This document shows, in pieces, positions 1 through 64,000 of a stretch of 64,000 nucleotides of DNA. Numbering within the stretch: the first letter of the stretch is position 1; each line of letters opens with the position of its first letter. The DNA is from Candidatus Woesearchaeota archaeon (GTDB lineage: Archaea > Nanobdellota > Nanobdellia > Woesearchaeales > JACPBO01), in the NCBI GenBank assembly GCA_030651135.1, contig JAUSCS010000010.1, positions 62,001 to 126,000 on the forward strand, given 5' to 3'. The translations under genes and the position numbers were made by a program. Under the pieces are notes generated by a model that made no database searches, was not told where the DNA came from, and worked only from the letters and a program-made list of their open reading frames with translations.

Positions 1-589
1 TGAACTTTGTATTTTCCAAAAACTTCTTTATCTGATTATAATTCTGGAGCGCGCCTTCCCTTGAAACAGCATCCACCTTGTTCTGCACCACAACAACCTT
101 ATCGATGCCTATTATTTCCAGCGCCATCAAATGCTCTCTTGTCTGCGGCTGCGGGCATTCCTCATTTGCAGCAACAAGCAGCAAAGCTCCGTCCATTATA
201 GTTGCTCCGGAAAGCATTGTCGCCATCAGGGATTCATGGCCAGGAGCATCAACAAAGCTGACATTTCTCAAAAATTCCGCCTTGCCGCCGCATTTCTTGC
301 AGACCGGCTGCGTTGTATAAGCGTCTGTTCCTTCGCACTTATTGCATTTGTAGAACGATGCATCAGCATAGCCCAATCTTATTGTTATTCCTTTTTTGAT
401 CTCTTCAGAATGAGTGTCAGTCCACTTGCCTGTCATGGCCATTGTTAAAGTTGTTTTGCCGTGATCAACATGCCCGACCATCCCTATATTTATTTCCGGC
501 TGTACTTTTTCTTCTTTGCTATTTTTTTTTATTGCAATTTCTTCTTTTTCTTCTATTTTTTCAGATTCTTCTGGTTTCTTCCTTGGCAT
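1..589 (-). CDS. eif2g: Translation initiation factor aIF2 gamma subunit, N-terminal part (cut by window edge)
   Basis: GTPase subunit of the heterotrimeric aIF2, which carries initiator Met-tRNA to the small ribosomal subunit. The frame opens with ATG at 589 and runs out of the window at base 1, giving about 196 codons. Visible features are a Lys/Glu-rich leader of about 30 residues, the G1 loop GHVDHGKT, G3 DAPGH, G4 NKVD, and a zinc knuckle made of two CxxC pairs (CNKC, CKKC) between G1 and G3, typical of aIF2-gamma. It lies 39 bases downstream of the S6e gene on the same strand, the common archaeal S6e-aIF2gamma arrangement. The C-terminal beta-barrel domains lie outside the window. Confidence 0.95.
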
Positions 590-628
590 GTTAAGTTTTT
601 ATTTTTTTATTCAGCTTTTTCTTCTTTC

Positions 629-1123
629 TTATGCTCGGCTTTCTTTTATATCTGCTGGCTTTTCTTCTTTTTTAGATTCTTCCTTAGGCTCTTCTTGTTT
701 CTCTTTCTTTGTTTCAGCAGGTTTTTCTTCCTTTGCCGCTTCTTCGCCTTCTTTCTTTTCTTCAGCAAACTTTTCTTTCCCTTCTTTTGTAATCTTTAAA
801 TTCACCTGAGAAGTTTTTATTCCGATTGTGTTGCCGGCAACTGTTTTTCTCAGCTTAATGCCCTTTTCCGCAATCCTGATTCCTTTGCTTTTTACAGTGT
901 AGATCTTTCTTTTGGTAATACCTTCAACATCTCTCCTCATCGGAAATCCGCAGTCATCTGAGCCGCCAGTCACCTGGAACTCATAGCCGCTAAAGCCCAT
1001 ATTGTCGCCCTTTACAATGTCGCCGATCTTCTTCCCAATCAGCACCTTAGAATCCTGTCCTTTCAGCTCTCTCTTGTAAGACTTTCCTGTCTTAGAGTCG
1101 CTTATTGTTAGTTTTATGTCCAT
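629..1123 (-). CDS. rps6e: 30S ribosomal protein S6e
   Basis: Small-subunit ribosomal protein of the archaeal/eukaryotic S6e family. The start was set at 1123 (MDIKLTISD) because GGGAGG lies just upstream; an upstream in-frame start would add 14 unrelated residues. The core of about 120 residues has the S6e signatures GQDSKVLIGKKIGD and GSDDCGFPMRRDV. It is followed by a tail of about 40 residues made almost entirely of Glu and Lys, longer and more charged than in many archaeal S6e proteins. It is first in a two-gene unit with aIF2 gamma. Confidence 0.95.
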   Translation of the reverse strand: MDIKLTISDSKTGKSYKRELKGQDSKVLIGKKIGDIVKGDNMGFSGYEFQVTGGSDDCGFPMRRDVEGITKRKIYTVKSKGIRIAEKGIKLRKTVAGNTIGIKTSQVNLKITKEGKEKFAEEKKEGEEAAKEEKPAETKKEKQEEPKEESKKEEKPADIKESRA

Positions 1124-1195
1124 TTTTCCTCCCGAGGACTTAAGCTTTGCAGCAAGCCTCAGCAATAGTGAGAAGTGGGTGTTTGTTTATAAAGA

Positions 1196-1909
1196 TTATG
1201 GGAACAATCTCTCCCTCATGCTTGCTGGCTGTGTCGGATGCTGGAAATACGGGTTAGTGGGCATTAAAGGATTCATATTTGGCTTTTCCCTGCCCATCTG
1301 CGGCAATTCTTCTTTTTCAAAGCCCTCCATTTTTGCTTCCTCTTTAATTGATTCGGGGTTAGGGGTTATTTTATCTATCAGCTCAATCAAATAATAGAAT
1401 GCCGGGAAAAATATAAATATTGCAAGAAAAACCTGCCATGTCGGCTTTACTTTATCGTAGAATATCGGCGTGAAAGCAAGCGCAAAATACGTTACAACAC
1501 GGACCCTTCCGATAAAATGCACCATTTTCTTTGCCTTTATTCCTTCAATTATTATCCAGATTCCGTATGCAAACATGAGCGCTGCCAAAAATAATTTAAG
1601 GAAGAAATAAATTCCGAAAAGTATTTTTCCTGATTCAAGCATTACAAAAACAGTTCTTGCCCAGTCTATTCCCACCCATAAAGGTATGATTCCGTTGGAA
1701 ATAGCATTTCCCAAAGATGTTCCCTTCTTCTCTTGAAAAAATTCTGCAAAAAACCAGCTCAAAAACACAGGGATGCCGATCCAGATCAGGCTGAAGCTTG
1801 TGAAATAGCTGCCGAATATGCCGAGCCATACCAGAAAGAAATGCCAGACCCATGTTAAAAAGATCAATGCTGCGTTCAAAACAGGTAAAATGAAGCTGTA
1901 CCATGCCAT
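1196..1909 (-). CDS. Uncharacterised polytopic membrane protein with proline-rich tail
   Basis: About 237 residues from ATG 1909 (MAWYSF); I see no ribosome binding site, consistent with a short or absent leader. There are about five hydrophobic helices, in the N-terminal 60 residues and between roughly 90 and 180. A hydrophilic cytoplasmic-looking tail of about 60 residues follows, rich in Pro, Glu, Met and Asn. I recognise no catalytic motif. The gene is divergent from trxB and ends about 70 bases before the S6e start on the same strand. No function can be assigned. Confidence 0.75.
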   Translation of the reverse strand: MAWYSFILPVLNAALIFLTWVWHFFLVWLGIFGSYFTSFSLIWIGIPVFLSWFFAEFFQEKKGTSLGNAISNGIIPLWVGIDWARTVFVMLESGKILFGIYFFLKLFLAALMFAYGIWIIIEGIKAKKMVHFIGRVRVVTYFALAFTPIFYDKVKPTWQVFLAIFIFFPAFYYLIELIDKITPNPESIKEEAKMEGFEKEELPQMGREKPNMNPLMPTNPYFQHPTQPASMRERLFP

Positions 1910-1942
1910 ATTGAAAATACTAAATAATTGACTTAATAAACA

Positions 1943-1969
1943 TTTCGAATTCCACAACATTTAAAAACT
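1943..1969 (+). promoter_or_regulatory. trxB promoter with upstream CGAATTC block
   Basis: TTTCGAATTC is followed by a BRE/TATA core CACAACATTTAAAAACT, ending 20 bases before the trxB ATG. The same block, with one base deleted, lies before porG at 5020-5045. The AACATTTAAAAAC part also occurs before L10e, so it is the general core promoter; the CGAATTC part is specific to these two genes. Confidence 0.6.
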
Positions 1970-1989
1970 TCAAAATTGTGAGGTGTGTA

Positions 1990-2892
1990 ATGCATGACTT
2001 AATAATAATCGGCGCCGGGCCGGCAGGAATGAGTGCTGCTGTCTATGCAGCCCGAAACAAGCTGGATTTTCTTGTTATTTCAAAAGACATTGGAGGCCAG
2101 GCGGCATGGTCATCAGATGTTGAAAATTATATTGGCTACCAGTTCATAACAGGAGCAGAGCTTACGCAAAAGTTTGAAGAGCATGTTAAAAAGTATAATG
2201 TCAAGATTATTAATGATGAAATTGTTGAGCTAAGAAAGCCAAACAGCATTTTTGAAATTAAAACAAAAAATAACAAAACATACCTGACAAAAACAATAAT
2301 CATCGCTTCAGGCAAAAAGCCCAAAATGCTCAATATTCCAGGTGAAAAGGAATTCAGGGGGAAAGGCGTAACTTATTGCGCAGTATGCGATGCCCCTTTA
2401 TTTGCCGGAAAAGATGTTGCTGTCATTGGCGGAGGAAACTCTGCTCTTGATGCGGCATTGCAGCTTACAAAGTATGCAAATAAGATTTATGTGATCAATA
2501 TAGCCGGCAAGCTTGGCGGAGAGAAAGTATTAATGCAAAAGGTTGAAAAAAATAGAAAAGTAATTGTTTTAAACAACTCAAAAATAGTTGAAATATCGGG
2601 AGATAAGTTTGTAACAGGAATCAAGGCAGAGCAGGATAAAAAAATAAAAACTCTGAATGTTCAGGGCATTTTCATTGAAATTGGCCTTGTTCCCGAAACA
2701 GATTTTGCGGATATTGCCAAAAAGAATGAATTCGGCGAAATAATAATAGATCAGTCAGCAAGGACAAATATTCCAGGGATCTTTGCAGCAGGCGACGTGA
2801 CAAATACGCCGGAAAAGCAGATCGTTGTAGCAGCAGGAGAAGGAGCAAAGGCTGCATTGGGAGTTATAAAGTATTTGGGTGGGTTGAAATAG
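1990..2892 (+). CDS. trxB: Thioredoxin reductase (NADPH-dependent, FAD)
   Basis: Transfers electrons from NADPH through FAD and a redox disulfide to thioredoxin-like proteins. The start is ATG 1990, preceded by GAGGTG; an earlier frame start at 1978 lacks this. About 300 residues, normal for the family. FAD-binding GAGPAGMSAA is near residues 8-17, the redox pair C130-AV-C133-D follows the first FAD half, the NADPH-binding GGGNSALDA is near 147, and AGDVTN is near the C-terminus. It stands alone and may serve the glutaredoxin-like protein encoded at 32522. Its promoter is nearly identical to that of the POR operon. Confidence 0.95.
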   Translation: MHDLIIIGAGPAGMSAAVYAARNKLDFLVISKDIGGQAAWSSDVENYIGYQFITGAELTQKFEEHVKKYNVKIINDEIVELRKPNSIFEIKTKNNKTYLTKTIIIASGKKPKMLNIPGEKEFRGKGVTYCAVCDAPLFAGKDVAVIGGGNSALDAALQLTKYANKIYVINIAGKLGGEKVLMQKVEKNRKVIVLNNSKIVEISGDKFVTGIKAEQDKKIKTLNVQGIFIEIGLVPETDFADIAKKNEFGEIIIDQSARTNIPGIFAAGDVTNTPEKQIVVAAGEGAKAALGVIKYLGGLK

Positions 2893-2925
2893 ATTTTCTT
2901 TTCAAGTTTTTATTTTGATATAAGG

Positions 2926-3552
2926 TTAGTCTCTTGGGGGAAAATATTCAAAATCGGTAATATGACCTTTCAATTGATTAAATGATTCTTTTAATCCTTT
3001 TAATTTATAATATATTTTTTTTAATTGATTGTCAATTGGGAAGAATGTTAATTCTACTAATTCTCCTCCTAAGTTAATTCCTCGTTTTGCCATTACATCC
3101 TCTAAGTCTAATTTATAGCGAGGTTTGTAATTAGGTTTCTCTGGGTATAATTTATCGCGCGTATCCTCATCAAAGAGAGCAGTATGCCCAAAATCTTTTA
3201 TTAATACATCCGACTCTGATTCCTTTGTGCTTATAGACCAACTTAAAAAGTTAAGATCGGCTAATTCAAGATAAATAGATTCAAGTTTTCCATTAACAAT
3301 CATAAGCCTTTTTTTGTTACCTTTTGGTCTTCTAATATCATGCAGTTCTAATCTAGCATTCCCTATTAGACCAATCCCATCCAAAGCAATATCATAAACA
3401 ATTCCTCTTAAAGCAAAACAATACCTGACCTCTCCATAATCAAAATGCCCTTGCTCAAAACCTATTTCGTTGACTATATAAGGTATTTCAACCTCTTTTT
3501 CAAGATTTTCAATTCTATTTTTTATTTCTTCAAGGTCAACTTTATTTTCCAT
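2926..3552 (-). CDS. Hypothetical protein with N-terminal coiled coil
   Basis: 208 residues, not recognised. The first 20 residues (KVDLEEIKNRIENLEKEVE) form a short coiled coil, and the rest alternates beta-strand-like and charged stretches with no transmembrane segment. It is convergent with trxB and is the last of three minus-strand genes (HTH_10 regulator, unknown, this one). Codon use here is more T/A-rich with fewer GCA and AGC codons than the flanking core genes, suggesting an accessory insertion. Confidence 0.65.
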   Translation of the reverse strand: MENKVDLEEIKNRIENLEKEVEIPYIVNEIGFEQGHFDYGEVRYCFALRGIVYDIALDGIGLIGNARLELHDIRRPKGNKKRLMIVNGKLESIYLELADLNFLSWSISTKESESDVLIKDFGHTALFDEDTRDKLYPEKPNYKPRYKLDLEDVMAKRGINLGGELVELTFFPIDNQLKKIYYKLKGLKESFNQLKGHITDFEYFPPRD

Positions 3553-3582
3553 TTGTTCTCATTATTTATCTCTTACAATTTG

Positions 3583-4233
3583 TTAATAAATCGAGTTTTC
3601 AATTACTAGATTGTCTTTAATTCTATGTGGTTTTATTTCATGTGTTCTTAAGACATAACGCATGCACTCTGAGAATTTCTCATCAATATCTGAAAATTTA
3701 TCAGAGTGAATAGTTGATGTCCTTCTCAAGAATACAAATTCAAATCTTTCTCTTAAAATGGGATTGTGCTTATCTTTAGCATATATTTTAAGTTGTTCTT
3801 TGTATTCTTCCACTTCGACTTTTGAAAAATCAAGAGCGTCTACAAACACGTTAAAAGTCTTTATAATGCCATATAGAGGTGCGCCATCAACTGCCATGTT
3901 GCATTTGTGGGTATATACATGTGCATCTCCTCTTCCTTTCCAAATATTATTTTTAACAGGGGATCCGGCATGACAAATATACAGGTTTATCGTATAATCT
4001 TGTCCTGGCTTCAATTTAATGAGTTCGCCATGAGGAAGTCCAAGGGCTTTTGAAACTTCAATGTCATGGTTATAAATACTGTCTAATTCCACAATCTCCC
4101 CATAAAAGCCCATCTTTACACGATGCGTTTTATTAATTATGCTTTCCAGCTTTTCTAGAGCTGATTCTAGTTCCCCAATTGTTCCATGGAATTTGATTTG
4201 ATTTAAAACATCATCCATCGTTTCATCTTCCAT
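3583..4233 (-). CDS. Hypothetical cytosolic protein
   Basis: About 216 residues from ATG 4233, chosen because GGTGAT lies eight bases upstream; an ATG at 4245 is also in frame. No family is recognised. The N-terminal 50 residues are helical and charged, and the middle has strand-like segments with a CHAG motif and several His residues (DAHVYTHKCN). No membrane segment or signal peptide. It lies between the HTH_10 regulator and another unknown gene on the same strand and shares their AT-rich codon use. Confidence 0.6.
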   Translation of the reverse strand: MEDETMDDVLNQIKFHGTIGELESALEKLESIINKTHRVKMGFYGEIVELDSIYNHDIEVSKALGLPHGELIKLKPGQDYTINLYICHAGSPVKNNIWKGRGDAHVYTHKCNMAVDGAPLYGIIKTFNVFVDALDFSKVEVEEYKEQLKIYAKDKHNPILRERFEFVFLRRTSTIHSDKFSDIDEKFSECMRYVLRTHEIKPHRIKDNLVIENSIY

Positions 4234-4305
4234 TTTAATCACCATAAAGTAGAATAACAGATCTTATATTTTTAATTTTACCCTAACCTGTGGGGTAGTT
4301 AGAAA

Positions 4306-4965
4306 TCACATGTTTTCTGTCAAAAACGGAAGAATCTTTGATTCTGCCTTAGCTAAATGCTCAAAGAAAGTTTCCTTGGAGATCTTTACCTCTTTTGCTA
4401 AATTTCTCAAATCAATTTGTTTAGGAAACTTGTAATATCCACGCTTGATCGCCAACTTTATTGCTTGGAGTTGTTTGTCTGTGATATCCGGGGTTATGTG
4501 CGGCAGGAAGATTTTGTCTATTTTAGTCTCTTTTATTTCCAATAAGTCTGAACTTCCAAAATGTTTAGAGGCATTAAAGGCTTTTATCAACGTACTTCTA
4601 TTCCAAGCAGCCAAACACCAGTATTCAAATCTATCCGGTTTTATCATTATTGGCCTTATATAAAAAAGCTCTTTTGAAAATAAAGAAGAAAAGATTTTAT
4701 ATCGTTTTAAATTTTCTTCTTCTATGGTTATTAAATAATTCTTATACGCCTCTACTTTTTTAACAATTTTATTCTTTCTTAGATCATCAATAAACTTCTC
4801 AATTGATTCTTTTGCCCCTTCTAGAATGTGCATATTGGTCCATTGGAATTTATTATGGGTTGAAACAAATCCTAACAAATAAACCAAATCAACAACATTG
4901 TGTTTTTTGCACAACGGGCTGAATGCGCAATCCTTATGAAAAACCTTGAATTTAATGACCCACAT
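4306..4965 (-). CDS. Bat-type HTH_10 transcriptional regulator
   Basis: 219 residues. The C-terminal 55 residues match the bacterio-opsin-activator HTH_10 pattern: LTDKQ-like ITDKQLQAIKLA, then RGYYKFPKQIDLRNLA and the recognition part ISKETFFEHLAKAESK. The N-terminal part is a probable sensor domain and begins with a Cys/His cluster, HKDC-x5-CKKH at residues 9-21, that could bind metal or act as a thiol switch (inference). The gene is divergent from the POR operon across 104 bases holding the shared TTTCGAATTC block, so it is a good candidate regulator of por and trxB. HTH_10 proteins in haloarchaea activate from sites just upstream of TATA. Confidence 0.85.
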   Translation of the reverse strand: MWVIKFKVFHKDCAFSPLCKKHNVVDLVYLLGFVSTHNKFQWTNMHILEGAKESIEKFIDDLRKNKIVKKVEAYKNYLITIEEENLKRYKIFSSLFSKELFYIRPIMIKPDRFEYWCLAAWNRSTLIKAFNASKHFGSSDLLEIKETKIDKIFLPHITPDITDKQLQAIKLAIKRGYYKFPKQIDLRNLAKEVKISKETFFEHLAKAESKILPFLTENM

Positions 4966-5019
4966 ATGTTAGGCATTAAAAAACCATTACTATTTAAACC
5001 TAATGTTTACTTTTAAGTT

Positions 5020-5045
5020 TTTCGAATTCACAACATTTAAAAACT
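5020..5045 (+). promoter_or_regulatory. POR operon promoter with upstream CGAATTC block
   Basis: TTTCGAATTC followed by ACAACATTTAAAAACT, 24 bases before the porG ATG. It matches the trxB promoter at 1943-1969 over its whole length with one indel. CGAATTC sits directly upstream of the BRE/TATA core, where an archaeal activator would bind. Confidence 0.6.
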
Positions 5046-5069
5046 ATAAAACTTCTTTTTTTACCCTGA

Positions 5070-5627
5070 ATGATTGAAATAAGAATTCACTCCAGAGCAG
5101 GCCAGGGCGCAAAATCAGCTGCCCAGTTTATAGCAGAGGCTGCAATGGAAAAAGGAAAGTTTGTGCAGGCATTCCCTGAATACGGAGCAGAAAGAATGGG
5201 CGCCCCAATGAAAGTATATGTAAGAATATCCGATAAAAAAATAAGAAATTATTCCTCAATAGTTGCGCCTGATGTCGTCATGGTTATAGATCCTTACTTT
5301 ATCGAGCAGATTGATGTTGCTGAAGGCTTGAAAGAAAGCGGCATTTTAATTGTGAACACAAATAAGGATCCTGCCGAAGTGAAAAAAATAACAAACTTTA
5401 ACGGAAAAATATTTGCATTGGACGCAACAAAGATAGCTTTTGAAACAATAAAGGCAAACAAGCCAAATACGCCCTTATTGGGTGCGTTGATAAAGGCAAC
5501 GAATGTGGTTGATTTAGAAGAGATCAACAAAAAAATAAAAGATTATTTTTTAAAAAAGCTTGGCGAAGAAAAAACTAATGCAAACATAAATGCTGTGGCA
5601 AGGGGCTTTAATGAAACCAAAAGCTAA
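5070..5627 (+). CDS. porG: Pyruvate:ferredoxin oxidoreductase, gamma subunit
   Basis: Gamma subunit of the four-subunit archaeal 2-oxoacid:ferredoxin oxidoreductase, which makes acetyl-CoA from pyruvate and reduces ferredoxin. 185 residues, normal length. Family motifs are IHSRAGQGAKSAAQ at the N-terminus, FPEYGAERMGAP near residue 40, and NTPLLGAL near 130. First of four tightly packed genes (G-D-A-B, the usual archaeal order), overlapping porD by 17 bases. Its promoter lies immediately upstream, so the transcript has almost no leader. Confidence 0.93.
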   Translation: MIEIRIHSRAGQGAKSAAQFIAEAAMEKGKFVQAFPEYGAERMGAPMKVYVRISDKKIRNYSSIVAPDVVMVIDPYFIEQIDVAEGLKESGILIVNTNKDPAEVKKITNFNGKIFALDATKIAFETIKANKPNTPLLGALIKATNVVDLEEINKKIKDYFLKKLGEEKTNANINAVARGFNETKS

Positions 5628-5928
5628 ATTAATGTCGAGCAAGGAAATGCCAATTGGCGGCGTAATCATAGAGCCAGGCTCAACTTCAAAGGAAGAAACT
5701 GGATCCTGGAGGGCAGAAAGGCCTGTTTATGATGCAACTAAATGCAACCAGGATATGATCTGCGTGCAGCACTGCCCTGACATGTGCATAATTGTTGTTA
5801 AGGATGAAAAACTAGGGGCAAAGCGCCTCGGCACAGATTTCAGATATTGCAAGGGATGCGGAATATGTGCGCAAGTATGCCCGGTAAAAGCAATCACAAT
5901 GAAGCCAGAAGGGGAGTTTAAAAAATAA
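5611..5928 (+). CDS. porD: Pyruvate:ferredoxin oxidoreductase, delta (ferredoxin-like) subunit
   Basis: Electron-transfer subunit with two Fe-S cluster motifs, 105 residues from ATG 5611 inside the end of porG. The second motif, CKGCGICAQVCP, is canonical. The first reads C45-NQ-D48-MI-C51-VQH-C55-P, so the second of the four usual cysteines is aspartate. That is the CxxDxxC arrangement of Pyrococcus furiosus ferredoxin, whose cluster interconverts between 3Fe and 4Fe forms. An extra C59 follows. The N-terminal 40 residues are an extension usual for PorD. Confidence 0.92.
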   Translation: MKPKAKLMSSKEMPIGGVIIEPGSTSKEETGSWRAERPVYDATKCNQDMICVQHCPDMCIIVVKDEKLGAKRLGTDFRYCKGCGICAQVCPVKAITMKPEGEFKK

Positions 5929-5930
5929 AA

Positions 5931-7103
5931 ATGCCTAAAACAAATAAAAAAACAATTGCGCTAACAGGAGATGAAGCAGCTGCAGAGGCAATGCGGCAGA
6001 TTGACCCGGATGTAATTCCCTCTTATCCCATAACGCCCCAAACATTCATCATTGAAACCTTTGCTCAGTTTTATGCAGATGGAAAAGTTTCAGGGGAAAC
6101 AGTTGACGCTGAATCAGAGCACAGTGCAATGAGCATTGCTGTTGGCGCAAGCGCAGCTGGTGCAAGGGTTATGACTGCATCTTCGTCGCAGGGAATCGCA
6201 TTGATGTTTGAGGTGCTTCCGGTTGCTTCCGGCTTAAGGCTTCCGATTGTCATGAATGTTGTCAACAGGGCATTGTCAGCTCCATTAAATATACATTGCG
6301 ACCATTCAGATTCAATGGCGTGCAGAGACACAGGATGGATACAGATTTACAGCGAGGATGCGCAGGAAGCTTATGATAACAATTTGATTGCGATTAAACT
6401 GGCAGAATCAAAAAATGTTTTATTGCCAGTCATGGTCTGCCAGGATGGCTTTATAACTTCACACTGCGTTGCAAATGTTGAAATTTTAGACGATAATATC
6501 GTTAAAAATTTTGTCGGGGAATACAAGGCAAAGTACTCATTGCTTGATGTTGATCATCCAATAACTTATGGCCCGATACAATTGCAAAATTATTATTTTG
6601 AAACAAAAAGCCAGCTTGATGATGCGATGCAGAACGCAAAAAATGAATTTTTGAAAATAGGCAGTGAAGTCTCAAAATTAACAGGCAGGGAATATGGCTA
6701 TTTTGAGGAATATAAATCAAAGGATGCGAAAGCAATTATTGTTGTGCTAAACTCAACTGCAGGAGTTGTGAAAGATGTTGTTGATGAATTAAGAAGCAAA
6801 GGAAAGAAAGTGGGATTGTTAAAAATAAGGCTGTTCAGGCCTTTCCCATATGAAGAAATAAAAGAAGCATTAAAGAATGCAGAAAAAATTGCTGTTCTGG
6901 ACAGGGCAGAATCTTACGGCGCGAATGCCCCGCTTTATTCAGAGATCTTAAATTCATTATTTTCATTAGATAAAAAGCCGGATGTTTCAAGCATAGTATT
7001 CGGATTGGGCGGAAGGGAGATTTTCAAGAAAGATATTGAAAATATTTTTGAAAATTTGTTAGAAAATAAAAAACAGGAAAAATATGTTGGACTAAGAAAA
7101 TGA
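5931..7103 (+). CDS. porA: Pyruvate:ferredoxin oxidoreductase, alpha subunit
   Basis: 390 residues, full length. It holds the pyrimidine-binding and domain-II parts of the thiamine-diphosphate enzyme. Motifs include GDEAAAEAMRQIDPDVIPSYP at the N-terminus with the conserved YPITPQT, the acid-containing ESEHSAMS near residue 63, and SSQGIALM. It starts two bases after porD and ends in a 4-base ATGA overlap with porB, so translation of A and B is probably coupled. Pyruvate is the likeliest substrate by similarity and by the nearby glycolytic genes; other 2-oxoacids cannot be ruled out. Confidence 0.93.
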   Translation: MPKTNKKTIALTGDEAAAEAMRQIDPDVIPSYPITPQTFIIETFAQFYADGKVSGETVDAESEHSAMSIAVGASAAGARVMTASSSQGIALMFEVLPVASGLRLPIVMNVVNRALSAPLNIHCDHSDSMACRDTGWIQIYSEDAQEAYDNNLIAIKLAESKNVLLPVMVCQDGFITSHCVANVEILDDNIVKNFVGEYKAKYSLLDVDHPITYGPIQLQNYYFETKSQLDDAMQNAKNEFLKIGSEVSKLTGREYGYFEEYKSKDAKAIIVVLNSTAGVVKDVVDELRSKGKKVGLLKIRLFRPFPYEEIKEALKNAEKIAVLDRAESYGANAPLYSEILNSLFSLDKKPDVSSIVFGLGGREIFKKDIENIFENLLENKKQEKYVGLRK

Positions 7104-8014
7104 ACCTAAAAGAATTATCGCTGAAAGAGAACAGGTTTGCATCCGGACATAGGGCTTGTGCTGGATGTGGTTTTCCTCAGATAATAAATACTGTGTTAAA
7201 AGCAACAGACAATGTTGTTGCATCATGCGCAACTGGCTGCCTTGAAGTAACTTCAACAGTTTATCCTCATACAGCATGGAAAGTTCCCTGGATCCACTCT
7301 TTGTTTGAAAACGCTGCTGCAACAATTTCAGGAGTTGAAACAGCATATAATGTTCTGAAGAGAAAAGGCAAGGTAAAAAAAGACATCAAGTTTGTTGCAT
7401 TCGGCGGAGATGGCGGTACTTATGATATTGGCTTGCAAAGCCTGTCTGGAGCATTGGAAAGAGGCCATAAATTTGTTTATGTTTTATATGATAATGAAGC
7501 ATATGAAAATACAGGAGTTCAAAGAAGCTCTGCAACTCCATTAGGAGCAGCTACAACAACATCGCCAGAAGGAAAAGTGCATCATGGCAAGGAACAGTTT
7601 AAAAAAGACATTACAAAGATCATGGTTGCTCATAATATCCCTTATGTTGCGCAGACAACTGTTGCCCATTGGAATGACCTCTATGCAAAAACAGAGAAAG
7701 CGTTTAATGCAAACGGTCCTGCATTTCTGGCTGTTCTGCAGCCCTGCACTCTTGGCTGGAAGTTTCCAGGAAATATGACAATGGAGATCGCAAAGCTTGC
7801 AGTTGAAAGCAGGTTCTGGCCATTGTATGAAGTTGAGAATGGAGTTTACAAGCTAAATTATGATCCTGCAAAGCCAATTCCAGTAGCAGACTATTTGAAG
7901 ACTCAGGGAAGATTTGCGCATTTATTCAAGCCCGAGAACAAGGAAATTCTTGAAAAGATCCAGAAGAATGTTGATGAAGAGTGGGAAAAGCTTTTGAAGC
8001 TGTGCGGGAAATAG
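7100..8014 (+). CDS. porB: Pyruvate:ferredoxin oxidoreductase, beta subunit
   Basis: 304 residues. Thiamine-diphosphate-binding subunit carrying one 4Fe-4S cluster: CAGC at residues 20-23, a Cys in ASCATGC near 47-50, and a distal Cys in QPCTLGW. The TPP/Mg motif is GDGGTYDIG near residue 102 with the downstream YDNEAYENTG. Last gene of the POR operon; no terminator-like hairpin is obvious before the next gene's promoter at about 8077. Confidence 0.94.
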   Translation: MNLKELSLKENRFASGHRACAGCGFPQIINTVLKATDNVVASCATGCLEVTSTVYPHTAWKVPWIHSLFENAAATISGVETAYNVLKRKGKVKKDIKFVAFGGDGGTYDIGLQSLSGALERGHKFVYVLYDNEAYENTGVQRSSATPLGAATTTSPEGKVHHGKEQFKKDITKIMVAHNIPYVAQTTVAHWNDLYAKTEKAFNANGPAFLAVLQPCTLGWKFPGNMTMEIAKLAVESRFWPLYEVENGVYKLNYDPAKPIPVADYLKTQGRFAHLFKPENKEILEKIQKNVDEEWEKLLKLCGK

Positions 8015-8109
8015 ATTCAAGTCGCCTCGTCTTATCTAAACGCAACATCTACGAGCCCCAAAAAATCTGTCGGAAGATTTATATACTTTTAATTCAAAAT
8101 TATCTTTGT

Positions 8110-8772
8110 ATGAAAAAAGACTCTACTACTTTACGTAACTGGATTCTATTCTTTGCTCTCATAACATTTATTCTTTCATTTTCTATCGGCTTTAGAGGGT
8201 TATTCTTTTTAAGTCTAACAATAGGCTTATTTTTTCTAGCAATATTCATGAAGAAAAGAGAAACTGATAATTGGAGTGATGGTTTTAACTGGTTCATTAA
8301 TTTTTTTAAAGAAATTTCTGTTTATTTCTTTGGTACTTTTATAATTGCCATAGTAGTTGGATTATTTTTTGAAATGTTGGGTTTAAAATTGTCTGACCTT
8401 GAAACAGTTTTCAAATTTTTTCCTCCTACCTACTTGCTGTTTTTTGGACTTCTAGCAGGTCCACTCGAAGAATTAGTTTTTAGATGGGGAATTTTAAATT
8501 GGACTAAAAAGATTATCTCTAAGTGGACAGAACACGCTGAAGTAATCTCTTTGGTTTTTTCTTCTCTATTGTTTGGCTTATCCCATCTATATTTTGGAAG
8601 CGGACCAGCAATTTATACAATTTTATACCTTATTCCTACATTTATTATTGGCTTAATTTTTGGTAAAATATATTTAAGAAAAGGGTTAATCACGGTAATG
8701 TGGCTGCATTCGCTATACAATATGTTCGTTATTTTTTTAAATTATGCTTTGATTCATGGCTGGTGGTTTTGA
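8110..8772 (+). CDS. CPBP-family intramembrane metalloprotease (CAAX/Abi type)
   Basis: 220 residues from ATG 8110; a TATA-like TTTATATAC lies 25-30 bases upstream, suggesting a nearly leaderless mRNA. About six to seven hydrophobic helices. The three family motifs are present: EELVFR (EExxxR) near residue 120, FGLSH (FxxxH) near 157, and HSLYN (HxxxN) near 201, so the catalytic site looks intact. Substrates in archaea are mostly unknown. Two bases separate its stop from the next gene, so they form an operon. Low-GC codon use and flanking imperfect inverted repeats suggest an acquired unit. Confidence 0.88.
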   Translation: MKKDSTTLRNWILFFALITFILSFSIGFRGLFFLSLTIGLFFLAIFMKKRETDNWSDGFNWFINFFKEISVYFFGTFIIAIVVGLFFEMLGLKLSDLETVFKFFPPTYLLFFGLLAGPLEELVFRWGILNWTKKIISKWTEHAEVISLVFSSLLFGLSHLYFGSGPAIYTILYLIPTFIIGLIFGKIYLRKGLITVMWLHSLYNMFVIFLNYALIHGWWF

Positions 8773-8774
8773 CA

Positions 8775-9932
8775 ATGTTTAATAAATTCAATATTCGAAG
8801 ATTTGGAACATTCTTCCTAGTGCTTCTTTTAGTCGTGTTCTTATATTGCTATATTTATCTTCAAATAGGATATCCTAAAGCTGTGGCTATTGAAGAATAT
8901 GACAAGACAAACCCCATAATTAATGAAAAAACCGAAATTTTAGATTATAGAATTTTTAACTATCCCATTCAATATATTCATATCTATTTTACTCACGCCA
9001 CAAAAGAAGGCTTACCACCAAAAGTTAAGTCTGTATATATTGAAACAAGTCAAGAAAAGTCCGAAATATTTTTCCTCAACAGTATTCGTTTGATACAAAA
9101 GGGATGGGATGACGAATTTCTTAAAGTGATGTACCCTTCAGATTATGAGGTTAAGAGTCGTGAAAGATATGAGAGATCTAATAGATTTATTCAACAATTT
9201 ATGAATAAAAGAGACAAGATATGCTTATACGAGTTTGATAATTATTTAGTTTTTAATAAGACCATTAATTCAAGGTGTTATAGTCTCCAAGATAAAAATA
9301 TACTGAATTCAATAACAAAAGAACAAAAGAATTTCTTGTATAGTTCATTTCCAACAGACAATTTAACAGAAATTTATAATTATATTACTCCTGAATTTAG
9401 GGATAATCTTCTTTCAGATATTGGTGATTTGACACCCATCGCCACTACTTTTTATATGTACTATTCAATCACAGACTATGCCAATCTCAAATTAAAACCA
9501 GAGGATAGAATAACTTATACAGTTTACAAAATGCCTTTACAAAAAAACTGGACAGTCTATACTTTGTTTAGCGATAGTAAAATCCCCGTACAAGGAAAAA
9601 ATTTTTACTATTTTAATCTTAGTACGCATTTAGATGAATCAAAAATTAATGCTGATTTAAGACCCGAAATTAACAATTGGTTCGTTGAAAACAAATATAC
9701 GCTAGTCATGGATAAAAGAAGATATGATTTTGTTAAAATCAAGGATAAAAATTGCTATCCTTTGATAGATGCAGAAAATGAAAGAATTGAGAGTATATAT
9801 TGCATCACTGATAAAAATAATACTGTCGAAACAACACTGTTTATTGTGAGTTGTAAAAAGTTTATGTTCTGCGATAGATTAAATAATGACGAGTTAAAAC
9901 AATCATACTACTCATTTATCGAACAATATTAA
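8775..9932 (+). CDS. Membrane-anchored hypothetical protein
   Basis: About 385 residues from ATG 8775. A single hydrophobic helix (about residues 12-30) follows a basic stretch, making this a type II membrane protein with a large extracytoplasmic domain. That domain is rich in Tyr, Asn and Lys with paired Cys residues (CLYEFDN, SRCYSL, KNCYPLID, YCITD, SCKKFMFCD) that could form disulfides. No family recognised. Cotranscribed with the CPBP protease two bases upstream, which may act on it or on the same envelope target (inference). Confidence 0.7.
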   Translation: MFNKFNIRRFGTFFLVLLLVVFLYCYIYLQIGYPKAVAIEEYDKTNPIINEKTEILDYRIFNYPIQYIHIYFTHATKEGLPPKVKSVYIETSQEKSEIFFLNSIRLIQKGWDDEFLKVMYPSDYEVKSRERYERSNRFIQQFMNKRDKICLYEFDNYLVFNKTINSRCYSLQDKNILNSITKEQKNFLYSSFPTDNLTEIYNYITPEFRDNLLSDIGDLTPIATTFYMYYSITDYANLKLKPEDRITYTVYKMPLQKNWTVYTLFSDSKIPVQGKNFYYFNLSTHLDESKINADLRPEINNWFVENKYTLVMDKRRYDFVKIKDKNCYPLIDAENERIESIYCITDKNNTVETTLFIVSCKKFMFCDRLNNDELKQSYYSFIEQY

Positions 9933-9998
9933 ATTTTCTGGGGCTCTAACTAAATTTACTAATTCTAACTCGGTGACTTGAACTTTTCGGACGAAATT

Positions 9999-10242
9999 GC
10001 TAATTCCAAATAAAACGAAATCTTTTTATAATCCCCACTTTATTTATTAACATATGGCAAAACAAGTATGTCCGAGATGCGGTAGTAAAAAGATTGTAAT
10101 TGCAGAAGGTTTCTCAAAACTAGGAAACCCTATATTAACTCAAGGTTTGGTTGGGTGGAAATGTCTTGATTGTGGATATGTTGGAAAAGATTTCTTTATA
10201 ATTTCAAAAACAAAACCAAAAAAATAATATTTTGGAATTAGC
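9999..10242. repeat. 12-bp inverted repeats flanking the small zinc-ribbon gene
   Basis: GCTAATTCCAAA at 9999-10010 and its exact reverse complement at 10231-10242 bracket the 57-residue gene. They may be ends of a small mobile unit or a chance pairing; no target duplication could be established. Confidence 0.4.
10054..10227 (+). CDS. Small zinc-ribbon protein
   Basis: 57 residues, MAKQVCPRCGS to TKPKK. Two CxxC knuckles, CPRC at 6-9 and CLDC at 37-40, spaced as in a rubredoxin-like zinc ribbon. A TATA-like TTTTTATAATC lies about 30 bases upstream of the ATG. Perfect 12-bp inverted repeats GCTAATTCCAAA (9999-10010) and TTTGGAATTAGC (10231-10242) flank the gene. Function unknown; nucleic-acid or protein binding is typical for such ribbons. 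Confidence 0.7.
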   Translation: MAKQVCPRCGSKKIVIAEGFSKLGNPILTQGLVGWKCLDCGYVGKDFFIISKTKPKK

Positions 10243-10254
10243 TATTGACCTTTA

Positions 10255-11256
10255 TTATATTGTAAATCTAATCGATTCTACTATTTTATCAAATAGTAAT
10301 TTATATTCTTCAAAATGCTCTTCGTCTGTCTCCATAACAATTTGTATGGTCTGCTGGTTGTCATAGTATCCTGTTAATATCAAACCAAATCTCTGATATA
10401 TAGACACATCATTAATTTTTACGATACGATTAGAAATCAACCATTTATGAGTATTTATTACTTTTATTTCCTCATCTAAGATTGTGAATTCTACATCGGG
10501 GTCTTCAGGAAACATCTGTAAAAGTTGGGAGTGGAACGTTTCTAAATTTATGATTTTATCATAAATATATACGCCAATATCAAACCCGGCTATTCTGTCT
10601 GGTGATGAAAAACTTGCTACCGCTCTATCTTCGCTAACTTCAAAACTCCAATCTTCCGGATAAATAATAGACTTTATGGCTATGTCGGTATTTTTATATT
10701 CCTTAAAACCACTTTCAGACTTTTCAATAGACGTATTATAGTTTGATAACTTAAAAGATTCTAGTACTTTAGATATTGTTTTAATAAACATTTTATCTGA
10801 TGACGTAGCAATAGCAATACTATATATGCGATTATTAACGAGGTATCCTCTTTGCCTAATGCCCCCTCCTTTTACAGCAATAGTTATGTACCTTCCAGGG
10901 TTTCCATTGATAGATATTATCTCTTCTTTAACAAGGGTTCCAAAAGAATTTGCAACAGATCCATCACGAGCATTATCTAGTATTTGTTCAGCAGTTAAAT
11001 TCGCAATTGCTTCTTCAGGATAATCCGTATACATTACAGCATACGCTACTCCATTAGCCTCAACAACATAAATATTTGTAGTTAAATAACCCGCTTCTGT
11101 GTTGATGGTTTTAGTTTCAAATTTAGGTTTTCCAGGTAACATAATTGAGAAACCGCCTTCTTCCGATACAAGTTCTTCAAGTTGAGGTGGTTCTTGTGTG
11201 GTACACCCGCTAATTAACAACATTACGAATACAAATAAAATTATATGTCTTTTCAT
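10255..11256 (-). CDS. Lipoprotein with PsbP/MOG1-like domains
   Basis: About 333 residues from ATG 11256, supported by AAAGGAG just upstream. Signal sequence MKRHIILFVFVMLLISGC ends in an LISGC lipobox, so Cys18 would be lipidated and the protein anchored outside the membrane. Two similar halves follow: the first (about 35-150) starts GGFSIMLPGKP, the second (about 170-330) contains YPEDWSFEVSED. Both resemble PsbP/MOG1-type folds seen in secreted proteins of unknown role. An LspA homologue that could process it is encoded at 53648. Neighbours are surface proteins. Confidence 0.75.
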   Translation of the reverse strand: MKRHIILFVFVMLLISGCTTQEPPQLEELVSEEGGFSIMLPGKPKFETKTINTEAGYLTTNIYVVEANGVAYAVMYTDYPEEAIANLTAEQILDNARDGSVANSFGTLVKEEIISINGNPGRYITIAVKGGGIRQRGYLVNNRIYSIAIATSSDKMFIKTISKVLESFKLSNYNTSIEKSESGFKEYKNTDIAIKSIIYPEDWSFEVSEDRAVASFSSPDRIAGFDIGVYIYDKIINLETFHSQLLQMFPEDPDVEFTILDEEIKVINTHKWLISNRIVKINDVSIYQRFGLILTGYYDNQQTIQIVMETDEEHFEEYKLLFDKIVESIRFTI

Positions 11257-11334
11257 AATCTCCTTTCTCGTTATTGAATTTATAATCCTACTATATAAAT
11301 TTTTGTTCATTTTCATTTAATTCCCTTTAAAGAG

Positions 11335-14300
11335 TCATAAATTGATGAAAACTAAGCTTTTTAGCTGGTAAAACATGTAAACTCCCAGGCCAGCAACTAT
11401 TGTGCTTAAGGTAGCTATTAGATTGGTTGTGTTTATTATTTGGTCTATGGGCGCATTGGCTTCTGCAATTGACCCGCTGACAGCTGCCGCAGTTATTCTG
11501 TTTACTTCATTATTTAAGTTATCAGGCATTTTAGCCTTTTCAAAGAGATTTACAACTTCTTCTTTTGTTTCTTCTTTTTTCGTTTCCTCTTTAGCTGGAG
11601 CAAGTTCTGCATAAGTGCATGATTCTGTTGTTGCGGGTTTAGTTCCAGTGCAGCTGTTTAAGTTCATGCAGCTTCTGCTTCTGGTGCCTTCTTTAGAGCA
11701 AGGCACCCAATCAGTACATTGCCAGTTCGGTTTGCATGGTATGACTATAGGAGGAGAGCCTCCGCTATTATCATCTGTGTTGGAGGTCGTTGGCTGCGCA
11801 GGCAATGCAATCTGGACTTCTATTGGCGTGCTGTTTAATAATCCAAATTCGCCTATTTTCTGAGTAGGAGGCGCCTCAACATAAATGCTGTAGTTTTTGT
11901 AATAGTTTGAATAATTGAACACTAATGTAATATTTATGTATCCTTCGTTTGTGTTTCCTTCATAGATCACGCTGTCGTTTTCATCTCTTATTTCTATTTT
12001 TTTGTTATTGACCGGGCTGCCATGTTGATCATATACATAGATTGGGAATACTCTGGTGATATTTGTACGGTCATGGAAATCCGTTATGTCTTTTGCGGTT
12101 ATATTGATATGCCCCCTTATCGTTACAGTCGAATCTTTTGTATAAACATCAAACTCATTAGTTGTGCTTAGAGGCGCATCAAAATTAATGGTTGAATTCC
12201 CTCTTAAAATGATATAGCTGAACGTGGAGTTTTGGATGTAATTTACCGAATTAAGATGTGAGCTGAATTTTATCTCGCTTACATTTGTATTGCTGAAATT
12301 TATCTTGAATCGTTCTGTTGAGTTTATGTAATTATTGATCAGGCCGGGTTGCAAGCCATTTATAGTTAAAATTCCATAATATGGCTGGATAAATACAGAA
12401 CTGATGTTCGAGTCTTCAATTGTGTTGTCTGAGCTGTCAGCCAGATATAGGGAAGAGTCGCCAAGATGGTGCGCTTCAAAATTTCTCAGCCTGTTTGTGC
12501 TGTTGCCTTCAAGCAGGGTTACATTTATTCTTGAATTTGTCAAATAATTTGTTGAATTGCCCCTTGCACCAAATCCCAGATAAGCTATATCAACATTGCT
12601 GAGATTTATGGCAAAGTTTGTTGTGGTTGATCTTATATCATTCGTTGCAATTCCTGTTTTCAAGCCATCTATTGTCAGGTTGTTTGTCGAGTCGGAATAA
12701 ATTACTAAATAATCAATATGGCCGCCGTTGATTTTGTTATTTGATTTTTCGCTTATAGACGCTGTAGCATTTATTGTTGTATTCATAAATGTATTATTTG
12801 ATTCGCCATTGATAATCACATTCCCGCCCATAATTGAATCATCAATGGAGTTTATTGAAGAGCCGTTAAAGCTGGTTTCACTATAGAATATAGTTGATTC
12901 GTTTATTCTGTTGTTGCTGTTTCCATCAAAGCTGGTTGTTGAGTAGAATGTTGTTCTGTTTATCTTGTTGGTTGTATTTCCCAAGAATCTGGCATAATCC
13001 TTGAATGTTGCATTCTTGATTGTGTTATTCGAGTAATTGTAAAATCTGGCTTCTAAATTAAATGTCGAATTTATTATCGTGTTATTCGAATAATCAAAGA
13101 ACTCTGCCGTATCGTTAAAAATAGAATCGATTATCTCATTTGCTGAATTTCCAAAGAACTCAGTCTTTCCAAAGAAAGAATTTTCAATTCTGCCTCTTGC
13201 ATTGAAATAAAATCTTACCGGTTGAGCACCTAATCTTATGAACGTTGCATTCTTTAATGTGGCATTCGCGTTATCCAATACATCAAGGCCTGTTTTATTT
13301 ATTATAGAATTTTCAATATATATTGAAGAACTGCTAAATAGGTCAATAATCGATAACTCGGTAGCATGAATCTTTGAGCCTATAATTGTGAAATTAGCGC
13401 CATTGTAGAGATCTATGTTATTTAGCGTGAAACTTCCATTTAATGTAAGCTCGCTTTTATTCAAGAACAGGGTTGCTTTGTCTCTTATAATTATTTCTCC
13501 GCCAAATGTTATATTCTCATTTTCACATTTGACATACATTGTTCCGTTTATTGTCCAGTTTCCAGTAGCAGGCCATGTGCAGTTTATAGAGCCGCCTACA
13601 CTTCCAGCGGCAACTCCGACAGTTGTAAAATTATAATCCGAGCTGTTTGCGCAATTGCCTGCAGTATCGCAGCTTTCAACCGCATAATGGTATAAAACGT
13701 TGCCAGTTGCCAAGCCCGTTAATAAAACAGAGTGGTTTACTGTAAGATTTGTATCATTTTTTGCTTTTGAGCCATATGCTGTTGTAAGACCGTAATAAAC
13801 AGTGCTGTTTGAATTTTCATTTGTGTTCCAGATGATTGTTACGTTATTAGTTGGCGGTGTTGAATTTCCAACATTTGAGATTGCTGGCGGGGTTGTGTCT
13901 ATGTATGTATATAGCTTTGCGTAATGAAACCCATCCCTTGTCTTGACAACATATGTGTGTCCAATTACAACAGATGTATTTTGAGAGTTATAACCTGCAT
14001 CGGGAGCTGTAGTAACGCTATTCAGCAAGACAGCGCCCATATCTATTACGCCCCCATTTCCGTTGTTTGCCCAAAAAGACATTGGATTATCGTTACTATC
14101 GCTGAAGTATATATCGGCAACAGGATTTGTTATTGTGCTTGTGTTGAAGATAAAACCCTTTTTGTCATCTATTGCAGAAAATAAGGTCACACTGCCTGTT
14201 TGCAAACCACTAGTCAAATTTTTTGAAGCATTTACAGGCTGGTAAGCCCATTCAAAACTTATATTTTTATTCGAATTTAACCATAAATCCCCAAGGGTAT

Positions 14301-14931
14301 ATGTCTGTCCAGCTACTATCTCTGGAAGGTTTACCCCGCCATCTGAATATGTTGTTTTATGCGCCCAAGTAAAATAATAATTAGCTGCTGCAGGAGTAAC
14401 ATTATACAATGTGTAAGAGCCGTTAGTTGCTGTTGTTCCATAGTTGCCTGTTGGACCCGCCCCATTTATGCCAAGATCTACAGTTATCCCGCTATGGTCT
14501 GTTTGGCCCTCTAAAAATGCATATCCTCTTATTGTTGCTGTTGCATCTGTTATGTTAGCTGTAGCATTGACACTAAATGTATGGTGCACGCCAACATCAT
14601 TTATGCCGCTGGATGAATTGCATTTATAATAGAAGTTATAAGTATTGCCGCTGGCTACATTCCATGTCAAATTATGCACACTTAAGTTTAGAAGGGTTTC
14701 CAATATCCGAGTAGAACTATTTTCGTAACTGAAATTTGCAGTTGTGGTGTTATATCTGCATTCCAATGCTGACTCATTTGTGTAAATCCTTAAATCAACA
14801 GATGTTGTTGAATTAGGGAGTATTGTGTTGTTCACCGGGCTAACTATTGTTATAGAGGGGCCTAATGCAAAAGCCAAGCTGATCAAAGCTAAAAGCAGCA
14901 AAGGCATTATCAACAGCATTTTTTTATTCAT
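11335..14931 (-). CDS. Giant secreted beta-helix surface protein with TSP1-like module
   Basis: 1198 residues. A signal peptide (about 1-22) is followed by an Asn/Thr-rich Ig-like region, a carboxypeptidase-regulatory-like part, and a fibronectin-III-like domain near 345-435 (TPPTNNVTIIWNTNENS). A long right-handed beta-helix from about 455 to 985 has short repeats of the NNTIKNATF / NNRINESTI kind. Near 1075-1120 a thrombospondin-1-like module reads WQCTDWVPCSKEGTRSRSC. A C-terminal hydrophobic helix anchors it. Dense N-x-S/T sequons suggest N-glycosylation. Likely an adhesin or cell-surface layer component. The membrane-tethered regulator at 15014 is next door and both share a TCAGTATT box. 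Confidence 0.85.
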   Translation of the reverse strand: MNKKMLLIMPLLLLALISLAFALGPSITIVSPVNNTILPNSTTSVDLRIYTNESALECRYNTTTANFSYENSSTRILETLLNLSVHNLTWNVASGNTYNFYYKCNSSSGINDVGVHHTFSVNATANITDATATIRGYAFLEGQTDHSGITVDLGINGAGPTGNYGTTATNGSYTLYNVTPAAANYYFTWAHKTTYSDGGVNLPEIVAGQTYTLGDLWLNSNKNISFEWAYQPVNASKNLTSGLQTGSVTLFSAIDDKKGFIFNTSTITNPVADIYFSDSNDNPMSFWANNGNGGVIDMGAVLLNSVTTAPDAGYNSQNTSVVIGHTYVVKTRDGFHYAKLYTYIDTTPPAISNVGNSTPPTNNVTIIWNTNENSNSTVYYGLTTAYGSKAKNDTNLTVNHSVLLTGLATGNVLYHYAVESCDTAGNCANSSDYNFTTVGVAAGSVGGSINCTWPATGNWTINGTMYVKCENENITFGGEIIIRDKATLFLNKSELTLNGSFTLNNIDLYNGANFTIIGSKIHATELSIIDLFSSSSIYIENSIINKTGLDVLDNANATLKNATFIRLGAQPVRFYFNARGRIENSFFGKTEFFGNSANEIIDSIFNDTAEFFDYSNNTIINSTFNLEARFYNYSNNTIKNATFKDYARFLGNTTNKINRTTFYSTTSFDGNSNNRINESTIFYSETSFNGSSINSIDDSIMGGNVIINGESNNTFMNTTINATASISEKSNNKINGGHIDYLVIYSDSTNNLTIDGLKTGIATNDIRSTTTNFAINLSNVDIAYLGFGARGNSTNYLTNSRINVTLLEGNSTNRLRNFEAHHLGDSSLYLADSSDNTIEDSNISSVFIQPYYGILTINGLQPGLINNYINSTERFKINFSNTNVSEIKFSSHLNSVNYIQNSTFSYIILRGNSTINFDAPLSTTNEFDVYTKDSTVTIRGHINITAKDITDFHDRTNITRVFPIYVYDQHGSPVNNKKIEIRDENDSVIYEGNTNEGYINITLVFNYSNYYKNYSIYVEAPPTQKIGEFGLLNSTPIEVQIALPAQPTTSNTDDNSGGSPPIVIPCKPNWQCTDWVPCSKEGTRSRSCMNLNSCTGTKPATTESCTYAELAPAKEETKKEETKEEVVNLFEKAKMPDNLNNEVNRITAAAVSGSIAEANAPIDQIINTTNLIATLSTIVAGLGVYMFYQLKSLVFINL

Positions 14932-14946
14932 ATTTTATCACCTTTG

Positions 14947-14954
14947 TCAGTATT
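14947..14954. promoter_or_regulatory. TCAGTATT box in the leader of the beta-helix gene
   Basis: TCAGTATT lies 16 bases upstream of the ATG at 14931, just before AAGGTGAT. The same octamer occurs twice in the leader of the neighbouring regulator gene. Could be an operator or part of a conserved 5' leader. Confidence 0.35.
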
Positions 14955-15013
14955 CAAAGTTAGTGTAAATATCTTACTGCGGGAACAATCGCTTGTTTTT
15001 GTCAAAATAGGCA

Positions 15014-15958
15014 TCATATTTCTGCACCTTTCTCATTATTGTTCATAAAATGCTCTCTTAGGCTAACGATGTTTTTTTTGCCGCTTTTTTCTTTATGCAC
15101 CACTTTTCTGGCTTCTAATTCCGAAAGAAGCTTGCTTAGGCTCGCTTTTGGCATCCCGGTAATAACCCTCAATGTGCCCTGTGTTGTTCTGCCTTCTTTC
15201 ATTCTTAATATATTGATGATCTGGCTTTCATCCTCCTTGAGATGCTCATCAATGCTGAATTTTTTGCTGAGTTTCCTTTCAAGCTTTTTCATCCTTGTTT
15301 TCTTGTAAACTATTAAAAATGTGATTTGGGCCATTATGATTGCAACCAATACAGAAAGCACTATGTTCATTTTTTTGTCAGAAAAGATGCCTGATCTTTC
15401 TCCAATATTAAATACGGCCAGGCCAGTCATTTTAGAATTTTTTGAAACATTGAAATTTTCCCAGACAAGCATTGAGCTTTGACCATTGCTTTCAATCCGT
15501 GTTGGCTTTGCATTTGCTTCTTCTACTGGATCCATCAAGATAGAGTGCTGCGGCAGCGTTAAAGTGGCCTTGAATAACTTAGAATCAAAAGGAGCGATGA
15601 ATTCTGTGAAAAAAACAGCCATTGGCGAATTATAGTTCAGCATTTCCCTTGTGTAAAAGCTCAATCTTACTTTTTTTGTAGAAGTTTGCAGGGGTATTGT
15701 TGTTTTGTTGTTTGAAGCATTAAGAATTAAATTCACACCATCAATGGTGAGCGAAACGTTCCACGCATCAGGTGGCAAAACAACTGCGAGGTTCTTATTG
15801 GAAGAATAATTAAAATTATATTCGATCGCTGATAAAATATAGTATCTGCTATTGATGTCTTTGACTTGCAGGTCTATATTGTAGGCTTCGAGTGTTTCTG
15901 CCATTACAATCGAGGGCAGTAAAAACAACAGCAATAACAAGGCTGTTTTATTGTGCAT
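15014..15958 (-). CDS. Membrane-tethered winged-helix transcriptional regulator
   Basis: 314 residues. Signal peptide (1-20), an extracytoplasmic domain of about 170 residues with N-glycosylation sequons, one transmembrane helix near 197-218 (IVLSVLVAIIMAQITFLIVY), a basic juxtamembrane stretch, and a cytoplasmic winged helix near 240-300 (SQIINILRMKEGRTTQGTL, TGMPKASLSKLLSELEARKVV). This architecture links an outside signal directly to DNA binding. The adjacent beta-helix surface gene is the obvious target, and both leaders carry TCAGTATT. AGGTGAAAC precedes the ATG. Confidence 0.85.
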   Translation of the reverse strand: MHNKTALLLLLFLLPSIVMAETLEAYNIDLQVKDINSRYYILSAIEYNFNYSSNKNLAVVLPPDAWNVSLTIDGVNLILNASNNKTTIPLQTSTKKVRLSFYTREMLNYNSPMAVFFTEFIAPFDSKLFKATLTLPQHSILMDPVEEANAKPTRIESNGQSSMLVWENFNVSKNSKMTGLAVFNIGERSGIFSDKKMNIVLSVLVAIIMAQITFLIVYKKTRMKKLERKLSKKFSIDEHLKEDESQIINILRMKEGRTTQGTLRVITGMPKASLSKLLSELEARKVVHKEKSGKKNIVSLREHFMNNNEKGAEI

Positions 15959-16285
15959 GTTTCACCTGGTTCAGTATTGGATTCAGTATTGTATGGTTCA
16001 ATTTGCCAGCTAACATATATTTTTTACTGATGGCCGATCTGCTCTTTTTTATCTTTAAAGCTTTATGCTACCTACCTCTTATCTGTAATTGTTCCTAAAG
16101 CCCCCTCTTTTTTTAAATGAACTTTTTTATGCTTATTCTGACATTATTGGGTTAATTTAACCTTATTTTAACCAAAACACGATTTTTCAATCTTTTGATT
16201 AAAACTACCTTGGTTCTATTTTTATGAAGAAAATGCTTCTCACTATTTAAATATTTCCATTAATTAACCATTTATTAGTAATAAC
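15959..16285. other. AT-rich intergenic region with promoter of the membrane-tethered regulator
   Basis: 327 bases without a gene. 15970-15991 holds two tandem TTCAGTATTG copies 12 bases apart. A TATA-like AAAAATATATG on the minus strand lies near 16011-16022. The rest is T/A-rich and I see no reading frame or RNA structure in it. Confidence 0.5.
15970..15991. promoter_or_regulatory. Two tandem TTCAGTATTG boxes upstream of the regulator gene
   Basis: TTCAGTATTG at 15970-15979 and 15982-15991, about 12-33 bases upstream of the ATG at 15958. One helical-turn spacing suggests cooperative binding, possibly autoregulation by the encoded winged-helix protein. A single copy of the octamer lies before the beta-helix gene. 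Confidence 0.4.
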
Positions 16286-17218
16286 TTATAATTTAGAAAT
16301 CTTAGCAACAAAGAACCCCTCTGTATCATTATCCTGCGGCCAGATCCTCAGGCATTTTTTGATTTCTTCATTGTATTTTTTATTTTCAAATTTTAAAATC
16401 GGCTCGCTTCTTTTGATGTTTAATTCTATTTCTTCCAAATTGGCATTATCGTATTTATTTAATAAGAAATCAACAACCTCTTCATTTTCCTCAGGCTCCA
16501 GCGAACAAGTTGAATAAACTAAAGTTCCGCCATCTTTTAAATTATTGAATGCAGTCTCGATCAGGTTCTTCTGCGTTGTTGACAGCCTTTTCACCATGTT
16601 CGGATTCCACATCAACAGTGTTTTGAAACTCTTCCGTATTGTTCCTGTTCCTGAGCAGGGGGCATCAACAAGGATCCTGTCAAATTTCATTTCCTTGAGC
16701 CACTCTCCGTGCATCCTTGTTATGATGCAGTTTGCTGCCCCGCATCTCTGCATATTTATCTCAAGCGGCACAATCCTCTCTCCCTTGTAATCATTCGCAA
16801 CCAATATTCCTTTGTTATCCATATACTGCGCTATCTGCGTTGTCTTTGATCCGGGAGAAGCGCACATGTCCAATACAATTTCGCCGGGCTTAGGATCCAA
16901 AACTATGGGCGGGATCATTGAAGCAGCTTCCTGAACATAAATATAGCCGAGAAAATGCTCAATCGCATTTCCAATATCCCTTCTTCCCTGCTTATGCTCA
17001 ACCCAGAATCCTTCCTTGCACCAGGGAACAGAAGTCAATATCCAGTCTTTCTCCATTCTTTTTTTTATTTCTTCAATTGCAGCCTTCAAGGTGTTTATTC
17101 TGATTGATCGTCTTAAAAATTTCAGGGAATATTCTTTGAATTCACTGAAATCTGTTAATCCAGAATATCTTTTTATGAATTCAGGCTTGAATTTGATGCT
17201 TTCAATGTTTTTTACCAT
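16286..17218 (-). CDS. RNA cytosine-C5 methyltransferase, NOP2/Sun (RsmB) family
   Basis: SAM-dependent m5C methyltransferase acting on tRNA or rRNA. The start was placed at ATG 17218, preceded by GGCGGT; a TTG at 17227 overlapping the previous gene is possible. About 310 residues. SAM-binding LDMCASPGSKTTQ is near 115-127; the two catalytic cysteines are in DAPCSGTG near 190 and STCSLEPEEN near 240; the tail ends in WPQDNDTEGFF, typical of the family. It immediately follows the RHH gene of the Fic pair, and the three form a tight minus-strand unit. tRNA is the commoner target of the short archaeal members. Confidence 0.93.
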   Translation of the reverse strand: MVKNIESIKFKPEFIKRYSGLTDFSEFKEYSLKFLRRSIRINTLKAAIEEIKKRMEKDWILTSVPWCKEGFWVEHKQGRRDIGNAIEHFLGYIYVQEAASMIPPIVLDPKPGEIVLDMCASPGSKTTQIAQYMDNKGILVANDYKGERIVPLEINMQRCGAANCIITRMHGEWLKEMKFDRILVDAPCSGTGTIRKSFKTLLMWNPNMVKRLSTTQKNLIETAFNNLKDGGTLVYSTCSLEPEENEEVVDFLLNKYDNANLEEIELNIKRSEPILKFENKKYNEEIKKCLRIWPQDNDTEGFFVAKISKL

Positions 17219-17223
17219 TTTAT

Positions 17224-17463
17224 TCAACCGCCTTTTATTTCTTCAATCATCTTCTTCTCAATAAGCCTGGACATGTTTATGTTCCTTTTTTCACAGTATG
17301 ATCTGAAATTTCTTAATGTATTTTCATCTATTGTGATGTTGAGCCGTTTTCTCCTATAAAGCTTCGGCAGCTTTTTAGTCCTCTCAAATTCAACTAAGCT
17401 CTCAAACACTTCAGGATATTCTGCGATTATCTGCTTCGCCCTTAGCACATTACTTGATTGCAT
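17224..17463 (-). CDS. Ribbon-helix-helix antitoxin-like protein
   Basis: 79 residues. The C-terminal half is a ribbon-helix-helix fold: basic strand RKRLNITID, helix ENTLRNFRSYCEKR, then NMSRLIEKKMIEEI. It overlaps the end of the Fic/Doc gene by 14 bases, so the two are translated together. Expected to neutralise the Fic protein and repress the operon through the tandem palindromes at 17787-17804. Order is toxin first, antitoxin second, the reverse of phd-doc. Confidence 0.8.
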   Translation of the reverse strand: MQSSNVLRAKQIIAEYPEVFESLVEFERTKKLPKLYRRKRLNITIDENTLRNFRSYCEKRNINMSRLIEKKMIEEIKGG

Positions 17464-17782
17464 CTTTTATGCACCTCTCAATTTCTGTTAAGCTTGTTAT
17501 GTTCTTTTTCAGTATTTTAACTACAACTTTTGGGATCTCTTCTGGATTAAACTGGATATCATTCAGATCCATCAAAAGCATTATTGCCGCTGCTGCTGTC
17601 CTTTTATTGCCGTCTTCAAAAGCATGATCAATTAAAATTGACCTTGCAAGCAGTGCTGCAGACCGCAGCCAGTTCCTGCTCCTTGCAGTGGTCTTTACTG
17701 CATAGTCAAGGCTGCTTTCATTCATCAGCTTGCCTGTTGAAAATCCCTTATTTATCTCGACAACATCCTTTTTGCTTAACAT
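17450..17782 (-). CDS. Fic/Doc-family toxin
   Basis: 110 residues, the compact Doc size. The Fic motif HAFEDGNKRTAAAA near residues 53-66 keeps the catalytic His and the GNKR loop; the Lys in place of Gly (GNGR) is the Doc form, which in phage P1 Doc phosphorylates EF-Tu rather than AMPylating. An aIF2/aEF1A-type factor might be the target here (inference). Starts just downstream of two ATACGTAT palindromes. Partner is the overlapping RHH protein. Confidence 0.85.
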   Translation of the reverse strand: MLSKKDVVEINKGFSTGKLMNESSLDYAVKTTARSRNWLRSAALLARSILIDHAFEDGNKRTAAAAIMLLMDLNDIQFNPEEIPKVVVKILKKNITSLTEIERCIKDAIK

Positions 17783-17786
17783 TTTT

Positions 17787-17804
17787 ATACGTATAAATAC
17801 GTAT
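17787..17804. promoter_or_regulatory. Tandem ATACGTAT palindromes, operator of the Fic/RHH operon
   Basis: ATACGTATAAATACGTAT consists of two perfect 8-bp palindromes with centres 10 bp apart, one helical turn, the classic spacing for tandem ribbon-helix-helix dimers. It ends five bases before the Fic ATG. The BRE/TATA CCGAAACATTTAAAT lies immediately upstream (minus strand), so bound repressor would block transcription start. Confidence 0.65.
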
Positions 17805-17881
17805 GATTATTTAAATGTTTCGGTTTACCAATACACATTATATAAAGGAGTGCCTGCAATGTATTTAGTATTAGCTAAGAA

Positions 17882-18385
17882 TCAAGTTCTGTACCTATAC
17901 AGGTTCAAAAACCCATCTATCTGGTTTCTTATAAGGCTGACATCGCCGAGAAGGTTCTTTTTGAATTCATCAACATACTGCTTTAAAAAAAACTTGTCAA
18001 ACAATGTCCTTATGAAGAAGAACATGGGCTTCTGCTCCCACCTGTTCTCATAGTCTGTTGTAAGATAGCCGTAGAAAACGATCTTTAAGGATCCTTGGTT
18101 TAATTTGACCTTAACTCCGTTCTTCTCAACTTCAACTTCCTTCAGGTTTTCAATTATGATGCGCATCCATATTTCATTCTTTGCATAATCAGTTACTTTC
18201 TTCCAGGGCATCATCTCAACTTCAATGAATTTGCCTTCAGGTGTAACCTTTTCAGAATTTTTTATTTCCCTCTTGTCATAGCCTTTTTCCCTGAAAAAAG
18301 CGTCAATAAGCCTGTAAAGCTCCTTAACGCTGAACAGCCCTTCATAGCCAACCTTGTTCTCAACCAGCAGTTCTCTTTCAGCCAT
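17882..18385 (-). CDS. Paralogue family protein A (function unknown)
   Basis: 167 residues. Not recognised, but clearly related to the next two upstream genes. Shared landmarks: an N-terminal LYRLIDAFF helix, WKKVTDYAKNEIW near 60, the strand pair LKEVEVEKNGVKVK near 85-98, a GYLTTDYENRW-type segment near 112-122, and a C-terminal helix bundle (KKNLLGDVSLIRNQIDGFL). No Cys/His clusters, no membrane segments; aromatic residues are abundant. GGTGAG precedes the ATG; five bases separate it from paralogue B. Adapter or structural roles are possible; nothing points to an enzyme. Confidence 0.75.
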   Translation of the reverse strand: MAERELLVENKVGYEGLFSVKELYRLIDAFFREKGYDKREIKNSEKVTPEGKFIEVEMMPWKKVTDYAKNEIWMRIIIENLKEVEVEKNGVKVKLNQGSLKIVFYGYLTTDYENRWEQKPMFFFIRTLFDKFFLKQYVDEFKKNLLGDVSLIRNQIDGFLNLYRYRT

Positions 18386-18390
18386 CTATC

Positions 18391-18933
18391 TCACCACATA
18401 TCAGCATAAGTATCGCTTAATGTTTCCATCTCCAAATGCTCTTTTATTTCACTATGCAGCTTCATAGCAACATACATCAGCCTGTCACCCCATACTGAGC
18501 TTCCTATCTTGTCCCTTGTCATGAAAAAATATTGGTCCATAAATTTTCTTACATTTTCTAAAAACTTTGAGCCCTGCCATCTCTTCTGCCAATCCCATTC
18601 CATCGTGCCCCACACTTCAATATAGACCCTTGCCCGGATCATTTTCTTCTTCTTGCCGTCTTTGATAATCTCCACTTCTTTCATCTCATAGAAATGCATA
18701 TAAGCCAAAATCCAATATTTCACATAATCATTCATCTTTCTCCAGCCAAACCATTCAAACTCCTCTTCTGCGCCTGCTGGGCTGGGTACTTTATGCTTGT
18801 ATGTGGGCTCTTCAAAATAATAATTTCTGTCAACATACCACCTGTGCATGAGCCTGTAAAGGCCGTCCAGATCAACGATTCCGACCTTTTTAATTTTATA
18901 ATGCGGAGTTTCCCATTGCGTATCTTCAGACAT
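18391..18933 (-). CDS. Paralogue family protein B (function unknown)
   Basis: 180 residues, homologous to A and C. Landmarks align in order: LDGLYRLMHRWYVDRNYYF, GWRKMNDYVKYWILAYMHF, MKEVEIIKDGKKKKMIRARVYIE, WDWQKRWQGSKF, then KFMDQYFFMTRDKIG and a C-terminal amphipathic helix. Very rich in Trp, Tyr and Met. Cytosolic by prediction. Second of three tandem genes read in the same direction, 41 bases below gene C, with its own AT-rich upstream stretch. Confidence 0.75.
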   Translation of the reverse strand: MSEDTQWETPHYKIKKVGIVDLDGLYRLMHRWYVDRNYYFEEPTYKHKVPSPAGAEEEFEWFGWRKMNDYVKYWILAYMHFYEMKEVEIIKDGKKKKMIRARVYIEVWGTMEWDWQKRWQGSKFLENVRKFMDQYFFMTRDKIGSSVWGDRLMYVAMKLHSEIKEHLEMETLSDTYADMW

Positions 18934-18974
18934 ATTATAAATCTACAATTCCTTAGTTTATATAATTTATGTTT

Positions 18975-19589
18975 TTACACATCGCCGAGCCCGCCAGTTG
19001 GGAAATACACGCCCATTTCCTCAGGCTCCGGATACCATCTCTTTAATTTAAGATAAGTCTTTACAGCATCCTGCAGCCTATATGCTTCCCTGTAAAGCTC
19101 TAATTTCAGCTTATCAGCTTCTTCTTTAAGCAGCCTTCCCCTGAAAATATTTATCCAGTTTTTCAAAAAAGGATGCTTATCCCATTCTCCTTCCGGGTCA
19201 AGATACTGGTCTGCCCATATCTTCATCTCAACTTCGCCTGAATTTGTCTTGAATTTCTGGCCTTGGTGCATTACTTCTATGTCTTTCAAAAGAATGATGT
19301 GGAAGTCTATTCTTATCCGCCATTCCCAAAATTTACTCTCGCCATGCGGAGCTCTTCCGCGAAAAGGATCTTTCTTGAACCTCCAGAAAATCCATAACTC
19401 TGTCCCGCCCTGCGCAGCCTCATTCTGCAGATATGTCTTTTCAGGAAAATCCTCATCTCTCTTTGCCCACTCCTGCTCCACAAGCCACTCATACATCATG
19501 ATGTAAAGGCTCTTCATATGAAAGACATCTTTGTGCTTTATTCGCCAGTAGGCGGCATTCATTCTCTTGTTTGCTTCCAGAGCAGCCAT
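18975..19589 (-). CDS. Paralogue family protein C (function unknown)
   Basis: 204 residues, the longest of the three. The same landmarks are present: MKSLYIMMYEWLVEQEW, KFWEWRIRIDFHIILLKDIEV, HQGQKFKTNSGEVEMKIW, and EGEWDKHPFLKNWINIFRG, followed by a long helix (KEEADKLKLELYREAYRLQ) and a Gly-ending tail (FPTGGLGDV). First gene of the tandem set. Divergence between the three is high, so the duplication is old or the family evolves fast. Confidence 0.75.
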   Translation of the reverse strand: MAALEANKRMNAAYWRIKHKDVFHMKSLYIMMYEWLVEQEWAKRDEDFPEKTYLQNEAAQGGTELWIFWRFKKDPFRGRAPHGESKFWEWRIRIDFHIILLKDIEVMHQGQKFKTNSGEVEMKIWADQYLDPEGEWDKHPFLKNWINIFRGRLLKEEADKLKLELYREAYRLQDAVKTYLKLKRWYPEPEEMGVYFPTGGLGDV

Positions 19590-19629
19590 GAATTTATGAT
19601 GGCGTATTTAGTTTATTAATCTTTCTTTT

Positions 19630-20301
19630 TTAAAACGCAGTCCTTATGACAAACCATATCACCCTTAAAAAAACAAGAACAGGCAAAGGCCTTGATTTAA
19701 CAATGATCTTCCCTTTCTTTATCGCTGCAATAACAGAGTTAATGTCTTTTTTGGAATCAATCATGGAATAAGTGTAATTCATCTGCCACAGCCTGTGAAG
19801 ATCAGAATTGCCGACTAAAGGCAGCTTAAACTTATGCGCGAATCTTACTGCTCTCTTGTTTGAATTGAAAAACTTAGCGTAAAAATGGCAGAATTCAATG
19901 CCGTCAAAACATTTTCTGTTTTTTACAAGCTTTGAAAAGAGCGAGATGAAATGATGGTGCGGCAGGAATGGATGCGGCGCAATCACAAGATTATTTTTTC
20001 TTTTTGATCTTTTCAGATCCTCAAACGTTTTTATTTTCCTGATTTCGCTGTCTTTAAAATTATACAGTAAAACCTCTTTTCCTTCAATTAAAATCTCTGC
20101 GCCAGGCATCAATAAAATCCCTTTTTTGGCAGCATAATCTGCGATTTCTTTGTTATAATAAAGCTGTCTGTGATGCGTTATAGCTAGAACATCAAATCCG
20201 AGTTTAGAAGCATAATCAATCAATTCTTTCGGAGAATATTTTATATAACAGCGGTCAATGGGATCCTTGTTTGTATGAAGATGCAAATCCGCTTTCAGCA
20301 T
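19630..20301 (-). CDS. PHP-domain metal-dependent phosphoesterase
   Basis: 223 residues. The PHP fold is shown by DLHLHTN at the N-terminus, THHRQLY near 42, a Glu in PGAEIL, APHPFLPHHH near 108, and the terminal motif GNSDLHRL near 170. These supply the His/Asp/Glu ligands for a two- or three-metal site. Members act on nucleotides, histidinol phosphate or polymerase substrates; this stand-alone form resembles predicted phosphoesterases and its substrate is unknown. Divergent from the YchF-like gene; its promoter CCAACATTTAATAAC matches the local core consensus. Confidence 0.85.
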   Translation of the reverse strand: MLKADLHLHTNKDPIDRCYIKYSPKELIDYASKLGFDVLAITHHRQLYYNKEIADYAAKKGILLMPGAEILIEGKEVLLYNFKDSEIRKIKTFEDLKRSKRKNNLVIAPHPFLPHHHFISLFSKLVKNRKCFDGIEFCHFYAKFFNSNKRAVRFAHKFKLPLVGNSDLHRLWQMNYTYSMIDSKKDINSVIAAIKKGKIIVKSRPLPVLVFLRVIWFVIRTAF

Positions 20302-20353
20302 TTAGGCAGAAAAAAAGAAAAAGTTATTAAATGTTGGCTTTTTTACATGCATC

Positions 20354-21553
20354 ATGCTAGTCGGGGTAGTTGGAAAGGCCAACGTTGGAAAGAGCACTTT
20401 TTTCAAGGCTGCTACTTTGGCAGAGGTTGAAATAGCCAATTATCCTTTTGCAACAATAAAGCCGAACAGCGGAGTCGGCTATGTGAAAATAGACTGCGCA
20501 GATAAGTTTTTTAACACACAATGCAATCCAAGAGACGGGTTCTGCATCGAACATAATCGGTTCGTTCCTGTGCAGTTGATTGATGTTGCTGGATTAGTTC
20601 CAGGAGCGCATGAAGGCAAAGGCATGGGCAATCAGTTTTTGGATGATTTAAGGCAGGCAGATGTCTTAATACACGTTGTGGATATTGCCGGCACAACAAA
20701 TGAAAAAGGAGAGCCAATAGAGCCTTTGTCATATGATCCTGCAAAAGACATAAGATTTCTTGAAGAAGAGCTGGATTTCTGGATTTTAAGATTAATAAAA
20801 AAAGGATGGGATAAATTTGCAAGGGCAACGCAGCAGACCCATGGAGAGCTTAACAAGGCAATAACAAGCCATCTTTCAGGGCTTAATGTCAAGGAAGAAT
20901 TGGTTAAGGAAATAGTCAATGAATTTGGGTTAACTGATAAGAAATTAGTGGAATGGGGCGAGGAAGATTTGGTGAGAATCGCTTCTGAAATCAGAAGAAA
21001 GACAAAGCCGATGATCATTGCCTGCAACAAGATAGATATTCCTGGCGCAGAGGAGAATTTCAAGAGAATGCAGCAGGAATTCCCGGACAGGATGCTTGTG
21101 AGATGCAGCGCAGACTCTGAGCTTGCATTGAGGGAAGCTGCAAAGCATGGCCTGATCAATTACATTCCCGGAGAAAAAAAATTCGAAATGAAAGAAGGCG
21201 CAAATCTGTCTGAAAAGCAGAAAGCTGCCCTTAATTTTATAAAATCAAATGTCCTTGATAAATACGGCTCAACAGGAGTGCAGGATGTTCTGGATAAAGC
21301 CGTGTTTGATGTTCTGAAATATATCCCGATCTTCCCCGGAGGGATTAATAAGCTCGCAGACCAGAAAGGAAATATCATGCCGGACTGCTTTCTGCTCCCG
21401 GGAAATTCAACAGCGCTTGACTTCGCCTACAGGCTGCATACAGATTTCGGAAACAAGTTTATACGAGCAATAGATGTGAAGACAAAGCTGACTGTCGGCA
21501 AGGATCACAGGCTCAAGCCAGGAGATGTCATAGAGATTGTGGCGGATAAGTGA
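20354..21553 (+). CDS. YchF/Obg-type translation-associated GTPase with TGS domain
   Basis: 399 residues, full length for the archaeal YchF-like subgroup. G1 GKANVGKS at 7-14, G3 DVAGLVPGAHEGKGMG near 78-93, G4 NKID near 226, and a C-terminal TGS domain of about 75 residues (DCFLLPGNSTALDFAYRLHTDFG to DVIEIVADK). Typical insertion CNPRDGFC near 55-62 gives a paired Cys. Thought to bind ribosomes; bacterial YchF prefers ATP, and the specificity here cannot be told from sequence alone. Single gene, divergent from the PHP gene. Confidence 0.92.
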   Translation: MLVGVVGKANVGKSTFFKAATLAEVEIANYPFATIKPNSGVGYVKIDCADKFFNTQCNPRDGFCIEHNRFVPVQLIDVAGLVPGAHEGKGMGNQFLDDLRQADVLIHVVDIAGTTNEKGEPIEPLSYDPAKDIRFLEEELDFWILRLIKKGWDKFARATQQTHGELNKAITSHLSGLNVKEELVKEIVNEFGLTDKKLVEWGEEDLVRIASEIRRKTKPMIIACNKIDIPGAEENFKRMQQEFPDRMLVRCSADSELALREAAKHGLINYIPGEKKFEMKEGANLSEKQKAALNFIKSNVLDKYGSTGVQDVLDKAVFDVLKYIPIFPGGINKLADQKGNIMPDCFLLPGNSTALDFAYRLHTDFGNKFIRAIDVKTKLTVGKDHRLKPGDVIEIVADK

Positions 21554-21581
21554 ATTGGATTCGGTGCAAGATTTAGCCAGG

Positions 21582-21603
21582 TATACTAAATATACGTAGT
21601 ATA
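21582..21603. terminator. Short hairpin between convergent genes
   Basis: TATACTA (21582-21588) pairs with TAGTATA (21597-21603) across an 8-base loop, between the convergent YchF-like and zinc-ribbon genes. AT-only stem, so weak; a terminator role is only a suggestion. Confidence 0.25.
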
Positions 21604-21618
21604 ACGATGCTAAAGACT

Positions 21619-22017
21619 TTATTTCTTCTTCTCAAACTTGCTTCTCAGTCTTTTAAAGCTTTCCATGACATCAATCATATACTTCCCTTCTTCAAGCTTG
21701 AAGATCAAAGGCTCGCCCTTGAACAAATGCACCAGATCCAGCTCGTATTTTCCGGGCTTTACAATCCTTATGCTTTCAAGGTCAAGGACAACAGGTTGGT
21801 CCTTGTCAATCTCGCTTCCGACAAGATCAAAGACATCTCTTTCGATCTGCATCTTCTCATCTGTGGACAAATGCACGCTGCTCGTCATCTTTTTAACTTC
21901 ATCAAGCTTTTCTTTCTTGATGTAAAAGAATAATCTTCCGCCGCATTTGCAGCCTTTCAGGATCTCAGCAGCGCCGTCTTCATAGAATGTGTTGCATCTT
22001 ACGCATTGATGGGGCAT
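21619..22017 (-). CDS. Archaeal zinc-ribbon protein (DUF2072 type)
   Basis: 132 residues. N-terminal zinc ribbon MPHQCVRCNTFYEDG with a second pair CKCGGRLFFY near 23-32, followed by a C-terminal domain with strands ending in a basic KRLRSKFEKKK tail. Matches the archaeal zinc-ribbon family (PF09845) found upstream of or beside DUF2073 and an Era-like GTPase, which is exactly the arrangement here. Last of three minus-strand genes; two bases separate it from the DUF2073 gene. Probably acts with the other two on RNA or ribosomes (inference). Confidence 0.85.
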   Translation of the reverse strand: MPHQCVRCNTFYEDGAAEILKGCKCGGRLFFYIKKEKLDEVKKMTSSVHLSTDEKMQIERDVFDLVGSEIDKDQPVVLDLESIRIVKPGKYELDLVHLFKGEPLIFKLEEGKYMIDVMESFKRLRSKFEKKK

Positions 22018-22019
22018 CT

Positions 22020-22403
22020 TTATCTTTTCTTTTTCTTCAGATCCTGTGTGAACAGCTGTATCTTGTCAGGATCTTTTTTAATCTCTTTTACAATATTCGC
22101 CGGGCCTATGACAGTCAATCCCTGCCTGTCGCCAAGCAAAACATTTGCCAGGCCAAGCTTAACCTTATCGAGCATTGCAGCTTTCTTTTCTTCCGGATTG
22201 ATAACAGCAAGCTCTATTCCCTTGAAATCAGCGTTTATCTCCTCCATTGTGGCTTTGATTAGCTCGGCTTCCTCTTCTTTTTTTAATCTTCCCTGCAGCA
22301 GAACAATCTTGTTTTCTTTTGCAATATTCAACAGCTTCCTAATTCTGCCTAGTGAACTTAAGTTTGCTATTTCGCCGTAAGGCACAATTTGTAATGTTAG
22401 CAT
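22020..22403 (-). CDS. DUF2073-family protein
   Basis: 127 residues. Starts MLTLQIVPYGEIANLSSLGRIRKLL and ends with a Lys-rich tail; recognised as the archaeal DUF2073 family (PF09846). No catalytic motif; the central part has an alternating helix-strand pattern (KIVLLQGRLKKEEEAELI, IELAVINPEE). Middle gene of the conserved zinc-ribbon/DUF2073/Era-like GTPase operon. Confidence 0.8.
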   Translation of the reverse strand: MLTLQIVPYGEIANLSSLGRIRKLLNIAKENKIVLLQGRLKKEEEAELIKATMEEINADFKGIELAVINPEEKKAAMLDKVKLGLANVLLGDRQGLTVIGPANIVKEIKKDPDKIQLFTQDLKKKKR

Positions 22404-22415
22404 TCAACCTCTTTT

Positions 22416-23048
22416 TTATCCTGCTATTTTAAACAATGCTTCATAAAACTCATCTAAGTTGTTTCCATATTTTGCAGATATGCCCACAATGCCGTACTGC
22501 GGGAATGCCGCCTGTATCTTCTTGACATTTGCTTTCTTCAGATCAATCTTATTGGCAACAAGCAGCACAGGAATATCCCTTGCCTGCAAGTTTCCGATGA
22601 TTGTGATATTCACTTGGCTGTAAGGGTCTATTGTTGAATCCAGAACAACAATCACAATATCCATTTCATCGAGCCATTTTATGGAGTCTATAACGCCTTT
22701 TGTAGCTTCTTTAGCCCTTTGCTTTGCCTCAGTTTCCTTTAACCCTGCTTTCATAAAATCTTCATAATCTATTTTGGTTGCAATTCCCGGCGTGTCAACA
22801 AGATTGAAGCTTAACTCCTTGCCTTTTGACTTAATGTTGATCTGCTCCTTTATCTGTATCTCTCTTGTTTCATGGGCGATGTTAGAAACAGTTCCCATAT
22901 CTTCGCCAAGCCAGTCCTGGCAGATCTTGTTTGCTAAAGTTGTCTTGCCGCTGTTCGGCGGGCCATAAAGCCCAAGCTTTACATGCTTCTTTTTCTTGAA
23001 CAAGCTATTAAGAACCCTGTTTATGAACCTCTTTATTGCACCTATCAT
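22416..23048 (-). CDS. Era-like small GTPase
   Basis: 210 residues. After a basic leader (KRFINRVLNSLFKKKKHVK), a G domain with G1 GPPNSGKT at about 29-36, G3 DTPG near 87, G4 NKID near 166 and G5-like ISAKYG near 190. Era/TrmE-type GTPase of the archaeal group encoded with DUF2072 and DUF2073 proteins. Lacks a KH domain, so RNA contact probably comes through its partners. First gene of the operon. Confidence 0.88.
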   Translation of the reverse strand: MIGAIKRFINRVLNSLFKKKKHVKLGLYGPPNSGKTTLANKICQDWLGEDMGTVSNIAHETREIQIKEQINIKSKGKELSFNLVDTPGIATKIDYEDFMKAGLKETEAKQRAKEATKGVIDSIKWLDEMDIVIVVLDSTIDPYSQVNITIIGNLQARDIPVLLVANKIDLKKANVKKIQAAFPQYGIVGISAKYGNNLDEFYEALFKIAG

Positions 23049-23117
23049 TGAGCACCGCTTTTTATTATGATTTATTTTAATTTATTTGTTTAATTTATAT
23101 ACTTTTCGTTTGTTTTA

Positions 23118-24302
23118 TTATTTTACTTTCAAACTATCAATCAAAATATCTCTCACTTTCTCAAGATCTTCCTCATTGACAGCCCTTCTGAGCTGCATTC
23201 TTGCCGATGCCTTTGCAAGCCTCATCAACCCGGCGATCAATCTTGGCGAAACATCCATTACAAAGCTTCTTTCCCGCTCTTTCATATCGCCTGCAAATTC
23301 AACAATCTTCTTCTGAAGCTCCATGGGAAATTCAACATCTATCTTCTTGCAATAGCTGATGTATTCCTTTATAAAAGAAATGTCTGATGAGCTTAATTCC
23401 TTTGTTTTCTGCTTTACCATTTTTTTAGCAATATCAATGAAGCGCCTTAATGACGGCTTTCTGATGATAAAGACAATATGAAACCTTGTCAGCAGCGCAG
23501 CATCAAGAGGAATCTGCTTTCTTAACAGTTCAATATCTGTGCTTGTAAACCTGTCTTTAAGGGGATTTGCAGTTGCCAAAACTTTTACATCAGCATTCAG
23601 CTGGATGCTTTTTCCGGCTTTGTCGTAGCTTATGAAGCCTTTTTCCATTGCATTGTAAAGATAGCCAAGATCATCTTTCCTTATAAGATTAAGCTCGTCT
23701 ATGCAGCAGATGCCGCCATTGGATTTCGGCAATAATCCCATGATCAGTTCATCGCCTTTGAACATCAACCCTAATCCTGCTCCTGAAATGCCTGATCCCA
23801 ATCCAAAGCTTGCAGCAGGGCTTAATTCTGCAGCTGCTCTTACTATGTCTGTTTTGCCAGTTGCCGGATCGCCTAAAAGAAGAATGTGCACTCTTTCATC
23901 AGCAAAGAGCTGCAAAGAAACAGCTTCCTTTATTCTGTGCAATCCGACAATATTTGGGGCAATAAGCTCAATCATCACATCCGGCGCATTCTCTGAAAAT
24001 TCCTTGAATGCCTTCTTTTTGATCTGGCTGACGATTTTTTCATTTATTTCCTTGATAAATTCATCCTGGGAATCCTGCAGGATTGTAAAATGCCGGCGCT
24101 TTAATATCGAGTCAGAAACTCCCAGCGTGAGGCTGGAAAAAGCTGCTTTCTTTAATTTAACCAGTCTTTTCAGTTTCTTGGCCTCATTGGCATAAAGAAA
24201 TTCTTCAAGCTCTTCTATCTTTTCTTTTTCCTTTTTTGATAAAGGCCTTAATAGTTTGAATAAGTCGATGAACCACATAAAGAGAGCAAACATATTGCTC
24301 AT
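23118..24302 (-). CDS. MCM-like AAA+ ATPase lacking the N-terminal DNA-binding domain
   Basis: About 394 residues from ATG 24302; ATGs at 24293 and 24278 are also possible. After about 110 helical residues comes an MCM-type core: IAPNIVGLHRIKEAVSLQLF near 114-133, Walker A GDPATGKT 144-151, SGISGAGLG near 170 (pre-sensor loop), Walker B ICCIDE 198-203, ATANP sensor 1 near 243-247, arginine finger LLTRF at 270-274, then the C-terminal lid with SPRLIAGLMRLAKASARM. Archaeal MCM helicases have about 250 extra N-terminal residues with a zinc-binding and OB fold; here they are absent. It cannot be the only MCM unless DNA contact is provided by a partner. Confidence 0.82.
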   Translation of the reverse strand: MSNMFALFMWFIDLFKLLRPLSKKEKEKIEELEEFLYANEAKKLKRLVKLKKAAFSSLTLGVSDSILKRRHFTILQDSQDEFIKEINEKIVSQIKKKAFKEFSENAPDVMIELIAPNIVGLHRIKEAVSLQLFADERVHILLLGDPATGKTDIVRAAAELSPAASFGLGSGISGAGLGLMFKGDELIMGLLPKSNGGICCIDELNLIRKDDLGYLYNAMEKGFISYDKAGKSIQLNADVKVLATANPLKDRFTSTDIELLRKQIPLDAALLTRFHIVFIIRKPSLRRFIDIAKKMVKQKTKELSSSDISFIKEYISYCKKIDVEFPMELQKKIVEFAGDMKERERSFVMDVSPRLIAGLMRLAKASARMQLRRAVNEEDLEKVRDILIDSLKVK

Positions 24303-24381
24303 TATAAATATTTCTATTCTGGAGTGGCAATAAGTGTTTTTTTGAGAAAGATTTATATATTCAAGCATATAAGACGATAGT

Positions 24382-24609
24382 ATGGACTTCAATAGACTAT
24401 TGAAAAAGCTGATGTTCTGGAAGAAAGAGCCTGAAAAGATCATAATTCTTAAAGTGCCTGAAAAGCAGAAGCCAAAGCTGATTGATCCGAGAAAACTAAG
24501 GATCCATTACATCTGCGCAAGATGCAAGTACAAGTTCAGCAGGAATCCCAACATGGATGTTGATGTCTGCCCGTATTGCGGGAGAAAGGGCACGGTTGAA
24601 GAGCAATAA
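24382..24609 (+). CDS. Small zinc-ribbon protein with basic leader
   Basis: 75 residues. Basic amphipathic N-terminus (NRLLKKLMFWKKEPEK) and a C-terminal zinc ribbon: CARC near 49-52 and CPYC near 65-68, with RKLRIHYI before it. A TATA-like TTTATATATTC lies about 25 bases upstream. Divergent from the MCM-like gene. Likely binds nucleic acid or a protein complex; no specific function is known to me. Confidence 0.75.
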   Translation: MDFNRLLKKLMFWKKEPEKIIILKVPEKQKPKLIDPRKLRIHYICARCKYKFSRNPNMDVDVCPYCGRKGTVEEQ

Positions 24610-24612
24610 GCA

Positions 24613-25014
24613 TTAAAAGATCAAAACTGCTTCTTCTGGATTTAAAATCCTGATTTTATTGTATTCTTTCAATTTCAGAAGATGTTTATCCTGGCTTACA
24701 ATAAAATCTGCTTCTCCATAAATAGCTGCTTCTACAAACTTATCATCTTCAGGGTCGTCATTTACCGCTTTTATTGCTGTTGTTGGATCAACCATTACTG
24801 AATTTTCTATGATGAGATTTTTCCATTCTTCAATTAACTCTTCATCCATGGAAATCTTGAAGCTTCGGAGAGCTTTTACGAACTCTTCAACAAGTTTAGG
24901 GGAACTCACTAATTGAAATCTTCCCTTTCTCCATTTGTCTATGATTTGAGAGCAAAAATTGCCTTCCCAAAATATGCCTGAGATAAAGACATTTGTGTCT
25001 AAAACTACTCTCAT
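24613..25014 (-). CDS. PIN-domain ribonuclease toxin (COG1569 type)
   Basis: 133 residues. PIN fold with acidic residues in VVLDTNVFISG (Asp6), the central SSPKLVEEFVKAL (Glu), DPEDDKFVEAA (Asp pair near 90-92), and the terminal ADFIVSQDKHLL (Asp). All four metal-ligand positions look intact, so an active metal-dependent RNase is expected. Start overlaps the stop of the AbrB gene by four bases, the standard antitoxin-toxin layout. Confidence 0.88.
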   Translation of the reverse strand: MRVVLDTNVFISGIFWEGNFCSQIIDKWRKGRFQLVSSPKLVEEFVKALRSFKISMDEELIEEWKNLIIENSVMVDPTTAIKAVNDDPEDDKFVEAAIYGEADFIVSQDKHLLKLKEYNKIRILNPEEAVLIF

Positions 25015-25271
25015 TTTTTTCTAACTTCTCTTATGGCTTCTTCTACATCTGTTTCTTTTACGCCTTTCTTTTTTGCAAACTCTCTTGTTTTTTTAAGTAG
25101 TTTATCTATTCCGTTAAAAGAAGGCATCTCCAGCTTTTTGAGAACAATGGTGTTGTCTTCCCCGATTACTATAAACTTCTCTCCTTCGTGTATCTTAAGC
25201 TTATCCCTTAAACTTTGTGGGATGACTACCTGCCCTCTTGAGCTCACACTTGTTATTTCGATATTTTCCAT
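25011..25271 (-). CDS. AbrB/MazE-type antitoxin
   Basis: 86 residues. SpoVT-AbrB swapped-hairpin fold at the N-terminus: TSVSSRGQVVIPQSLRDKLKI, GEKFIVIGEDNTIVLKK. The C-terminal 35 residues are a charged helix that would wrap around the PIN toxin. Preceded by a GGAGG ribosome binding site. The palindrome TAAGATTATCTTA at 25302-25314, just downstream of the TATA, is its likely operator. Confidence 0.88.
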   Translation of the reverse strand: MENIEITSVSSRGQVVIPQSLRDKLKIHEGEKFIVIGEDNTIVLKKLEMPSFNGIDKLLKKTREFAKKKGVKETDVEEAIREVRKK

Positions 25272-25301
25272 TTTTAACCTCCTATAAGTTTATACTATTG
25301 G

Positions 25302-25314
25302 TAAGATTATCTTA
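25302..25314. promoter_or_regulatory. Palindromic operator of the AbrB/PIN operon
   Basis: TAAGATTATCTTA is a perfect 13-base palindrome 31 bases upstream of the antitoxin ATG, abutting the minus-strand TATA-like TTATAAATAAG. Position suggests autorepression by the AbrB-like antitoxin. Confidence 0.45.
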
Positions 25315-25445
25315 TTTATAAGCTTTTCGGTCGTTTTTTGTAGAGATGATAAATAATCTTAAAATCCGCAGATTTTCAGCTATATGTTGCATAAGCAATC
25401 AAGCATGCGTCCCCAATTATAGACTATGCAGGCAATTGGATAGAA

Positions 25446-25811
25446 CTAGCTCTTTTCCAGAATAATTATCTTCCCATTATACGCGACATAAATAACTTCA
25501 TCGCCTTCTGAAAGCTCAAGATCAGACGCAGAATCAAATGTTTCAAAGCTCACAGAGTCCATGATCTGCATTTTATTGTCCTGCTTTGATATTACCTGGG
25601 CTCTTTTCCTCGGTATGTCAACTTCCTCAAGATTCTCATGCGAAGCAAAAACAGCAACCTGGCTGTCCTTTTCTATAATGCCTTCCATCTCAACTTTGTT
25701 TTTGGTATGGCAGTGGGTGCCTACTGTAACGAGCTCCATTCTCTTGACCTTGTAGGGCTTGTTCCTGTAAAGAATGCACGTTCCAGGCCTTAATTCCTTG
25801 ACATTGACCAT
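25446..25811 (-). CDS. eif5a: Translation factor aIF5A without the hypusine lysine
   Basis: 121 residues from ATG 25811 (MVNVKELRPG), with the TATA-like TTTTTAAACAA about 20 bases upstream. Two beta domains: the SH3-like half with GTCILYRNKPYKVKRME and the OB half with MQIMDSVSFETFD and GDEVIYVAYNGK. aIF5A rescues ribosomes at difficult peptide bonds using a hypusine on the lysine of the G-K-H-G loop. Here the aligned loop is VTVGTHCHTKNKV, so that lysine is threonine (codon ACC) and the next Gly is Cys. The alignment needs no gap. Either the factor works unmodified, another lysine is used, or this is a divergent paralogue. Confidence 0.85.
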   Translation of the reverse strand: MVNVKELRPGTCILYRNKPYKVKRMELVTVGTHCHTKNKVEMEGIIEKDSQVAVFASHENLEEVDIPRKRAQVISKQDNKMQIMDSVSFETFDSASDLELSEGDEVIYVAYNGKIIILEKS

Positions 25812-25869
25812 AAAAAGTGGTAATCTTGGTTTGTTTAAAAAGATTTCTGAAAACAAAAATAAGAGTGCA

Positions 25870-26080
25870 GCAAAAGCGCCATTTGTGGCGGTGCGACGGA
25901 CAAAATTTCTGTGAAATTTTGTCCTTGCTCGGCATCCCGTAGGGAGCGTCCCCAGCCTCGCCGCACGCCACCATGGCGCTGACGAGCCGGGGGTTGTCCC
26001 TTACGGGGTGGCTCGTAGCACAAGCGAACGAAGTGAGCTTGGGCGTCAGCCGCCAAAGTGGTGGCGTGCGAGAAAGAATA
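25870..26080. ncRNA. GC-rich structured island, candidate non-coding RNA
   Basis: A block of about 200 bases, far richer in G+C than its surroundings, in the divergent gap (25812-26153) between aIF5A and fba. Paired segments: GGACAAAATTTC with GAAATTTTGTCC (hairpin, 3-base loop), GTGGCGG near 25880 with CCGCACGCCAC near 25965, GCTGACG with CGTCAGC, ACGAGCC with GGCTCGT nested inside, and CCC TTAC GGGG. A plus-strand TATA-like GTTTAAAAAG lies at 25831-25840. It lacks SRP (GGAAGGGAGCAG) and RNase P (GAGGAAAGTCC) signatures. RNA of unknown class or a mobile palindromic element. Confidence 0.45.
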
Positions 26081-26101
26081 TTTGACATACTTTAGACTAA
26101 T

Positions 26102-26118
26102 CCGAAACATTTAATAAC
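26102..26118 (+). promoter_or_regulatory. fba operon core promoter
   Basis: CCGAAACATTTAATAAC, about 36 bases before the aldolase ATG, with AAAAGGTGAT as ribosome binding site at about 26140. Nearly the same BRE/TATA precedes the Fic operon. Confidence 0.5.
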
Positions 26119-26153
26119 CTCTTATTTTAAAGATAACTTAAAAAGGTGATATT

Positions 26154-27062
26154 ATGCTCGTCTCGATGAAAAGCCTTCTGGATAAGGCAAACAAGGGGAA
26201 ATACGCAGTCGGAGCCTTCAATATAAACAATCTGGAGATAATACAGGCGATTGTAGCTGCTGCAGTAAAGCTGAATGCCCCGGTTATTCTCCAGACATCA
26301 GAATCAGCGATTGCATATGCCGGAGTGGAGAATCTTGTTGCCTTAGTTAGGACTTTTGCAAGCTTAAACAAAATCCCTATTGCATTACACTTAGATCACG
26401 GAAAGAATCCGGATGTCATAAAGAAAGCCATCAATTCAGGCTACACTTCTGTTATGATAGACGCTTCTGACAAAGACTTCGATGAAAATATTAAGCTCAC
26501 AAAGCAGGTTGTAAGCTGGGCAAAGAAGAAAGTTACAGTTGAAGCTGAGCTTGGAACTTTGGGCGGCAAAGAAGACTATGTTTCTGGAAAAGTTCAGTTT
26601 ACTGATCCTGATAAAGCTTTAGAATTCATAAAGAAAACAAAAATAGATGCGCTGGCAGTCGCAATCGGCACATCGCATGGAGCGTATAAGTTCAAAGGAA
26701 ATGCAGAGCTTGATATTGCCAGATTAAAGGAAATAAAAAACAAAGTAAAGATTCCCCTTGTCCTTCACGGCGCTTCCGGCGTTCCGCAATGGATCGTTGA
26801 CAAGGCAAACCAATACGGCGCAAAGATTGAAAATGCAGAAGGCGTTCCTGATGAGCAGATAAGACTTGCCATAAAGAACGGAATAAACAAGATAAACACA
26901 GATACTGATATTAGGCTGTCTTTTACAGCCGCGATAAGGGAATTTTTTGCTAAAAATCCCTCTGAATTCGATCCAAGAAAAATCCTTGCGCCTGCAAAGC
27001 AATTGATGCAGCAGGTTGTTGAGCAGAGAATAAAAACATTTGGAAGCGGGGGAAAGGCGTAA
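26154..27062 (+). CDS. fba: Class II fructose-1,6-bisphosphate aldolase
   Basis: 302 residues, full length for the bacterial-type zinc aldolase. Motifs: GAFNINNLEIIQAI at 21-34, LHLDHGKN near 79 with the first zinc His and catalytic Asp, VEAELGTLGG near 132, GTSHGAYK with the second zinc His near 176, LHGASGVP near 204 with the third, and KINTDTDIRLSF phosphate/substrate loop. It cleaves fructose 1,6-bisphosphate to two trioses. Most archaea use the class I DhnA-type aldolase or the bifunctional FBPA/P, so a class II enzyme here points to a bacterial origin. First gene of the sugar-phosphate operon; its stop overlaps the rpiB ATG by one base. Confidence 0.94.
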   Translation: MLVSMKSLLDKANKGKYAVGAFNINNLEIIQAIVAAAVKLNAPVILQTSESAIAYAGVENLVALVRTFASLNKIPIALHLDHGKNPDVIKKAINSGYTSVMIDASDKDFDENIKLTKQVVSWAKKKVTVEAELGTLGGKEDYVSGKVQFTDPDKALEFIKKTKIDALAVAIGTSHGAYKFKGNAELDIARLKEIKNKVKIPLVLHGASGVPQWIVDKANQYGAKIENAEGVPDEQIRLAIKNGINKINTDTDIRLSFTAAIREFFAKNPSEFDPRKILAPAKQLMQQVVEQRIKTFGSGGKA

Positions 27063-27517
27063 TGCTGTTCATAGGAGCTGATCATGCCGGGTTTAAATTG
27101 AAGGAATTCATCAAAAACTATTTTATAAAAGAAGGAATCAGTTTTGCTGATGTTGGTGCTTTAAAAGAAGTTCCTGCTGATGATTATCCGGATTTTGCAT
27201 TAAAGCTGTCAAAAGCTGTTGCCAAAAATAAGGGCAGCCAAGGTATCCTGATCTGCGGCACCGGAGTCGGGATGTGCATTGCAGCAAACAAAGTTAAGGG
27301 AATAAAGGCAGCCAATGTTTATGACGAATATACCGCGAAGTTTTCAAGGCTGCATAACGATGCAAATGTAATATGCTTAAGGGGATGGGAGGTTGATTTT
27401 AAAAGATCATTGGAATCATTGAAGATATGGCTGAATACAAAATTTGATGGCGACAAAAGGCTTGTGAGAAGAATAAATAAAATAAAACGAATTGAGAATA
27501 CAAAACAAAATGGCTGA
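27062..27517 (+). CDS. rpiB: Ribose-5-phosphate isomerase B
   Basis: 151 residues of the RpiB/LacAB family. Motifs: GADHAGFKLKE at the N-terminus with the substrate-binding Asp-His, ADDYPDFALK near 40, the active-site Cys loop ICGTGVGMCIAANK near 64-77, and RLHNDANVICL near 99. Interconverts ribose 5-phosphate and ribulose 5-phosphate. Archaea more often use RpiA, so this too looks bacterial. Overlaps the next gene by eight bases. Confidence 0.92.
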   Translation: MLFIGADHAGFKLKEFIKNYFIKEGISFADVGALKEVPADDYPDFALKLSKAVAKNKGSQGILICGTGVGMCIAANKVKGIKAANVYDEYTAKFSRLHNDANVICLRGWEVDFKRSLESLKIWLNTKFDGDKRLVRRINKIKRIENTKQNG

Positions 27518-28112
27518 GATATACGCTTCAATATTGTCGTTAAGGAAACAGGATGTAGAGAGAAAGCTGAAAAAAGTACTTAAAAAAATAAAGGGCGTGC
27601 ATGTCGATATAATGGACGGCAAGTTTGTTCCCAACACCACTTTATTTAATCCTGCTTTTGTAAATTCATTGCAATTGCCTTTATTCAAGGATGTCCATCT
27701 GATGGTAAAAAGCCCTGAAAAGCACATAAAGTATTATATTGCAGCTGGCGCAAATACAATTGACGTGCATGCCGAGTCAACAAGATATATTCTAAGGATA
27801 ATAAAGGAAATAAAGGGCAGCAATGTCAAGGCAGCGATTGTGCTTAACCCGGAGACAAAGATTGAGAAGATCAAAAAATACATTCCAATGGTTGACGAAG
27901 TCCTTGTGATGACTGTGCATCCTGGATTTGCAGGCCAGAAGCTAATAACTTCAGTGATCCCAAAAATAAAGAAACTAAAGCAGATCAGGGAAAAGGAAAA
28001 ACTGAATTTCAGAATAAAGGTTGACGGCGGCATTAAGAGCACTCATATAAAGATGCTTGAAAAAGCAGGTGCAGACATTCTTGTGATGGGAAGCGCATTG
28101 TTTGGGAAATAA
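27510..28112 (+). CDS. rpe: Ribulose-phosphate 3-epimerase
   Basis: About 200 residues from ATG 27510 (MAEIYASIL). TIM-barrel with the metal and phosphate motifs HVDIMDGKFVPNTT, DVHLMVKSPEKHI, DVHAEST, MTVHPGFAGQ and VDGGI near the C-terminus; the two catalytic Asp residues are present. Interconverts ribulose and xylulose 5-phosphate. The stop is one base before the dinD ATG. Together with RpiB and transketolase it gives the non-oxidative pentose-phosphate branch; no transaldolase is visible in the window. Confidence 0.93.
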   Translation: MAEIYASILSLRKQDVERKLKKVLKKIKGVHVDIMDGKFVPNTTLFNPAFVNSLQLPLFKDVHLMVKSPEKHIKYYIAAGANTIDVHAESTRYILRIIKEIKGSNVKAAIVLNPETKIEKIKKYIPMVDEVLVMTVHPGFAGQKLITSVIPKIKKLKQIREKEKLNFRIKVDGGIKSTHIKMLEKAGADILVMGSALFGK

Positions 28113-28113
28113 A

Positions 28114-28968
28114 ATGAAAAGAGAGATTATCCAAAAACTGCAAAAATCTTTCGAGGATTATGCTCAAAAAGCAGATGGCATCGAATTCTGGTTTGCGCGC
28201 GACTTGCAGATGTTGCTGGATTATGATGATTGGAGAAACTTTGTGAATGTGTTGGAAAAGGCAAAAATAGCCTGCAAAAACTCTGGTCAAGAAATCCCAG
28301 ACCATTTCGTTGAGGTCACCAAAAAGGTCAAGATAGGCTCCGAAGCAGAAAGGGAAATAGACGATATCATGCTCACCAGATATGCCTGCTATCTTATTGC
28401 GCAGAACGGTGATCCCAGAAAAGAGCAGATTGCATTTGCGCAAAGCTATTTTGCAGTACAAACCAGAAAGCAGGAATTAATTGAAGAAAGAATCGCATTG
28501 GTTGAAAGGTTGACTGCAAGGCAAAAATTAGTCGCATCAGAAACCGAATTGTCAAAATTGATTTATGAAAGAGGAGTGGATGACGATGGTTTTGCAAGGA
28601 TAAGAAGCAAAGGGGATGAGGCCTTATTTGGAGGGTTTACTACCTCTCAGATGAAAAATAAGCTTAAAATACATCCGAGCAGGCCATTAGCGGATTTCCT
28701 CCCCACTATCACTATAACTGCAAAAAATCTTGCTGCAGAGATTACTAATTTTAATGTTAAGAAAGATGACCTGAAAGGAGAAACAGATATAACTGTCGAG
28801 CACATAAAGAATAATGCTGATGTAAGGAACCTTCTTGCGAAGAGTGATATCAGTCCCGAAAAACTTCCGCCTGAAGAAGACATCAAAAAGCTAGAAAGGA
28901 AAGTTAAAAAAGATGAAAAATTGATTGGGAAATTATCAAAAAGGATGCCGAGAAGGGCAGAATCATAG
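28114..28968 (+). CDS. dinD: DNA-damage-inducible protein D (DinD)
   Basis: 284 residues from ATG 28114. Matches bacterial DinD: a BRO-N-like first half (WFARDLQMLLDYDDWRNFVNVLEKAKIAC, RYACYLIAQNGDPRKEQIAFAQSYFAVQTRKQE) and a second half with ARIRSKGDEALFGG. Escherichia coli DinD is an SOS gene that inhibits RecA filaments. Here it sits in frame with the operon, one base after rpe and 84 bases before transketolase, an odd place for a repair gene. It may target RadA (inference). Its GC and codon use are similar to its neighbours, so any transfer is not recent. Confidence 0.85.
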   Translation: MKREIIQKLQKSFEDYAQKADGIEFWFARDLQMLLDYDDWRNFVNVLEKAKIACKNSGQEIPDHFVEVTKKVKIGSEAEREIDDIMLTRYACYLIAQNGDPRKEQIAFAQSYFAVQTRKQELIEERIALVERLTARQKLVASETELSKLIYERGVDDDGFARIRSKGDEALFGGFTTSQMKNKLKIHPSRPLADFLPTITITAKNLAAEITNFNVKKDDLKGETDITVEHIKNNADVRNLLAKSDISPEKLPPEEDIKKLERKVKKDEKLIGKLSKRMPRRAES

Positions 28969-29052
28969 AATCCAGGCGCTATCTGGAAAAACTAAAACAA
29001 AGAGAATTCCAACTCGTGACAATTCGTCATGGTTTGAAATTAGAAGCAAAAA

Positions 29053-29889
29053 ATGCAAAAAACAACAGATATTGAAGAATTAAAAAAAATTTCAAATGAA
29101 ATAAGAAGCGATGTGATTAAAATGGTCGCCAATGCTGCTTCAGGCCATGCTGGCGGCCCTCTCGGATTGGCAGATATATTTGCTGTTTTATATTTTAATG
29201 TTCTCAACCATGATCCAAAAAATCCGATGTGGAAAGACAGAGACAGATTAATCCTTTCAAACGGTCATGTCTGCGCTGTCAGATACGCTGCAATGGCAGA
29301 ATCAGGTTATTTTAAAAAAGATGAATTGATGACTTTCAGAAAGCTTCATACAAGGCTGCAGGGTCATCCATCAAGGCTAGATTTCCCGGAAATGGAGTCA
29401 AGCACAGGCTCGCTCGCTCAAGGACTATCAGTTGCAATAGGAATGGCTTTGGCTGCAAAGCTTGACAAGAAAGAATACAGGATTTATTGCAGCTTAGGAG
29501 ACGGCGAATGCGAGGAAGGCCAGATATGGGAAGCTGCAATGGCTGCATCGCATTACAAGCTTGACAATCTTATTGCTTTTGTTGACAGGAATTATCTGCA
29601 GATAAGCGGCGATACAGAAGATATTATTGGCTTGGATCCTCTGCATGAAAAATTCAAAGCATTTGGCTGGAATGTGCTGAATGCAAACGGCCATGAGCTT
29701 GAGCAGATAATGAATGCATTTGAAGAGGCGAAAAAAACAAAAGAAAAGCCAACTGTTATCATTTTCAGAACCATGATGGGCAAAGGCGTTTCTTTCATGG
29801 AAAACAAGCATGAATGGCACGGAAAGCCTCCGACAAAAGAGCAGGCTGAAATCGCATTAAAGGAATTGAGCAAAAATGAAAAAATATAA
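29053..29889 (+). CDS. tktN: Transketolase, N-terminal subunit
   Basis: 278 residues, the thiamine-binding half of a split transketolase. Motifs: [19 protein letters not shown] near 30-48, [32 protein letters not shown], the TPP/Mg motif [15 protein letters not shown] near 150-165, and [20 protein letters not shown]. Needs the C-terminal subunit at 31347 to work. The two halves are normally adjacent; here three genes separate them. It overlaps the following small membrane gene by 14 bases. Confidence 0.94.
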
Positions 29890-30127
29890 AGCATTTGAAA
29901 AAGAACTTGAATTGAAAATATGGAAAAAATTAGTATTTTATTTAGGTTGGGTTAATGTTTTAGGTTTAATTTTTTGGTTGAGTTTAGTCATTACATATTA
30001 CAGAAATCAAAACGAGCCATTTTTCAATAAAAGAGTCATTTATGTTTGGGGTTGGATTTTCATCGTGATTTTTTTATTGACATTAGTTGGCCAATTTTTA
30101 ACTGTGCTGAGAGCAATATATAAATAA
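29876..30127 (+). CDS. Small membrane protein, two helices
   Basis: 83 residues. Charged N-terminus ([17 protein letters not shown]), two transmembrane helices (about 20-42 and 56-78) joined by a loop rich in Asn and Lys. No family recognised. Starts inside the end of the transketolase N gene, so it is translationally coupled to it. Confidence 0.6.
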
Positions 30128-30145
30128 AAACGAGGATTCAAAAAA

Positions 30146-30736
30146 ATGAAGGACATTACAAAATTTTTCTTTGAATTAGGGCAGCTGAAAAAAGTAAAGA
30201 GAAGCGGATGGTGGCTTGCCGGGATCAAAGATCCGGAATCAGTTGCAGAGCATAGCTTTAGAGCAGCAATTATTGCAAGGATTCTGGCAGAAATGGAAAA
30301 TGCAGATGCAAATAAAGTTACAGCAATGGTTTTGTTCCATGATGTTCCTGAAGCAAGGATCAATGATCTTCACAAAGTCGGCGCAAGGTACATAAACTTC
30401 GGAAAAGCAGAAGAAGCAGCATTGAAAGAGCAGGCTGAAAAGCTGCCGAAAAAGATTGCAGATGAAATGCTGAGCTTGTACTATGAAATGGAGCAGCAAA
30501 AGACAAAAGAAGCAATCATCGCGAAAGATGCTGATCTGCTTGAATGCGCAATACAGGCAAAAGAATATTTGGAGCAGAACTATAAGGACTGCGAAAACTG
30601 GATCCATAATGTTGGAAAACAGCTTAAGACAAGATCAGCTAAAAAAGTATTTGGGCTGATGAAGAAAACAAACGCCAACAGCTGGTGGTATGGGTTAAAG
30701 CATATAGGGCCGCTGATCAAGCACAAGCCAAAATAA
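30146..30736 (+). CDS. HD-domain nucleotidase (YfbR/HDDC2 type)
   Basis: 196 residues. HD fold with metal ligands in SVAEHSFRAAIIA (His), LFHDVPEARINDL (His-Asp), and AKDADLLECAIQA (Asp). LGQLKKVKRSGW at the start and the overall length match the YfbR/HDDC2 group of 5'-deoxynucleotidases. Within a ribose-producing operon it could control nucleotide pools (inference). Ten bases before the next gene. Confidence 0.88.
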   Translation: MKDITKFFFELGQLKKVKRSGWWLAGIKDPESVAEHSFRAAIIARILAEMENADANKVTAMVLFHDVPEARINDLHKVGARYINFGKAEEAALKEQAEKLPKKIADEMLSLYYEMEQQKTKEAIIAKDADLLECAIQAKEYLEQNYKDCENWIHNVGKQLKTRSAKKVFGLMKKTNANSWWYGLKHIGPLIKHKPK

Positions 30737-30745
30737 AGGTGAAAA

Positions 30746-31345
30746 ATGAAATTTAACTTTAAAAAACAAGAGGCGCATCCGCATCACCATCATATCAATC
30801 TGCTTTTGGTTATAACTGTTCTGTTATTGGTTGCGCTATTTGTTCTGATCAAGCCAGCATTAAACGGCTATAGTATTGCAAAGCAATTGAAAGATATCGG
30901 ATTATCGCCGTCAGAGTTTATGAAGAGCATTGACACTGTCAAATCAAAGCTGCTCATTGCAGAAACTAACTTGGAAACATGCAAAAGCGTAAATAATGAT
31001 TTAATGCTGGGCACAGCATCTGAAAAGAATTCAACCTTCAAATGCCTTCAGGACAAAAGCCTTCTTGAGCTGAAATTCAGCCTGCTGAAAAGCGATTATG
31101 ATTTTAATCTGAGCAGAGTCAGGGCAGAATATGATCAAAGAAAAAGCGAAGTTGATTCTGAATTAAGCCAAAACAATCTTTTGGTCAATAAAACACTCGC
31201 TGATTATAATGATCTTGCCCAAAACTCTGCAAACAACATATGCTGCAAAACAAGGGTTGATGACAAGAGGATTGATTCATACATTATCTCAAACAATGTG
31301 ATTGTCTGCGCATCTGGCGAGAAAAACAAGATAACCTGCACTTAA
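30746..31345 (+). CDS. Membrane-anchored coiled-coil hypothetical protein
   Basis: 199 residues. N-terminal His-rich cytoplasmic stretch (HPHHHH near 12-17), one transmembrane helix (about 19-40), then a long extracytoplasmic helix with coiled-coil character (about 55-155) and six Cys residues, ending CCKTRVDDKR and VIVCASGEKNKITC. Disulfides are likely outside the cell. No known family. Lies between the HD gene and transketolase C, a place with no obvious metabolic logic. Confidence 0.65.
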   Translation: MKFNFKKQEAHPHHHHINLLLVITVLLLVALFVLIKPALNGYSIAKQLKDIGLSPSEFMKSIDTVKSKLLIAETNLETCKSVNNDLMLGTASEKNSTFKCLQDKSLLELKFSLLKSDYDFNLSRVRAEYDQRKSEVDSELSQNNLLVNKTLADYNDLAQNSANNICCKTRVDDKRIDSYIISNNVIVCASGEKNKITCT

Positions 31346-31346
31346 G

Positions 31347-32309
31347 ATGAACCTTAACCTGGATTTTGAAAACTGCGAAAAGAAAGCAACAAGAGACGGC
31401 TATGGCGCTGGCATAATTGAGCTTGCAGAAAAAAACAAGAATGTTGTTGCACTTACTGCTGATCTCACAGAAAGCGTAAGATTGGAAAAATTCAAGGAAA
31501 AGTTTCCAGACAGGTTCTTCCAGATAGGAATTGCAGAGCAGAACATGGTCGGAATTGCAGCAGGTCTTGCTTTGTCAGGCAAGATCCCTTTTGCTTCGAC
31601 CTTTGCAGTATTCTGCCCAGGAAGAAGCTATGACCAGGTAAGATTGAGTGTTGCTTACAGCAGAGCCAATGTGAAGATAGCATCAACGCATGCCGGCGTT
31701 ACAGTCGGAGAAGATGGAGCTTCACATCAAATGCTTGAAGATATTGCTTTAACCAGAGTTCTGCCGAACATGACTGTTATTGTGCCCTGCGATGCAGAAG
31801 AAGCAAGAAAAGCAGTTCATGAAGCAGCAAAATTAAATGGCCCGGTTTATCTGAGATTTGGAAGGGAAAAATACCCTGTGATCACAACAAATAAAACTCC
31901 ATTTAAAATAGGAAAAGCTGAAATCTTCAAAGACGGAAAAGATGTTGCAATTATCGCATGCGGTGTCTGTGTTATAGAAGCGATGAAAGCTGCTGTTGAG
32001 CTTGAAAAGGAAAAGATAAGCGCAATGGTTGTCAACTGCCACACAATAAAGCCATTGGATAAAAATACAATAATAAATGCCGCCAAAAAAACAAAAGCAG
32101 TTGTGACAGTTGAAGAGCATGAAGTTAATGGCGGATTGGGGAGCGCAGTAGCTGAATTATTGAGCCAGGAATGTCCTGTAAAAATGAAGATCATCGGAGT
32201 TCAGGACAAATTCGGGGAGAGCGGGAAAGCAGCTGAACTGATGGAATTCCATGGATTGACGAGCAAGAATATAATAAAAGGAGTTAAAGAAATAGTTAGG
32301 AAAAAATAA
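31347..32309 (+). CDS. tktC: Transketolase, C-terminal subunit
   Basis: 320 residues. Pyrimidine-binding and C-terminal domains of transketolase: DLTESVRLEKFKEKFPDRFFQIGIAEQNMVGIAAGLA near 38-72, the conserved Glu in AEQNM, STHAGVTVGEDGASHQMLEDIAL, RFGREKYPV, and the C-terminal VEEHEVNGGLGSA. Pairs with the N-terminal subunit at 29053. Two bases after the previous stop. Last gene of the sugar-phosphate operon. Confidence 0.94.
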   Translation: MNLNLDFENCEKKATRDGYGAGIIELAEKNKNVVALTADLTESVRLEKFKEKFPDRFFQIGIAEQNMVGIAAGLALSGKIPFASTFAVFCPGRSYDQVRLSVAYSRANVKIASTHAGVTVGEDGASHQMLEDIALTRVLPNMTVIVPCDAEEARKAVHEAAKLNGPVYLRFGREKYPVITTNKTPFKIGKAEIFKDGKDVAIIACGVCVIEAMKAAVELEKEKISAMVVNCHTIKPLDKNTIINAAKKTKAVVTVEEHEVNGGLGSAVAELLSQECPVKMKIIGVQDKFGESGKAAELMEFHGLTSKNIIKGVKEIVRKK

Positions 32310-32371
32310 AACCAAAAATCCATAAACTTTATATAGTTTAAAGTTCTCTGTAAAATATCGGGGTGATTGGA

Positions 32372-32452
32372 ATGTATAAATGCGGGAACTGCGGGAATAC
32401 GTCTGAAGAGCCCAATATGTGCTGCGGCGATGAGATGATTGAAGGAGAATAA
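32372..32452 (+). CDS. 26-residue Cys-rich microprotein
   Basis: MYKCGNCGNTSEEPNMCCGD and six more residues. CxxC at 4-7 and CC at 17-18 can form one zinc site. GGGGTGAT is a well-placed ribosome binding site and TTTATATAG lies about 40 bases upstream, so it looks like a real gene with its own promoter. Rubredoxin-like half-knuckle microproteins are common in archaea; the role is unknown. Confidence 0.5.
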   Translation: MYKCGNCGNTSEEPNMCCGDEMIEGE

Positions 32453-32521
32453 CAAAAAGTTATTCTGTTTGTTATTAGTTTTATTATGGTTAAATATATG
32501 TTCAAACAAAGGTAATGAATA

Positions 32522-32758
32522 ATGGCAACTGTAAAAGTTTATAGCACAAAGATGTGCCCCTGGTGCATTAAGGCAAAGCAATTTTTAGCTGAAAATAAGA
32601 TCAAGTACGCAGACATTGATGTTTCTGGCGATCAAAAATCAGCTCAGGAGATGATCAACAAAAGCGGCCAGATGGGAGTTCCGGTTCTTGATATTGATGG
32701 GCAAATAATAGTGGGTTTTGATATTCAGGCAATAAAGAAGGCTTTGAAGCTGAAGTAA
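32522..32758 (+). CDS. Glutaredoxin-like redox protein
   Basis: 78 residues. Thioredoxin fold with the active site CPWC at residues 12-15, the cis-Pro in GVPVLDI near 53, and GQIIVGFD near 60. CPWC resembles bacterial and archaeal glutaredoxin-like proteins that take electrons from thioredoxin reductase. First gene of the oxygen-stress block, 10 bases before superoxide dismutase. Confidence 0.9.
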   Translation: MATVKVYSTKMCPWCIKAKQFLAENKIKYADIDVSGDQKSAQEMINKSGQMGVPVLDIDGQIIVGFDIQAIKKALKLK

Positions 32759-32768
32759 TGAGGTCTAA

Positions 32769-33374
32769 ATGGAAGTAAAACCGTTAAAATACAAGCAGCT
32801 GAATGGGATTTCAGAAAAGCAGTTATCTGAGCACCATGATGTTTTGTACGCAGGCTATGTAAAGAAAATTCAGGAAATAAGGCAGAAGCTTGAATCTGCT
32901 GACAAAGAAAGCGCAAATGCAACATTCTCTGATTTCAGGGCATTGAAAATTGAGGAAAGCTTTGCATTGAACGGCGTAAGGCTGCACGAATTGTATTTTG
33001 ACAATTTAGGGGGAGACGGAAAAGCCAAAGGCGATATTTTGAAGCTGATAGAAGCAGATTTTGGAAGCTTTGAAAGCTGGCAGAAAGAATTTGCTGCATG
33101 CGGAATGTCAGCAAGAGGTTGGGTTGTCCTGACTTATGACTGGGAAGAAAGAAAGCTCAGGAATTATGTATGTGATCTCCACAACCAGGGCGGAATATGG
33201 GGAGCTTCTCCCTTGCTTGTTTTGGACATGTATGAGCATGCTTACTTTATTGACTTTGCAACTGCCAAGAAGAAATACATTGAAGCATTCATGAATAATG
33301 TTGACTGGGATGAAGTTGATAATAAGATCAAGCAGCATAGAATGATGGAGCATAGAAACAGAACGTCACCCTAG
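32769..33374 (+). CDS. sod: Iron/manganese superoxide dismutase
   Basis: 201 residues. Metal ligands fit the Fe/Mn family: the SEHHDVLYAGYV helix, LHELYF, the Asp in LVLDMYEHAY and its His. GIWGASPLLVLD carries the signature that precedes the last ligands. Converts superoxide to oxygen and peroxide. Cotranscribed with the glutaredoxin-like gene. I cannot tell iron from manganese use. A superoxide dismutase with two hemerythrins implies regular exposure to oxygen. Confidence 0.92.
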   Translation: MEVKPLKYKQLNGISEKQLSEHHDVLYAGYVKKIQEIRQKLESADKESANATFSDFRALKIEESFALNGVRLHELYFDNLGGDGKAKGDILKLIEADFGSFESWQKEFAACGMSARGWVVLTYDWEERKLRNYVCDLHNQGGIWGASPLLVLDMYEHAYFIDFATAKKKYIEAFMNNVDWDEVDNKIKQHRMMEHRNRTSP

Positions 33375-33416
33375 CCGTGTATTTTAATCATCCTATTTTT
33401 CTCTTTTAAGCGCTGT

Positions 33417-33836
33417 TTAAAGGTCAAATGGCAATTCAGGGTTTTGATAAATTAAATTGCCTTCTTTGTCATTAATTAATTTTACAGCATGTAGTTTTCC
33501 ATTAGTATCTTTCATATGCCAGTAAGCTTTCCACTGACTTCCTTTCCCATCTCCCAGACCAAAAGAATATTCAGTTATATGATGCCTGGGCTTGAGAAAT
33601 ACTTTAGGAGTTCCACCAAATCCATACACTCTCTTCTCGCCACGACACAAATAACAAATCTGAATTTCTTTGTCTTTTTCTTCATCAGCATAAGCTCTTA
33701 GGGCATCTACAGGATATTCGCCATTGCCAGAACTCTCTTCTAAAACTTTATCAACAGAGATACTGCTCCCAGCCCTGTCTCTTTTATTTCTAATCAGATT
33801 AATAACTGAATTTACAACTGAAATGCCATTTGCCAT
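33417..33836 (-). CDS. Hypothetical protein with single CxxC
   Basis: 139 residues, unrecognised. Helical N-terminus (VNSVINLIRNKRDR), then a CYLC pair near 63 and a beta-rich C-terminal half with GFGGTPKVFLKPRHHITEY. Convergent with sod. No membrane segment. Confidence 0.6.
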   Translation of the reverse strand: MANGISVVNSVINLIRNKRDRAGSSISVDKVLEESSGNGEYPVDALRAYADEEKDKEIQICYLCRGEKRVYGFGGTPKVFLKPRHHITEYSFGLGDGKGSQWKAYWHMKDTNGKLHAVKLINDKEGNLIYQNPELPFDL

Positions 33837-33910
33837 ATTGCCCCCAAATAGGCCATTATCTATGCCAATATATAAAATTATTGAAAAGTGTCATGATTTA
33901 ATGCCTAGGG

Positions 33911-33991
33911 CTTTAGTCCGACAATTTTTAATCCCGAAAATCGCACGATTAAATACATCAGACTTTAGTCCGGGGATTAGTGCGATTTTCG
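33911..33991. repeat. Inverted and direct repeats upstream of the ArsR gene
   Basis: CGAAAATCGCAC (33935-33946) and its exact reverse complement (33980-33991) could form a 12-bp stem with a 33-base loop. The decamer CTTTAGTCCG occurs at 33911-33920 and again at 33963-33972. The region lies in the gap between divergent genes (33837-34051). It may be a regulatory element, small RNA or degraded mobile element. Confidence 0.4.
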
Positions 33992-34031
33992 TTATCTGTG
34001 CTTTTCAAAATTCACAATCTTTATATATAAC

Positions 34032-34051
34032 ATGTGAATTACAATTCACAT
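34032..34051. promoter_or_regulatory. Perfect palindromic operator of the ArsR-type regulator
   Basis: ATGTGAATTACAATTCACAT has 9-bp perfect arms around a 2-base centre and ends one base before the ATG at 34052. A TATA-like CTTTATATATAAC lies immediately upstream. Binding here would block transcription initiation, as expected for autorepression by an ArsR-family dimer. Confidence 0.65.
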
Positions 34052-34366
34052 ATGACTGGCACTGCAATAAGCAAAAGCAAATGCTATCTGTTCTTTGAAA
34101 CACTTGGAACAAAGTTGAAGCTGGATATAATTGAAAAGCTAAGAGACAGTCCGTTAAGCGTGAATGGCCTGTCAAAACAGCTTGCTCAGGAAAGGAGCAA
34201 AGTGTCCCACGCATTGCTATCTTTGTATGAATGCGGCTTTGTGGATGTGAAGAAAGAAGGCAAAAGCAGGATTTATTCTCTGAACAAGGAAACAATTCTT
34301 CCTCTTTTGAGTTTGATTGAAAAGCATGTTAAAAAATACTGCAAAGTCTGCAGGAAACTAAAATGA
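34052..34366 (+). CDS. ArsR-type winged-helix repressor
   Basis: 104 residues from ATG 34052; a GTG at 34034 would run through the operator palindrome and is less likely. Winged helix: FFETLGTKLKLDIIEKLRDSPLSVNGLSKQLAQERSKVSHALLSLYECGFV. Cysteines at the N-terminus (KSKCYL), in YECGF, and C-terminal KYCKVCRK could sense metal, NO or oxidants. Overlaps or abuts the DUF438-hemerythrin gene, so it probably regulates the two hemerythrin genes downstream. Confidence 0.85.
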   Translation: MTGTAISKSKCYLFFETLGTKLKLDIIEKLRDSPLSVNGLSKQLAQERSKVSHALLSLYECGFVDVKKEGKSRIYSLNKETILPLLSLIEKHVKKYCKVCRKLK

Positions 34367-34377
34367 GTGGGGGTAAA

Positions 34378-35370
34378 ATGAAAGAAACTATTAAAAATCT
34401 GGATCTGAGAAACATGCCGCCTTTTGAAAGGCATGAAAAGATATTTGAGATGTGGGATGCATTAAAAGAAGGCGAAACTCTTAAGATAACCAATGACCAT
34501 GACCCTAAGCCGCTGCATTACCAGTTTGAAGCGGAATTCAATGGAAAATATGAATGGCAGTATGAAAAGCAGGGCCCAAAAGACTGGATTGTTAAGATTA
34601 AAAAAACAGAAAAGATCAGAAAAGAAAATTCAAAGAAAGATGAAATAAAAGCGCTATTAAAACAGCTTCATTCCGGAGCTGATCTCAAAACCTTGAGGAA
34701 AAAGGGAAAAGACATTTTCAAAAACATTTCTCCGACAGACCTTGCATTGATAGAGCAGGAGATAATTAAGGAAGGCACAACAAGAGATGAGATGAGAAAG
34801 CTCTGCGATGTCCATCTTGAAATAATGAAAGATGACCTTGAAAAAACCAATATGAAGCTGAAGCCAGGCCATCCAATACATACATTGACAGAAGAGCATA
34901 AAATAATCCTCGAATTCATCGATAAATTGGAGCACACAGTTGATTCTTTGAGTTCAGCAAAAGATTTCAGCAAGGTAAAAGAAGAGCTTGAAATGCTTAA
35001 GCACATTGCAGAGCATCTTGTTGAGGCTGACAAGCACCATCAGCGGGAGGAAGATGTTCTCTTTCCAATGCTTGAAAAATACGGCGTTACAGAGCCGCCT
35101 GCAATAATGAGAGAAGAGCATGTTGATCTGAAGGCAAGGAAAAAGGCATTGAATGAAATTGCAAAAAAGCACAAGATGCCATATTCTGATTTTGTAAAAA
35201 AGGTAAAAGAGCTTGCAGCTTTTATAACTGAAAACCTTCCAAATCACATATACAAAGAAGACAACATACTCTATCCGATGGCAATTAAGGTTATTCCTGA
35301 AAGCAAATGGCCAAAGATAAAGCAAGGGTGCGACAGAATAGGCTACTGCTGCTTTACGCCGGAGCATTAG
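34378..35370 (+). CDS. DUF2249-DUF438-hemerythrin protein
   Basis: 330 residues from ATG 34378, preceded by GGGGGT. Three parts: DUF2249 (about 1-80, LDLRNMPPFERHEKIFEMW), DUF438 (about 85-165), and a hemerythrin HHE domain (about 165-320) with ligands in PIHTLTEEHKIILEFI, HLVEADKHHQREEDVLFPML, MREEHVDL and HIYKEDNILYPM. Such proteins hold a di-iron site and are tied to oxygen, NO or nitrite stress. The C-terminal CDRIGYCC could add a metal site. Ten bases before the next hemerythrin gene; same operon as the ArsR repressor. Confidence 0.9.
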   Translation: MKETIKNLDLRNMPPFERHEKIFEMWDALKEGETLKITNDHDPKPLHYQFEAEFNGKYEWQYEKQGPKDWIVKIKKTEKIRKENSKKDEIKALLKQLHSGADLKTLRKKGKDIFKNISPTDLALIEQEIIKEGTTRDEMRKLCDVHLEIMKDDLEKTNMKLKPGHPIHTLTEEHKIILEFIDKLEHTVDSLSSAKDFSKVKEELEMLKHIAEHLVEADKHHQREEDVLFPMLEKYGVTEPPAIMREEHVDLKARKKALNEIAKKHKMPYSDFVKKVKELAAFITENLPNHIYKEDNILYPMAIKVIPESKWPKIKQGCDRIGYCCFTPEH

Positions 35371-35379
35371 GAGGAACAT

Positions 35380-35970
35380 ATGACAAACAAAAGCCCAACA
35401 GACATGTCAAAAACCACCCATCACAAAGGGTTGGCATGTCGCTATTGTCCGCCGCATCAGGTGGTTTTTGAGCACACCAAAATTCCACATATTGATGTGG
35501 TTTACAGAGTAAACCGCCATTCACAGAATGGTGGAATTTTCAGTGTTTTAAGAGCAGAGCATGATGTAGTTTTAGGCCTGCTGGACAAATTAGAGGAAAA
35601 CTTTGGGAAGAAAGATTTAAAATCTTCTGAAAAGAACATTGCAATATTGGAAAAAGAGTTCAACAAGCACTCTTTAAACAAAGAGGAAAAGGCACTATTC
35701 CCTGAAATCGAGAAATTCATGCCAAGGGAAGGCGGGCCTACTGGGATGATGGTCATTGAGCATGAAGACCTGGTCAAGTCTATAAAAAACTGCAAAGATG
35801 CAGTAAAAGCCGGGGATTTTAATAAATTAGATTACAACGGAAGCCATATTATCAATCTTCTGCGGCAGCACATAGACAAGGAGAACAATATGCTCTTTAT
35901 GATGGCCGACATGCATCTTGATGAAAAGCAGAAAAAGGCAATATCTGAGAAATTCAAGAAGTTTGATTAA
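35380..35970 (+). CDS. Hemerythrin-like protein with a palindromic-element-derived N-terminus
   Basis: 196 residues from ATG 35380, preceded by AGGAGGAAC. The hemerythrin domain spans about 53-190: SVLRAEHDVVLGLLDKLEEN, FNKHSLNKEEKALFPEIEKF, MVIEHEDLVKSI, and RQHIDKENNMLFMMADMHL, giving a full set of His/Glu iron ligands. The first 52 residues carry HHKGLACRYCPPHQ and match no hemerythrin. They are encoded by a dense set of DNA inverted repeats (35405-35545) related to the element at 61426-61622. The sequence stays in frame, so the insertion may be translated as an extension; a downstream start is the alternative. Confidence 0.85.
   Translation: MTNKSPTDMSKTTHHKGLACRYCPPHQVVFEHTKIPHIDVVYRVNRHSQNGGIFSVLRAEHDVVLGLLDKLEENFGKKDLKSSEKNIAILEKEFNKHSLNKEEKALFPEIEKFMPREGGPTGMMVIEHEDLVKSIKNCKDAVKAGDFNKLDYNGSHIINLLRQHIDKENNMLFMMADMHLDEKQKKAISEKFKKFD
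35405..35545 (-). repeat. Structured palindromic element, copy 1 (inside hemerythrin gene)
   Basis: Stems: TCAAAAACCACC (35407-35418) with GGTGGTTTTTGA (35460-35471); AAAATTCCAC (35479-35488) with GTGGAATTTT (35531-35540); nested GTTTAC/GTAAAC (35500-35514) and CCATTC/GAATGG (35517-35531), each with a 3-base loop. The reverse complement aligns with 61561-61622 at 49 of 62 positions without gaps and shares the outer architecture of the rest. Confidence 0.7.
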
Positions 35971-36024
35971 ATGTGCAGTATTCCTATAATAAAATTCTGA
36001 ACACAAAACTATTTTTATGGTTGC

Positions 36025-37008
36025 CTATTCCCCTAATCTCTGCTTTAAATCTTGTATGACATTCACCGGAGTTGGATCAATCCCATATTCCAGAGCAAGA
36101 TAATAAGAAGCCCAGTCTCCGATAATGACAGCAGTAAACATCTTGAGCAGCAGATTGTTGCCTTTCATGACCATCTCTGTTATGCCGACTTTCTTGCTTT
36201 TTATAAGCTCTTTTGTGATTCTTATCCTGTCCTTCACCCTTTTGTAGTCATCTTCATCCTCTATTATCACAACGTAATATTCTCCTTTAAGGTTTGCAAA
36301 GCCGACAAGCTCGTTATGGTCTAATTCAGGAAAAACATTTGCAAACGCATGAACTTTTGAGTTTTCATTGAAGTCCTGCTTCCATCTTATGCCTATTGCC
36401 CTGTATCTTTCAGAGCTGTAAATCAAGGGGATCTTGTCTTTTAGCTTTAATGCCAGTTCCTCGCCTTTTTCTTTCAATGCAGCCATGTTTATAGAATTGA
36501 CGAGCTCTTGCACTTCTGAAAATCTGTTTGGTATCAGTTTTGAATTAGTCAATATAGTTAGCATTGCAAAGAAGCTGTAAGGCATTGCATTCCTTGGCTG
36601 CATCTTAGCCGGGATCTTTACAAAAGGAATGTTGCTTGTCCTGCATAATGTTTCGAGCTTTCCGCCGGATGTTATTGCAACGATCTTTGAGCCGATTCTC
36701 AATGCATTCCTGAATGCGCTTATTGTTTCTTCTGTGTTGCCTGAATAAGAAGAGGCAATAACCAAAGTCTTGTTGTTTGCGCTTGGCGGCAGAGAATAAT
36801 CCCGGTTTACATTTATATTGACTTTTGTGTCAGCAAGATAACACTTCAATATGTCGCCTGCAATAGCAGAGCCGCCCATGCCGCATACTATAATATGATC
36901 AACCTCACCAACAACTCTTACATTACTGGCTAATCTGATGGCCTCTTTAACCTGCGCTACAAAGTCTTCTATCACACTCTTCATATCCTCTTTATCAATA
37001 TCTTCCAT
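36025..37008 (-). CDS. pgi/pmi: Bifunctional phosphoglucose/phosphomannose isomerase
   Basis: 327 residues, normal size for the archaeal bifunctional enzyme. Two SIS domains: GMGGSAIAGDILK near 44, SSYSGNTEETISAFRNAL near 87-104 with the conserved Thr/Ser phosphate loop, and the second SIS domain with the catalytic-region NELVGF and the C-terminal DPTPVNVIQDLKQRL. Interconverts glucose 6-phosphate, mannose 6-phosphate and fructose 6-phosphate, feeding glycolysis and glycan synthesis. TTTATATAATAG lies about 20 bases upstream, so the mRNA leader is short. Confidence 0.94.
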   Translation of the reverse strand: MEDIDKEDMKSVIEDFVAQVKEAIRLASNVRVVGEVDHIIVCGMGGSAIAGDILKCYLADTKVNINVNRDYSLPPSANNKTLVIASSYSGNTEETISAFRNALRIGSKIVAITSGGKLETLCRTSNIPFVKIPAKMQPRNAMPYSFFAMLTILTNSKLIPNRFSEVQELVNSINMAALKEKGEELALKLKDKIPLIYSSERYRAIGIRWKQDFNENSKVHAFANVFPELDHNELVGFANLKGEYYVVIIEDEDDYKRVKDRIRITKELIKSKKVGITEMVMKGNNLLLKMFTAVIIGDWASYYLALEYGIDPTPVNVIQDLKQRLGE

Positions 37009-37058
37009 AGAAAGCCAGAAAGAGAGCTATTATATAAATTTTATTAATATGTATACTC

Positions 37059-37210
37059 ACGGACAAAATCTATTGAGTAATAGTTGTCCGTTCGTAATAA
37101 GTAAAAGGCATATTTATTGCTCAAATTTTTGTGCCTTTTACTATAATCACGTAAATCTTAGTGTTTGAGAAGTTCCCTTGCGAGTATTGGAGTGAACCAC
37201 CCCCTCCAAT
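37059..37210. ncRNA. Array of three hairpins upstream of the PGI/PMI gene, candidate RNA
   Basis: In the 327-base gap 37009-37335: ACGGACAA (37059-37066) with TTGTCCGT (37084-37091); AGTAAAAGGCA (37100-37110) with TGCCTTTTACT (37132-37142); ATTGGAG (37186-37192) with CTCCAAT (37204-37210). All arms are perfect. No reading frame. It could be a small RNA, a decayed IS200/IS605-type end or a regulatory region; unrelated in sequence to the element at 61426. Confidence 0.35.
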
Positions 37211-37335
37211 ATAACGATATAAAATTCCTATTGCCTTGTCTGAACTGTTTTCATTTATAAGCCTTTCTAAGTTTTTTGTAGTAAAACGTATACTGGATTT
37301 AGGGCATTAAAGTTAATGAAGAAAAAGCAAAACCC

Positions 37336-37491
37336 CTATTTTTCAATATCCTCCCAGTCTTCTTTTTTGTCAATCTCATCTGGCTTTTCGTCATCATCGT
37401 CATAGCCTTCCAAGTCCTGCGTATCAACCTCTTCATCAGAATCCTCTTCGTTATCTTCATCTAAAAACTTGGGTTTCTCTTTTTTCGCCAT
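37336..37491 (-). CDS. Acidic 51-residue microprotein
   Basis: ATG 37491 preceded by GAGGTGAT at good spacing. After a basic start (MAKKEKPKF) more than half of the remaining residues are Asp or Glu (DEDNEEDSDEEVD, GYDDDDEKPDE), ending in WEDIEK. Acidic small proteins act as DNA mimics, polymerase or ribosome accessory factors, or chaperones; no family is recognised. The clear ribosome binding site and high charge argue for a real gene. Confidence 0.6.
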   Translation of the reverse strand: MAKKEKPKFLDEDNEEDSDEEVDTQDLEGYDDDDEKPDEIDKKEDWEDIEK

Positions 37492-37643
37492 CGAATCACC
37501 TCTCAGAAACTAACTTGATTTTTTCTTTAGGCCAAAACTTATAAATATATTGCTGATTTAATATATATTTTGGAATAATATCTTTTTATTATATATGTCA
37601 AATAATATATAAATTTTAATATAAAAATCCGAATTTTTAATCT

Positions 37644-38495
37644 ATGATAGTTTTATCGCATTACCAGGCAGCAGAGCTATTGAATGCATTAAATAAAGAA
37701 TTAAGCGAAATTGATGTCTCTCTTGATTTAGGTATAACCGAAAGCAAGGTTAAAATTGACAAAAACAGTTTTATTTTAATTAAAAATGACGAAACAGAAA
37801 AAATAACTATTGATGATGTTAAAAAAATAATCAAGGACAACAAGGTCTGTTTTTTAATAAAAGAGAATAAAATCATAAAAATACAGTTCTTTTCAGAAAA
37901 AACCAATAGATTTTACAAGTTATTTCCGACCGGCATCGATATTCCGCCCACTGTTGAGATTTCTGGGATAAGGATGCATGTTACAAAGGAATATGATCCG
38001 TATAAAGACGCTATCAAGAAGATCGAAAACATAATGCCGACCAAGGGAAAAGTCCTTGATACATGCACCGGGCTAGGTTATACTGCGATAATGGCTGCAA
38101 AAAATGGAGCGGACTTAGTTGTCAGCTGTGAAAAGGATAAAAACATCCTTGAAATACAGAAATACAATCCATGGTCTAGCGAGTTATTTAGCTTGAAAAA
38201 TATAAAAATTATAAATAATGACATGATGAAGCAAATTAAGAAGTTTTCAGAGCAGGAATTTGACAGGATTGTCCATGATCCGCCCAGCCTGAAGATTGCT
38301 GGAGAGCTTTATTCCTTGGAATTTTATAAAGAGCTTTACAGAGTGCTGAAGAACAGAGGAATTATTTATCATTATACAGGATCGCCAGGAGAAAAGAAAG
38401 GCATAGATGTTGTTTCCGGGGTTATGAAGAGAATGAAAGAAGCAGGGTTTAGAGAATTGAAAAGAGTGCATTACGGGGTTGCTGGAAAAAAATAG
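37644..38495 (+). CDS. Archaeal SAM-dependent methyltransferase (COG2521 type)
   Basis: 283 residues. N-terminal 100 residues form a small alpha/beta domain, followed by a Rossmann methyltransferase: motif I VLDTCTGLGYTAIMAAKNGAD near 137-157, acidic end of strand 2 in CEKDKNIL, and motif IV HDPPSLKIAG near 213, whose DPP(S/Y) resembles N6-adenine or amino methyltransferases. COG2521 is an uncharacterised archaeal family; target unknown, RNA likely. Divergent promoter in a very AT-rich stretch (37520-37640). Convergent with the fusion gene, stop to stop. Confidence 0.85.
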   Translation: MIVLSHYQAAELLNALNKELSEIDVSLDLGITESKVKIDKNSFILIKNDETEKITIDDVKKIIKDNKVCFLIKENKIIKIQFFSEKTNRFYKLFPTGIDIPPTVEISGIRMHVTKEYDPYKDAIKKIENIMPTKGKVLDTCTGLGYTAIMAAKNGADLVVSCEKDKNILEIQKYNPWSSELFSLKNIKIINNDMMKQIKKFSEQEFDRIVHDPPSLKIAGELYSLEFYKELYRVLKNRGIIYHYTGSPGEKKGIDVVSGVMKRMKEAGFRELKRVHYGVAGKK

Positions 38496-40397
38496 TCAGC
38501 TGACAACATTCCTCTCCTTCACGCCATAAATATAAACATATTCCCAGAACAATCCTCCCTTCCTGATCACAGCGACATTAAATCCGGAATCCCTGAAGAC
38601 TTCTTTTATTTTCACATTATTCCTGATCCATTCCTTTGTCGGGATTATATAGAAGAACTTGTCATATTCTACAAAGCAGATTTTATCGCCTTTTTTCATC
38701 CTCTTGTTGAGCTGCATTAAGACGTTTTTCACTTTCTGGACATAAGAGAGCATGCCGACTGAAACAACAACATCAACTTTTGGAACATTTGGATGCACTC
38801 TTTCCGCATGATGCGGGTCATGAATCAATGTAACGTGCTTATGGCCTTTTTTTCTCAATCTGTTTCCTGTAATCCTCAGATCCCTTTCTGAGATGTCTGT
38901 TGCATAGATCCTTCCATCTTTTCCAACTTCTTCTGCAAGGTGCATTGTCAATGTTCCGACATTGCAGCCGAATTCAAGCATTGTTTTTCCTTTTGTGCTG
39001 CCAATAATGCTTATTATTTGTTTTCTTGCGCTGAGAGGAAGGGAAAGTTTTTCCGTCCATAATGTCAGATAAGCAAATGCATCTTCTATTTTTCTTATCA
39101 TGCCTGGATCATAATAAAGCTCCAGAAGGAAGTAAAGCGGAATGCCTAGAGCAAGAAGCGACAATGCAGTGAACAAGGAATTCCAGGCGTCTTTTGATGA
39201 AAAGAGCCAGCTTAAAATAATCGCCAGGAAGAACAGGCTTATAATGGCCGTGCCTATTTTAGCAAATGGAACTTTAAATGTTCTCCTGAGATTGGCTTTT
39301 TTTATCCTTAATATCGGGATTGCCAGGATAATGAGTATATACATCAGGATAACAAGCGGGACAAGCAGCGAGAGTATCTTTTCGTACAAGCCGATTGCCA
39401 GAAAAACAACTATTATCGAAACAACTGTCTGGAATATGACTGCCTTGTACGGAGTTTTGTATTTCTCATGTATTTTTGCAAACCCCGAAGGAAAAAGCTT
39501 GTCTCGGGCAAGCGCAAGTATCAGCCTTGGGCCGGCTATTATGCCTGATGCTGCTGATCCGATAAGTATGAGATAAACCCCAATCCCGCTTATGTAATCC
39601 CCGAATCTGCCGAAAAGCAGAAGCGAGAGGTTGTTTATAGGAGCAGGGAATGTTGAAAGCTTTTCAGCTGAAAAAACACCGAGCAATGCAAATGCCGTCA
39701 ATACGCCGACCACACCCATTATTGCAGTTGACCAGAGCAATGCCCTGGGAATTGCCTTTTCAGGGTTTTTTGTTTCTTCTGCCAGATAAGTTGCTGCTTC
39801 CCAGCCAAAGAATGTTTCTGCAATGAAAAATATTGTTATTAATATTGAAACTGGCGGCTTTGTAAAGAAAGGCGAGAAATTTCCAATGTTCAGATGGAAG
39901 AAAGACAATATGACAAATAATGAAACAAGGCCGACAGTTATCGCGGCAAAGAAGATCATTGTTGCAGAGCTTGCTTCCAGGCCGAGATAGGCTATTATGT
40001 TCAGGATGATTATGAAGATCAGGCTGATTATGATCTTGTAAATCAAAGGAAATTGCGTTGGCGTGAGATAATTTATTGCAGTAACAATAAGCAGTGTTGT
40101 TGTTATGTTCTCAGTGAGCCATGCTGTCCATCCGACCAGAAAAGAGGTAAATCTTCCATAAGTCTGTTTTGCAAATTCATAGACTCCGCCAGCTTTTGGG
40201 AATAATGAGACAAGCTCAGAGAAGCAGAGTGCAATATAGATCGAAACAACAGACATTATGATCCATGCAATCAAAGAGGCATTCCCTGCATAATAGGCTC
40301 CTAAAGCCGGACCGATAAACAAGCCAGTGCCCACCATGGAGCTGATCGATAAGGCCAGGATTGTGATGAATCCAAGGGATCGCTTTAATTCTGCCAT
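38496..40397 (-). CDS. APC amino-acid permease fused to a SAM methyltransferase
   Basis: 633 residues. The first 420 or so are a complete APC-superfamily transporter of about 12 helices, starting with the helix-1 motif SISSMVGTGLFIGP and containing the family FSELVSLFPKAGGVYEF and FFGWEAATYLAEETKNP. After a linker (about 430-465) comes a class I methyltransferase: motif I MLEFGCNVGTLTMHLAEEVG near 475, IYATDIS, VDVVVSVGMLSY near 550, and GDKICFVEYDKFFY. No stop or frameshift separates the two parts. The permease may import a substrate that the attached enzyme methylates at the inner membrane, or SAM status may gate transport; both are inference. Confidence 0.88.
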   Translation of the reverse strand: MAELKRSLGFITILALSISSMVGTGLFIGPALGAYYAGNASLIAWIIMSVVSIYIALCFSELVSLFPKAGGVYEFAKQTYGRFTSFLVGWTAWLTENITTTLLIVTAINYLTPTQFPLIYKIIISLIFIIILNIIAYLGLEASSATMIFFAAITVGLVSLFVILSFFHLNIGNFSPFFTKPPVSILITIFFIAETFFGWEAATYLAEETKNPEKAIPRALLWSTAIMGVVGVLTAFALLGVFSAEKLSTFPAPINNLSLLLFGRFGDYISGIGVYLILIGSAASGIIAGPRLILALARDKLFPSGFAKIHEKYKTPYKAVIFQTVVSIIVVFLAIGLYEKILSLLVPLVILMYILIILAIPILRIKKANLRRTFKVPFAKIGTAIISLFFLAIILSWLFSSKDAWNSLFTALSLLALGIPLYFLLELYYDPGMIRKIEDAFAYLTLWTEKLSLPLSARKQIISIIGSTKGKTMLEFGCNVGTLTMHLAEEVGKDGRIYATDISERDLRITGNRLRKKGHKHVTLIHDPHHAERVHPNVPKVDVVVSVGMLSYVQKVKNVLMQLNKRMKKGDKICFVEYDKFFYIIPTKEWIRNNVKIKEVFRDSGFNVAVIRKGGLFWEYVYIYGVKERNVVS

Positions 40398-40504
40398 GGC
40401 ACTAGTTTAAATATTGCTATTTATAAAGTATTATGGTAAAATAATAATCATTATTTAGTAGTAAAAATAGAAAGATTTATAAATAAAATCAGCATTATCC
40501 CTAT

Positions 40505-41923
40505 ATGATGGATAGAAAAAGTCGAACAAGCGTAATAAAAAACAATATAGCAGATATAGTTAAGAATCCTGAAAAAATCTGGCTAGGCGCAAAAAAACTT
40601 TTTTGGCAAACACCTGCAGAAATACTTGTCGGAGCAAGTTTAATATGCGCTCTTTCTGGCGGCATAACATATATGTTTTGCAGCAGCAAAACACCCCTGG
40701 CATTTTCTGAAATAACGCAGATCAAAAGAGATGCGCAGTATGCAGGCATAGAAGTTCCAGCTGCTACTTCATACCTTGCCGGTCTTAATGACATAAATAT
40801 GAAAATCTTTGAACGCTCAAATTTAGCAAATAGCGGCGGAAAATTATCCCTTAGAAAGTTTGCATTTGAGCTAGAGGTTGAGATGGATCCGGCATTAACG
40901 CACCACCACCATCCGCTTTATTTATTACTAAAAACAGTTCCAGAGGATGCAAAAAAATTCAAGGATGAGCTTAAAGAATTTGATGAAGCAAGAAATGAGA
41001 TTCAACCAGTGGCTCAGACTTTTGAAAAATCATGGAAAGTAAAAAGGCAGGATTACGACAAGCCTGTTGTGAAAACACGAACTTATACTGATTCTGATGG
41101 CAACACCCATACAGAAACATATGTTGAATATGAATATGACTATTCCATTTACTTTCATACATACTTTAATGATATCGGAGAGAGAGCATCAAAAAACCTA
41201 GATGAGTTTTTAAAAAAGCATCCAGAGCTAAAATACGGCAAAGTCATAAGAACAGCATCTCAAACCAATGCAGAGGGTGAATGGGCAGCTGAAGTAAGCA
41301 GAGACAAAAATGCGAGACTTGATAAAATTACTCTGGAAAGGATTGCATCTACTTGGAAAATCGGCTCAACATTTAATGGAAATTTGTCGGTAATTGGCCA
41401 ATATTTGAGGGAACTCAAAAAGGATGCCAATGTCTGGAGGCAGACTAAAGATAAAGTTAAGCCCCAATACAAAACAAGAAAAGAAACAACAAGCTGGCCA
41501 GGCCCGCCAGAATATCTTATGTGCCAGCAAGCTAAAGATGACGGGCTTGAAATGCAAAAATCAATCAATGAAATATTCGCAGGAATAGGCTTGGCAGAAA
41601 ACCAGCTGCCATTGCTTGAAGCTGACACCAGAGAGATAATTGCTGTTGAGCTTGACCGCAAAAAAGGCAATTCTAAACAAATATACAACAGAATGATGGA
41701 CAGGTGCAAGAAGGTTTATGCAGCTAACTTCAAGAAAGGCTTTGATGTAAGTGACAAAAAAACATATATTGTTGGGCTTATGCTTGTATTAGGGGCATTT
41801 GCCGGTGGATTATTGGGGTTGGGCGTTGATAGGGCTGCAGAAAAATATGGCTGGTGGGATCCGGAAACACATACTGCTGAAAATGCTTTTAGCAGATATC
41901 GGAAATATAAACAGCATTACTAA
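40505..41923 (+). CDS. Hypothetical membrane protein with two terminal helices
   Basis: 472 residues. A basic cytoplasmic N-terminus, a transmembrane helix near 36-58 (AEILVGASLICALSGGITYMF), a large extracytoplasmic region of about 360 residues, and a second helix near 425-447 (YIVGLMLVLGAFAGGLLGLG). The central part has HHHH, a Tyr/Thr-rich KTRTYTDSDGNTHTETYVEYEYDY segment containing a TDSDGNTHT loop, and coiled helices. No family recognised. TATA-like TTTATAAATAA lies about 25 bases upstream. Confidence 0.7.
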   Translation: MMDRKSRTSVIKNNIADIVKNPEKIWLGAKKLFWQTPAEILVGASLICALSGGITYMFCSSKTPLAFSEITQIKRDAQYAGIEVPAATSYLAGLNDINMKIFERSNLANSGGKLSLRKFAFELEVEMDPALTHHHHPLYLLLKTVPEDAKKFKDELKEFDEARNEIQPVAQTFEKSWKVKRQDYDKPVVKTRTYTDSDGNTHTETYVEYEYDYSIYFHTYFNDIGERASKNLDEFLKKHPELKYGKVIRTASQTNAEGEWAAEVSRDKNARLDKITLERIASTWKIGSTFNGNLSVIGQYLRELKKDANVWRQTKDKVKPQYKTRKETTSWPGPPEYLMCQQAKDDGLEMQKSINEIFAGIGLAENQLPLLEADTREIIAVELDRKKGNSKQIYNRMMDRCKKVYAANFKKGFDVSDKKTYIVGLMLVLGAFAGGLLGLGVDRAAEKYGWWDPETHTAENAFSRYRKYKQHY

Positions 41924-41976
41924 ATTCGTAGCACATCATAAAAACATTTATATAATGAAATTTTATTCTATTGCTG

Positions 41977-42561
41977 ATGGATTACTTTGACTTGAAGTTT
42001 AAAGAAAGCGGAAACATCGAATCTCTTTTTTCTGACTGCTTTGGAAGGGCGTGCAGGCTGTTGGGATTCAATCTCAATGAAGAATATAACTCTCACAGGG
42101 AAGACAAAGGCAATTTTATGAAATTTGAGGACGATGCTGTGATTTACATTATAAAGCTGTGCAGCTCTTTTGTAAATCCCTCTGCAAGAGCAAGGTTCAG
42201 CAGGTATGTAAACGACAAGCAGGAGATTATAAATATTGTTGAGAAAAAAGACAGCAGGCTGAAATTTATATTTTACAAAACAAATGCCGATTTTCTGCTG
42301 CTGAGCTTCGGAATTGTTTCTGATGATCAAATTAATCATGAAAGCTCAATTGAAATGGGCAAGTACTGCTACAGATTTGCATCCGCCTACAGGCAGGAGC
42401 TAAGATTCGGTGATGATGATCTGGGCAGCGTACTGATGAAGATGGCAGCCAACTTTGAGAAATATGCTGATATCCTTGCATGTATGAAAAGAAACCAGTT
42501 CAGCCCCTATAAGATGTACAATGATGATGAATTCTCTGCTTTGGTGGATAAAATTCATTGA
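41977..42561 (+). CDS. Hypothetical cytosolic protein
   Basis: About 194 residues from ATG 41977. Unrecognised; mostly helical with a strand-rich centre (RLKFIFYKTNADFLLLSFGIV). No membrane segment or metal motif. TTTATATAATG lies about 25 bases upstream, so it is probably a single leaderless gene. The following 143 bases (42562-42704) hold only a promoter-like TTAAAAATAAC before the Dph2 gene. Confidence 0.6.
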   Translation: MDYFDLKFKESGNIESLFSDCFGRACRLLGFNLNEEYNSHREDKGNFMKFEDDAVIYIIKLCSSFVNPSARARFSRYVNDKQEIINIVEKKDSRLKFIFYKTNADFLLLSFGIVSDDQINHESSIEMGKYCYRFASAYRQELRFGDDDLGSVLMKMAANFEKYADILACMKRNQFSPYKMYNDDEFSALVDKIH

Positions 42562-42704
42562 TACCCACAGGTCATGGAAGGAAACCGGGGCGGGAAAGGA
42601 AAAATTAGAAAGCCTGAAAGAAAAGATAAATGACAGAGAGCCGGGCCGTATAACTAAAGTTTTTTGAGTAAAGCTTAAAAATAACAACGCTTCTTTCATC
42701 ATTA

Positions 42705-43349
42705 ATGAAAACTCTTTTTATCGCAGCAAAATACAAAGGCGAGGTAAAGATTGATCCAAAGGCATTTGAAAAGCTGCCTGACAGGGTTGGCTTGGTCAGC
42801 TCAGTGCAGTTTCTTGACAGATTAAAGGATATTAAAAAAGATTTTGAAAAATACGGGAAAAAAGCAATTATCGGCGGCCAGATACTTGGCTGCGATGCTT
42901 CTGCTGCAAAAAACATTGAAAAAAAAGTTGATGCTTTTCTGTATATTGGAGATGGCGCTTTCCATCCTATAGGCATTGCATTGAAAACAAAGAAGGCTGT
43001 ATTTACTTATGATCCTGCAGACAATGTTTTTGACAAGATAAGCGATGATGAAATCTTAAAATATAAAAACAGGCAGAAAGGCGCGTTTCTGAAATATCTG
43101 AGTTCAACAAATATCGGAATAATAGTTTCAACAAAGCCAGGGCAGGAAAAGTTAAAGGCAGCGTTAAAGCTAAAAGATCATTTGGAAAGGAAAGGAAAAA
43201 ATGCATACATCTTCACCGCAGATAATATTGATCTTAACGAGCTTGAGGACTTTCCATTTATAGAGTGCTGGGTGAATACAGCATGCCCAAGATTAAGGGA
43301 CGATTTCGAAAATACAGCAAAGACAATAATAAATTTAGAGGAAATATGA
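42705..43349 (+). CDS. dph2: Truncated Dph2-like diphthamide synthase
   Basis: 214 residues against about 330-340 in typical archaeal Dph2. Dph2 is a radical-SAM-like enzyme whose homodimer puts the 3-amino-3-carboxypropyl group on the EF2 histidine, using a 4Fe-4S cluster held by one Cys from each of three domains. This protein begins at domain 2: GGQILGCDASAA carries Cys63, YIGDGAFHPIGIAL follows, STKPGQ is near 142, and VNTACPR holds Cys194. Domain 1 with its Cys is absent, and no stretch upstream encodes it. An additional Cys188 might substitute. Overlaps the next gene by 4 bases. Confidence 0.85.
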   Translation: MKTLFIAAKYKGEVKIDPKAFEKLPDRVGLVSSVQFLDRLKDIKKDFEKYGKKAIIGGQILGCDASAAKNIEKKVDAFLYIGDGAFHPIGIALKTKKAVFTYDPADNVFDKISDDEILKYKNRQKGAFLKYLSSTNIGIIVSTKPGQEKLKAALKLKDHLERKGKNAYIFTADNIDLNELEDFPFIECWVNTACPRLRDDFENTAKTIINLEEI

Positions 43350-44050
43350 CTCTATGCTTTGCAACTGGCTCGATTTACAGGATGTACAAGTCTCTCGATA
43401 AACAAATTGAGCGCATTAAAAGATTTAATTTTGATGGAATTGAATTAACCTTGGGCAAAGTAAAGCAGCTTAGAAAGTTTAAATTGAAACAATCAGCAAT
43501 AAAATATCTAAGAACCCTCAAATATAACAGCGTGCATGCTCCTTTTGGGCATAATTTTAAGAATACAACAAGATCCCGAAACCTGCTTAAAAAGATTGAG
43601 GAAATCGCTTCTTTAATAAATGCAAAGCACATAAATTTTCATCCCCACAAAATAAAGCATTATGATGATATTTTGAACATGAGATTTAAAGCGACAATCG
43701 AGAACATGGAAAAAGGCGCAGGTGTGAAAAGCGCTGCATTGAAAAAAATATTCAGGAAACACCCTAAGCTGGGCTATGTGCTGGACACAACTCATCCGAC
43801 AATGTATTCGGTCAATAAAATAGGGAAGCTTTACAGATTATTTAAAAACAAATTAACTGCAGTTCATCTGAGCGGCGCAATAAAGGGCAAGCTTCACCAG
43901 CCATTGAGCTTATGCAGCAAAGCGCTTATTGAAGAATTAAAATTTATAAAAAAACTGAAAGTGCCGATAATAATTGAGGAAAATTTTGGGCCTGGAGAAA
44001 AAGGAATATTGGAAAAGGAGATAAAATTCATAAGAGAAATGCTAGAATGA
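43346..44050 (+). CDS. Xylose-isomerase-like TIM-barrel protein
   Basis: About 234 residues from ATG 43346, in an ATGA overlap with dph2 and preceded by GAGGAAAT. TIM-barrel of the AP-endonuclease-2/sugar isomerase superfamily: FNFDGIELTLGK, YNSVHAPFGHNF, INFHPHKI, LGYVLDTTHP, TAVHLSGAI, and IIIEENFG supply His, Glu and Asp at the usual metal positions. Could be an endonuclease IV relative or a sugar-phosphate enzyme. It is shorter than Nfo and lacks some of its His residues, so an isomerase-like role is likelier. Confidence 0.8.
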   Translation: MTLCFATGSIYRMYKSLDKQIERIKRFNFDGIELTLGKVKQLRKFKLKQSAIKYLRTLKYNSVHAPFGHNFKNTTRSRNLLKKIEEIASLINAKHINFHPHKIKHYDDILNMRFKATIENMEKGAGVKSAALKKIFRKHPKLGYVLDTTHPTMYSVNKIGKLYRLFKNKLTAVHLSGAIKGKLHQPLSLCSKALIEELKFIKKLKVPIIIEENFGPGEKGILEKEIKFIREMLE

Positions 44051-45264
44051 AAACACCTGAACTTCTTGCGCCTGCTGGAAACTGGATAATGCTGAGGGCA
44101 GCAATAAATGCAAAAGCAGATTCAATATATTTTGGATTGAAGCAGCTGAATATGCGGATGACTGCAGGCAATTTTGAACTGAATGAATTAAAGAATATTG
44201 CTGCAGAATGCCGCAAGAATAAGATTAAGGCATATTTATGCCTGAACACGATTATTTATGACAGGGAGATAAAAGAATTAAAAAACATTTTAAGAAAAGC
44301 CAGGGAAGCAAAAATAGATGCGATAATCTGCTGGGATTTTTCTGTTGTGAATGAATGTGAAAAATTAAATCTGCCAGTTCATCTGTCAACACAGGCGTCA
44401 ATGAGCAATTTTGAGGCAGTAAAGGCATTGAAAAGCAAGTTTAAAAATATAACCAGAATAAATCTTGCAAGGGAATTGAGCCTGGAGCAGGTAAAAGATA
44501 TAATTAAAAAGATAAAACAAAATAAACTAAATGTTGAAATAGAGTGCTTCATCCACGGCGCAATGTGTGTCAGCATTTCCGGAAGATGCTTTTTAAGCCA
44601 GCATTTATTCGGCAAATCAGCGAATAGAGGCGAATGCCTGCAGCCATGCAGAAGGGAGTATGTTGTTTATGATCCTGAAGACAAATACAAATTAAAATTG
44701 GGAAGTAGCTATGTAATGAGTCCGAAAGATCTGTGCGCTTTGCCTTTTATTGACAAACTGATCGAAGCAGGAATCAATGCTTTCAAGATAGAGGGAAGAA
44801 ACAGAAGCCCGGAGTATGTAAAAACGGCAGTAGAATGCTACAAAGAAGCAATAAGCAATTATAAAAAACTAAACGAAATAAAAAACAAGCTGCTGAAAAA
44901 GCTTAAAACAGCCTATAACCGCGGCTTTTCATCCGGGTTTTACCTCGGTATGCCGACTGCAAAGGACTTCGCAGATGCGTATGGCAGCAAAGCGACATCA
45001 AAGAAAGAGTATGTTGGCAAAGTTTTAAATTTTTATAAAAAAAGCAACGTTGCATTAATAAAAGTCGAAAGGCTTGGCTTTGGCATTAACAGCGAGCTTA
45101 TGTTTCAGGGTAATAAAACAGGCGTTGTGAATGAAAAAGCTGAAACGATCCTGAATGACAGGAATGAAAAAACAAATAAAGCTAAAAAAGGCAGCATTGT
45201 GACAATAAAATTAAAAAATGCTGTAAGGGAGAATGATAAGGTTTATTTGATCAAACATTTCTGA
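44047..45264 (+). CDS. Peptidase U32-family protein (RNA hydroxylation type)
   Basis: 405 residues. U32 core with ELLAPAGNWIMLRAAINAKADSIYFGL at the N-terminus, HLSTQASMSNFEA near 118, ECFIHGAMCVSISGRCFLSQHL near 158-180, ECLQPCRREY near 195 and KIEGRNRSPEYV near 250. The Cys set in CFIHGAMC, GRC and CLQPC matches members that bind an Fe-S cluster. Bacterial relatives RlhA and TrhP hydroxylate rRNA C2501 and tRNA U34, so an RNA role is likelier than proteolysis. Four-base overlap with the TIM-barrel gene; the three form an operon. Confidence 0.85.
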   Translation: MKTPELLAPAGNWIMLRAAINAKADSIYFGLKQLNMRMTAGNFELNELKNIAAECRKNKIKAYLCLNTIIYDREIKELKNILRKAREAKIDAIICWDFSVVNECEKLNLPVHLSTQASMSNFEAVKALKSKFKNITRINLARELSLEQVKDIIKKIKQNKLNVEIECFIHGAMCVSISGRCFLSQHLFGKSANRGECLQPCRREYVVYDPEDKYKLKLGSSYVMSPKDLCALPFIDKLIEAGINAFKIEGRNRSPEYVKTAVECYKEAISNYKKLNEIKNKLLKKLKTAYNRGFSSGFYLGMPTAKDFADAYGSKATSKKEYVGKVLNFYKKSNVALIKVERLGFGINSELMFQGNKTGVVNEKAETILNDRNEKTNKAKKGSIVTIKLKNAVRENDKVYLIKHF

Positions 45265-48200
45265 CTAAAGATTTTTCTTTTTCTGCCATAGAACCAGAAC
45301 AACATCAAAAACAACAACAGCAGCAAGAAATAAAATAAGCAGAGGCATTAAAAATCTATTTGCTGTTTTTTCTTTTGCTTTTTTAGCTGTGATGTTTTCT
45401 TCAGAAGCCATATTCGTGATCGTTATGTTATCAATAGAAACATTCGTAATATTCGCAACTGCTGCGGCTGTTATTTTCTCCGCCTTCTCACTCTTCTTGG
45501 CTGTTATCGCAAAATAGCTGAAGCCAGGCGAATTTGCGTCATAGTACACATATTTGTCGCTTTCACTTGCCTTTTTTGTTGTTAATTCGTTCCATTTATC
45601 TGTGTATCTCACCAAAACAACATCAGAATCTTTTATTCCCTTTTCACTCAGCCATGATTTTTCAACTACAAACTGTATCTTTGCAGAGCTTATTGCTGCA
45701 TCCTGGATGTTTGATTTTGTAACCTGCACATATTGGTATGTTGTTCCTAACGGAACATCTATTCCTATTGGCGGAACTTCCTTTAGATTTTCAAACTTTA
45801 TGTTTGCATTTTCAACATTTGCTGAAACTGCAAGCTGAACGCTTGCGAATGCTATTTTTTCTTTTGGAAGCGACATGGTCTTTATTTCCCCTGCTGTTAA
45901 AGAGAATATGAATGTTTGGGAGCTTGATGCTGCTGCGCTTGCACTGCCGCCTCCGCCACCACCTCCGCCTCCTCCGCTACTGCTGCTTCCGCCGCTGCTG
46001 CCGCCGCAAGTGTAGCTTCCTCCTGAGCATGCGCAGCTTGAGCTATAAGTTGAGCCGGAATAGCAGCTTATTGTACAGGAAGCGCCGGGATAGACTGCTG
46101 AATTGCTGTCATCGCAGTCTGTTCCGCTGAAAGAGGTTGAGACAATGCCATCTCCGTCTAAGTCAGTTGTTATATTGAGTATTATTGTATTGCTTAATGC
46201 AGAGAGATTATTTGAAGCATTAAATGCAATTGATGTATTTCCAGTCCAGTTTTCAGCAGGTGTTAATGTAGCAATTGAGCCGTTTATTGAAACTGTCACA
46301 TTTACCGGAGCAGTTGTATTTGTGAAATTCATTGGCTCGCCGTCAGGATCAGCAAAATAAAGGCTGAGATTGATTGTCTTGTTTGCGTTTTTATACCATG
46401 TCTGATTTGGGATTGTAACATTCAATATGGGTGCTCTGTCAGAATTATTCACAGTAAGATTCCAGTAATTTGTCCTGTCAAGAGATCCGTCTGAAACAAC
46501 AAGCGTCACATTGTAGCTGCCTGCTGAGCTGAAATTTGATGTGTAATTCCAGTTCTGCGATGTGACTTGAATAAGGCCCTCCCGCCTCCATAAGTATGTC
46601 ATATTATCGCCGTCTGGATCAGAAGATGTGTGGTTGAATGACGCTGTCTCATTCTCGTTTATAGAGAATGCAGCTGTATTCGGCGCGAAAGAGTCTATTG
46701 ACGGCGCCCTGTTTGTGTTATTGACAGTTATTGTTATTGTTTCCGATAAATTCACAACCCCATCTGTAACATTAAAGACAGCAGAATAATTTCCAGCTTG
46801 AGTAAAGTTAGGAGTCCACTCAAATGTGCCATTTGATATGTTAAGAGTACCGTAACTGAAATTTGTGCCATAAGTTAATGCCTCATTATCAAGATCAGTC
46901 CCATTTATTTGTATGATTAATGTTGAATTCTCTGCTACTGATTTATTGCCGATTGATGCCAGAACAGGTGCTGAATTTTGTATCGTGATGTTTGAGGAGT
47001 TTAATGCTGTTCCATAAGCTGTTCCATCTTTGGGAGTTACTTCGCAGCGCCATGTCTGGTTTTTTATGAGATGAGTGGAATTTATTGTTGTTGAATTTTC
47101 AAATGTTACATTTACTGAATTATTTAAAAACCATCTTATCTTTGTGCCGCTTTCTGCATCGCTGTCTGGGTCTGAATAATTATAGCCGCATGTTATATTG
47201 TTGGCTTTTGTTGCATTTTGAGGAGTAATGTTCAGATTTGAAATAGAAGGAACCCTGTTTGTATTGTTTATTGTGAGATTCCAATACAGGTATACTGTCA
47301 CGTCGCCATCTGAAACATAAGCTGTAAGATTATGATTGCCTGCTGAAGTGAAATTGGCGTAAAATGTAAAGTTCTGGGTTGTTGCATTTTCAGCTGCGTC
47401 AAACTTCCATGAGAATGTCAATGTATCATTATCGGCATCAGAAACAGATATGTTGAACTGCAATGTAGAATTCTCCAGCATTGAATAGTTTGATATTGGC
47501 GAGAAAGAATCTATTGACGGCGCTGCTGAACTGTTTCTTTGTATACTCCTTGTCTGGGAATAGCCTGTATTGCTGAACGAGTCTATGCCAATAACCCTGT
47601 AAGAGAATGTTCCATTTGTTATTGTCTTGTTAAAAAAGAAATTTGTTCCAGTGCCGTTCATTGTTGTATTTGTGTTGTTCCATTCCAGCAATGCAGAAGT
47701 CAGGATCTCATTTGTTGTTACATTTATGTAAACTGTGCTGTTCTTTGTTATTGTGCTGTTCGGCGGAGTGGGCCCGACAAAGGTTATTATCGGAGCATTT
47801 GTATCAATAGATGCCAATGCAGGCCATAAGTCAATTCTTGTAAAATTAAGGTTTGAGCCAGAGCTGTCTGTTATATTTTTGCCTATCTTTAATGCGTTTT
47901 CAACTTGCAGGGATGTCAGCGATGCTCCTGTTTCAAGTTTCCTGTACTGCCTCAGCAATGCTGCTGCTCCTGCTGCATGCGGAGTTGACATTGAAGTTCC
48001 GCTAAAAGTTGCATAACCGCTTGTTGTATAAGTTGAAGTTATGCTCACGCCCGGAGCCAGCACATCTGTTATGTTGTTTCTGTTGTAAGAAATTGCATCA
48101 TTGCTGTTGACGGCTCCTACTGATGTTGTATTCTGTATGCATGCCGGAGATACAATTGCTGTTTTATTGCCGTTATTTCCTGTTGCTGCGAAAACAGAAA

Positions 48201-49098
48201 TATTTGCTGCGATTGCAGAATTTATTGAAGATGCCATTGATGCATAAGAATCATCGCAGTAGCTGGTGTACAAAGCAGAAGTGCCAAGGCTCATGCTGAT
48301 TACTGTTATATTGTACCTTGATGCGTTATTGACGCACCAGTCAATGCCTGCTATGATGTTGGCCGTTGTTCCAGTTCCAGCTGAATTAAGTACTTTGACT
48401 GCTATAATGCTTGCATTATTCGCAACTCCCTTATATGTATCATTCATCGAAGCTACAATGCCTGCCACATGAGTTCCATGGCCATTGTCATCATCAGGAT
48501 CCCAGTCTGTGTTGACATAATCATATCCGCCAAGAACCTTTGTGCAGTTTCCCCCAAGAAATGTTGTGTTTGTGCAGTTTCCCAAAGCAGGATGGGTGTA
48601 TTGGATGCCTGTATCTAAAATGCACACTGTCTGCCCTAATCCGGTAAGATTTGTCCCATTGTAAGTCAGCCCCCATAACTTGGTTGCATTTATCTGCGGA
48701 GCGCTTGCTGAAAGGGCAATCTGCATCGGATGGTCGTATTCGATTGCCTCAACATCGGGGTTGTTTTTCAGCTTGTTAAATGCAGAGCGCTTTATTTTTG
48801 CGGAAAAAGAGTTTACAATGGAATATCTATGATTCGCTTTCAGCTCATTCTCTGAGAATTCTGAAATAACGCTTTCCTGATTGTTTTTTCTTTTTTCTTT
48901 TTTCTCGTTAATATTGAAATTATCCAAATTCAGGTCATCTTTTAATTTTATTATTACATCAACTTCGCTGTTTGTTTTGAATTTCTCATCGACTTCATCA
49001 TCGATTTTCAGGGCGTGCGCTATACTCGCAGATAAAACCAATGTAAAGATTGTTAAAATCAGAAATACAGCGATATTTGGATTCACGTCTTTTTTCAT
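45265..49098 (-). CDS. Secreted subtilisin-like protease with Ig repeats and PGF-pre-PGF domain
   Basis: 1277 residues. Signal peptide, I9-type propeptide (about 40-125), then an S8 catalytic domain with Asp in ILDTGIQYTHP, His in NGHGTHVAGI, Asn in AATGNNGN and Ser in SGTSMSTPHAAG, all intact. About five Ig/cadherin-like repeats follow, with SDPDGDNMTYLW-type motifs, then a MopE-like calcium motif (DLDGDG, GTDCDDSNSAVYPGA), a Cys-rich bit, a Ser/Gly linker with ten Gly in a row, a PGF-pre-PGF domain, and a C-terminal transmembrane helix. Dense N-glycosylation sequons. Anchored outside the cell; could shave or feed on host surface proteins (inference). Confidence 0.92.
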   Translation of the reverse strand: MKKDVNPNIAVFLILTIFTLVLSASIAHALKIDDEVDEKFKTNSEVDVIIKLKDDLNLDNFNINEKKEKRKNNQESVISEFSENELKANHRYSIVNSFSAKIKRSAFNKLKNNPDVEAIEYDHPMQIALSASAPQINATKLWGLTYNGTNLTGLGQTVCILDTGIQYTHPALGNCTNTTFLGGNCTKVLGGYDYVNTDWDPDDDNGHGTHVAGIVASMNDTYKGVANNASIIAVKVLNSAGTGTTANIIAGIDWCVNNASRYNITVISMSLGTSALYTSYCDDSYASMASSINSAIAANISVFAATGNNGNKTAIVSPACIQNTTSVGAVNSNDAISYNRNNITDVLAPGVSITSTYTTSGYATFSGTSMSTPHAAGAAALLRQYRKLETGASLTSLQVENALKIGKNITDSSGSNLNFTRIDLWPALASIDTNAPIITFVGPTPPNSTITKNSTVYINVTTNEILTSALLEWNNTNTTMNGTGTNFFFNKTITNGTFSYRVIGIDSFSNTGYSQTRSIQRNSSAAPSIDSFSPISNYSMLENSTLQFNISVSDADNDTLTFSWKFDAAENATTQNFTFYANFTSAGNHNLTAYVSDGDVTVYLYWNLTINNTNRVPSISNLNITPQNATKANNITCGYNYSDPDSDAESGTKIRWFLNNSVNVTFENSTTINSTHLIKNQTWRCEVTPKDGTAYGTALNSSNITIQNSAPVLASIGNKSVAENSTLIIQINGTDLDNEALTYGTNFSYGTLNISNGTFEWTPNFTQAGNYSAVFNVTDGVVNLSETITITVNNTNRAPSIDSFAPNTAAFSINENETASFNHTSSDPDGDNMTYLWRREGLIQVTSQNWNYTSNFSSAGSYNVTLVVSDGSLDRTNYWNLTVNNSDRAPILNVTIPNQTWYKNANKTINLSLYFADPDGEPMNFTNTTAPVNVTVSINGSIATLTPAENWTGNTSIAFNASNNLSALSNTIILNITTDLDGDGIVSTSFSGTDCDDSNSAVYPGASCTISCYSGSTYSSSCACSGGSYTCGGSSGGSSSSGGGGGGGGGGSASAAASSSQTFIFSLTAGEIKTMSLPKEKIAFASVQLAVSANVENANIKFENLKEVPPIGIDVPLGTTYQYVQVTKSNIQDAAISSAKIQFVVEKSWLSEKGIKDSDVVLVRYTDKWNELTTKKASESDKYVYYDANSPGFSYFAITAKKSEKAEKITAAAVANITNVSIDNITITNMASEENITAKKAKEKTANRFLMPLLILFLAAVVVFDVVLVLWQKKKNL

Positions 49099-49110
49099 TC
49101 TCTATATCAT

Positions 49111-50025
49111 TTATGTTTGAATGTCAATTTTGTTTATTATTCCTGTTCTATCAAAGACCGCAGATCCTATCCCTTTTCCGACGAAAAAAGACTGCTGCGA
49201 AAATGCTTCTGCGAGCAGGTCAATAAAGCTCTTCTTTTCAGTATAGCCGAATGCAGAGATTGTTATATTCAGCGTATTTGCAAGGTATTGCTTTGCAGAG
49301 TCTATATCGCCAAGCTCATCAACCAAGCCAAGATCCAAGGCCTCTATTCCCAAAAAGAAAACACCTGTTGATATTTCATCAATTTCTTCATCTGTCAGCA
49401 GCCTGTTTTGGGCAACTTCGTCAATAAAGATCTGGTGTATCTTATCCAGCTTTTCCTGCATTATTCCTCTTTCTTCAGCTGTTAAGTTTTTCAGCGGGCT
49501 TCCAATGTCTTTTTCACTGCCTGCAACCAGTCTTTGGTAAGTTATGTTGTACCTGTCCAAAAATCCAGAGATGTCAAGATAGGATCCAATAACTCCAACA
49601 GAGCCTGTGATCGACATCCTGTTTGCGATTATATAGTCTGTCGCAGATGCTATCCAGTAAGCTCCTGATGCGCCTTCCTCCCTGATTACAGCAACAGTTG
49701 TTTTGTTGAGCTTGCTTATTCTTGCTGCAATCTCATCCGATGCAACTGCTGAGCCGCCAGGAGAATTTATATCAAAGATTATGGCTTTCACATTGGGATT
49801 GTTATCTGCCTTGTCTATGTTTTCAATGACCTTTGTCGAGGATGCAACTATATTGCCGAATGAGCTGTATGATTCATCAGCCATTATAATGCCTTTTATT
49901 GGAATGACTGCAGCATTTCCGGATTCAACTGGCGCTGAAGCAAGCAGTGCTGCAATGCCTGCAAAGATCATGCTGAAAAAACCCAGAACAGCAAGAACAA
50001 TTATGACAACAACCCATTTGTTCAT
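49111..50025 (-). CDS. sppA: Signal peptide peptidase SppA (S49)
   Basis: 304 residues. N-terminal transmembrane anchor (about 5-30), then S49 fold: INSPGGSAVASDEIAARI near 88-105, EEGASGAYWIASATDYI near 115-131 with the catalytic Ser, SITGSVGVIG near 138-147, and RLVAGSEKDIGSP with the catalytic Lys. Degrades remnant signal peptides or membrane-bound products. Overlaps the RDD gene by four bases and lies 12 bases before the subtilase, so the operon couples secretion and cleanup. Confidence 0.92.
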   Translation of the reverse strand: MNKWVVVIIVLAVLGFFSMIFAGIAALLASAPVESGNAAVIPIKGIIMADESYSSFGNIVASSTKVIENIDKADNNPNVKAIIFDINSPGGSAVASDEIAARISKLNKTTVAVIREEGASGAYWIASATDYIIANRMSITGSVGVIGSYLDISGFLDRYNITYQRLVAGSEKDIGSPLKNLTAEERGIMQEKLDKIHQIFIDEVAQNRLLTDEEIDEISTGVFFLGIEALDLGLVDELGDIDSAKQYLANTLNITISAFGYTEKKSFIDLLAEAFSQQSFFVGKGIGSAVFDRTGIINKIDIQT

Positions 50026-50510
50026 TTTACCACCTCATAAGCTTGGACCACTTTTGTACTCGACAGCTTTTCTGTAAATCTTTGGCCTTCCCTGTTGAAT
50101 AATATATGAACAGGATCCAGCACCCATAATAAGAAGAACGGAAATATCGGGATTATAAAAAGGTTTCTAACTAGAGCCTGCCAGAGCTTGATTTCCTTAG
50201 GTTCAATGTGTAAGTTAAGAAGCATCATGCCGGCTGTCTGGCCTAATTTATACTGCAAAATAACAAAGTAAAGCATTGCAAGAAGCGATATCATCAGTGT
50301 AATGAAAAATAATGCTGCGTTTGAATTTTGATTTGACAGCAGATAGGAATATGCTTCATTAAAAGACCCGCCCGGCATTAATTTCAATAATACATTCCGG
50401 AATGGCTTCAATATTATGAAATTTATAATTAGCAGGTCTGCAAGAAATGCAAGGATCCTTCTTAACAGAGGAGCATTTACAGCAATCAATTTCTTTTTTG
50501 GGAGTTTCAT
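50022..50510 (-). CDS. RDD-family membrane protein
   Basis: About 162 residues from ATG 50510 (MKLPKKKLIAV). Starts with APLLRRILAFLADLLIINF, the RDD signature Arg/Asp pair, followed by two more helices and the conserved QTAGMMLLNLHI segment and RNLFIIPIFPFFLLWVLDPVHI. RDD proteins are implicated in ion or solute exchange. First gene of the SppA-subtilase operon. Confidence 0.85.
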   Translation of the reverse strand: MKLPKKKLIAVNAPLLRRILAFLADLLIINFIILKPFRNVLLKLMPGGSFNEAYSYLLSNQNSNAALFFITLMISLLAMLYFVILQYKLGQTAGMMLLNLHIEPKEIKLWQALVRNLFIIPIFPFFLLWVLDPVHILFNREGQRFTEKLSSTKVVQAYEVVK

Positions 50511-50611
50511 ATTCGGTTTGAAGAAGAGATTATATTTAAATGTGTTGATATTACTGTAAGATTCCAAAATATCGCAATCTTTATAAGACAATCCTCATTT
50601 CTTCAATCCAA

Positions 50612-50965
50612 ATGCAAGAACGATCACGCGCGCCTCGCGCGCCGCCAACACCGGAAGAGATTGAGGAAGAGATCAGAAGAGTCAAACTTCCGCGAGGCAA
50701 GCAGTGCATCGGAATTCTTGATCAAAGATTGGGCGCTTCCAGAAATAGGGTAAGATGCTTTGACGGCAAAACAAGGATATGCAGGATTCCTGGAAGAATG
50801 AAGAGAAAGCTGTGGGTCAGAGAGGGCGATGTTGTCCTGATTGAGCCGTGGGAGCTCGGCGGAGATGACAAAGGAGATGTTGTTTTCAAGTACAGGCCTT
50901 CTCAAGTCCAGTGGCTGAAGAAGAACGGCTATCTGAAGAACTTGGCAGAGTTTGAAGCGTTTTAA
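50612..50965 (+). CDS. eif1a: Translation initiation factor aIF1A
   Basis: 117 residues. OB fold: KQCIGILDQRLGASRNRVRCFDGKTRICRIP near 30-60, GRMKRKLWVREGDVVLIEPWELGGDDKGDVVFKY near 61-95. Arg/Pro-rich N-terminal tail (ERSRAPRAPPTPEEIEEE) and a C-terminal QVQWLKKNGYL helix. Promotes scanning and initiator-tRNA fidelity on the small subunit. A TATA-like CTTTATAAGAC lies about 32 bases upstream. Divergent from the RDD gene. Confidence 0.95.
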   Translation: MQERSRAPRAPPTPEEIEEEIRRVKLPRGKQCIGILDQRLGASRNRVRCFDGKTRICRIPGRMKRKLWVREGDVVLIEPWELGGDDKGDVVFKYRPSQVQWLKKNGYLKNLAEFEAF

Positions 50966-51006
50966 TATGATCTGAGTTTTTATAGTGAATAAAGGGGTGA
51001 ATAAGC

Positions 51007-51024
51007 CTCTAAGTTTTCTTAGAG
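51007..51024 (+). terminator. Hairpin after aIF1A
   Basis: CTCTAAG TTTT CTTAGAG, a perfect 7-bp hairpin between aIF1A and the next plus-strand gene, only 10 bases before its ATG. It could be a terminator or a translation-control hairpin for the following gene. Confidence 0.35.
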
Positions 51025-51034
51025 CGGATTTAAA

Positions 51035-51835
51035 ATGCTGGAAAAAAAGCTGATACAACGGGCAGATGTCATGGTATTCCCAATTTGGATGGGTGGCGGT
51101 GTAGGGTATATAGACAGAGAACACCCTTTGACGGGCAAGAAAATTACTTTTGGACATTGGGCTTCTGAAGCAATGAAAAGGAAGTGGGAGAACAGGCTAA
51201 ATGATATGGTTAATGATGAAAATTCTATTTTAGTGGTGGTTTCTGACTGCGGCACAAGCAAGTGGTACGCAAAGAATAATAATGAAAGTTACAGGTACAA
51301 CAAAAAAATGAAAAAAATGCTTGGAAAAAGGTGCATTATAGTAGAAGAACATACCGTAGATTCCCATGAGTTTTTTCATAAAGAAAAATTCAGGAAAAGT
51401 ATCTTAAAACGCCTGTTGAATGCAAGAAGATATTGTATGTATGAAGATACGCAGGTTTATGGATATGGCCATCACTGGGGCGATTGTGTGCCCAACATAG
51501 GCAGAGAAGCTACAAAAAGCTCGGAATTGCCGATTGATAACTTCCATGCATTACACGATTTATCTGTCTTGTGCCATAAAGGCATACTAGAACGCACTGT
51601 ACACAAATATAATGAAGCTCTCTATAATGAAATTGTCAGACATCCGGATGTTGTGGTAAACAGGGATATTTTTAATTATTTTTTTAACAACAAATCCCCT
51701 CTGGAGGTCAAGCACATAGTCAAGAAAACAGGTAATTTAAAAGAATTGCTTATGGCTCTGGGAGAATCATTCTATAAGTATTGCAAGATTCGCGCTGAAC
51801 ATAGAAATCAGCTTTTAAAGGCATATAATAAATAG
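51035..51835 (+). CDS. Hypothetical cytosolic protein
   Basis: 266 residues, not recognised. The first 90 residues have an alpha/beta look with VMVFPIWMGGGVGYIDREHP and ILVVVSDCGTSKWYA, followed by a His-rich middle (EEHTVDSHEFFHKEK, GYGHHWGDCVPNIG) and a helical C-terminus. Several Cys and His residues could bind metal. A 7-bp hairpin precedes the start. Confidence 0.65.
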   Translation: MLEKKLIQRADVMVFPIWMGGGVGYIDREHPLTGKKITFGHWASEAMKRKWENRLNDMVNDENSILVVVSDCGTSKWYAKNNNESYRYNKKMKKMLGKRCIIVEEHTVDSHEFFHKEKFRKSILKRLLNARRYCMYEDTQVYGYGHHWGDCVPNIGREATKSSELPIDNFHALHDLSVLCHKGILERTVHKYNEALYNEIVRHPDVVVNRDIFNYFFNNKSPLEVKHIVKKTGNLKELLMALGESFYKYCKIRAEHRNQLLKAYNK

Positions 51836-51903
51836 AACCCCTTTCTCCTTTATACCACTCCAAAATAGAAATCTTTAAATATTCTTTATTGTTTTGATTG
51901 ATT

Positions 51904-52476
51904 ATGATGGGTGGCAGATTGCATTTTGCAATATTGATCGTGATGTTTCTTGATATAGTGGGCCTGATAAAAGCGACATTCGGCATAGAGGGAATTTTCA
52001 TATGGCAGCTATTCCTGACTGTCATTTTTCTGATATCCGGAATTTCAATAATGTACCTTCTGCTTAAAGAAGAAGATGTATGGGCATGGCCTTATGTTTA
52101 TTTTTCTGCTGTGCTGGTTGATGTCATTTACCTTTATTTCCTGACAGGCGGGTCTTTCATGTTATTTTTACTTGCTCTGTTTACAATAATAGGCATGCTT
52201 GCTTCTCTGAATATTGTTAAAAAAAAGGAAGCTAAGGATAAAGATTTTTATGATGCTAAAGACATTGTTAAAGATATTGAACTGGAGCCTTCTGAATCAA
52301 AGTATTCTGTTGAAACTTATGAGCCAGGCAAGTATGTTGCAAGCAAAAACGCCAGCTATTACCACGCGCCAAAATGCGACTGGGCAGAGAAGATCAATGC
52401 AAGAAACAGGGTTTGGCTGAACAGCGACGAAGAAGCCAAGAAGAAAGGGTATAAGAAGCATGGCTGCTTGAAATAA
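51904..52476 (+). CDS. Membrane protein with C-terminal Ada-type zinc module
   Basis: About 190 residues from ATG 51904. Four transmembrane helices in the first 110 residues, a charged linker, and a C-terminal domain of about 45 residues: YVASKNASYYHAPKCDWAEK, NRVWLNSDEEAKKKGYKKHGCLK. That pattern (Ser-Lys-x-x-Tyr-His-x-x-x-Cys ... Gly-Tyr-x-x-x-x-x-Cys) matches the metal-binding module of Ada and related small domains, with one Cys and one His changed in position. Function unknown; a membrane-bound sensor is possible. Confidence 0.7.
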   Translation: MMGGRLHFAILIVMFLDIVGLIKATFGIEGIFIWQLFLTVIFLISGISIMYLLLKEEDVWAWPYVYFSAVLVDVIYLYFLTGGSFMLFLLALFTIIGMLASLNIVKKKEAKDKDFYDAKDIVKDIELEPSESKYSVETYEPGKYVASKNASYYHAPKCDWAEKINARNRVWLNSDEEAKKKGYKKHGCLK

Positions 52477-52496
52477 AAATCTTAGTGGTGATCAAA

Positions 52497-52919
52497 ATGC
52501 AAGAATCTACAACTAAAAGCAAAAGAAATTCTGATAGCGATATAGGAAGTCTTGTAAGCAATGTGTTCAGCTTAAACGGCATAGGCGATATAGGGCTAAG
52601 AGCTCCAATAAAAATGTGGACGTTTATGTGCAAGTCAGACAGGCATTTAAGTCCCAATCGGGATCTTTTAATAAAATATTTCGGAGAACCCAAGGTATAT
52701 AGAAAAGACAGGCTTTCCAAAGATATGAAAAAGGCAATAGCAATTCTTGATCGTTATTGTATTTTTGCTTTACATGGACAAGAAGTTTTTGGAAAAAAAA
52801 TTGAAGAAAAAGTCATGGACGTTGTCGTTATATGCAATCATGGCCAAAATCCAAGCATCAACGGATATGCTGCTACATACTGCATTGCCAGAATTGAAGA
52901 TTTTAATAAATACAAATGA
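52497..52919 (+). CDS. Hypothetical cytosolic protein
   Basis: 140 residues from ATG 52497, preceded by GGTGAT. No family recognised. Mixed alpha/beta, ending KVMDVVVICNHGQNPSINGY and ATYCIARIEDF. Overlaps the HAD gene by four bases, so the two are translated together. Confidence 0.6.
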   Translation: MQESTTKSKRNSDSDIGSLVSNVFSLNGIGDIGLRAPIKMWTFMCKSDRHLSPNRDLLIKYFGEPKVYRKDRLSKDMKKAIAILDRYCIFALHGQEVFGKKIEEKVMDVVVICNHGQNPSINGYAATYCIARIEDFNKYK

Positions 52920-53638
52920 CAAAACATTACAAAGCAATCTTCTTTGACGCCGCCAGGACGCTTATTGAGCCGTTTCCTTCAGCAGGCCATATATACTCTG
53001 AAGTTGCTGAAAGTTATTCTGTTTATGCTGTTCCTGAAAAGATAGGCATTGCATTCAAGGAGGAATTTTCAATCAGAAAGCAATCCTTCTACAAAAACAA
53101 TTTCAAGACATCAGAAGAGATAGAAAAGAATTGGTGGCATGATCTTGTCTATGCTGTTTTCAAAAGGTTTGATCAGGACTTTGTTGACCGCAGTCATTTT
53201 GAAGGATTCTTTAACGAGCTCTTCAACACATTTGCTGAGCCTAAACGCTGGAAGCTCTATGATGATGTTAAGCCAACTCTGACTGAACTTAAGAAGAAAG
53301 GCAAAATATTGGGGATAGTTTCAAATTTTGACTCAAGGCTATTGGCATTATATCATGGCAAAGGCCTGAACAAATACTTTGATTTTGTAACAATATCCGC
53401 TAAAATCGGGGTGTACAAGCCAGGAAGGGGGATATTCAGGAATGCAATAAAAAAATCCGGAGTCCATACTAACTCAATCCTGCATATAGGCGACAGCCTT
53501 AAAGATGACGGGGAAGGCGCCAGAAATGCAGGAATAGATTTTCGACTCTTAGTCCGACCATCTGATGACGGCGCAATAACTGTGTCTCATGACGGCGTGC
53601 AGACTATTTCATCATTAAACGATATTTTAGAGATATAA
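52916..53638 (+). CDS. HAD-superfamily hydrolase with variant motif I
   Basis: 240 residues. Cap domain and Rossmann core of the HDHD3/COG1011 group: motif I FFDAARTLIEP, motif II VSNFDSR near 135, motif III Lys in KIGVYKPGRGIF, motif IV HIGDSLKDDGEGARNAG near 190. Motif I normally is DxDx(T/V); here the second Asp is Ala (DAARTL). In HDHD3-like proteins the position is also changed, so catalysis may be altered or lost. Coupled to the unknown gene at 52497. Confidence 0.85.
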   Translation: MTKHYKAIFFDAARTLIEPFPSAGHIYSEVAESYSVYAVPEKIGIAFKEEFSIRKQSFYKNNFKTSEEIEKNWWHDLVYAVFKRFDQDFVDRSHFEGFFNELFNTFAEPKRWKLYDDVKPTLTELKKKGKILGIVSNFDSRLLALYHGKGLNKYFDFVTISAKIGVYKPGRGIFRNAIKKSGVHTNSILHIGDSLKDDGEGARNAGIDFRLLVRPSDDGAITVSHDGVQTISSLNDILEI

Positions 53639-53647
53639 ATGGCATAA

Positions 53648-54118
53648 TTATTTTTTCTTTAAAAAATAAATTATTAAGATAATGACACCTATTGTAACAG
53701 CAGAATCCGCAACATTAAAGGCAGGCCAGAATCTGAAGTCAATGAAATCAACAACATAGCCCAAAAATATCCTGTCAATTAAGTTGCCGGCTGCGCCGCC
53801 TAAAACCAGTGCAAATGCTGTTGTGGTTATTTTGTTTTTTATAATTTCACCATAATAATACAGAATAATGCCGATTATAATTACAGAGACCCAGATCAAA
53901 ACAGAATTAAAACTTCTGAACAGCCCGAACCCTGCGCCGGTGTTTTGGATATAAGTGAAATAGACGGTGTTTTTGATCAAAGGAAAAGACTGGCCTAATG
54001 CCAAATAATTTTTAATCAAGAATTTTGTGAATTGGTCAAAAAGAATAATTAAAACAGGTATTAAAAAAAATATCAGAGGGTTTATGGATTTTTTGTTTTC
54101 TTTCAGGATTTTTTTCAT
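53648..54118 (-). CDS. lspA: Lipoprotein signal peptidase (LspA)
   Basis: 156 residues with four transmembrane helices. Conserved motifs: LFDQFTKFLIKN near 27, NTGAGFGLF near 60, GGAAGNLIDRIFLGYVVDFIDF near 105-126 with the first catalytic Asp, and FNVADSAVTIG near 134-144 with the second. Removes signal peptides of lipid-modified prolipoproteins. LspA is standard in bacteria but rare in archaea, so this copy is probably acquired; the lipoprotein at 10255 has a fitting lipobox. Stands alone, convergent with the HAD gene. Confidence 0.93.
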   Translation of the reverse strand: MKKILKENKKSINPLIFFLIPVLIILFDQFTKFLIKNYLALGQSFPLIKNTVYFTYIQNTGAGFGLFRSFNSVLIWVSVIIIGIILYYYGEIIKNKITTTAFALVLGGAAGNLIDRIFLGYVVDFIDFRFWPAFNVADSAVTIGVIILIIYFLKKK

Positions 54119-54314
54119 TATTTGTTTTATTTTGAATACACTATAAAAAACTTTCTCTAAATTAAGGCATTAAAAATCTTGAGCTATAAATTCTAGTGGA
54201 AATCTGAAAGATTGCAGAGGTTTGATAATTGAAATTATATATTCTTCTCAACACTTACAGCACCAAATACAATACACAAAAAGATTTAAAAAGAAGCATT
54301 CTTACTAGCATATA

Positions 54315-54530
54315 ATGGCCTCTAAAACCCATACTGGCGGAAACTTTGAATTTGTTGATGACGGAAAGAAATTGAGTCATACTGAAAGTACAGAAGACTT
54401 CACTGAGAGTTATAAAAAATGGGTAAATAGGCCCTATTACAAGAGGGAGTGGTTCTGGAAAACTATAATTGTTCTTATGATTTTAGTAATCATCATCTAT
54501 TTTTTATTTTACTATATTGGTAAGACTTAA
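54315..54530 (+). CDS. Small C-terminally anchored membrane protein
   Basis: 71 residues. Hydrophilic N-terminus (about 1-45) with a TESTEDFTESYKKW stretch and a single C-terminal helix (IIVLMILVIIIYFLFYYIG). Tail-anchored topology. A TTTAAAAAG promoter lies about 30 bases upstream. No family recognised; the remainder of 54119-54314 is AT-rich with nothing else visible. Confidence 0.6.
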   Translation: MASKTHTGGNFEFVDDGKKLSHTESTEDFTESYKKWVNRPYYKREWFWKTIIVLMILVIIIYFLFYYIGKT

Positions 54531-54550
54531 TAATAACTCTGAGAGCTCAA

Positions 54551-54970
54551 TTACCATCCTTTCTTAAACTTATACCCTTCATCGCCCTGCATCAATCTTT
54601 CAACTGTCTTGAGCCTTTGATCAATTGCGTCTAATGTCGCTTTTATAGCATCTAACTTGCTCGCTAATAAGTCTATGTCGCGGTTTGTGCCTGTTGGCTG
54701 CTGCTGATATGGCTGGGAAGATCCAAACTGCCTCTGTGTTGTTGATGAAGGCATAGATGGAAAAGACTGCCCCGTGGATTGCTGCGGATAAGGTGAAAAC
54801 GTCTCGGGAGCTGCAGAATTCTGGCCGTAATTGGTTGGCAGTCCAAGCTCATCAGTTGGAGGTTGGCCATATTGAGGCTGGTCAAATCTTCCAAAGCCAG
54901 CTTCGCTTCCTAATTCTGGACCTAGATCAAACTCCTCTTTTTTCTTCCTTCCGAACCACAAAAAAGCCAT
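54551..54970 (-). CDS. Pro/Gln-rich linker protein with C-terminal coiled coil
   Basis: 139 residues. N-terminal hydrophobic patch MAFLWFGRKKKEEFD, a disordered middle of about 75 residues rich in Gln, Pro, Gly, Ser and Tyr (QPQYGQPPTDE), and a C-terminal coiled coil (IDLLASKLDAIKATLDAIDQ, RLKTVERLMQG). The layout resembles small membrane-associated adapters in DPANN archaea, but no family can be named. Confidence 0.6.
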   Translation of the reverse strand: MAFLWFGRKKKEEFDLGPELGSEAGFGRFDQPQYGQPPTDELGLPTNYGQNSAAPETFSPYPQQSTGQSFPSMPSSTTQRQFGSSQPYQQQPTGTNRDIDLLASKLDAIKATLDAIDQRLKTVERLMQGDEGYKFKKGW

Positions 54971-55008
54971 AATACACCTCTTTTTAGGGATAGGAGTATT
55001 GCAGGTTT

Positions 55009-55695
55009 TTAAAGCTTTTTATTTTTGCACGTTTCGTTAAGCGGGCATTTGATGCAGACTGGAGATTTTCTGCAGTAATTCTTGCCCAATTCAACCAATA
55101 AGGCATGGTATTCATTAAAGATCTTATGCTTTTTTTCCAAATTATCCATGAATAATTTCTGCAATTGCGCGTATGTTTTTTCTTTAAATCCTAATCTTTC
55201 AAAAATCCTTTTTGTATATGCATCAATGACAAAGATCGGCTTCTGGAATGCATACAGAATGACGGAATCTGCTGTTTCCGGGCCGATGCCTTTGATGCTC
55301 AGCAATGTTTTTCTTAGTTCTTCAATTGGTAGTTTTTTTAGTTTCTCTACAGAATTTTTCAATAAAAAATCCGCCATAATCTTCAATCTTTCAGCCTTTT
55401 GGTTGTAATAGCCTGAAGGCCTGATTAAATCTGCAAGCTTTTTTTGATTTATTTTTTTCAGTTTTTCAAGATTAATTAAATTGTTTTTGCTTAAGTTATA
55501 AAGCGCTTTCTCAACATTCTTCCAGCTCGTGTTTTGGGCGAGTATTGCGCCGATTATGATCTCAAGCCTGTGCTTGTCATTTCTGGGATCTCCTGAATGA
55601 TGCATTGTTTTATAGCCGGAAACAGTCAAAGGCCACCATCCTTGAGGGCCGAAGTTTTTGAATAGTTGTTGGTATATATGCAGCAGTTTGTTCAT
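55009..55695 (-). CDS. Endonuclease III-related HhH-GPD DNA glycosylase
   Basis: 228 residues. HhH-GPD core: AILAQNTSWKNVEKALYNL near 50-68, helix-hairpin-helix LLSIKGIGPETADSVILYA near 130-148 and the catalytic Asp in FVIDAYTKRIF. C-terminal 4Fe-4S ligands C-x5-C-x2-C-x5-C (CRKSPVCIKCPLNETC). The Lys of the Nth catalytic pair is replaced (PETAD), as in the MagIII/COG2231 group that excises alkylated bases. Seven bases before the next gene on the same strand. Confidence 0.9.
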   Translation of the reverse strand: MNKLLHIYQQLFKNFGPQGWWPLTVSGYKTMHHSGDPRNDKHRLEIIIGAILAQNTSWKNVEKALYNLSKNNLINLEKLKKINQKKLADLIRPSGYYNQKAERLKIMADFLLKNSVEKLKKLPIEELRKTLLSIKGIGPETADSVILYAFQKPIFVIDAYTKRIFERLGFKEKTYAQLQKLFMDNLEKKHKIFNEYHALLVELGKNYCRKSPVCIKCPLNETCKNKKL

Positions 55696-55701
55696 TCTAT
55701 T

Positions 55702-57000
55702 TTATGGCTCAAAGCCTTTTCTATGCCATTGGCGTTCAAGCTCTTTTTCCAATTTTGAAAAAGCATACTCCGAGTATTTGCCGTCTCTCATGTATACCTT
55801 ACTCCAGTCGCGGAACAGGAAAACAATCCATTTTATCTTTTTTTCATCTGCTCTTGCAGCACGCCCTTGATTCTGCTCATGCAGCATAACTGCTTCTATC
55901 ATTATTTTGTCAGATCCTGCTGCTTTTTTGACTTCTGCTTTCCAATGGACTTCTTCTCCCTGATTTTTCCTGGCTTTAAGATCGCCAACAATTAATTCAC
56001 ATATTTCAAAGTATATGTTCTCAGCATCCTTTTGGTTTATTGAATACTCATGGCGGACTTGGCTTATAAGCCACTCCTGCTTGAGAGCATCGTATTCGGG
56101 CAGCATTCCTCTTTTAATCATTTCTCTTATAATCTGCAGCGGAATTGAATTATCGTACTGCATGTAGCCTGATTGCTTTAGCAGAATGTTGTATGCTGCC
56201 TCAAATGTTTTCTTTAAATATAAGTCGGCAATGCGGTTATTGGCTGCAAACAGGATAATCTCATGAAAGATTTTCCTGACAATGCTTAGCGTCTCTTCTG
56301 GCTGCTGTTCATCAGCTAATGATTTTTTCATTTCTTCTTTAAGACTGTAGTCGAGCTGATATTTCGATCTTAGATCTGAAAGCTTGACTTTTGCATCCAG
56401 ATCCTCTCTTAAAAGATGCGCAATAATGTATCTTTTTCTCCAGTCTTTGCGATTTTCTAAAAAAACAAAGAATGCAGGAAAAGCCCTATGATCTGAAGGT
56501 TTAATTGTTGGATCTTGCTCATAAACAATATCGAACATGCCTGCTCTTGCCGGATAATTTTCTTCAAGTATTTTGCGAATCTCTGCGATTATGTTTTTAA
56601 TTCGGTTTATGCGCGCAGCTGCCTTTTTTCCATACCACTCATTTTCTCCCTCGAAATGCTTTTCTATCTCTGCGATAAGCCTGTTTACAGCCTCTGCTTC
56701 GCTTGCCCGCATGCTGTCTGTCAGGTTTTCCTGCTTCAGCATTATCTGAAGATCCCTGCGAAGCGTGTATAACGGCGTGATTAAAAACTCGAAGTCCTCA
56801 TAATAGCCTGTTTTAATCTTTTTTTCTTGGATTTTTGCGTGCATATCAATCAGGTCTTGGATCAGCTTTTCATCAACAAGCTCCAATTTCTCTATCTGGT
56901 CTTTGTGCCATTTCCACTTATTTGGAAGTATGCCTAATTTTTTTAATTCTTCAATATGCTGCAGAAGCCTTGCATTGATGTTTCTGTGGAATAATGGCAT
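55702..57000 (-). CDS. Large hypothetical helical protein
   Basis: 432 residues, unrecognised. Almost wholly helical, charged and aromatic, with no membrane segment, signal peptide or zinc motif. C-terminal part has KIKWIVFLFRDWSKVYMRDGKYSEYAF. Located between the endonuclease III relative and the SWIM gene; possibly part of the same repair-like neighbourhood. Confidence 0.65.
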   Translation of the reverse strand: MPLFHRNINARLLQHIEELKKLGILPNKWKWHKDQIEKLELVDEKLIQDLIDMHAKIQEKKIKTGYYEDFEFLITPLYTLRRDLQIMLKQENLTDSMRASEAEAVNRLIAEIEKHFEGENEWYGKKAAARINRIKNIIAEIRKILEENYPARAGMFDIVYEQDPTIKPSDHRAFPAFFVFLENRKDWRKRYIIAHLLREDLDAKVKLSDLRSKYQLDYSLKEEMKKSLADEQQPEETLSIVRKIFHEIILFAANNRIADLYLKKTFEAAYNILLKQSGYMQYDNSIPLQIIREMIKRGMLPEYDALKQEWLISQVRHEYSINQKDAENIYFEICELIVGDLKARKNQGEEVHWKAEVKKAAGSDKIMIEAVMLHEQNQGRAARADEKKIKWIVFLFRDWSKVYMRDGKYSEYAFSKLEKELERQWHRKGFEP

Positions 57001-57098
57001 GTGATGGCATTATCTGTCAAATATATAAATATGTTTATTTAAAAAAACAACAAGAACCAGCAAATATCTGCGATTGAAAGGTGCAGATTTCTGTTTCT

Positions 57099-58121
57099 TT
57101 AGATTTCACTGCGCCTTTTCAATTCAAATATATCCTTAAGCCGCCTGAGCCTGTCAAGTATTCTTGCATATTCCGGGCTGCCGCCTTCCAGCTTAAGTTT
57201 TTCTTGTATAGTTGCAAGCTTTCCTGCTTCATTCGTTATTTCATCCAAATTCATTGTTAGCGGATCCCTGAATTCTGAATGACGATGGGAAACTACATTT
57301 TTTCCAAGTTCCTGCTCTTCAGGTAGCAAACCCTTTAGCACATACTTTTTTGCTTTCAATTCCTTTATGTGTTTGCATTCTACCCTTGCAGGACATGTGC
57401 AGTTGTAATTGCCTTTGACATCCCACGTAAAATATAAATTGCCTTTTCTGCCCTCTGATTCGCTTCTTGTCTTCATTCTTCTGCCGACTTTGCCGCCTCC
57501 TAATTTCCATAAGTATTCCTTGCTTGTTTTAGTTGCGTATAATTCATAAACGAGATTTTCTATATAGGATAGTTTATCCTTATTCATCGCTTCTTCATAA
57601 ATGGGTTTTTTAACATCCTTGTAATATCTTGTTTTTCTTGCTTCCCTTAACGAATGCATGAATTCCTTCTTTACATTTTCATTTTTTATAAACAAATAAA
57701 GCATCCTTTGTTTTATTTCTTCTTTTGGGACTCCTCTTTTCAGCATTTTATTTTTAATTTTTATTATTGCATTATACTTGTATCCATAACCAACCAGCCT
57801 TGAAACAATTATGTGAGGTGGATTTTCCTTCAGCAGCATTTCGTATTCAATTTCTTGACCCTTATAGCTTATCGCACCTTTTGTTATTAATCTCCCAAGC
57901 CCTGTATAATAAGACAGTATATTTGCTGGATTCATATGCTGCAGCATTTCCAATGGCACGCCAAGATTAGATCTAGGCACTTCAAACAGCTCAATGCCAT
58001 CTATTGCATGGCTTAATGCTTCATAGTTTTGCCCAGGGTTTGCCTTAGGCCTTGATCTAAAGCTGAACAGCTCGTCAAGCGTTATCCCGAAATTAGGCAG
58101 GTTGTTTAGAATTTTAAGCAT
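57099..58121 (-). CDS. SWIM-type zinc-finger protein
   Basis: About 340 residues from ATG 58121. A SWIM zinc finger, CTCPARVECKHI (CxCx6CxH), near residues 240-255 after a strand pair GNLYFTWDVKGNYN. Before it lies a helical basic domain of about 200 residues; after it a Leu-rich coiled tail. SWIM domains bind DNA or protein partners and occur with helicases and transposases; here it is a stand-alone protein. The start lies two bases after the stop of the upstream gene, so the pair is an operon. Confidence 0.75.
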   Translation of the reverse strand: MLKILNNLPNFGITLDELFSFRSRPKANPGQNYEALSHAIDGIELFEVPRSNLGVPLEMLQHMNPANILSYYTGLGRLITKGAISYKGQEIEYEMLLKENPPHIIVSRLVGYGYKYNAIIKIKNKMLKRGVPKEEIKQRMLYLFIKNENVKKEFMHSLREARKTRYYKDVKKPIYEEAMNKDKLSYIENLVYELYATKTSKEYLWKLGGGKVGRRMKTRSESEGRKGNLYFTWDVKGNYNCTCPARVECKHIKELKAKKYVLKGLLPEEQELGKNVVSHRHSEFRDPLTMNLDEITNEAGKLATIQEKLKLEGGSPEYARILDRLRRLKDIFELKRRSEI

Positions 58122-58122
58122 T

Positions 58123-58713
58123 TTAATATTCAAACACAATTTGTTTTTCTTTGCATCTAGTTTCTTTCTTTTCCCTAATACGATAGTTTTGTGAGCCTGG
58201 AATTTTCAATATGGTTTCGTATTCACCTTTCGCTCTTTTTATAGCATGCGTTCTGTGCAGATAATCATAGCCCCTTTTAACAAATGAATGGACAATCTCC
58301 GGCAATGATTTGTCCCTTACATCATCTACGCTTCTCTTGCTGTAAGTCCCTGCAGCAAAACAGAGTTTTTCCCAGTCTGTCAAGCTATTGTATATATCTG
58401 AGGGTATTTCAGGTATGCTTAATATACCATAAACAACTTTTTTCATTACATCTTTGTTCAAAGCAGTATAAAGGTTTGTGGCAAATTCATCAGATAAAGG
58501 CGCATCAATTTCGCTGAAATAATTGATTATTTTATCGCTCCACGCGTATTTCCAAGAACGTACATTGCCTCTTTGGCCGCCGCTTTCCTTCGGCAATAAA
58601 TTCCAATTGCTTCTATCAGCAAAATTTATTCTTTCTTTTTCCAATTCAGACAGTAATGCTGGCCTTAAATAGTCAAAGCCTTCTAGTCTTTCTTCCAGTG
58701 CAGGTATCATCAT
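58123..58713 (-). CDS. Hypothetical protein coupled to the SWIM gene
   Basis: 196 residues, not recognised. Helical, with WEKLCFAAGTYSKRSVDDVRDKS near 115-137 and a basic C-terminus (IREKKETRCKEKQ). One base separates its stop from the SWIM gene start. Could be the partner or regulator of that protein. Confidence 0.6.
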   Translation of the reverse strand: MMIPALEERLEGFDYLRPALLSELEKERINFADRSNWNLLPKESGGQRGNVRSWKYAWSDKIINYFSEIDAPLSDEFATNLYTALNKDVMKKVVYGILSIPEIPSDIYNSLTDWEKLCFAAGTYSKRSVDDVRDKSLPEIVHSFVKRGYDYLHRTHAIKRAKGEYETILKIPGSQNYRIREKKETRCKEKQIVFEY

Positions 58714-58774
58714 AATTACATAAAATCAGCCACTATTTAAACCTTTCTATTTTTTAACCACTCTAAAGTAACAC

Positions 58775-59155
58775 TTAAGAAATCAGCACAGCATCAACTG
58801 ATCCACTCTGCCCTGGCCTTGATGTGATCCTTGCCTTGCCTGCTTCTGTGTCTATGATCGTTCCTTTTGTCATTATATTTCTTCTGACATAGTGCCTGTT
58901 GGCAGGGTTCTCCGTTATAGTTTTTATCTTTGCTTTAACGTATTTTTTTGTTTTCGGATCATACACATTGGCGACGTCTGTCGAAAGAAGCCTTTGCTTT
59001 ATCATTCCACCCATAGCTCTGACTAGTCTTTTCCTTAATTCACCTAATTTCGTCAAAGAAGGCTCTCTAGCTAGCTCATTCAGCTTTTTCTTTCTGTAAT
59101 CCTTGATTCTTCCGCCGCTCGCTTTTGTATTCGATCTGGATTGTGTCAATGCCAT
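58775..59155 (-). CDS. rps8e: 30S ribosomal protein S8e
   Basis: 126 residues, typical archaeal S8e length. N-terminal basic segment RSNTKASGGRIKDYRKKK, central YDPKTKKYVKAKIKTITENPANRHYVRRNIMTKGTI, C-terminal GKARITSRPGQSGSVDAVLI. Single gene with its own promoter (TTTATAAATAAG, minus strand) about 20 bases upstream. Confidence 0.96.
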   Translation of the reverse strand: MALTQSRSNTKASGGRIKDYRKKKLNELAREPSLTKLGELRKRLVRAMGGMIKQRLLSTDVANVYDPKTKKYVKAKIKTITENPANRHYVRRNIMTKGTIIDTEAGKARITSRPGQSGSVDAVLIS

Positions 59156-59210
59156 AAGCTGAGAAAAAGCGCCTTATTTATAAAGTTTTGGATTTATTTT
59201 TTGATTACTT

Positions 59211-59621
59211 TTGACAAGTTACAGATTGGAAAATTTTAAAAAGCCAACAGTATTTCTGTGTCTGATGAACGATATGTACAACTGCATCAGGCTCGTGTAT
59301 AAAGCAAAGGATTTTGAAGATACTATGACTTTTCACAGAGAAGCAAAAGAGCATTTGGTTAAAGAAGGCAAACAAGCCAGTAAGGGCTTTGTTGGCAAGG
59401 GGCGTAAGTCAGAAATAATGTTCAGGCCATTGAATGATGCTTATTGCTATCATAATGCCACTGTGACTTTAAGTGAAGTCAGGTATGATAAAAAAATCTG
59501 CCCTTCTCTCGAATTTATAGCCAAAGAAGGCTTTCAGAATGCACTAATGCCTACAGTTGAACATTTTATAGATGTGATGGATAAAAAGAAAGGCAAATAT
59601 TATATAAAAAGAGTCAGCTAA
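59211..59621 (+). CDS. Hypothetical protein
   Basis: 136 residues if TTG 59211 is the start; the first ATG is 59265, which would give 118 residues. The TATA-like TTATTTATAAAG at 59170-59181 fits a start near 59211. No family recognised. The C-terminal part has EIMFRPLNDAYCYHNATVTL and a helical TVEHFIDVMDKKKG. Eight bases before the next gene. Confidence 0.55.
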   Translation: MTSYRLENFKKPTVFLCLMNDMYNCIRLVYKAKDFEDTMTFHREAKEHLVKEGKQASKGFVGKGRKSEIMFRPLNDAYCYHNATVTLSEVRYDKKICPSLEFIAKEGFQNALMPTVEHFIDVMDKKKGKYYIKRVS

Positions 59622-59629
59622 CTAATTCT

Positions 59630-60172
59630 ATGATCAAAGCATTAGTAACGCTCGGACATCATTATGGCGAACTGGATTGGGGCAGATTTGTTATGGACGA
59701 GTACATTAAAAGAAACCTCAAGGGCAATAGGAGCATAGATTTCTACGAGATTCAGAACAGCAATGTCAAAACAGGAATATGGTGCAATAAGTCTTGGCGT
59801 GAAGTTAAAAGAAAAGTCAAAGAAGAGGAGTTGTTGATAGACATTCATTGCGGTTTCATTGATCACACTAGCGATAAACTAAGTCATTTATCCAAGGAGT
59901 ATCACGGTGTGGAGGATCATCTTGTTGAAAGAGTAAAATGTTCGGATCATGTCGAGGCCAGTAAATGGAATCCTAAAGATGGGAGGAACATTGGCATTCC
60001 TTATACCTTAATCGATGCTTTTTTCTTTAAAAATGGGTTGTATATGGGCAGAGGCCTGAACAATACAGATTATTCAGAGCTAATAAAAATAGTTTCAGAA
60101 GAAGATCGTCAGAAATTATTGGGAGAAACTTTGACTTTGATCAATAAGATATATGACACGCATCAGAATTAA
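59630..60172 (+). CDS. Predicted M14/AstE-like zinc hydrolase
   Basis: 180 residues. VTLGHHYGELDWGRF holds an H11-x-x-E14 pair and LLIDIHCGFIDH gives His73 after an Asp, the same H-x-x-E...H zinc triad as the M14 carboxypeptidase and succinylglutamate desuccinylase families. Shorter than those enzymes (about 300 residues), so the C-terminal part is reduced. Substrate unknown; removal of a small acyl or amino-acid group is a fair guess. Coupled to the unknown gene upstream. Confidence 0.6.
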   Translation: MIKALVTLGHHYGELDWGRFVMDEYIKRNLKGNRSIDFYEIQNSNVKTGIWCNKSWREVKRKVKEEELLIDIHCGFIDHTSDKLSHLSKEYHGVEDHLVERVKCSDHVEASKWNPKDGRNIGIPYTLIDAFFFKNGLYMGRGLNNTDYSELIKIVSEEDRQKLLGETLTLINKIYDTHQN

Positions 60173-60696
60173 TTTTTATTCTCTATAACTTCAATCAGGC
60201 ATCTGCATGGCAGCTTTCTCTTCGCCCTTGACAGTGCCTCTTTCCCCAATTTAAGATTCTGCTTGTCTGTTTTCAGAGTAAATAAGATCTTCCCTTTCTT
60301 AACCTGCGCAGCTATGCCGATGGGCTTTCCAAATGGCCTTGCCATTCCCTGGCTCATCCTGTCTGCTCCTGCTCCTGATGCAAGAGGATTTTCCCTTAAA
60401 ATATGGTGAGGATACATCCTTATCTGGTAGAAATAGCCGCTTTTTCCCAGAGCTTCTTCAAGGATCTTGTTTGAAGATGCCCTTGCGCTTTCAATTGCAT
60501 TATGCCTTATCTGGAGAGCATCCTTTGTGATTAAGTTCATTGTAAGCTGGAATTTCTTGCTTACATCACCCATATTATATTTTACAACCTTGCTTGTAGG
60601 TGCGGATCTGACATAAGACAGCTTCCTATATTTGCTCTTTCTTGTGTAAGGCCTTTCCAAAAACCTGTATGATACGCCTTTTCTTAGCTTTGCCAT
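60169..60696 (-). CDS. rpl10e: 50S ribosomal protein L10e (L16 family)
   Basis: 175 residues, full length. MAKLRKGVSYRFLERPYTRKSK, SARASSNKILEEALGKSGYFYQIRMYPHHILREN, the tRNA-contact loop GADRMSQGMARPFGKPIGIAAQV, and a C-terminal KRKLPCRCLIEVIE. Promoter CCAAAACATTTAAAAAC lies at 60718-60734 (minus strand), the general core promoter form here. Its stop overlaps the 3' end of the convergent hydrolase gene by four bases. Confidence 0.96.
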   Translation of the reverse strand: MAKLRKGVSYRFLERPYTRKSKYRKLSYVRSAPTSKVVKYNMGDVSKKFQLTMNLITKDALQIRHNAIESARASSNKILEEALGKSGYFYQIRMYPHHILRENPLASGAGADRMSQGMARPFGKPIGIAAQVKKGKILFTLKTDKQNLKLGKEALSRAKRKLPCRCLIEVIENKN

Positions 60697-60846
60697 AATA
60701 AAAGAGATTTGGGAGTTGTTTTTAAATGTTTTGGATTTGAGTCCGATTTTCAGATAATTTTATAAACAGGCTGTTATTTTCTCCTTATTGAGAAATGTGA
60801 GGAGTTGCTTCCTTGAATCTCTTAAACAAAAATAATGGAGGCTTAA

Positions 60847-61422
60847 ATGGGAACTTACAAATATCTGAGGCAGTTGTGGAAAAAACCAACTGACGAATTA
60901 AAAATAATTCTAAGGCAAAGGCTTAATCAGTTCAGGGATGAGCCAGTTACAATCAGGATTGAGCATCCTACAAGGCTTGACAGGGCAAGATCTCTCGGAT
61001 ATAAAGCAAAGCCGGGATTTATAATTGTAAGGCAGAGTGTTATGCGGCATAAAAGGCAAATGCCAAAGACAAGGCATCCAAGAAGGCCAAAGCATTCTTC
61101 GGTAAGAAAAGATTTGGCAATGTCTTACCAATGGGTTGCAGAGCAGCGAGCAGTCAAGAAATATCCTAATTGCGAAGTTCTTAATTCATACTTTGTAGCG
61201 AAAGACGGCATGCATTATTGGTATGAAGTTATTTTGGTTGACAGGGCTCATCCGCAGATAGCGGCTGATGACAGAATTAAGTGGATCATTAACCAGCGAG
61301 GCAGGGTTTTCCGCGGACTTACAGCATCTGGCAAGAGAAGCAGGGGCTTATTAACCAATAAAGGCAAGGGCGCTGAAAAGATGAGGCCTAGCTTGAGAGC
61401 GCATGACAGAAGGGCGCATTAA
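60847..61422 (+). CDS. rpl15e: 50S ribosomal protein L15e
   Basis: 191 residues. Family signatures MGTYKYLRQLWKKP, RARSLGYKAKPGFIIVRQSV, the basic KRQMPKTRHPRRPKHSSVRKD, and the C-terminal GLTASGKRSRGLLTNKGKG. GGAGGCTTAAATG gives a strong ribosome binding site. Followed four bases later by the palindromic element 61426-61622, which may form the 3' end of its mRNA. Confidence 0.96.
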   Translation: MGTYKYLRQLWKKPTDELKIILRQRLNQFRDEPVTIRIEHPTRLDRARSLGYKAKPGFIIVRQSVMRHKRQMPKTRHPRRPKHSSVRKDLAMSYQWVAEQRAVKKYPNCEVLNSYFVAKDGMHYWYEVILVDRAHPQIAADDRIKWIINQRGRVFRGLTASGKRSRGLLTNKGKGAEKMRPSLRAHDRRAH

Positions 61423-61425
61423 AAA

Positions 61426-61622
61426 TGTCAGAATTTTCCATCCAGTCTTTGACTGGTGGCAGAAAGCCAACCTTTTTTGTATGTGGAAAATTCTGAGCAT
61501 GCTCAAATGTCAAAAATGTTTGCATTTTTGAGCAAATTGGAAATGTGAACATTTCCAATTAACCACATGATGCGGTGGAACGTAGCAACATGCCGCCTAT
61601 TTATGATTAGTGGTTTTTGACA
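61426..61622 (+). repeat. Structured palindromic element, copy 2 (behind rpl15e)
   Basis: 197 bases bounded by TGTCA and TGACA. Perfect stems: TCAGAATTTTCCA (61428-61440) with TGGAAAATTCTGA (61484-61496), enclosing CCAGTC-TTT-GACTGG (61442-61456) and TGGC-AGAAA-GCCA; TGCTCAAA with the 3' part of CATTTTTGAGCA (61500-61534); AATTGGAAATGT with ACATTTCCAATT (61535-61560); AACCAC with GTGGTT (61561-61615) enclosing GCGG/CCGC. The last 62 bases match copy 1 (reverse strand) at 49 positions. Compared with copy 1 it has an extra 66 bases holding two hairpins. Confidence 0.7.
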
Positions 61623-61653
61623 GAAAAATTTAAATATTTGAATAACAAAAGAA

Positions 61654-61842
61654 ATGACTATGGTAAGCCTATATTGCAAAAAGTGCGGATACAGAATGGA
61701 CAAGGAAAAGGTTCCAGAGAGATGCCCTTATTGCGGTAAATTAGGAACAATGGCAAGGGTCAGGTCTGCGCAGGATCTTCTCAATGAGGCAGTAGATGAA
61801 GGAGAATTCTTTGAGATGGAAAGGCAGCAAAGAAAAATATAA
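61654..61842 (+). CDS. Small zinc-ribbon protein
   Basis: 62 residues (60 if the second ATG at 61660 is used). CKKC at 8-11 and CPYC at 24-27 form a compact zinc ribbon, followed by a charged helix with EAVDEGEFFEMERQQRKI. TTTAAATATTTG lies about 25 bases upstream. Possibly a ribosome or polymerase accessory protein, given its ribosomal neighbour. Confidence 0.75.
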   Translation: MTMVSLYCKKCGYRMDKEKVPERCPYCGKLGTMARVRSAQDLLNEAVDEGEFFEMERQQRKI

Positions 61843-61873
61843 GTTTATATAGCAGTTCTTTCTTTTTTTGGCT

Positions 61874-62275
61874 ATGAAGCACGGCGTTGATTTCATTGGC
61901 GTTGGAGTTGGCGTGATCATTGTTAAAAACAACAATGTCCTTCTTATGCTCAGAAAAACGCCAAGCGAGTGGAGCATTCCCGGCGGAAAAGTGGAATTGA
62001 ACGAGAAGTCAGAAGATACAGCAATCAGGGAAATAAAAGAGGAGCTCGGAATTGATATAAAAATCAAAAAATTCCTTACACTTACTGAAACTTTCAGCAA
62101 CAAAATGCACTGGATCTCAATAGTTTACATTGCAGACATTGCAAAAGGCGATCCAAGAATAATGGAGCCAGAAGAGCATTTGGCTGTCAAGTGGTTTTCA
62201 TTGGATGATCTTCCTAAAAATCATTTTCTTCCTTCAAAACTGGCAATAGAGTTTTATAAAAAGAACAGAAAATAA
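61874..62275 (+). CDS. NUDIX hydrolase
   Basis: About 133 residues from ATG 61874. Nudix box GGKVELNEKSEDTAIREIKE followed by ELGI, with all catalytic Glu and Arg residues, after a leading strand VDFIGVGVGVIIVKNNNVLLML. Probably cleaves a nucleoside diphosphate linked to another group; the substrate is not visible from sequence. TTTATATAG lies about 25 bases upstream. Confidence 0.93.
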   Translation: MKHGVDFIGVGVGVIIVKNNNVLLMLRKTPSEWSIPGGKVELNEKSEDTAIREIKEELGIDIKIKKFLTLTETFSNKMHWISIVYIADIAKGDPRIMEPEEHLAVKWFSLDDLPKNHFLPSKLAIEFYKKNRK

Positions 62276-62313
62276 ACGAAAACTTTATAACCCATTCCAT
62301 TTTCCCTCTTTTC

Positions 62314-62952
62314 ATGGGGATCAAAGCAGTAATATTCGACTTTTGGGGAACTTTGGTTGAGAACGGAGTAGAGCCAAGCCCGATAAGGCAGGCAAAGTTC
62401 ATTCTCTGGCTCAAGATGCCGTTTCAGGACTTTGTAGAGAAGTTTGAAAGGGTTTTCATGACTAAGAAATATGAGTCTTTGATGCAGGCATTTGAGGCAG
62501 TATGCAGTGAATTCCAGATTCCGGCAAAGGATTACCAGATTGAGAACTGCGTTGGAATGTGGAACAAGAACAGATTATTGGCAAAGCCTTTTGAGGAAAC
62601 GATTCAGGTTCTTGAGGAATTAAAGAAAAAGCACAAATTAGTTTTATTATGCAATACAGACGGCTTTTCAGTTGAGCCTATTCTTGAAAAGTTTGATATG
62701 AAGAAATATTTTGATATAATCTCTTTGTCTTATGAAACAGGATTATTGAAGACAGATGTGCAGTCATTTGAGGCAATACTTGAAAAATTAAAGCTGGAAA
62801 AAGAAGAAGTTGTAATGGTGGGCGACAGCATGGAATCTGATATTCTGGCAGCTCAGAAAGCAGGTATAAAGGGTATCCTTGTTGACAGAAGGGGCATGAG
62901 AGAATACGCGGATAAGATAAAGAATTTAACTGAATTAAAAGATAAGATATGA
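62314..62952 (+). CDS. HAD-superfamily hydrolase (COG1011 group)
   Basis: 212 residues. Motif I FDFWGTL with nucleophile Asp and a Trp at the second Asp position, as in many archaeal COG1011 members; motif II CNTDGF near 110, motif III Lys in GLLKTD, motif IV MVGDSMESDILAAQKAG near 168-184. Small-molecule phosphatase of unknown substrate. Single gene with an AACTTTATAACCC promoter about 25 bases upstream. Confidence 0.88.
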   Translation: MGIKAVIFDFWGTLVENGVEPSPIRQAKFILWLKMPFQDFVEKFERVFMTKKYESLMQAFEAVCSEFQIPAKDYQIENCVGMWNKNRLLAKPFEETIQVLEELKKKHKLVLLCNTDGFSVEPILEKFDMKKYFDIISLSYETGLLKTDVQSFEAILEKLKLEKEEVVMVGDSMESDILAAQKAGIKGILVDRRGMREYADKIKNLTELKDKI

Positions 62953-62955
62953 TGC

Positions 62956-63549
62956 CTATTTCTTCTTTTTCTTAAAAACCTTGTTTATCTCGTCTTTCAT
63001 TGCAAATCCTATTGCTATGCCGAATGATATTGCTATTGTAAGACCAATTGTATAAAGCAGAACCCTGAATATCTCAAAAAAGGCAGTTGTTTTTATCTCA
63101 ACATACTCTAAAACAGTAAGTATTGTTGCAATGATTATTATCGCCTGCACAAAGAACGAAGCCAGGTATGAATAATTGTAATTGAAATTTTCTATTGCCT
63201 TTCCAATTATCCTGGCCAAAATAATGCCTGTCAAAAATATGAGGGTTATTGCAAATAGTTTTGGCAGAAGATAGATCATATAGCCAGATAAAGACAATAT
63301 AAATGAATTCTCTTTAATCTGCCCTAATCCGTAAGATAAAAAAACCAAAAATACAAAAACCATGAGCACCATCTTGAGCAGATTTAAGAAATCACCCAGA
63401 TTTTTTGCTGCAAAAGAGATGCGGTTTTTTGACCATTTGTAAAACTTTTTCTTCACATATTTCTCCATGAACACCTTTATCAGATAGGCCAAGGCTGTTC
63501 CTAATACGATCAAGGCAATCGAATAAAGTATTTCATACATATTGTTCAC
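62956..63549 (-). CDS. MscS-type transmembrane helix protein
   Basis: 197 residues with five hydrophobic helices. The last one, LTIAISFGIAIGFAMKDEINKVF, and the helix FAITLIFLTGIILARIIGK resemble the conserved TM helix family (PF05552) related to mechanosensitive channels. Unlike MscS it has no C-terminal beta domain. Ends in a poly-Lys tail. GGTGAAC precedes the ATG. Confidence 0.75.
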   Translation of the reverse strand: MNNMYEILYSIALIVLGTALAYLIKVFMEKYVKKKFYKWSKNRISFAAKNLGDFLNLLKMVLMVFVFLVFLSYGLGQIKENSFILSLSGYMIYLLPKLFAITLIFLTGIILARIIGKAIENFNYNYSYLASFFVQAIIIIATILTVLEYVEIKTTAFFEIFRVLLYTIGLTIAISFGIAIGFAMKDEINKVFKKKKK

Positions 63550-63589
63550 CTATAAATTGTAATTTTGGGGCGTATATAAATTTTGCGTT

Positions 63590-63603
63590 AAATTTATATA
63601 ATC
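63590..63603 (+). promoter_or_regulatory. Promoter of the glycosyltransferase gene
   Basis: AAATTTATATAATC, 20-33 bases upstream of the GTG at 63623, the spacing expected for a leaderless archaeal transcript. Confidence 0.45.
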
Positions 63604-63622
63604 TTAGCTTTTCTTATTCATT

Positions 63623-64000
63623 GTGAAAGGAAAAAACATTTTTGGGGTGGTCAATGAAATCCTGCAAAGCTTGTACAGCGTATTCCATAAAGATTTTGTT
63701 AGTGTAATTATCCCTGCTTACAATGAAGAAAAGACCATTCGTAAAGTCATCGAAACAGTCAAAAAATCCAAAGTCAATGAAATAATCATAGTTGATGATG
63801 GAAGCAAGGACAAAACCTATGAAAAAGCAAAGCTTAGCGGAGTTAAGGTAATCAAGCATAAAAGGAATGTGGGTAAAGGCATGGCAATGCGTACCGGAGT
63901 TGAAAATGCAAAAGGAAACATAATTGTTTTTGTTGATGCTGATATTGAATCATTGACTCCTCAAAAAGTAAATATGCTGATAGATCCTATCCTGAAAAAT
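63623..64000 (+). CDS. Glycosyltransferase family 2, N-terminal part (cut by window edge)
   Basis: 126 codons are visible from GTG 63623. GT-A fold: SVIIPAYNEEKTIRKVIETV near residues 27-46, IIVDDGSKDKT near 54-64 with the nucleotide-sugar-binding Asp pair, HKRNVGKGMAMRTGVENAKG near 78-97, and the metal-binding DAD motif in FVDADIESL near 103-111. Resembles dolichol-phosphate mannosyl/glucosyltransferases, which supply sugar for N-glycosylation of surface proteins such as those encoded in this window. The rest lies outside. GTG starting at the leaderless position is favoured over later starts. Confidence 0.85.
   Translation, partial: MKGKNIFGVVNEILQSLYSVFHKDFVSVIIPAYNEEKTIRKVIETVKKSKVNEIIIVDDGSKDKTYEKAKLSGVKVIKHKRNVGKGMAMRTGVENAKGNIIVFVDADIESLTPQKVNMLIDPILKN

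Follow-up and report, generated by a model that had tools for sequence, protein, structure and literature searches.

The locus and the anatomy of the element

The window analysed here is a stretch of 64,000 nucleotides (positions 62001-126000 of contig C10) from the genome of a Candidatus Woesearchaeota archaeon (G000; 1.415 Mb in 13 contigs). An open reading frame at 60847-61422, which by eye encodes ribosomal protein L15e and whose stop codon TAA falls within an insertion target described below, is directly followed by a structured palindromic element on the forward strand (61425-61622). A second copy lies on the reverse strand at 35405-35546, within the 5' part of a 196-codon open reading frame (35380-35970) that reads through the element in frame as its predicted N-terminus; the remainder of this frame is hemerythrin-like by eye, and its true start codon is uncertain. 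Copies are mostly extragenic or at gene ends, and several others begin no more than about 10 nt from the 3' end of a co-oriented open reading frame.

An initial sequence-only reading had aligned 61561-61622 to the reverse complement of 35405-35466 and had described hairpins within an outer stem. We re-computed the alignment, with the same ungapped result (49 of 62 positions, 79%), and the hairpins and the outer stem can be read from the sequence as described. The ends given there, TGTCA and TGACA, had to be moved slightly, as the boundaries are ATGTC...TGAC(A), placing the element at 61425/61426-61622 with one junction A ambiguous; this span agrees with a match to a covariance model (R1, built from 24 element copies) at 61425-61622, and with an empty orthologous site in a sister genome.

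A typical, short-form copy is about 145 bp long and consists of two modules, each closed by a long stem. Module A reads ATGTCARAAATTTTCC, the left hairpin CCAGTC/TTT/GACTGG, a hairpin GGCNGAAAGCC and GGAAAATTTYTGAGCA, and module B reads TGCTCARAAACC, a variable hairpin, CATGCC, the right hairpin ACCCATC/TNT/GATGGGT and GGTTYTTGACA. The palindromes near the two termini resemble each other and the ends of IS200/IS605 transposons, and most copies have short inverted termini (TGTCA/TGACA) with imperfect longer complementarity. The 35405-35546 copy is of the short form (R1 match of 104 bits).

In the 61426 copy, module A forms the left end (61425-61500, forward strand), where an outer stem (61425-61440 with 61484-61500) encloses the left hairpin CCAGTC-TTT-GACTGG (61442-61456) and a second hairpin, GGC-AGAAA-GCC (61458-61468). 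The tract AATTTT 5' of the left hairpin (61432-61437, class TTTT/AATT) is a proposed guide. This copy is a long form, the short form plus a 53-bp insert: a reverse-oriented mini-element with two hairpins (61508-61560, reverse strand) interrupts the left arm of module B. The mini-element is found in long-form and not in short-form copies, and it sits without target duplication in a parent sequence GGTGGTT^TTTGAGC (here and below, ^ marks a junction). Module B continues on the forward strand with ACATGCC (61588-61594) directly 5' of the right hairpin (61595-61611), which is degenerate in this copy relative to the family consensus ACCCATC-TNT-GATGGGT, and ends in the right tip GGTTTTTGACA (61612-61622). 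The tip is nearly invariant among 76 copies, its boundary is set by empty sites, and we propose that right cleavage would occur after TTGAC(A). Of the stretch from TGATGCGGyGGA to ACATGCC that had been called invariant, TGATGCGGyGGA varies across the family, and the part that is largely kept is CATGCC or CATTCC, just 5' of the right hairpin.

Copy number and distribution

Two copies had been noticed in the window. A BLAST search of 61426-61622 against its own genome returned dozens of dispersed matches, and a search with R1, of the kind that the sequence-only reading had proposed, locates the element at about 38 distinct places in G000; the sister genome (G001), the only other member of its family within the collection, has about 25 copies. 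Since the element is quasi-symmetric, R1 matches both strands. Beyond these two genomes, the element is present in 78 of 193 genomes in an order-wide sample (E<=1e-4), many of them reaching the maximum number of matches counted per genome, and in a phylum-wide sample 78 of 327 genomes match at 1e-6, all 78 belonging to the same class and 70 of them to the same order. Named records with exact matches to the core are Candidatus Woesearchaeota, and no exact core was found in viral contigs. A divergent, longer relative with the same two-module layout and a weak R1 match (26 bits) was seen in another genome (G119, locus L113, about 1590-1730). Copies span about 95-205 bp, too short for a transposase gene.

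Covariation and strand bias

The base pairing of the element is conserved, and its sequence changes in a compensatory manner. In the alignment of 24 copies, 91.7% of the cells pair, against 34-47% in slid controls, and 26 of the 46 pairs are changed on both sides, a result found in none of 500 shuffles. The compensatory difference first seen between the two window copies (CCATTC/GAATGG against CCAGTC/GACTGG) is thus real and family-wide, and the claim that base pairing is selected is borne out. With 76 copies from many genomes, in an alignment that was itself fitted to the covariance model, 93.6% of the cells pair and 37 of 46 pairs are changed on both sides (0 of 500 shuffles), with 361 doubly changed cells against 102 in shuffled data. 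In this larger set, changes on both sides affect 15 of 16 pairs of the outer stem (helix 1), and covariation is seen in 6 of 6 pairs of the left hairpin, 6 of 7 pairs of the right hairpin and the second hairpin. Further copies and statistically supported covariation, two of the observations whose absence the sequence-only reading had named as speaking against its proposal, are both clearly present.

These features could in principle be those of a structured non-coding RNA gene family, spread by duplication and under selection for its RNA fold. Strong covariation would be expected of such a family, and mismatches of the G-T type outnumber those of the A-C type on the modelled strand (176 to 80, in an alignment that leans towards G-U), suggesting that one strand is functional. 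However, helix 1 is an exception without a G-T excess (20:19), and no Rfam family matches anywhere in the window at gathering score. Neither the covariation nor the G-T test separates RNA from single-stranded DNA. Precise insertion with empty sites, a target motif linked to the guide class and end hairpins in common with Y1 transposons, all presented below, speak against an RNA family, and we regard it as very unlikely. The best account of the structure is that single-stranded DNA adopts this fold and that a transposase recognises it.

A permissive Rfam search of three loci with copies (L017, L018 and L026) gave no match over the copies. Between two copies in L026 (2960-3024) there is a sub-threshold match to the tRNA family (23.5 bits, with a gathering score of 29; E 0.62), which may reflect a genuine tRNA gene that is divergent or carries an intron.

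Empty sites and precise insertion

Comparison with G001 shows how the element enters DNA. When the two flanks of the 61426 copy are joined, they match a continuous sequence in G001 (90% identity): G001 reads GGGCACATT^AGAAAAATTT, and G000 reads GGGCGCATT^AAAAATGTC...TTGAC^AGAAAAATTT, with a left A-tract that differs between the two genomes. Four further G000 copies have clean empty sites in G001, at TTTAT^A, TTTAAT^A, TTGTAA^A (TTATAA in G000) and TTAAT^A. In the reciprocal case, a G001-specific copy (L044) is missing from the window at 2640-2641, where the sequence is GGATAAA^A. Empty sites sought in G001 for the 35405 copy and for L013, L020, L023, L027 and L033 could not be resolved. At none of the six empty sites (five for G000 copies and one reciprocal) is there a target duplication, with one A ambiguous per junction, and the five clean ones already contain the left motif. 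The element enters precisely, duplicates no target sequence and lands 3' of a motif rich in A and T (TTNAT, TTNAA or WWAAA). The lineages of G000 and G001 differ in insertions since their split.

The absence of duplications bears directly on whether the element is a miniature inverted-repeat transposable element, moved when a DDE transposase acts at its short inverted termini (TGTCA/TGACA). Such termini are indeed present in most copies, but the lack of target duplication at all six empty sites counts strongly against this mechanism, as does a target motif that is one-sided and depends on the guide, and we consider it extremely improbable. The same absence had raised a bridge-RNA, IS110-like reading, which was set aside on the Y1 evidence given below.

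The target motif depends on a tract beside the left hairpin

The sequence on the 5' side of the left hairpin served to assign 68 copies to classes. TATA copies lie 3' of TTNAT in 11 of 11 cases (two of them at TTGAT), AATT copies (n=8; the 35405 copy, at target CTTAAA, belongs to this class) lie mostly 3' of TTNAA, and TTTT copies (n=49) lie mostly 3' of WWAAA. The clearest separation is at position -1, where the TATA class has 11 T and no A, and the AATT and TTTT classes together (57 copies) have 2 T and 55 A (Fisher 5e-11), the classes having been defined after the flanks of some copies had been seen. At -1, -3 and -4, mutual information between class and flank is higher than in any of 2000 shuffles. 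The signal is weaker at -5 (43 of 2000 shuffles), and there is none at -2 or between -6 and -8, limiting the class dependence to about -1 to -5. The right flank has no comparable motif.

In IS608 and ISDra2, a guide at the base of the left hairpin pairs with the target and so determines its choice (PMC5934647). Since the motif pre-exists in the target and depends on the tract, we suggest that the tract is a guide that recognises it by putative pairing, as in IS200/IS605 elements. Read through the contacts of IS608 and ISDra2, AATA would fit TTNAT^A and AATT would fit TTNAA^A. The element appears to insert as single-stranded DNA beside short motifs selected by base pairing.

A related clade of Y1 transposases

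The sequence-only reading had also called for a search for a helper transposase, which succeeded in part: a Y1 clade with matching end hairpins exists in the same order, and G000 itself has no matching gene. The one Y1_Tnp gene of G000 (L040) was considered as the mobiliser and rejected on its left hairpin, which differs from that of the element. Among the Y1 genes of 20 element-bearing genomes there is, however, a distinct clade of the IS200/IS605 family. It scores 52.3 and 45.3 bits against NCBIfam NF033573 (cutoff 55), and Y1 transposase chains, 2xm3 among them, are its best PDB matches.

The ends of these transposons resemble those of the element. Left ends match module A and carry the same left hairpin (for example TTTTTCCATCCACTCTGTGAGTGGTGG in L119), and right ends repeat module B, with ACATGCC conserved at several of them. 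The right end of L128 reads TTGAACACC-GTAATGCC-ATCCAGTC/TTT/GACTGGT-GGATA-GGTGTTCAA, and that of L127, which is module B-like, reads TTCATACC-ACCAGTC...GACTGGT-GGTTCTTGA. A strict right-end pattern, written after several clade ends had been seen, occurs at 9 of the 15 gene ends of the clade, whereas only 10 of 179 ends in the control set show it (p=4e-7). When a model trained on element right ends only (R2) was run on 60 Y1 loci, its four best matches were all at clade right ends. In L119, the right end of a broken transposon of this clade is directly followed by a short element copy (768-818) that contains seven consecutive N. The clade, or a close relative of it, is probably the helper of the element.

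The clade also allows us to weigh a further possibility, in which the element is a REP/REPIN-like repeat kept by a RAYT, a REP-associated Y1 gene that is domesticated and present once per genome. The palindromic nature of the repeats, their paired hairpins, their mostly extragenic or gene-end positions and a common Y1 chemistry would agree with this, and REP/REPIN (PMC3116915, PMC3733652) are likewise hairpin repeats that depend on a Y1 protein, from which our element differs in being longer, in showing no GTAG/CGTC tag at the foot and in its IS200-like linked transposase. Scores against the REP-associated transposase family NF047646 are either not reported or at most 19.9 bits (cutoff 80), and the clade is present as several copies or broken genes and is absent from element-rich genomes. 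We therefore give a RAYT-kept repeat very little credence.

Mechanism and comparison with known systems

We conclude with high confidence that the element is a non-autonomous, PATE-like transposable element of the IS200/IS605 type (Y1 HUH, single-stranded DNA), because of its copies, covarying end hairpins, duplication-free insertion and guide-linked motif, and the matching ends of the Y1 clade. Several observations weigh against this transposon reading. No transposase of the clade is present in G000 or G001, the left hairpin of L040 is different, and among 31 loci no autonomous transposon or Y1 gene has exactly the TGTCA/TGACA termini of the element. The element has short inverted termini and closing stems, which are described as lacking in IS200/IS605 elements and PATEs, and a right-end guide fits part of the copies only (CATGCC copies fit and CATTCC copies do not), so we do not claim a rule for that end.

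By analogy with IS200/IS605 transposition, a TnpA dimer supplied in trans would bind the left and right hairpins on one strand. Its catalytic tyrosine would cut at two points, at the 3' end of the left target motif and behind TTGAC(A), the element would be excised as a single-stranded circle, and reinsertion would follow 3' of a motif that pairs with the guide flanking the left hairpin. The long module-closing stems may, we speculate, hold the ends folded.

The sequence-only reading knew no named family of this kind. Anatomy, target rule and relatives nevertheless place the element among transposase-less IS200/IS605-derived elements, of which the palindrome-associated transposable elements (PATEs) of Haloquadratum walsbyi are an example; these insert without duplication, bear palindromes, akin to IS605-type transposons, near each end together with a short targeting motif 5', are often invaded in their palindromes by SMR-A repeats, and are described without inverted termini (PMC3119063). 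Our element is similarly too short for a transposase, with near-terminal palindromes, duplication-free insertion, a 5' motif and nested small mobile repeats, but differs in host lineage, in sequence, in its length of about 145 bp, and in having short inverted termini, a closing stem at each end and extra hairpins in each module. Because inverted termini are present, we file it as PATE-like rather than as a strict PATE. The nested 53-bp mini-elements resemble SMR-A of Haloquadratum by description (PMC3119063), being short, palindromic, duplication-free and located within palindromes of PATE-like elements, but SMR-A is about 110 bp long. A second 53-bp two-hairpin mini-element interrupts the left hairpin of another copy without duplication (L025, about 1950-2010; CCRCCAGTT^TTTAACTGGTGG), possibly representing an SMR-like class nested in element copies, and in the genome G061 an IS200-type Y1 gene is interrupted by a mini-element of about 52 bp (L124, 1660-1712).

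IS608 and ISDra2, which have end hairpins and insert without duplication 3' of TTAC and TTGAT (PMC5934647), share with our element a hairpin near each end and duplication-free insertion 3' of a short motif, and probably the guide. In contrast, they encode TnpA (and TnpB) and have no described closing stems, and the target set here is TTNAT/TTNAA/WWAAA. In the part of the literature that was searched, no paper describes elements of this kind from DPANN archaea. The family is new as a family, with a variant architecture of IS200/IS605-type elements. A bolder proposal, which we regard as rather unlikely, is that it represents a new IS200/IS605-type architecture, common to the elements of this DPANN order and several Y1 transposon right ends, in which cleavage sites and guides are locked in long self-complementary stems and the fold would be a switch that restricts transposition to times when the DNA is single-stranded, or the elements would serve the host at gene ends.

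If our interpretation is true, small-genome archaea harbour an abundant, order-wide family of mobile elements. With guide class and target motif changing in concert across dozens of independent insertions, the family would provide natural evidence for the coevolution of guide and target in IS200/IS605 elements, and its copies would be precise lineage markers and ready substrates for tests of single-strand transposition.
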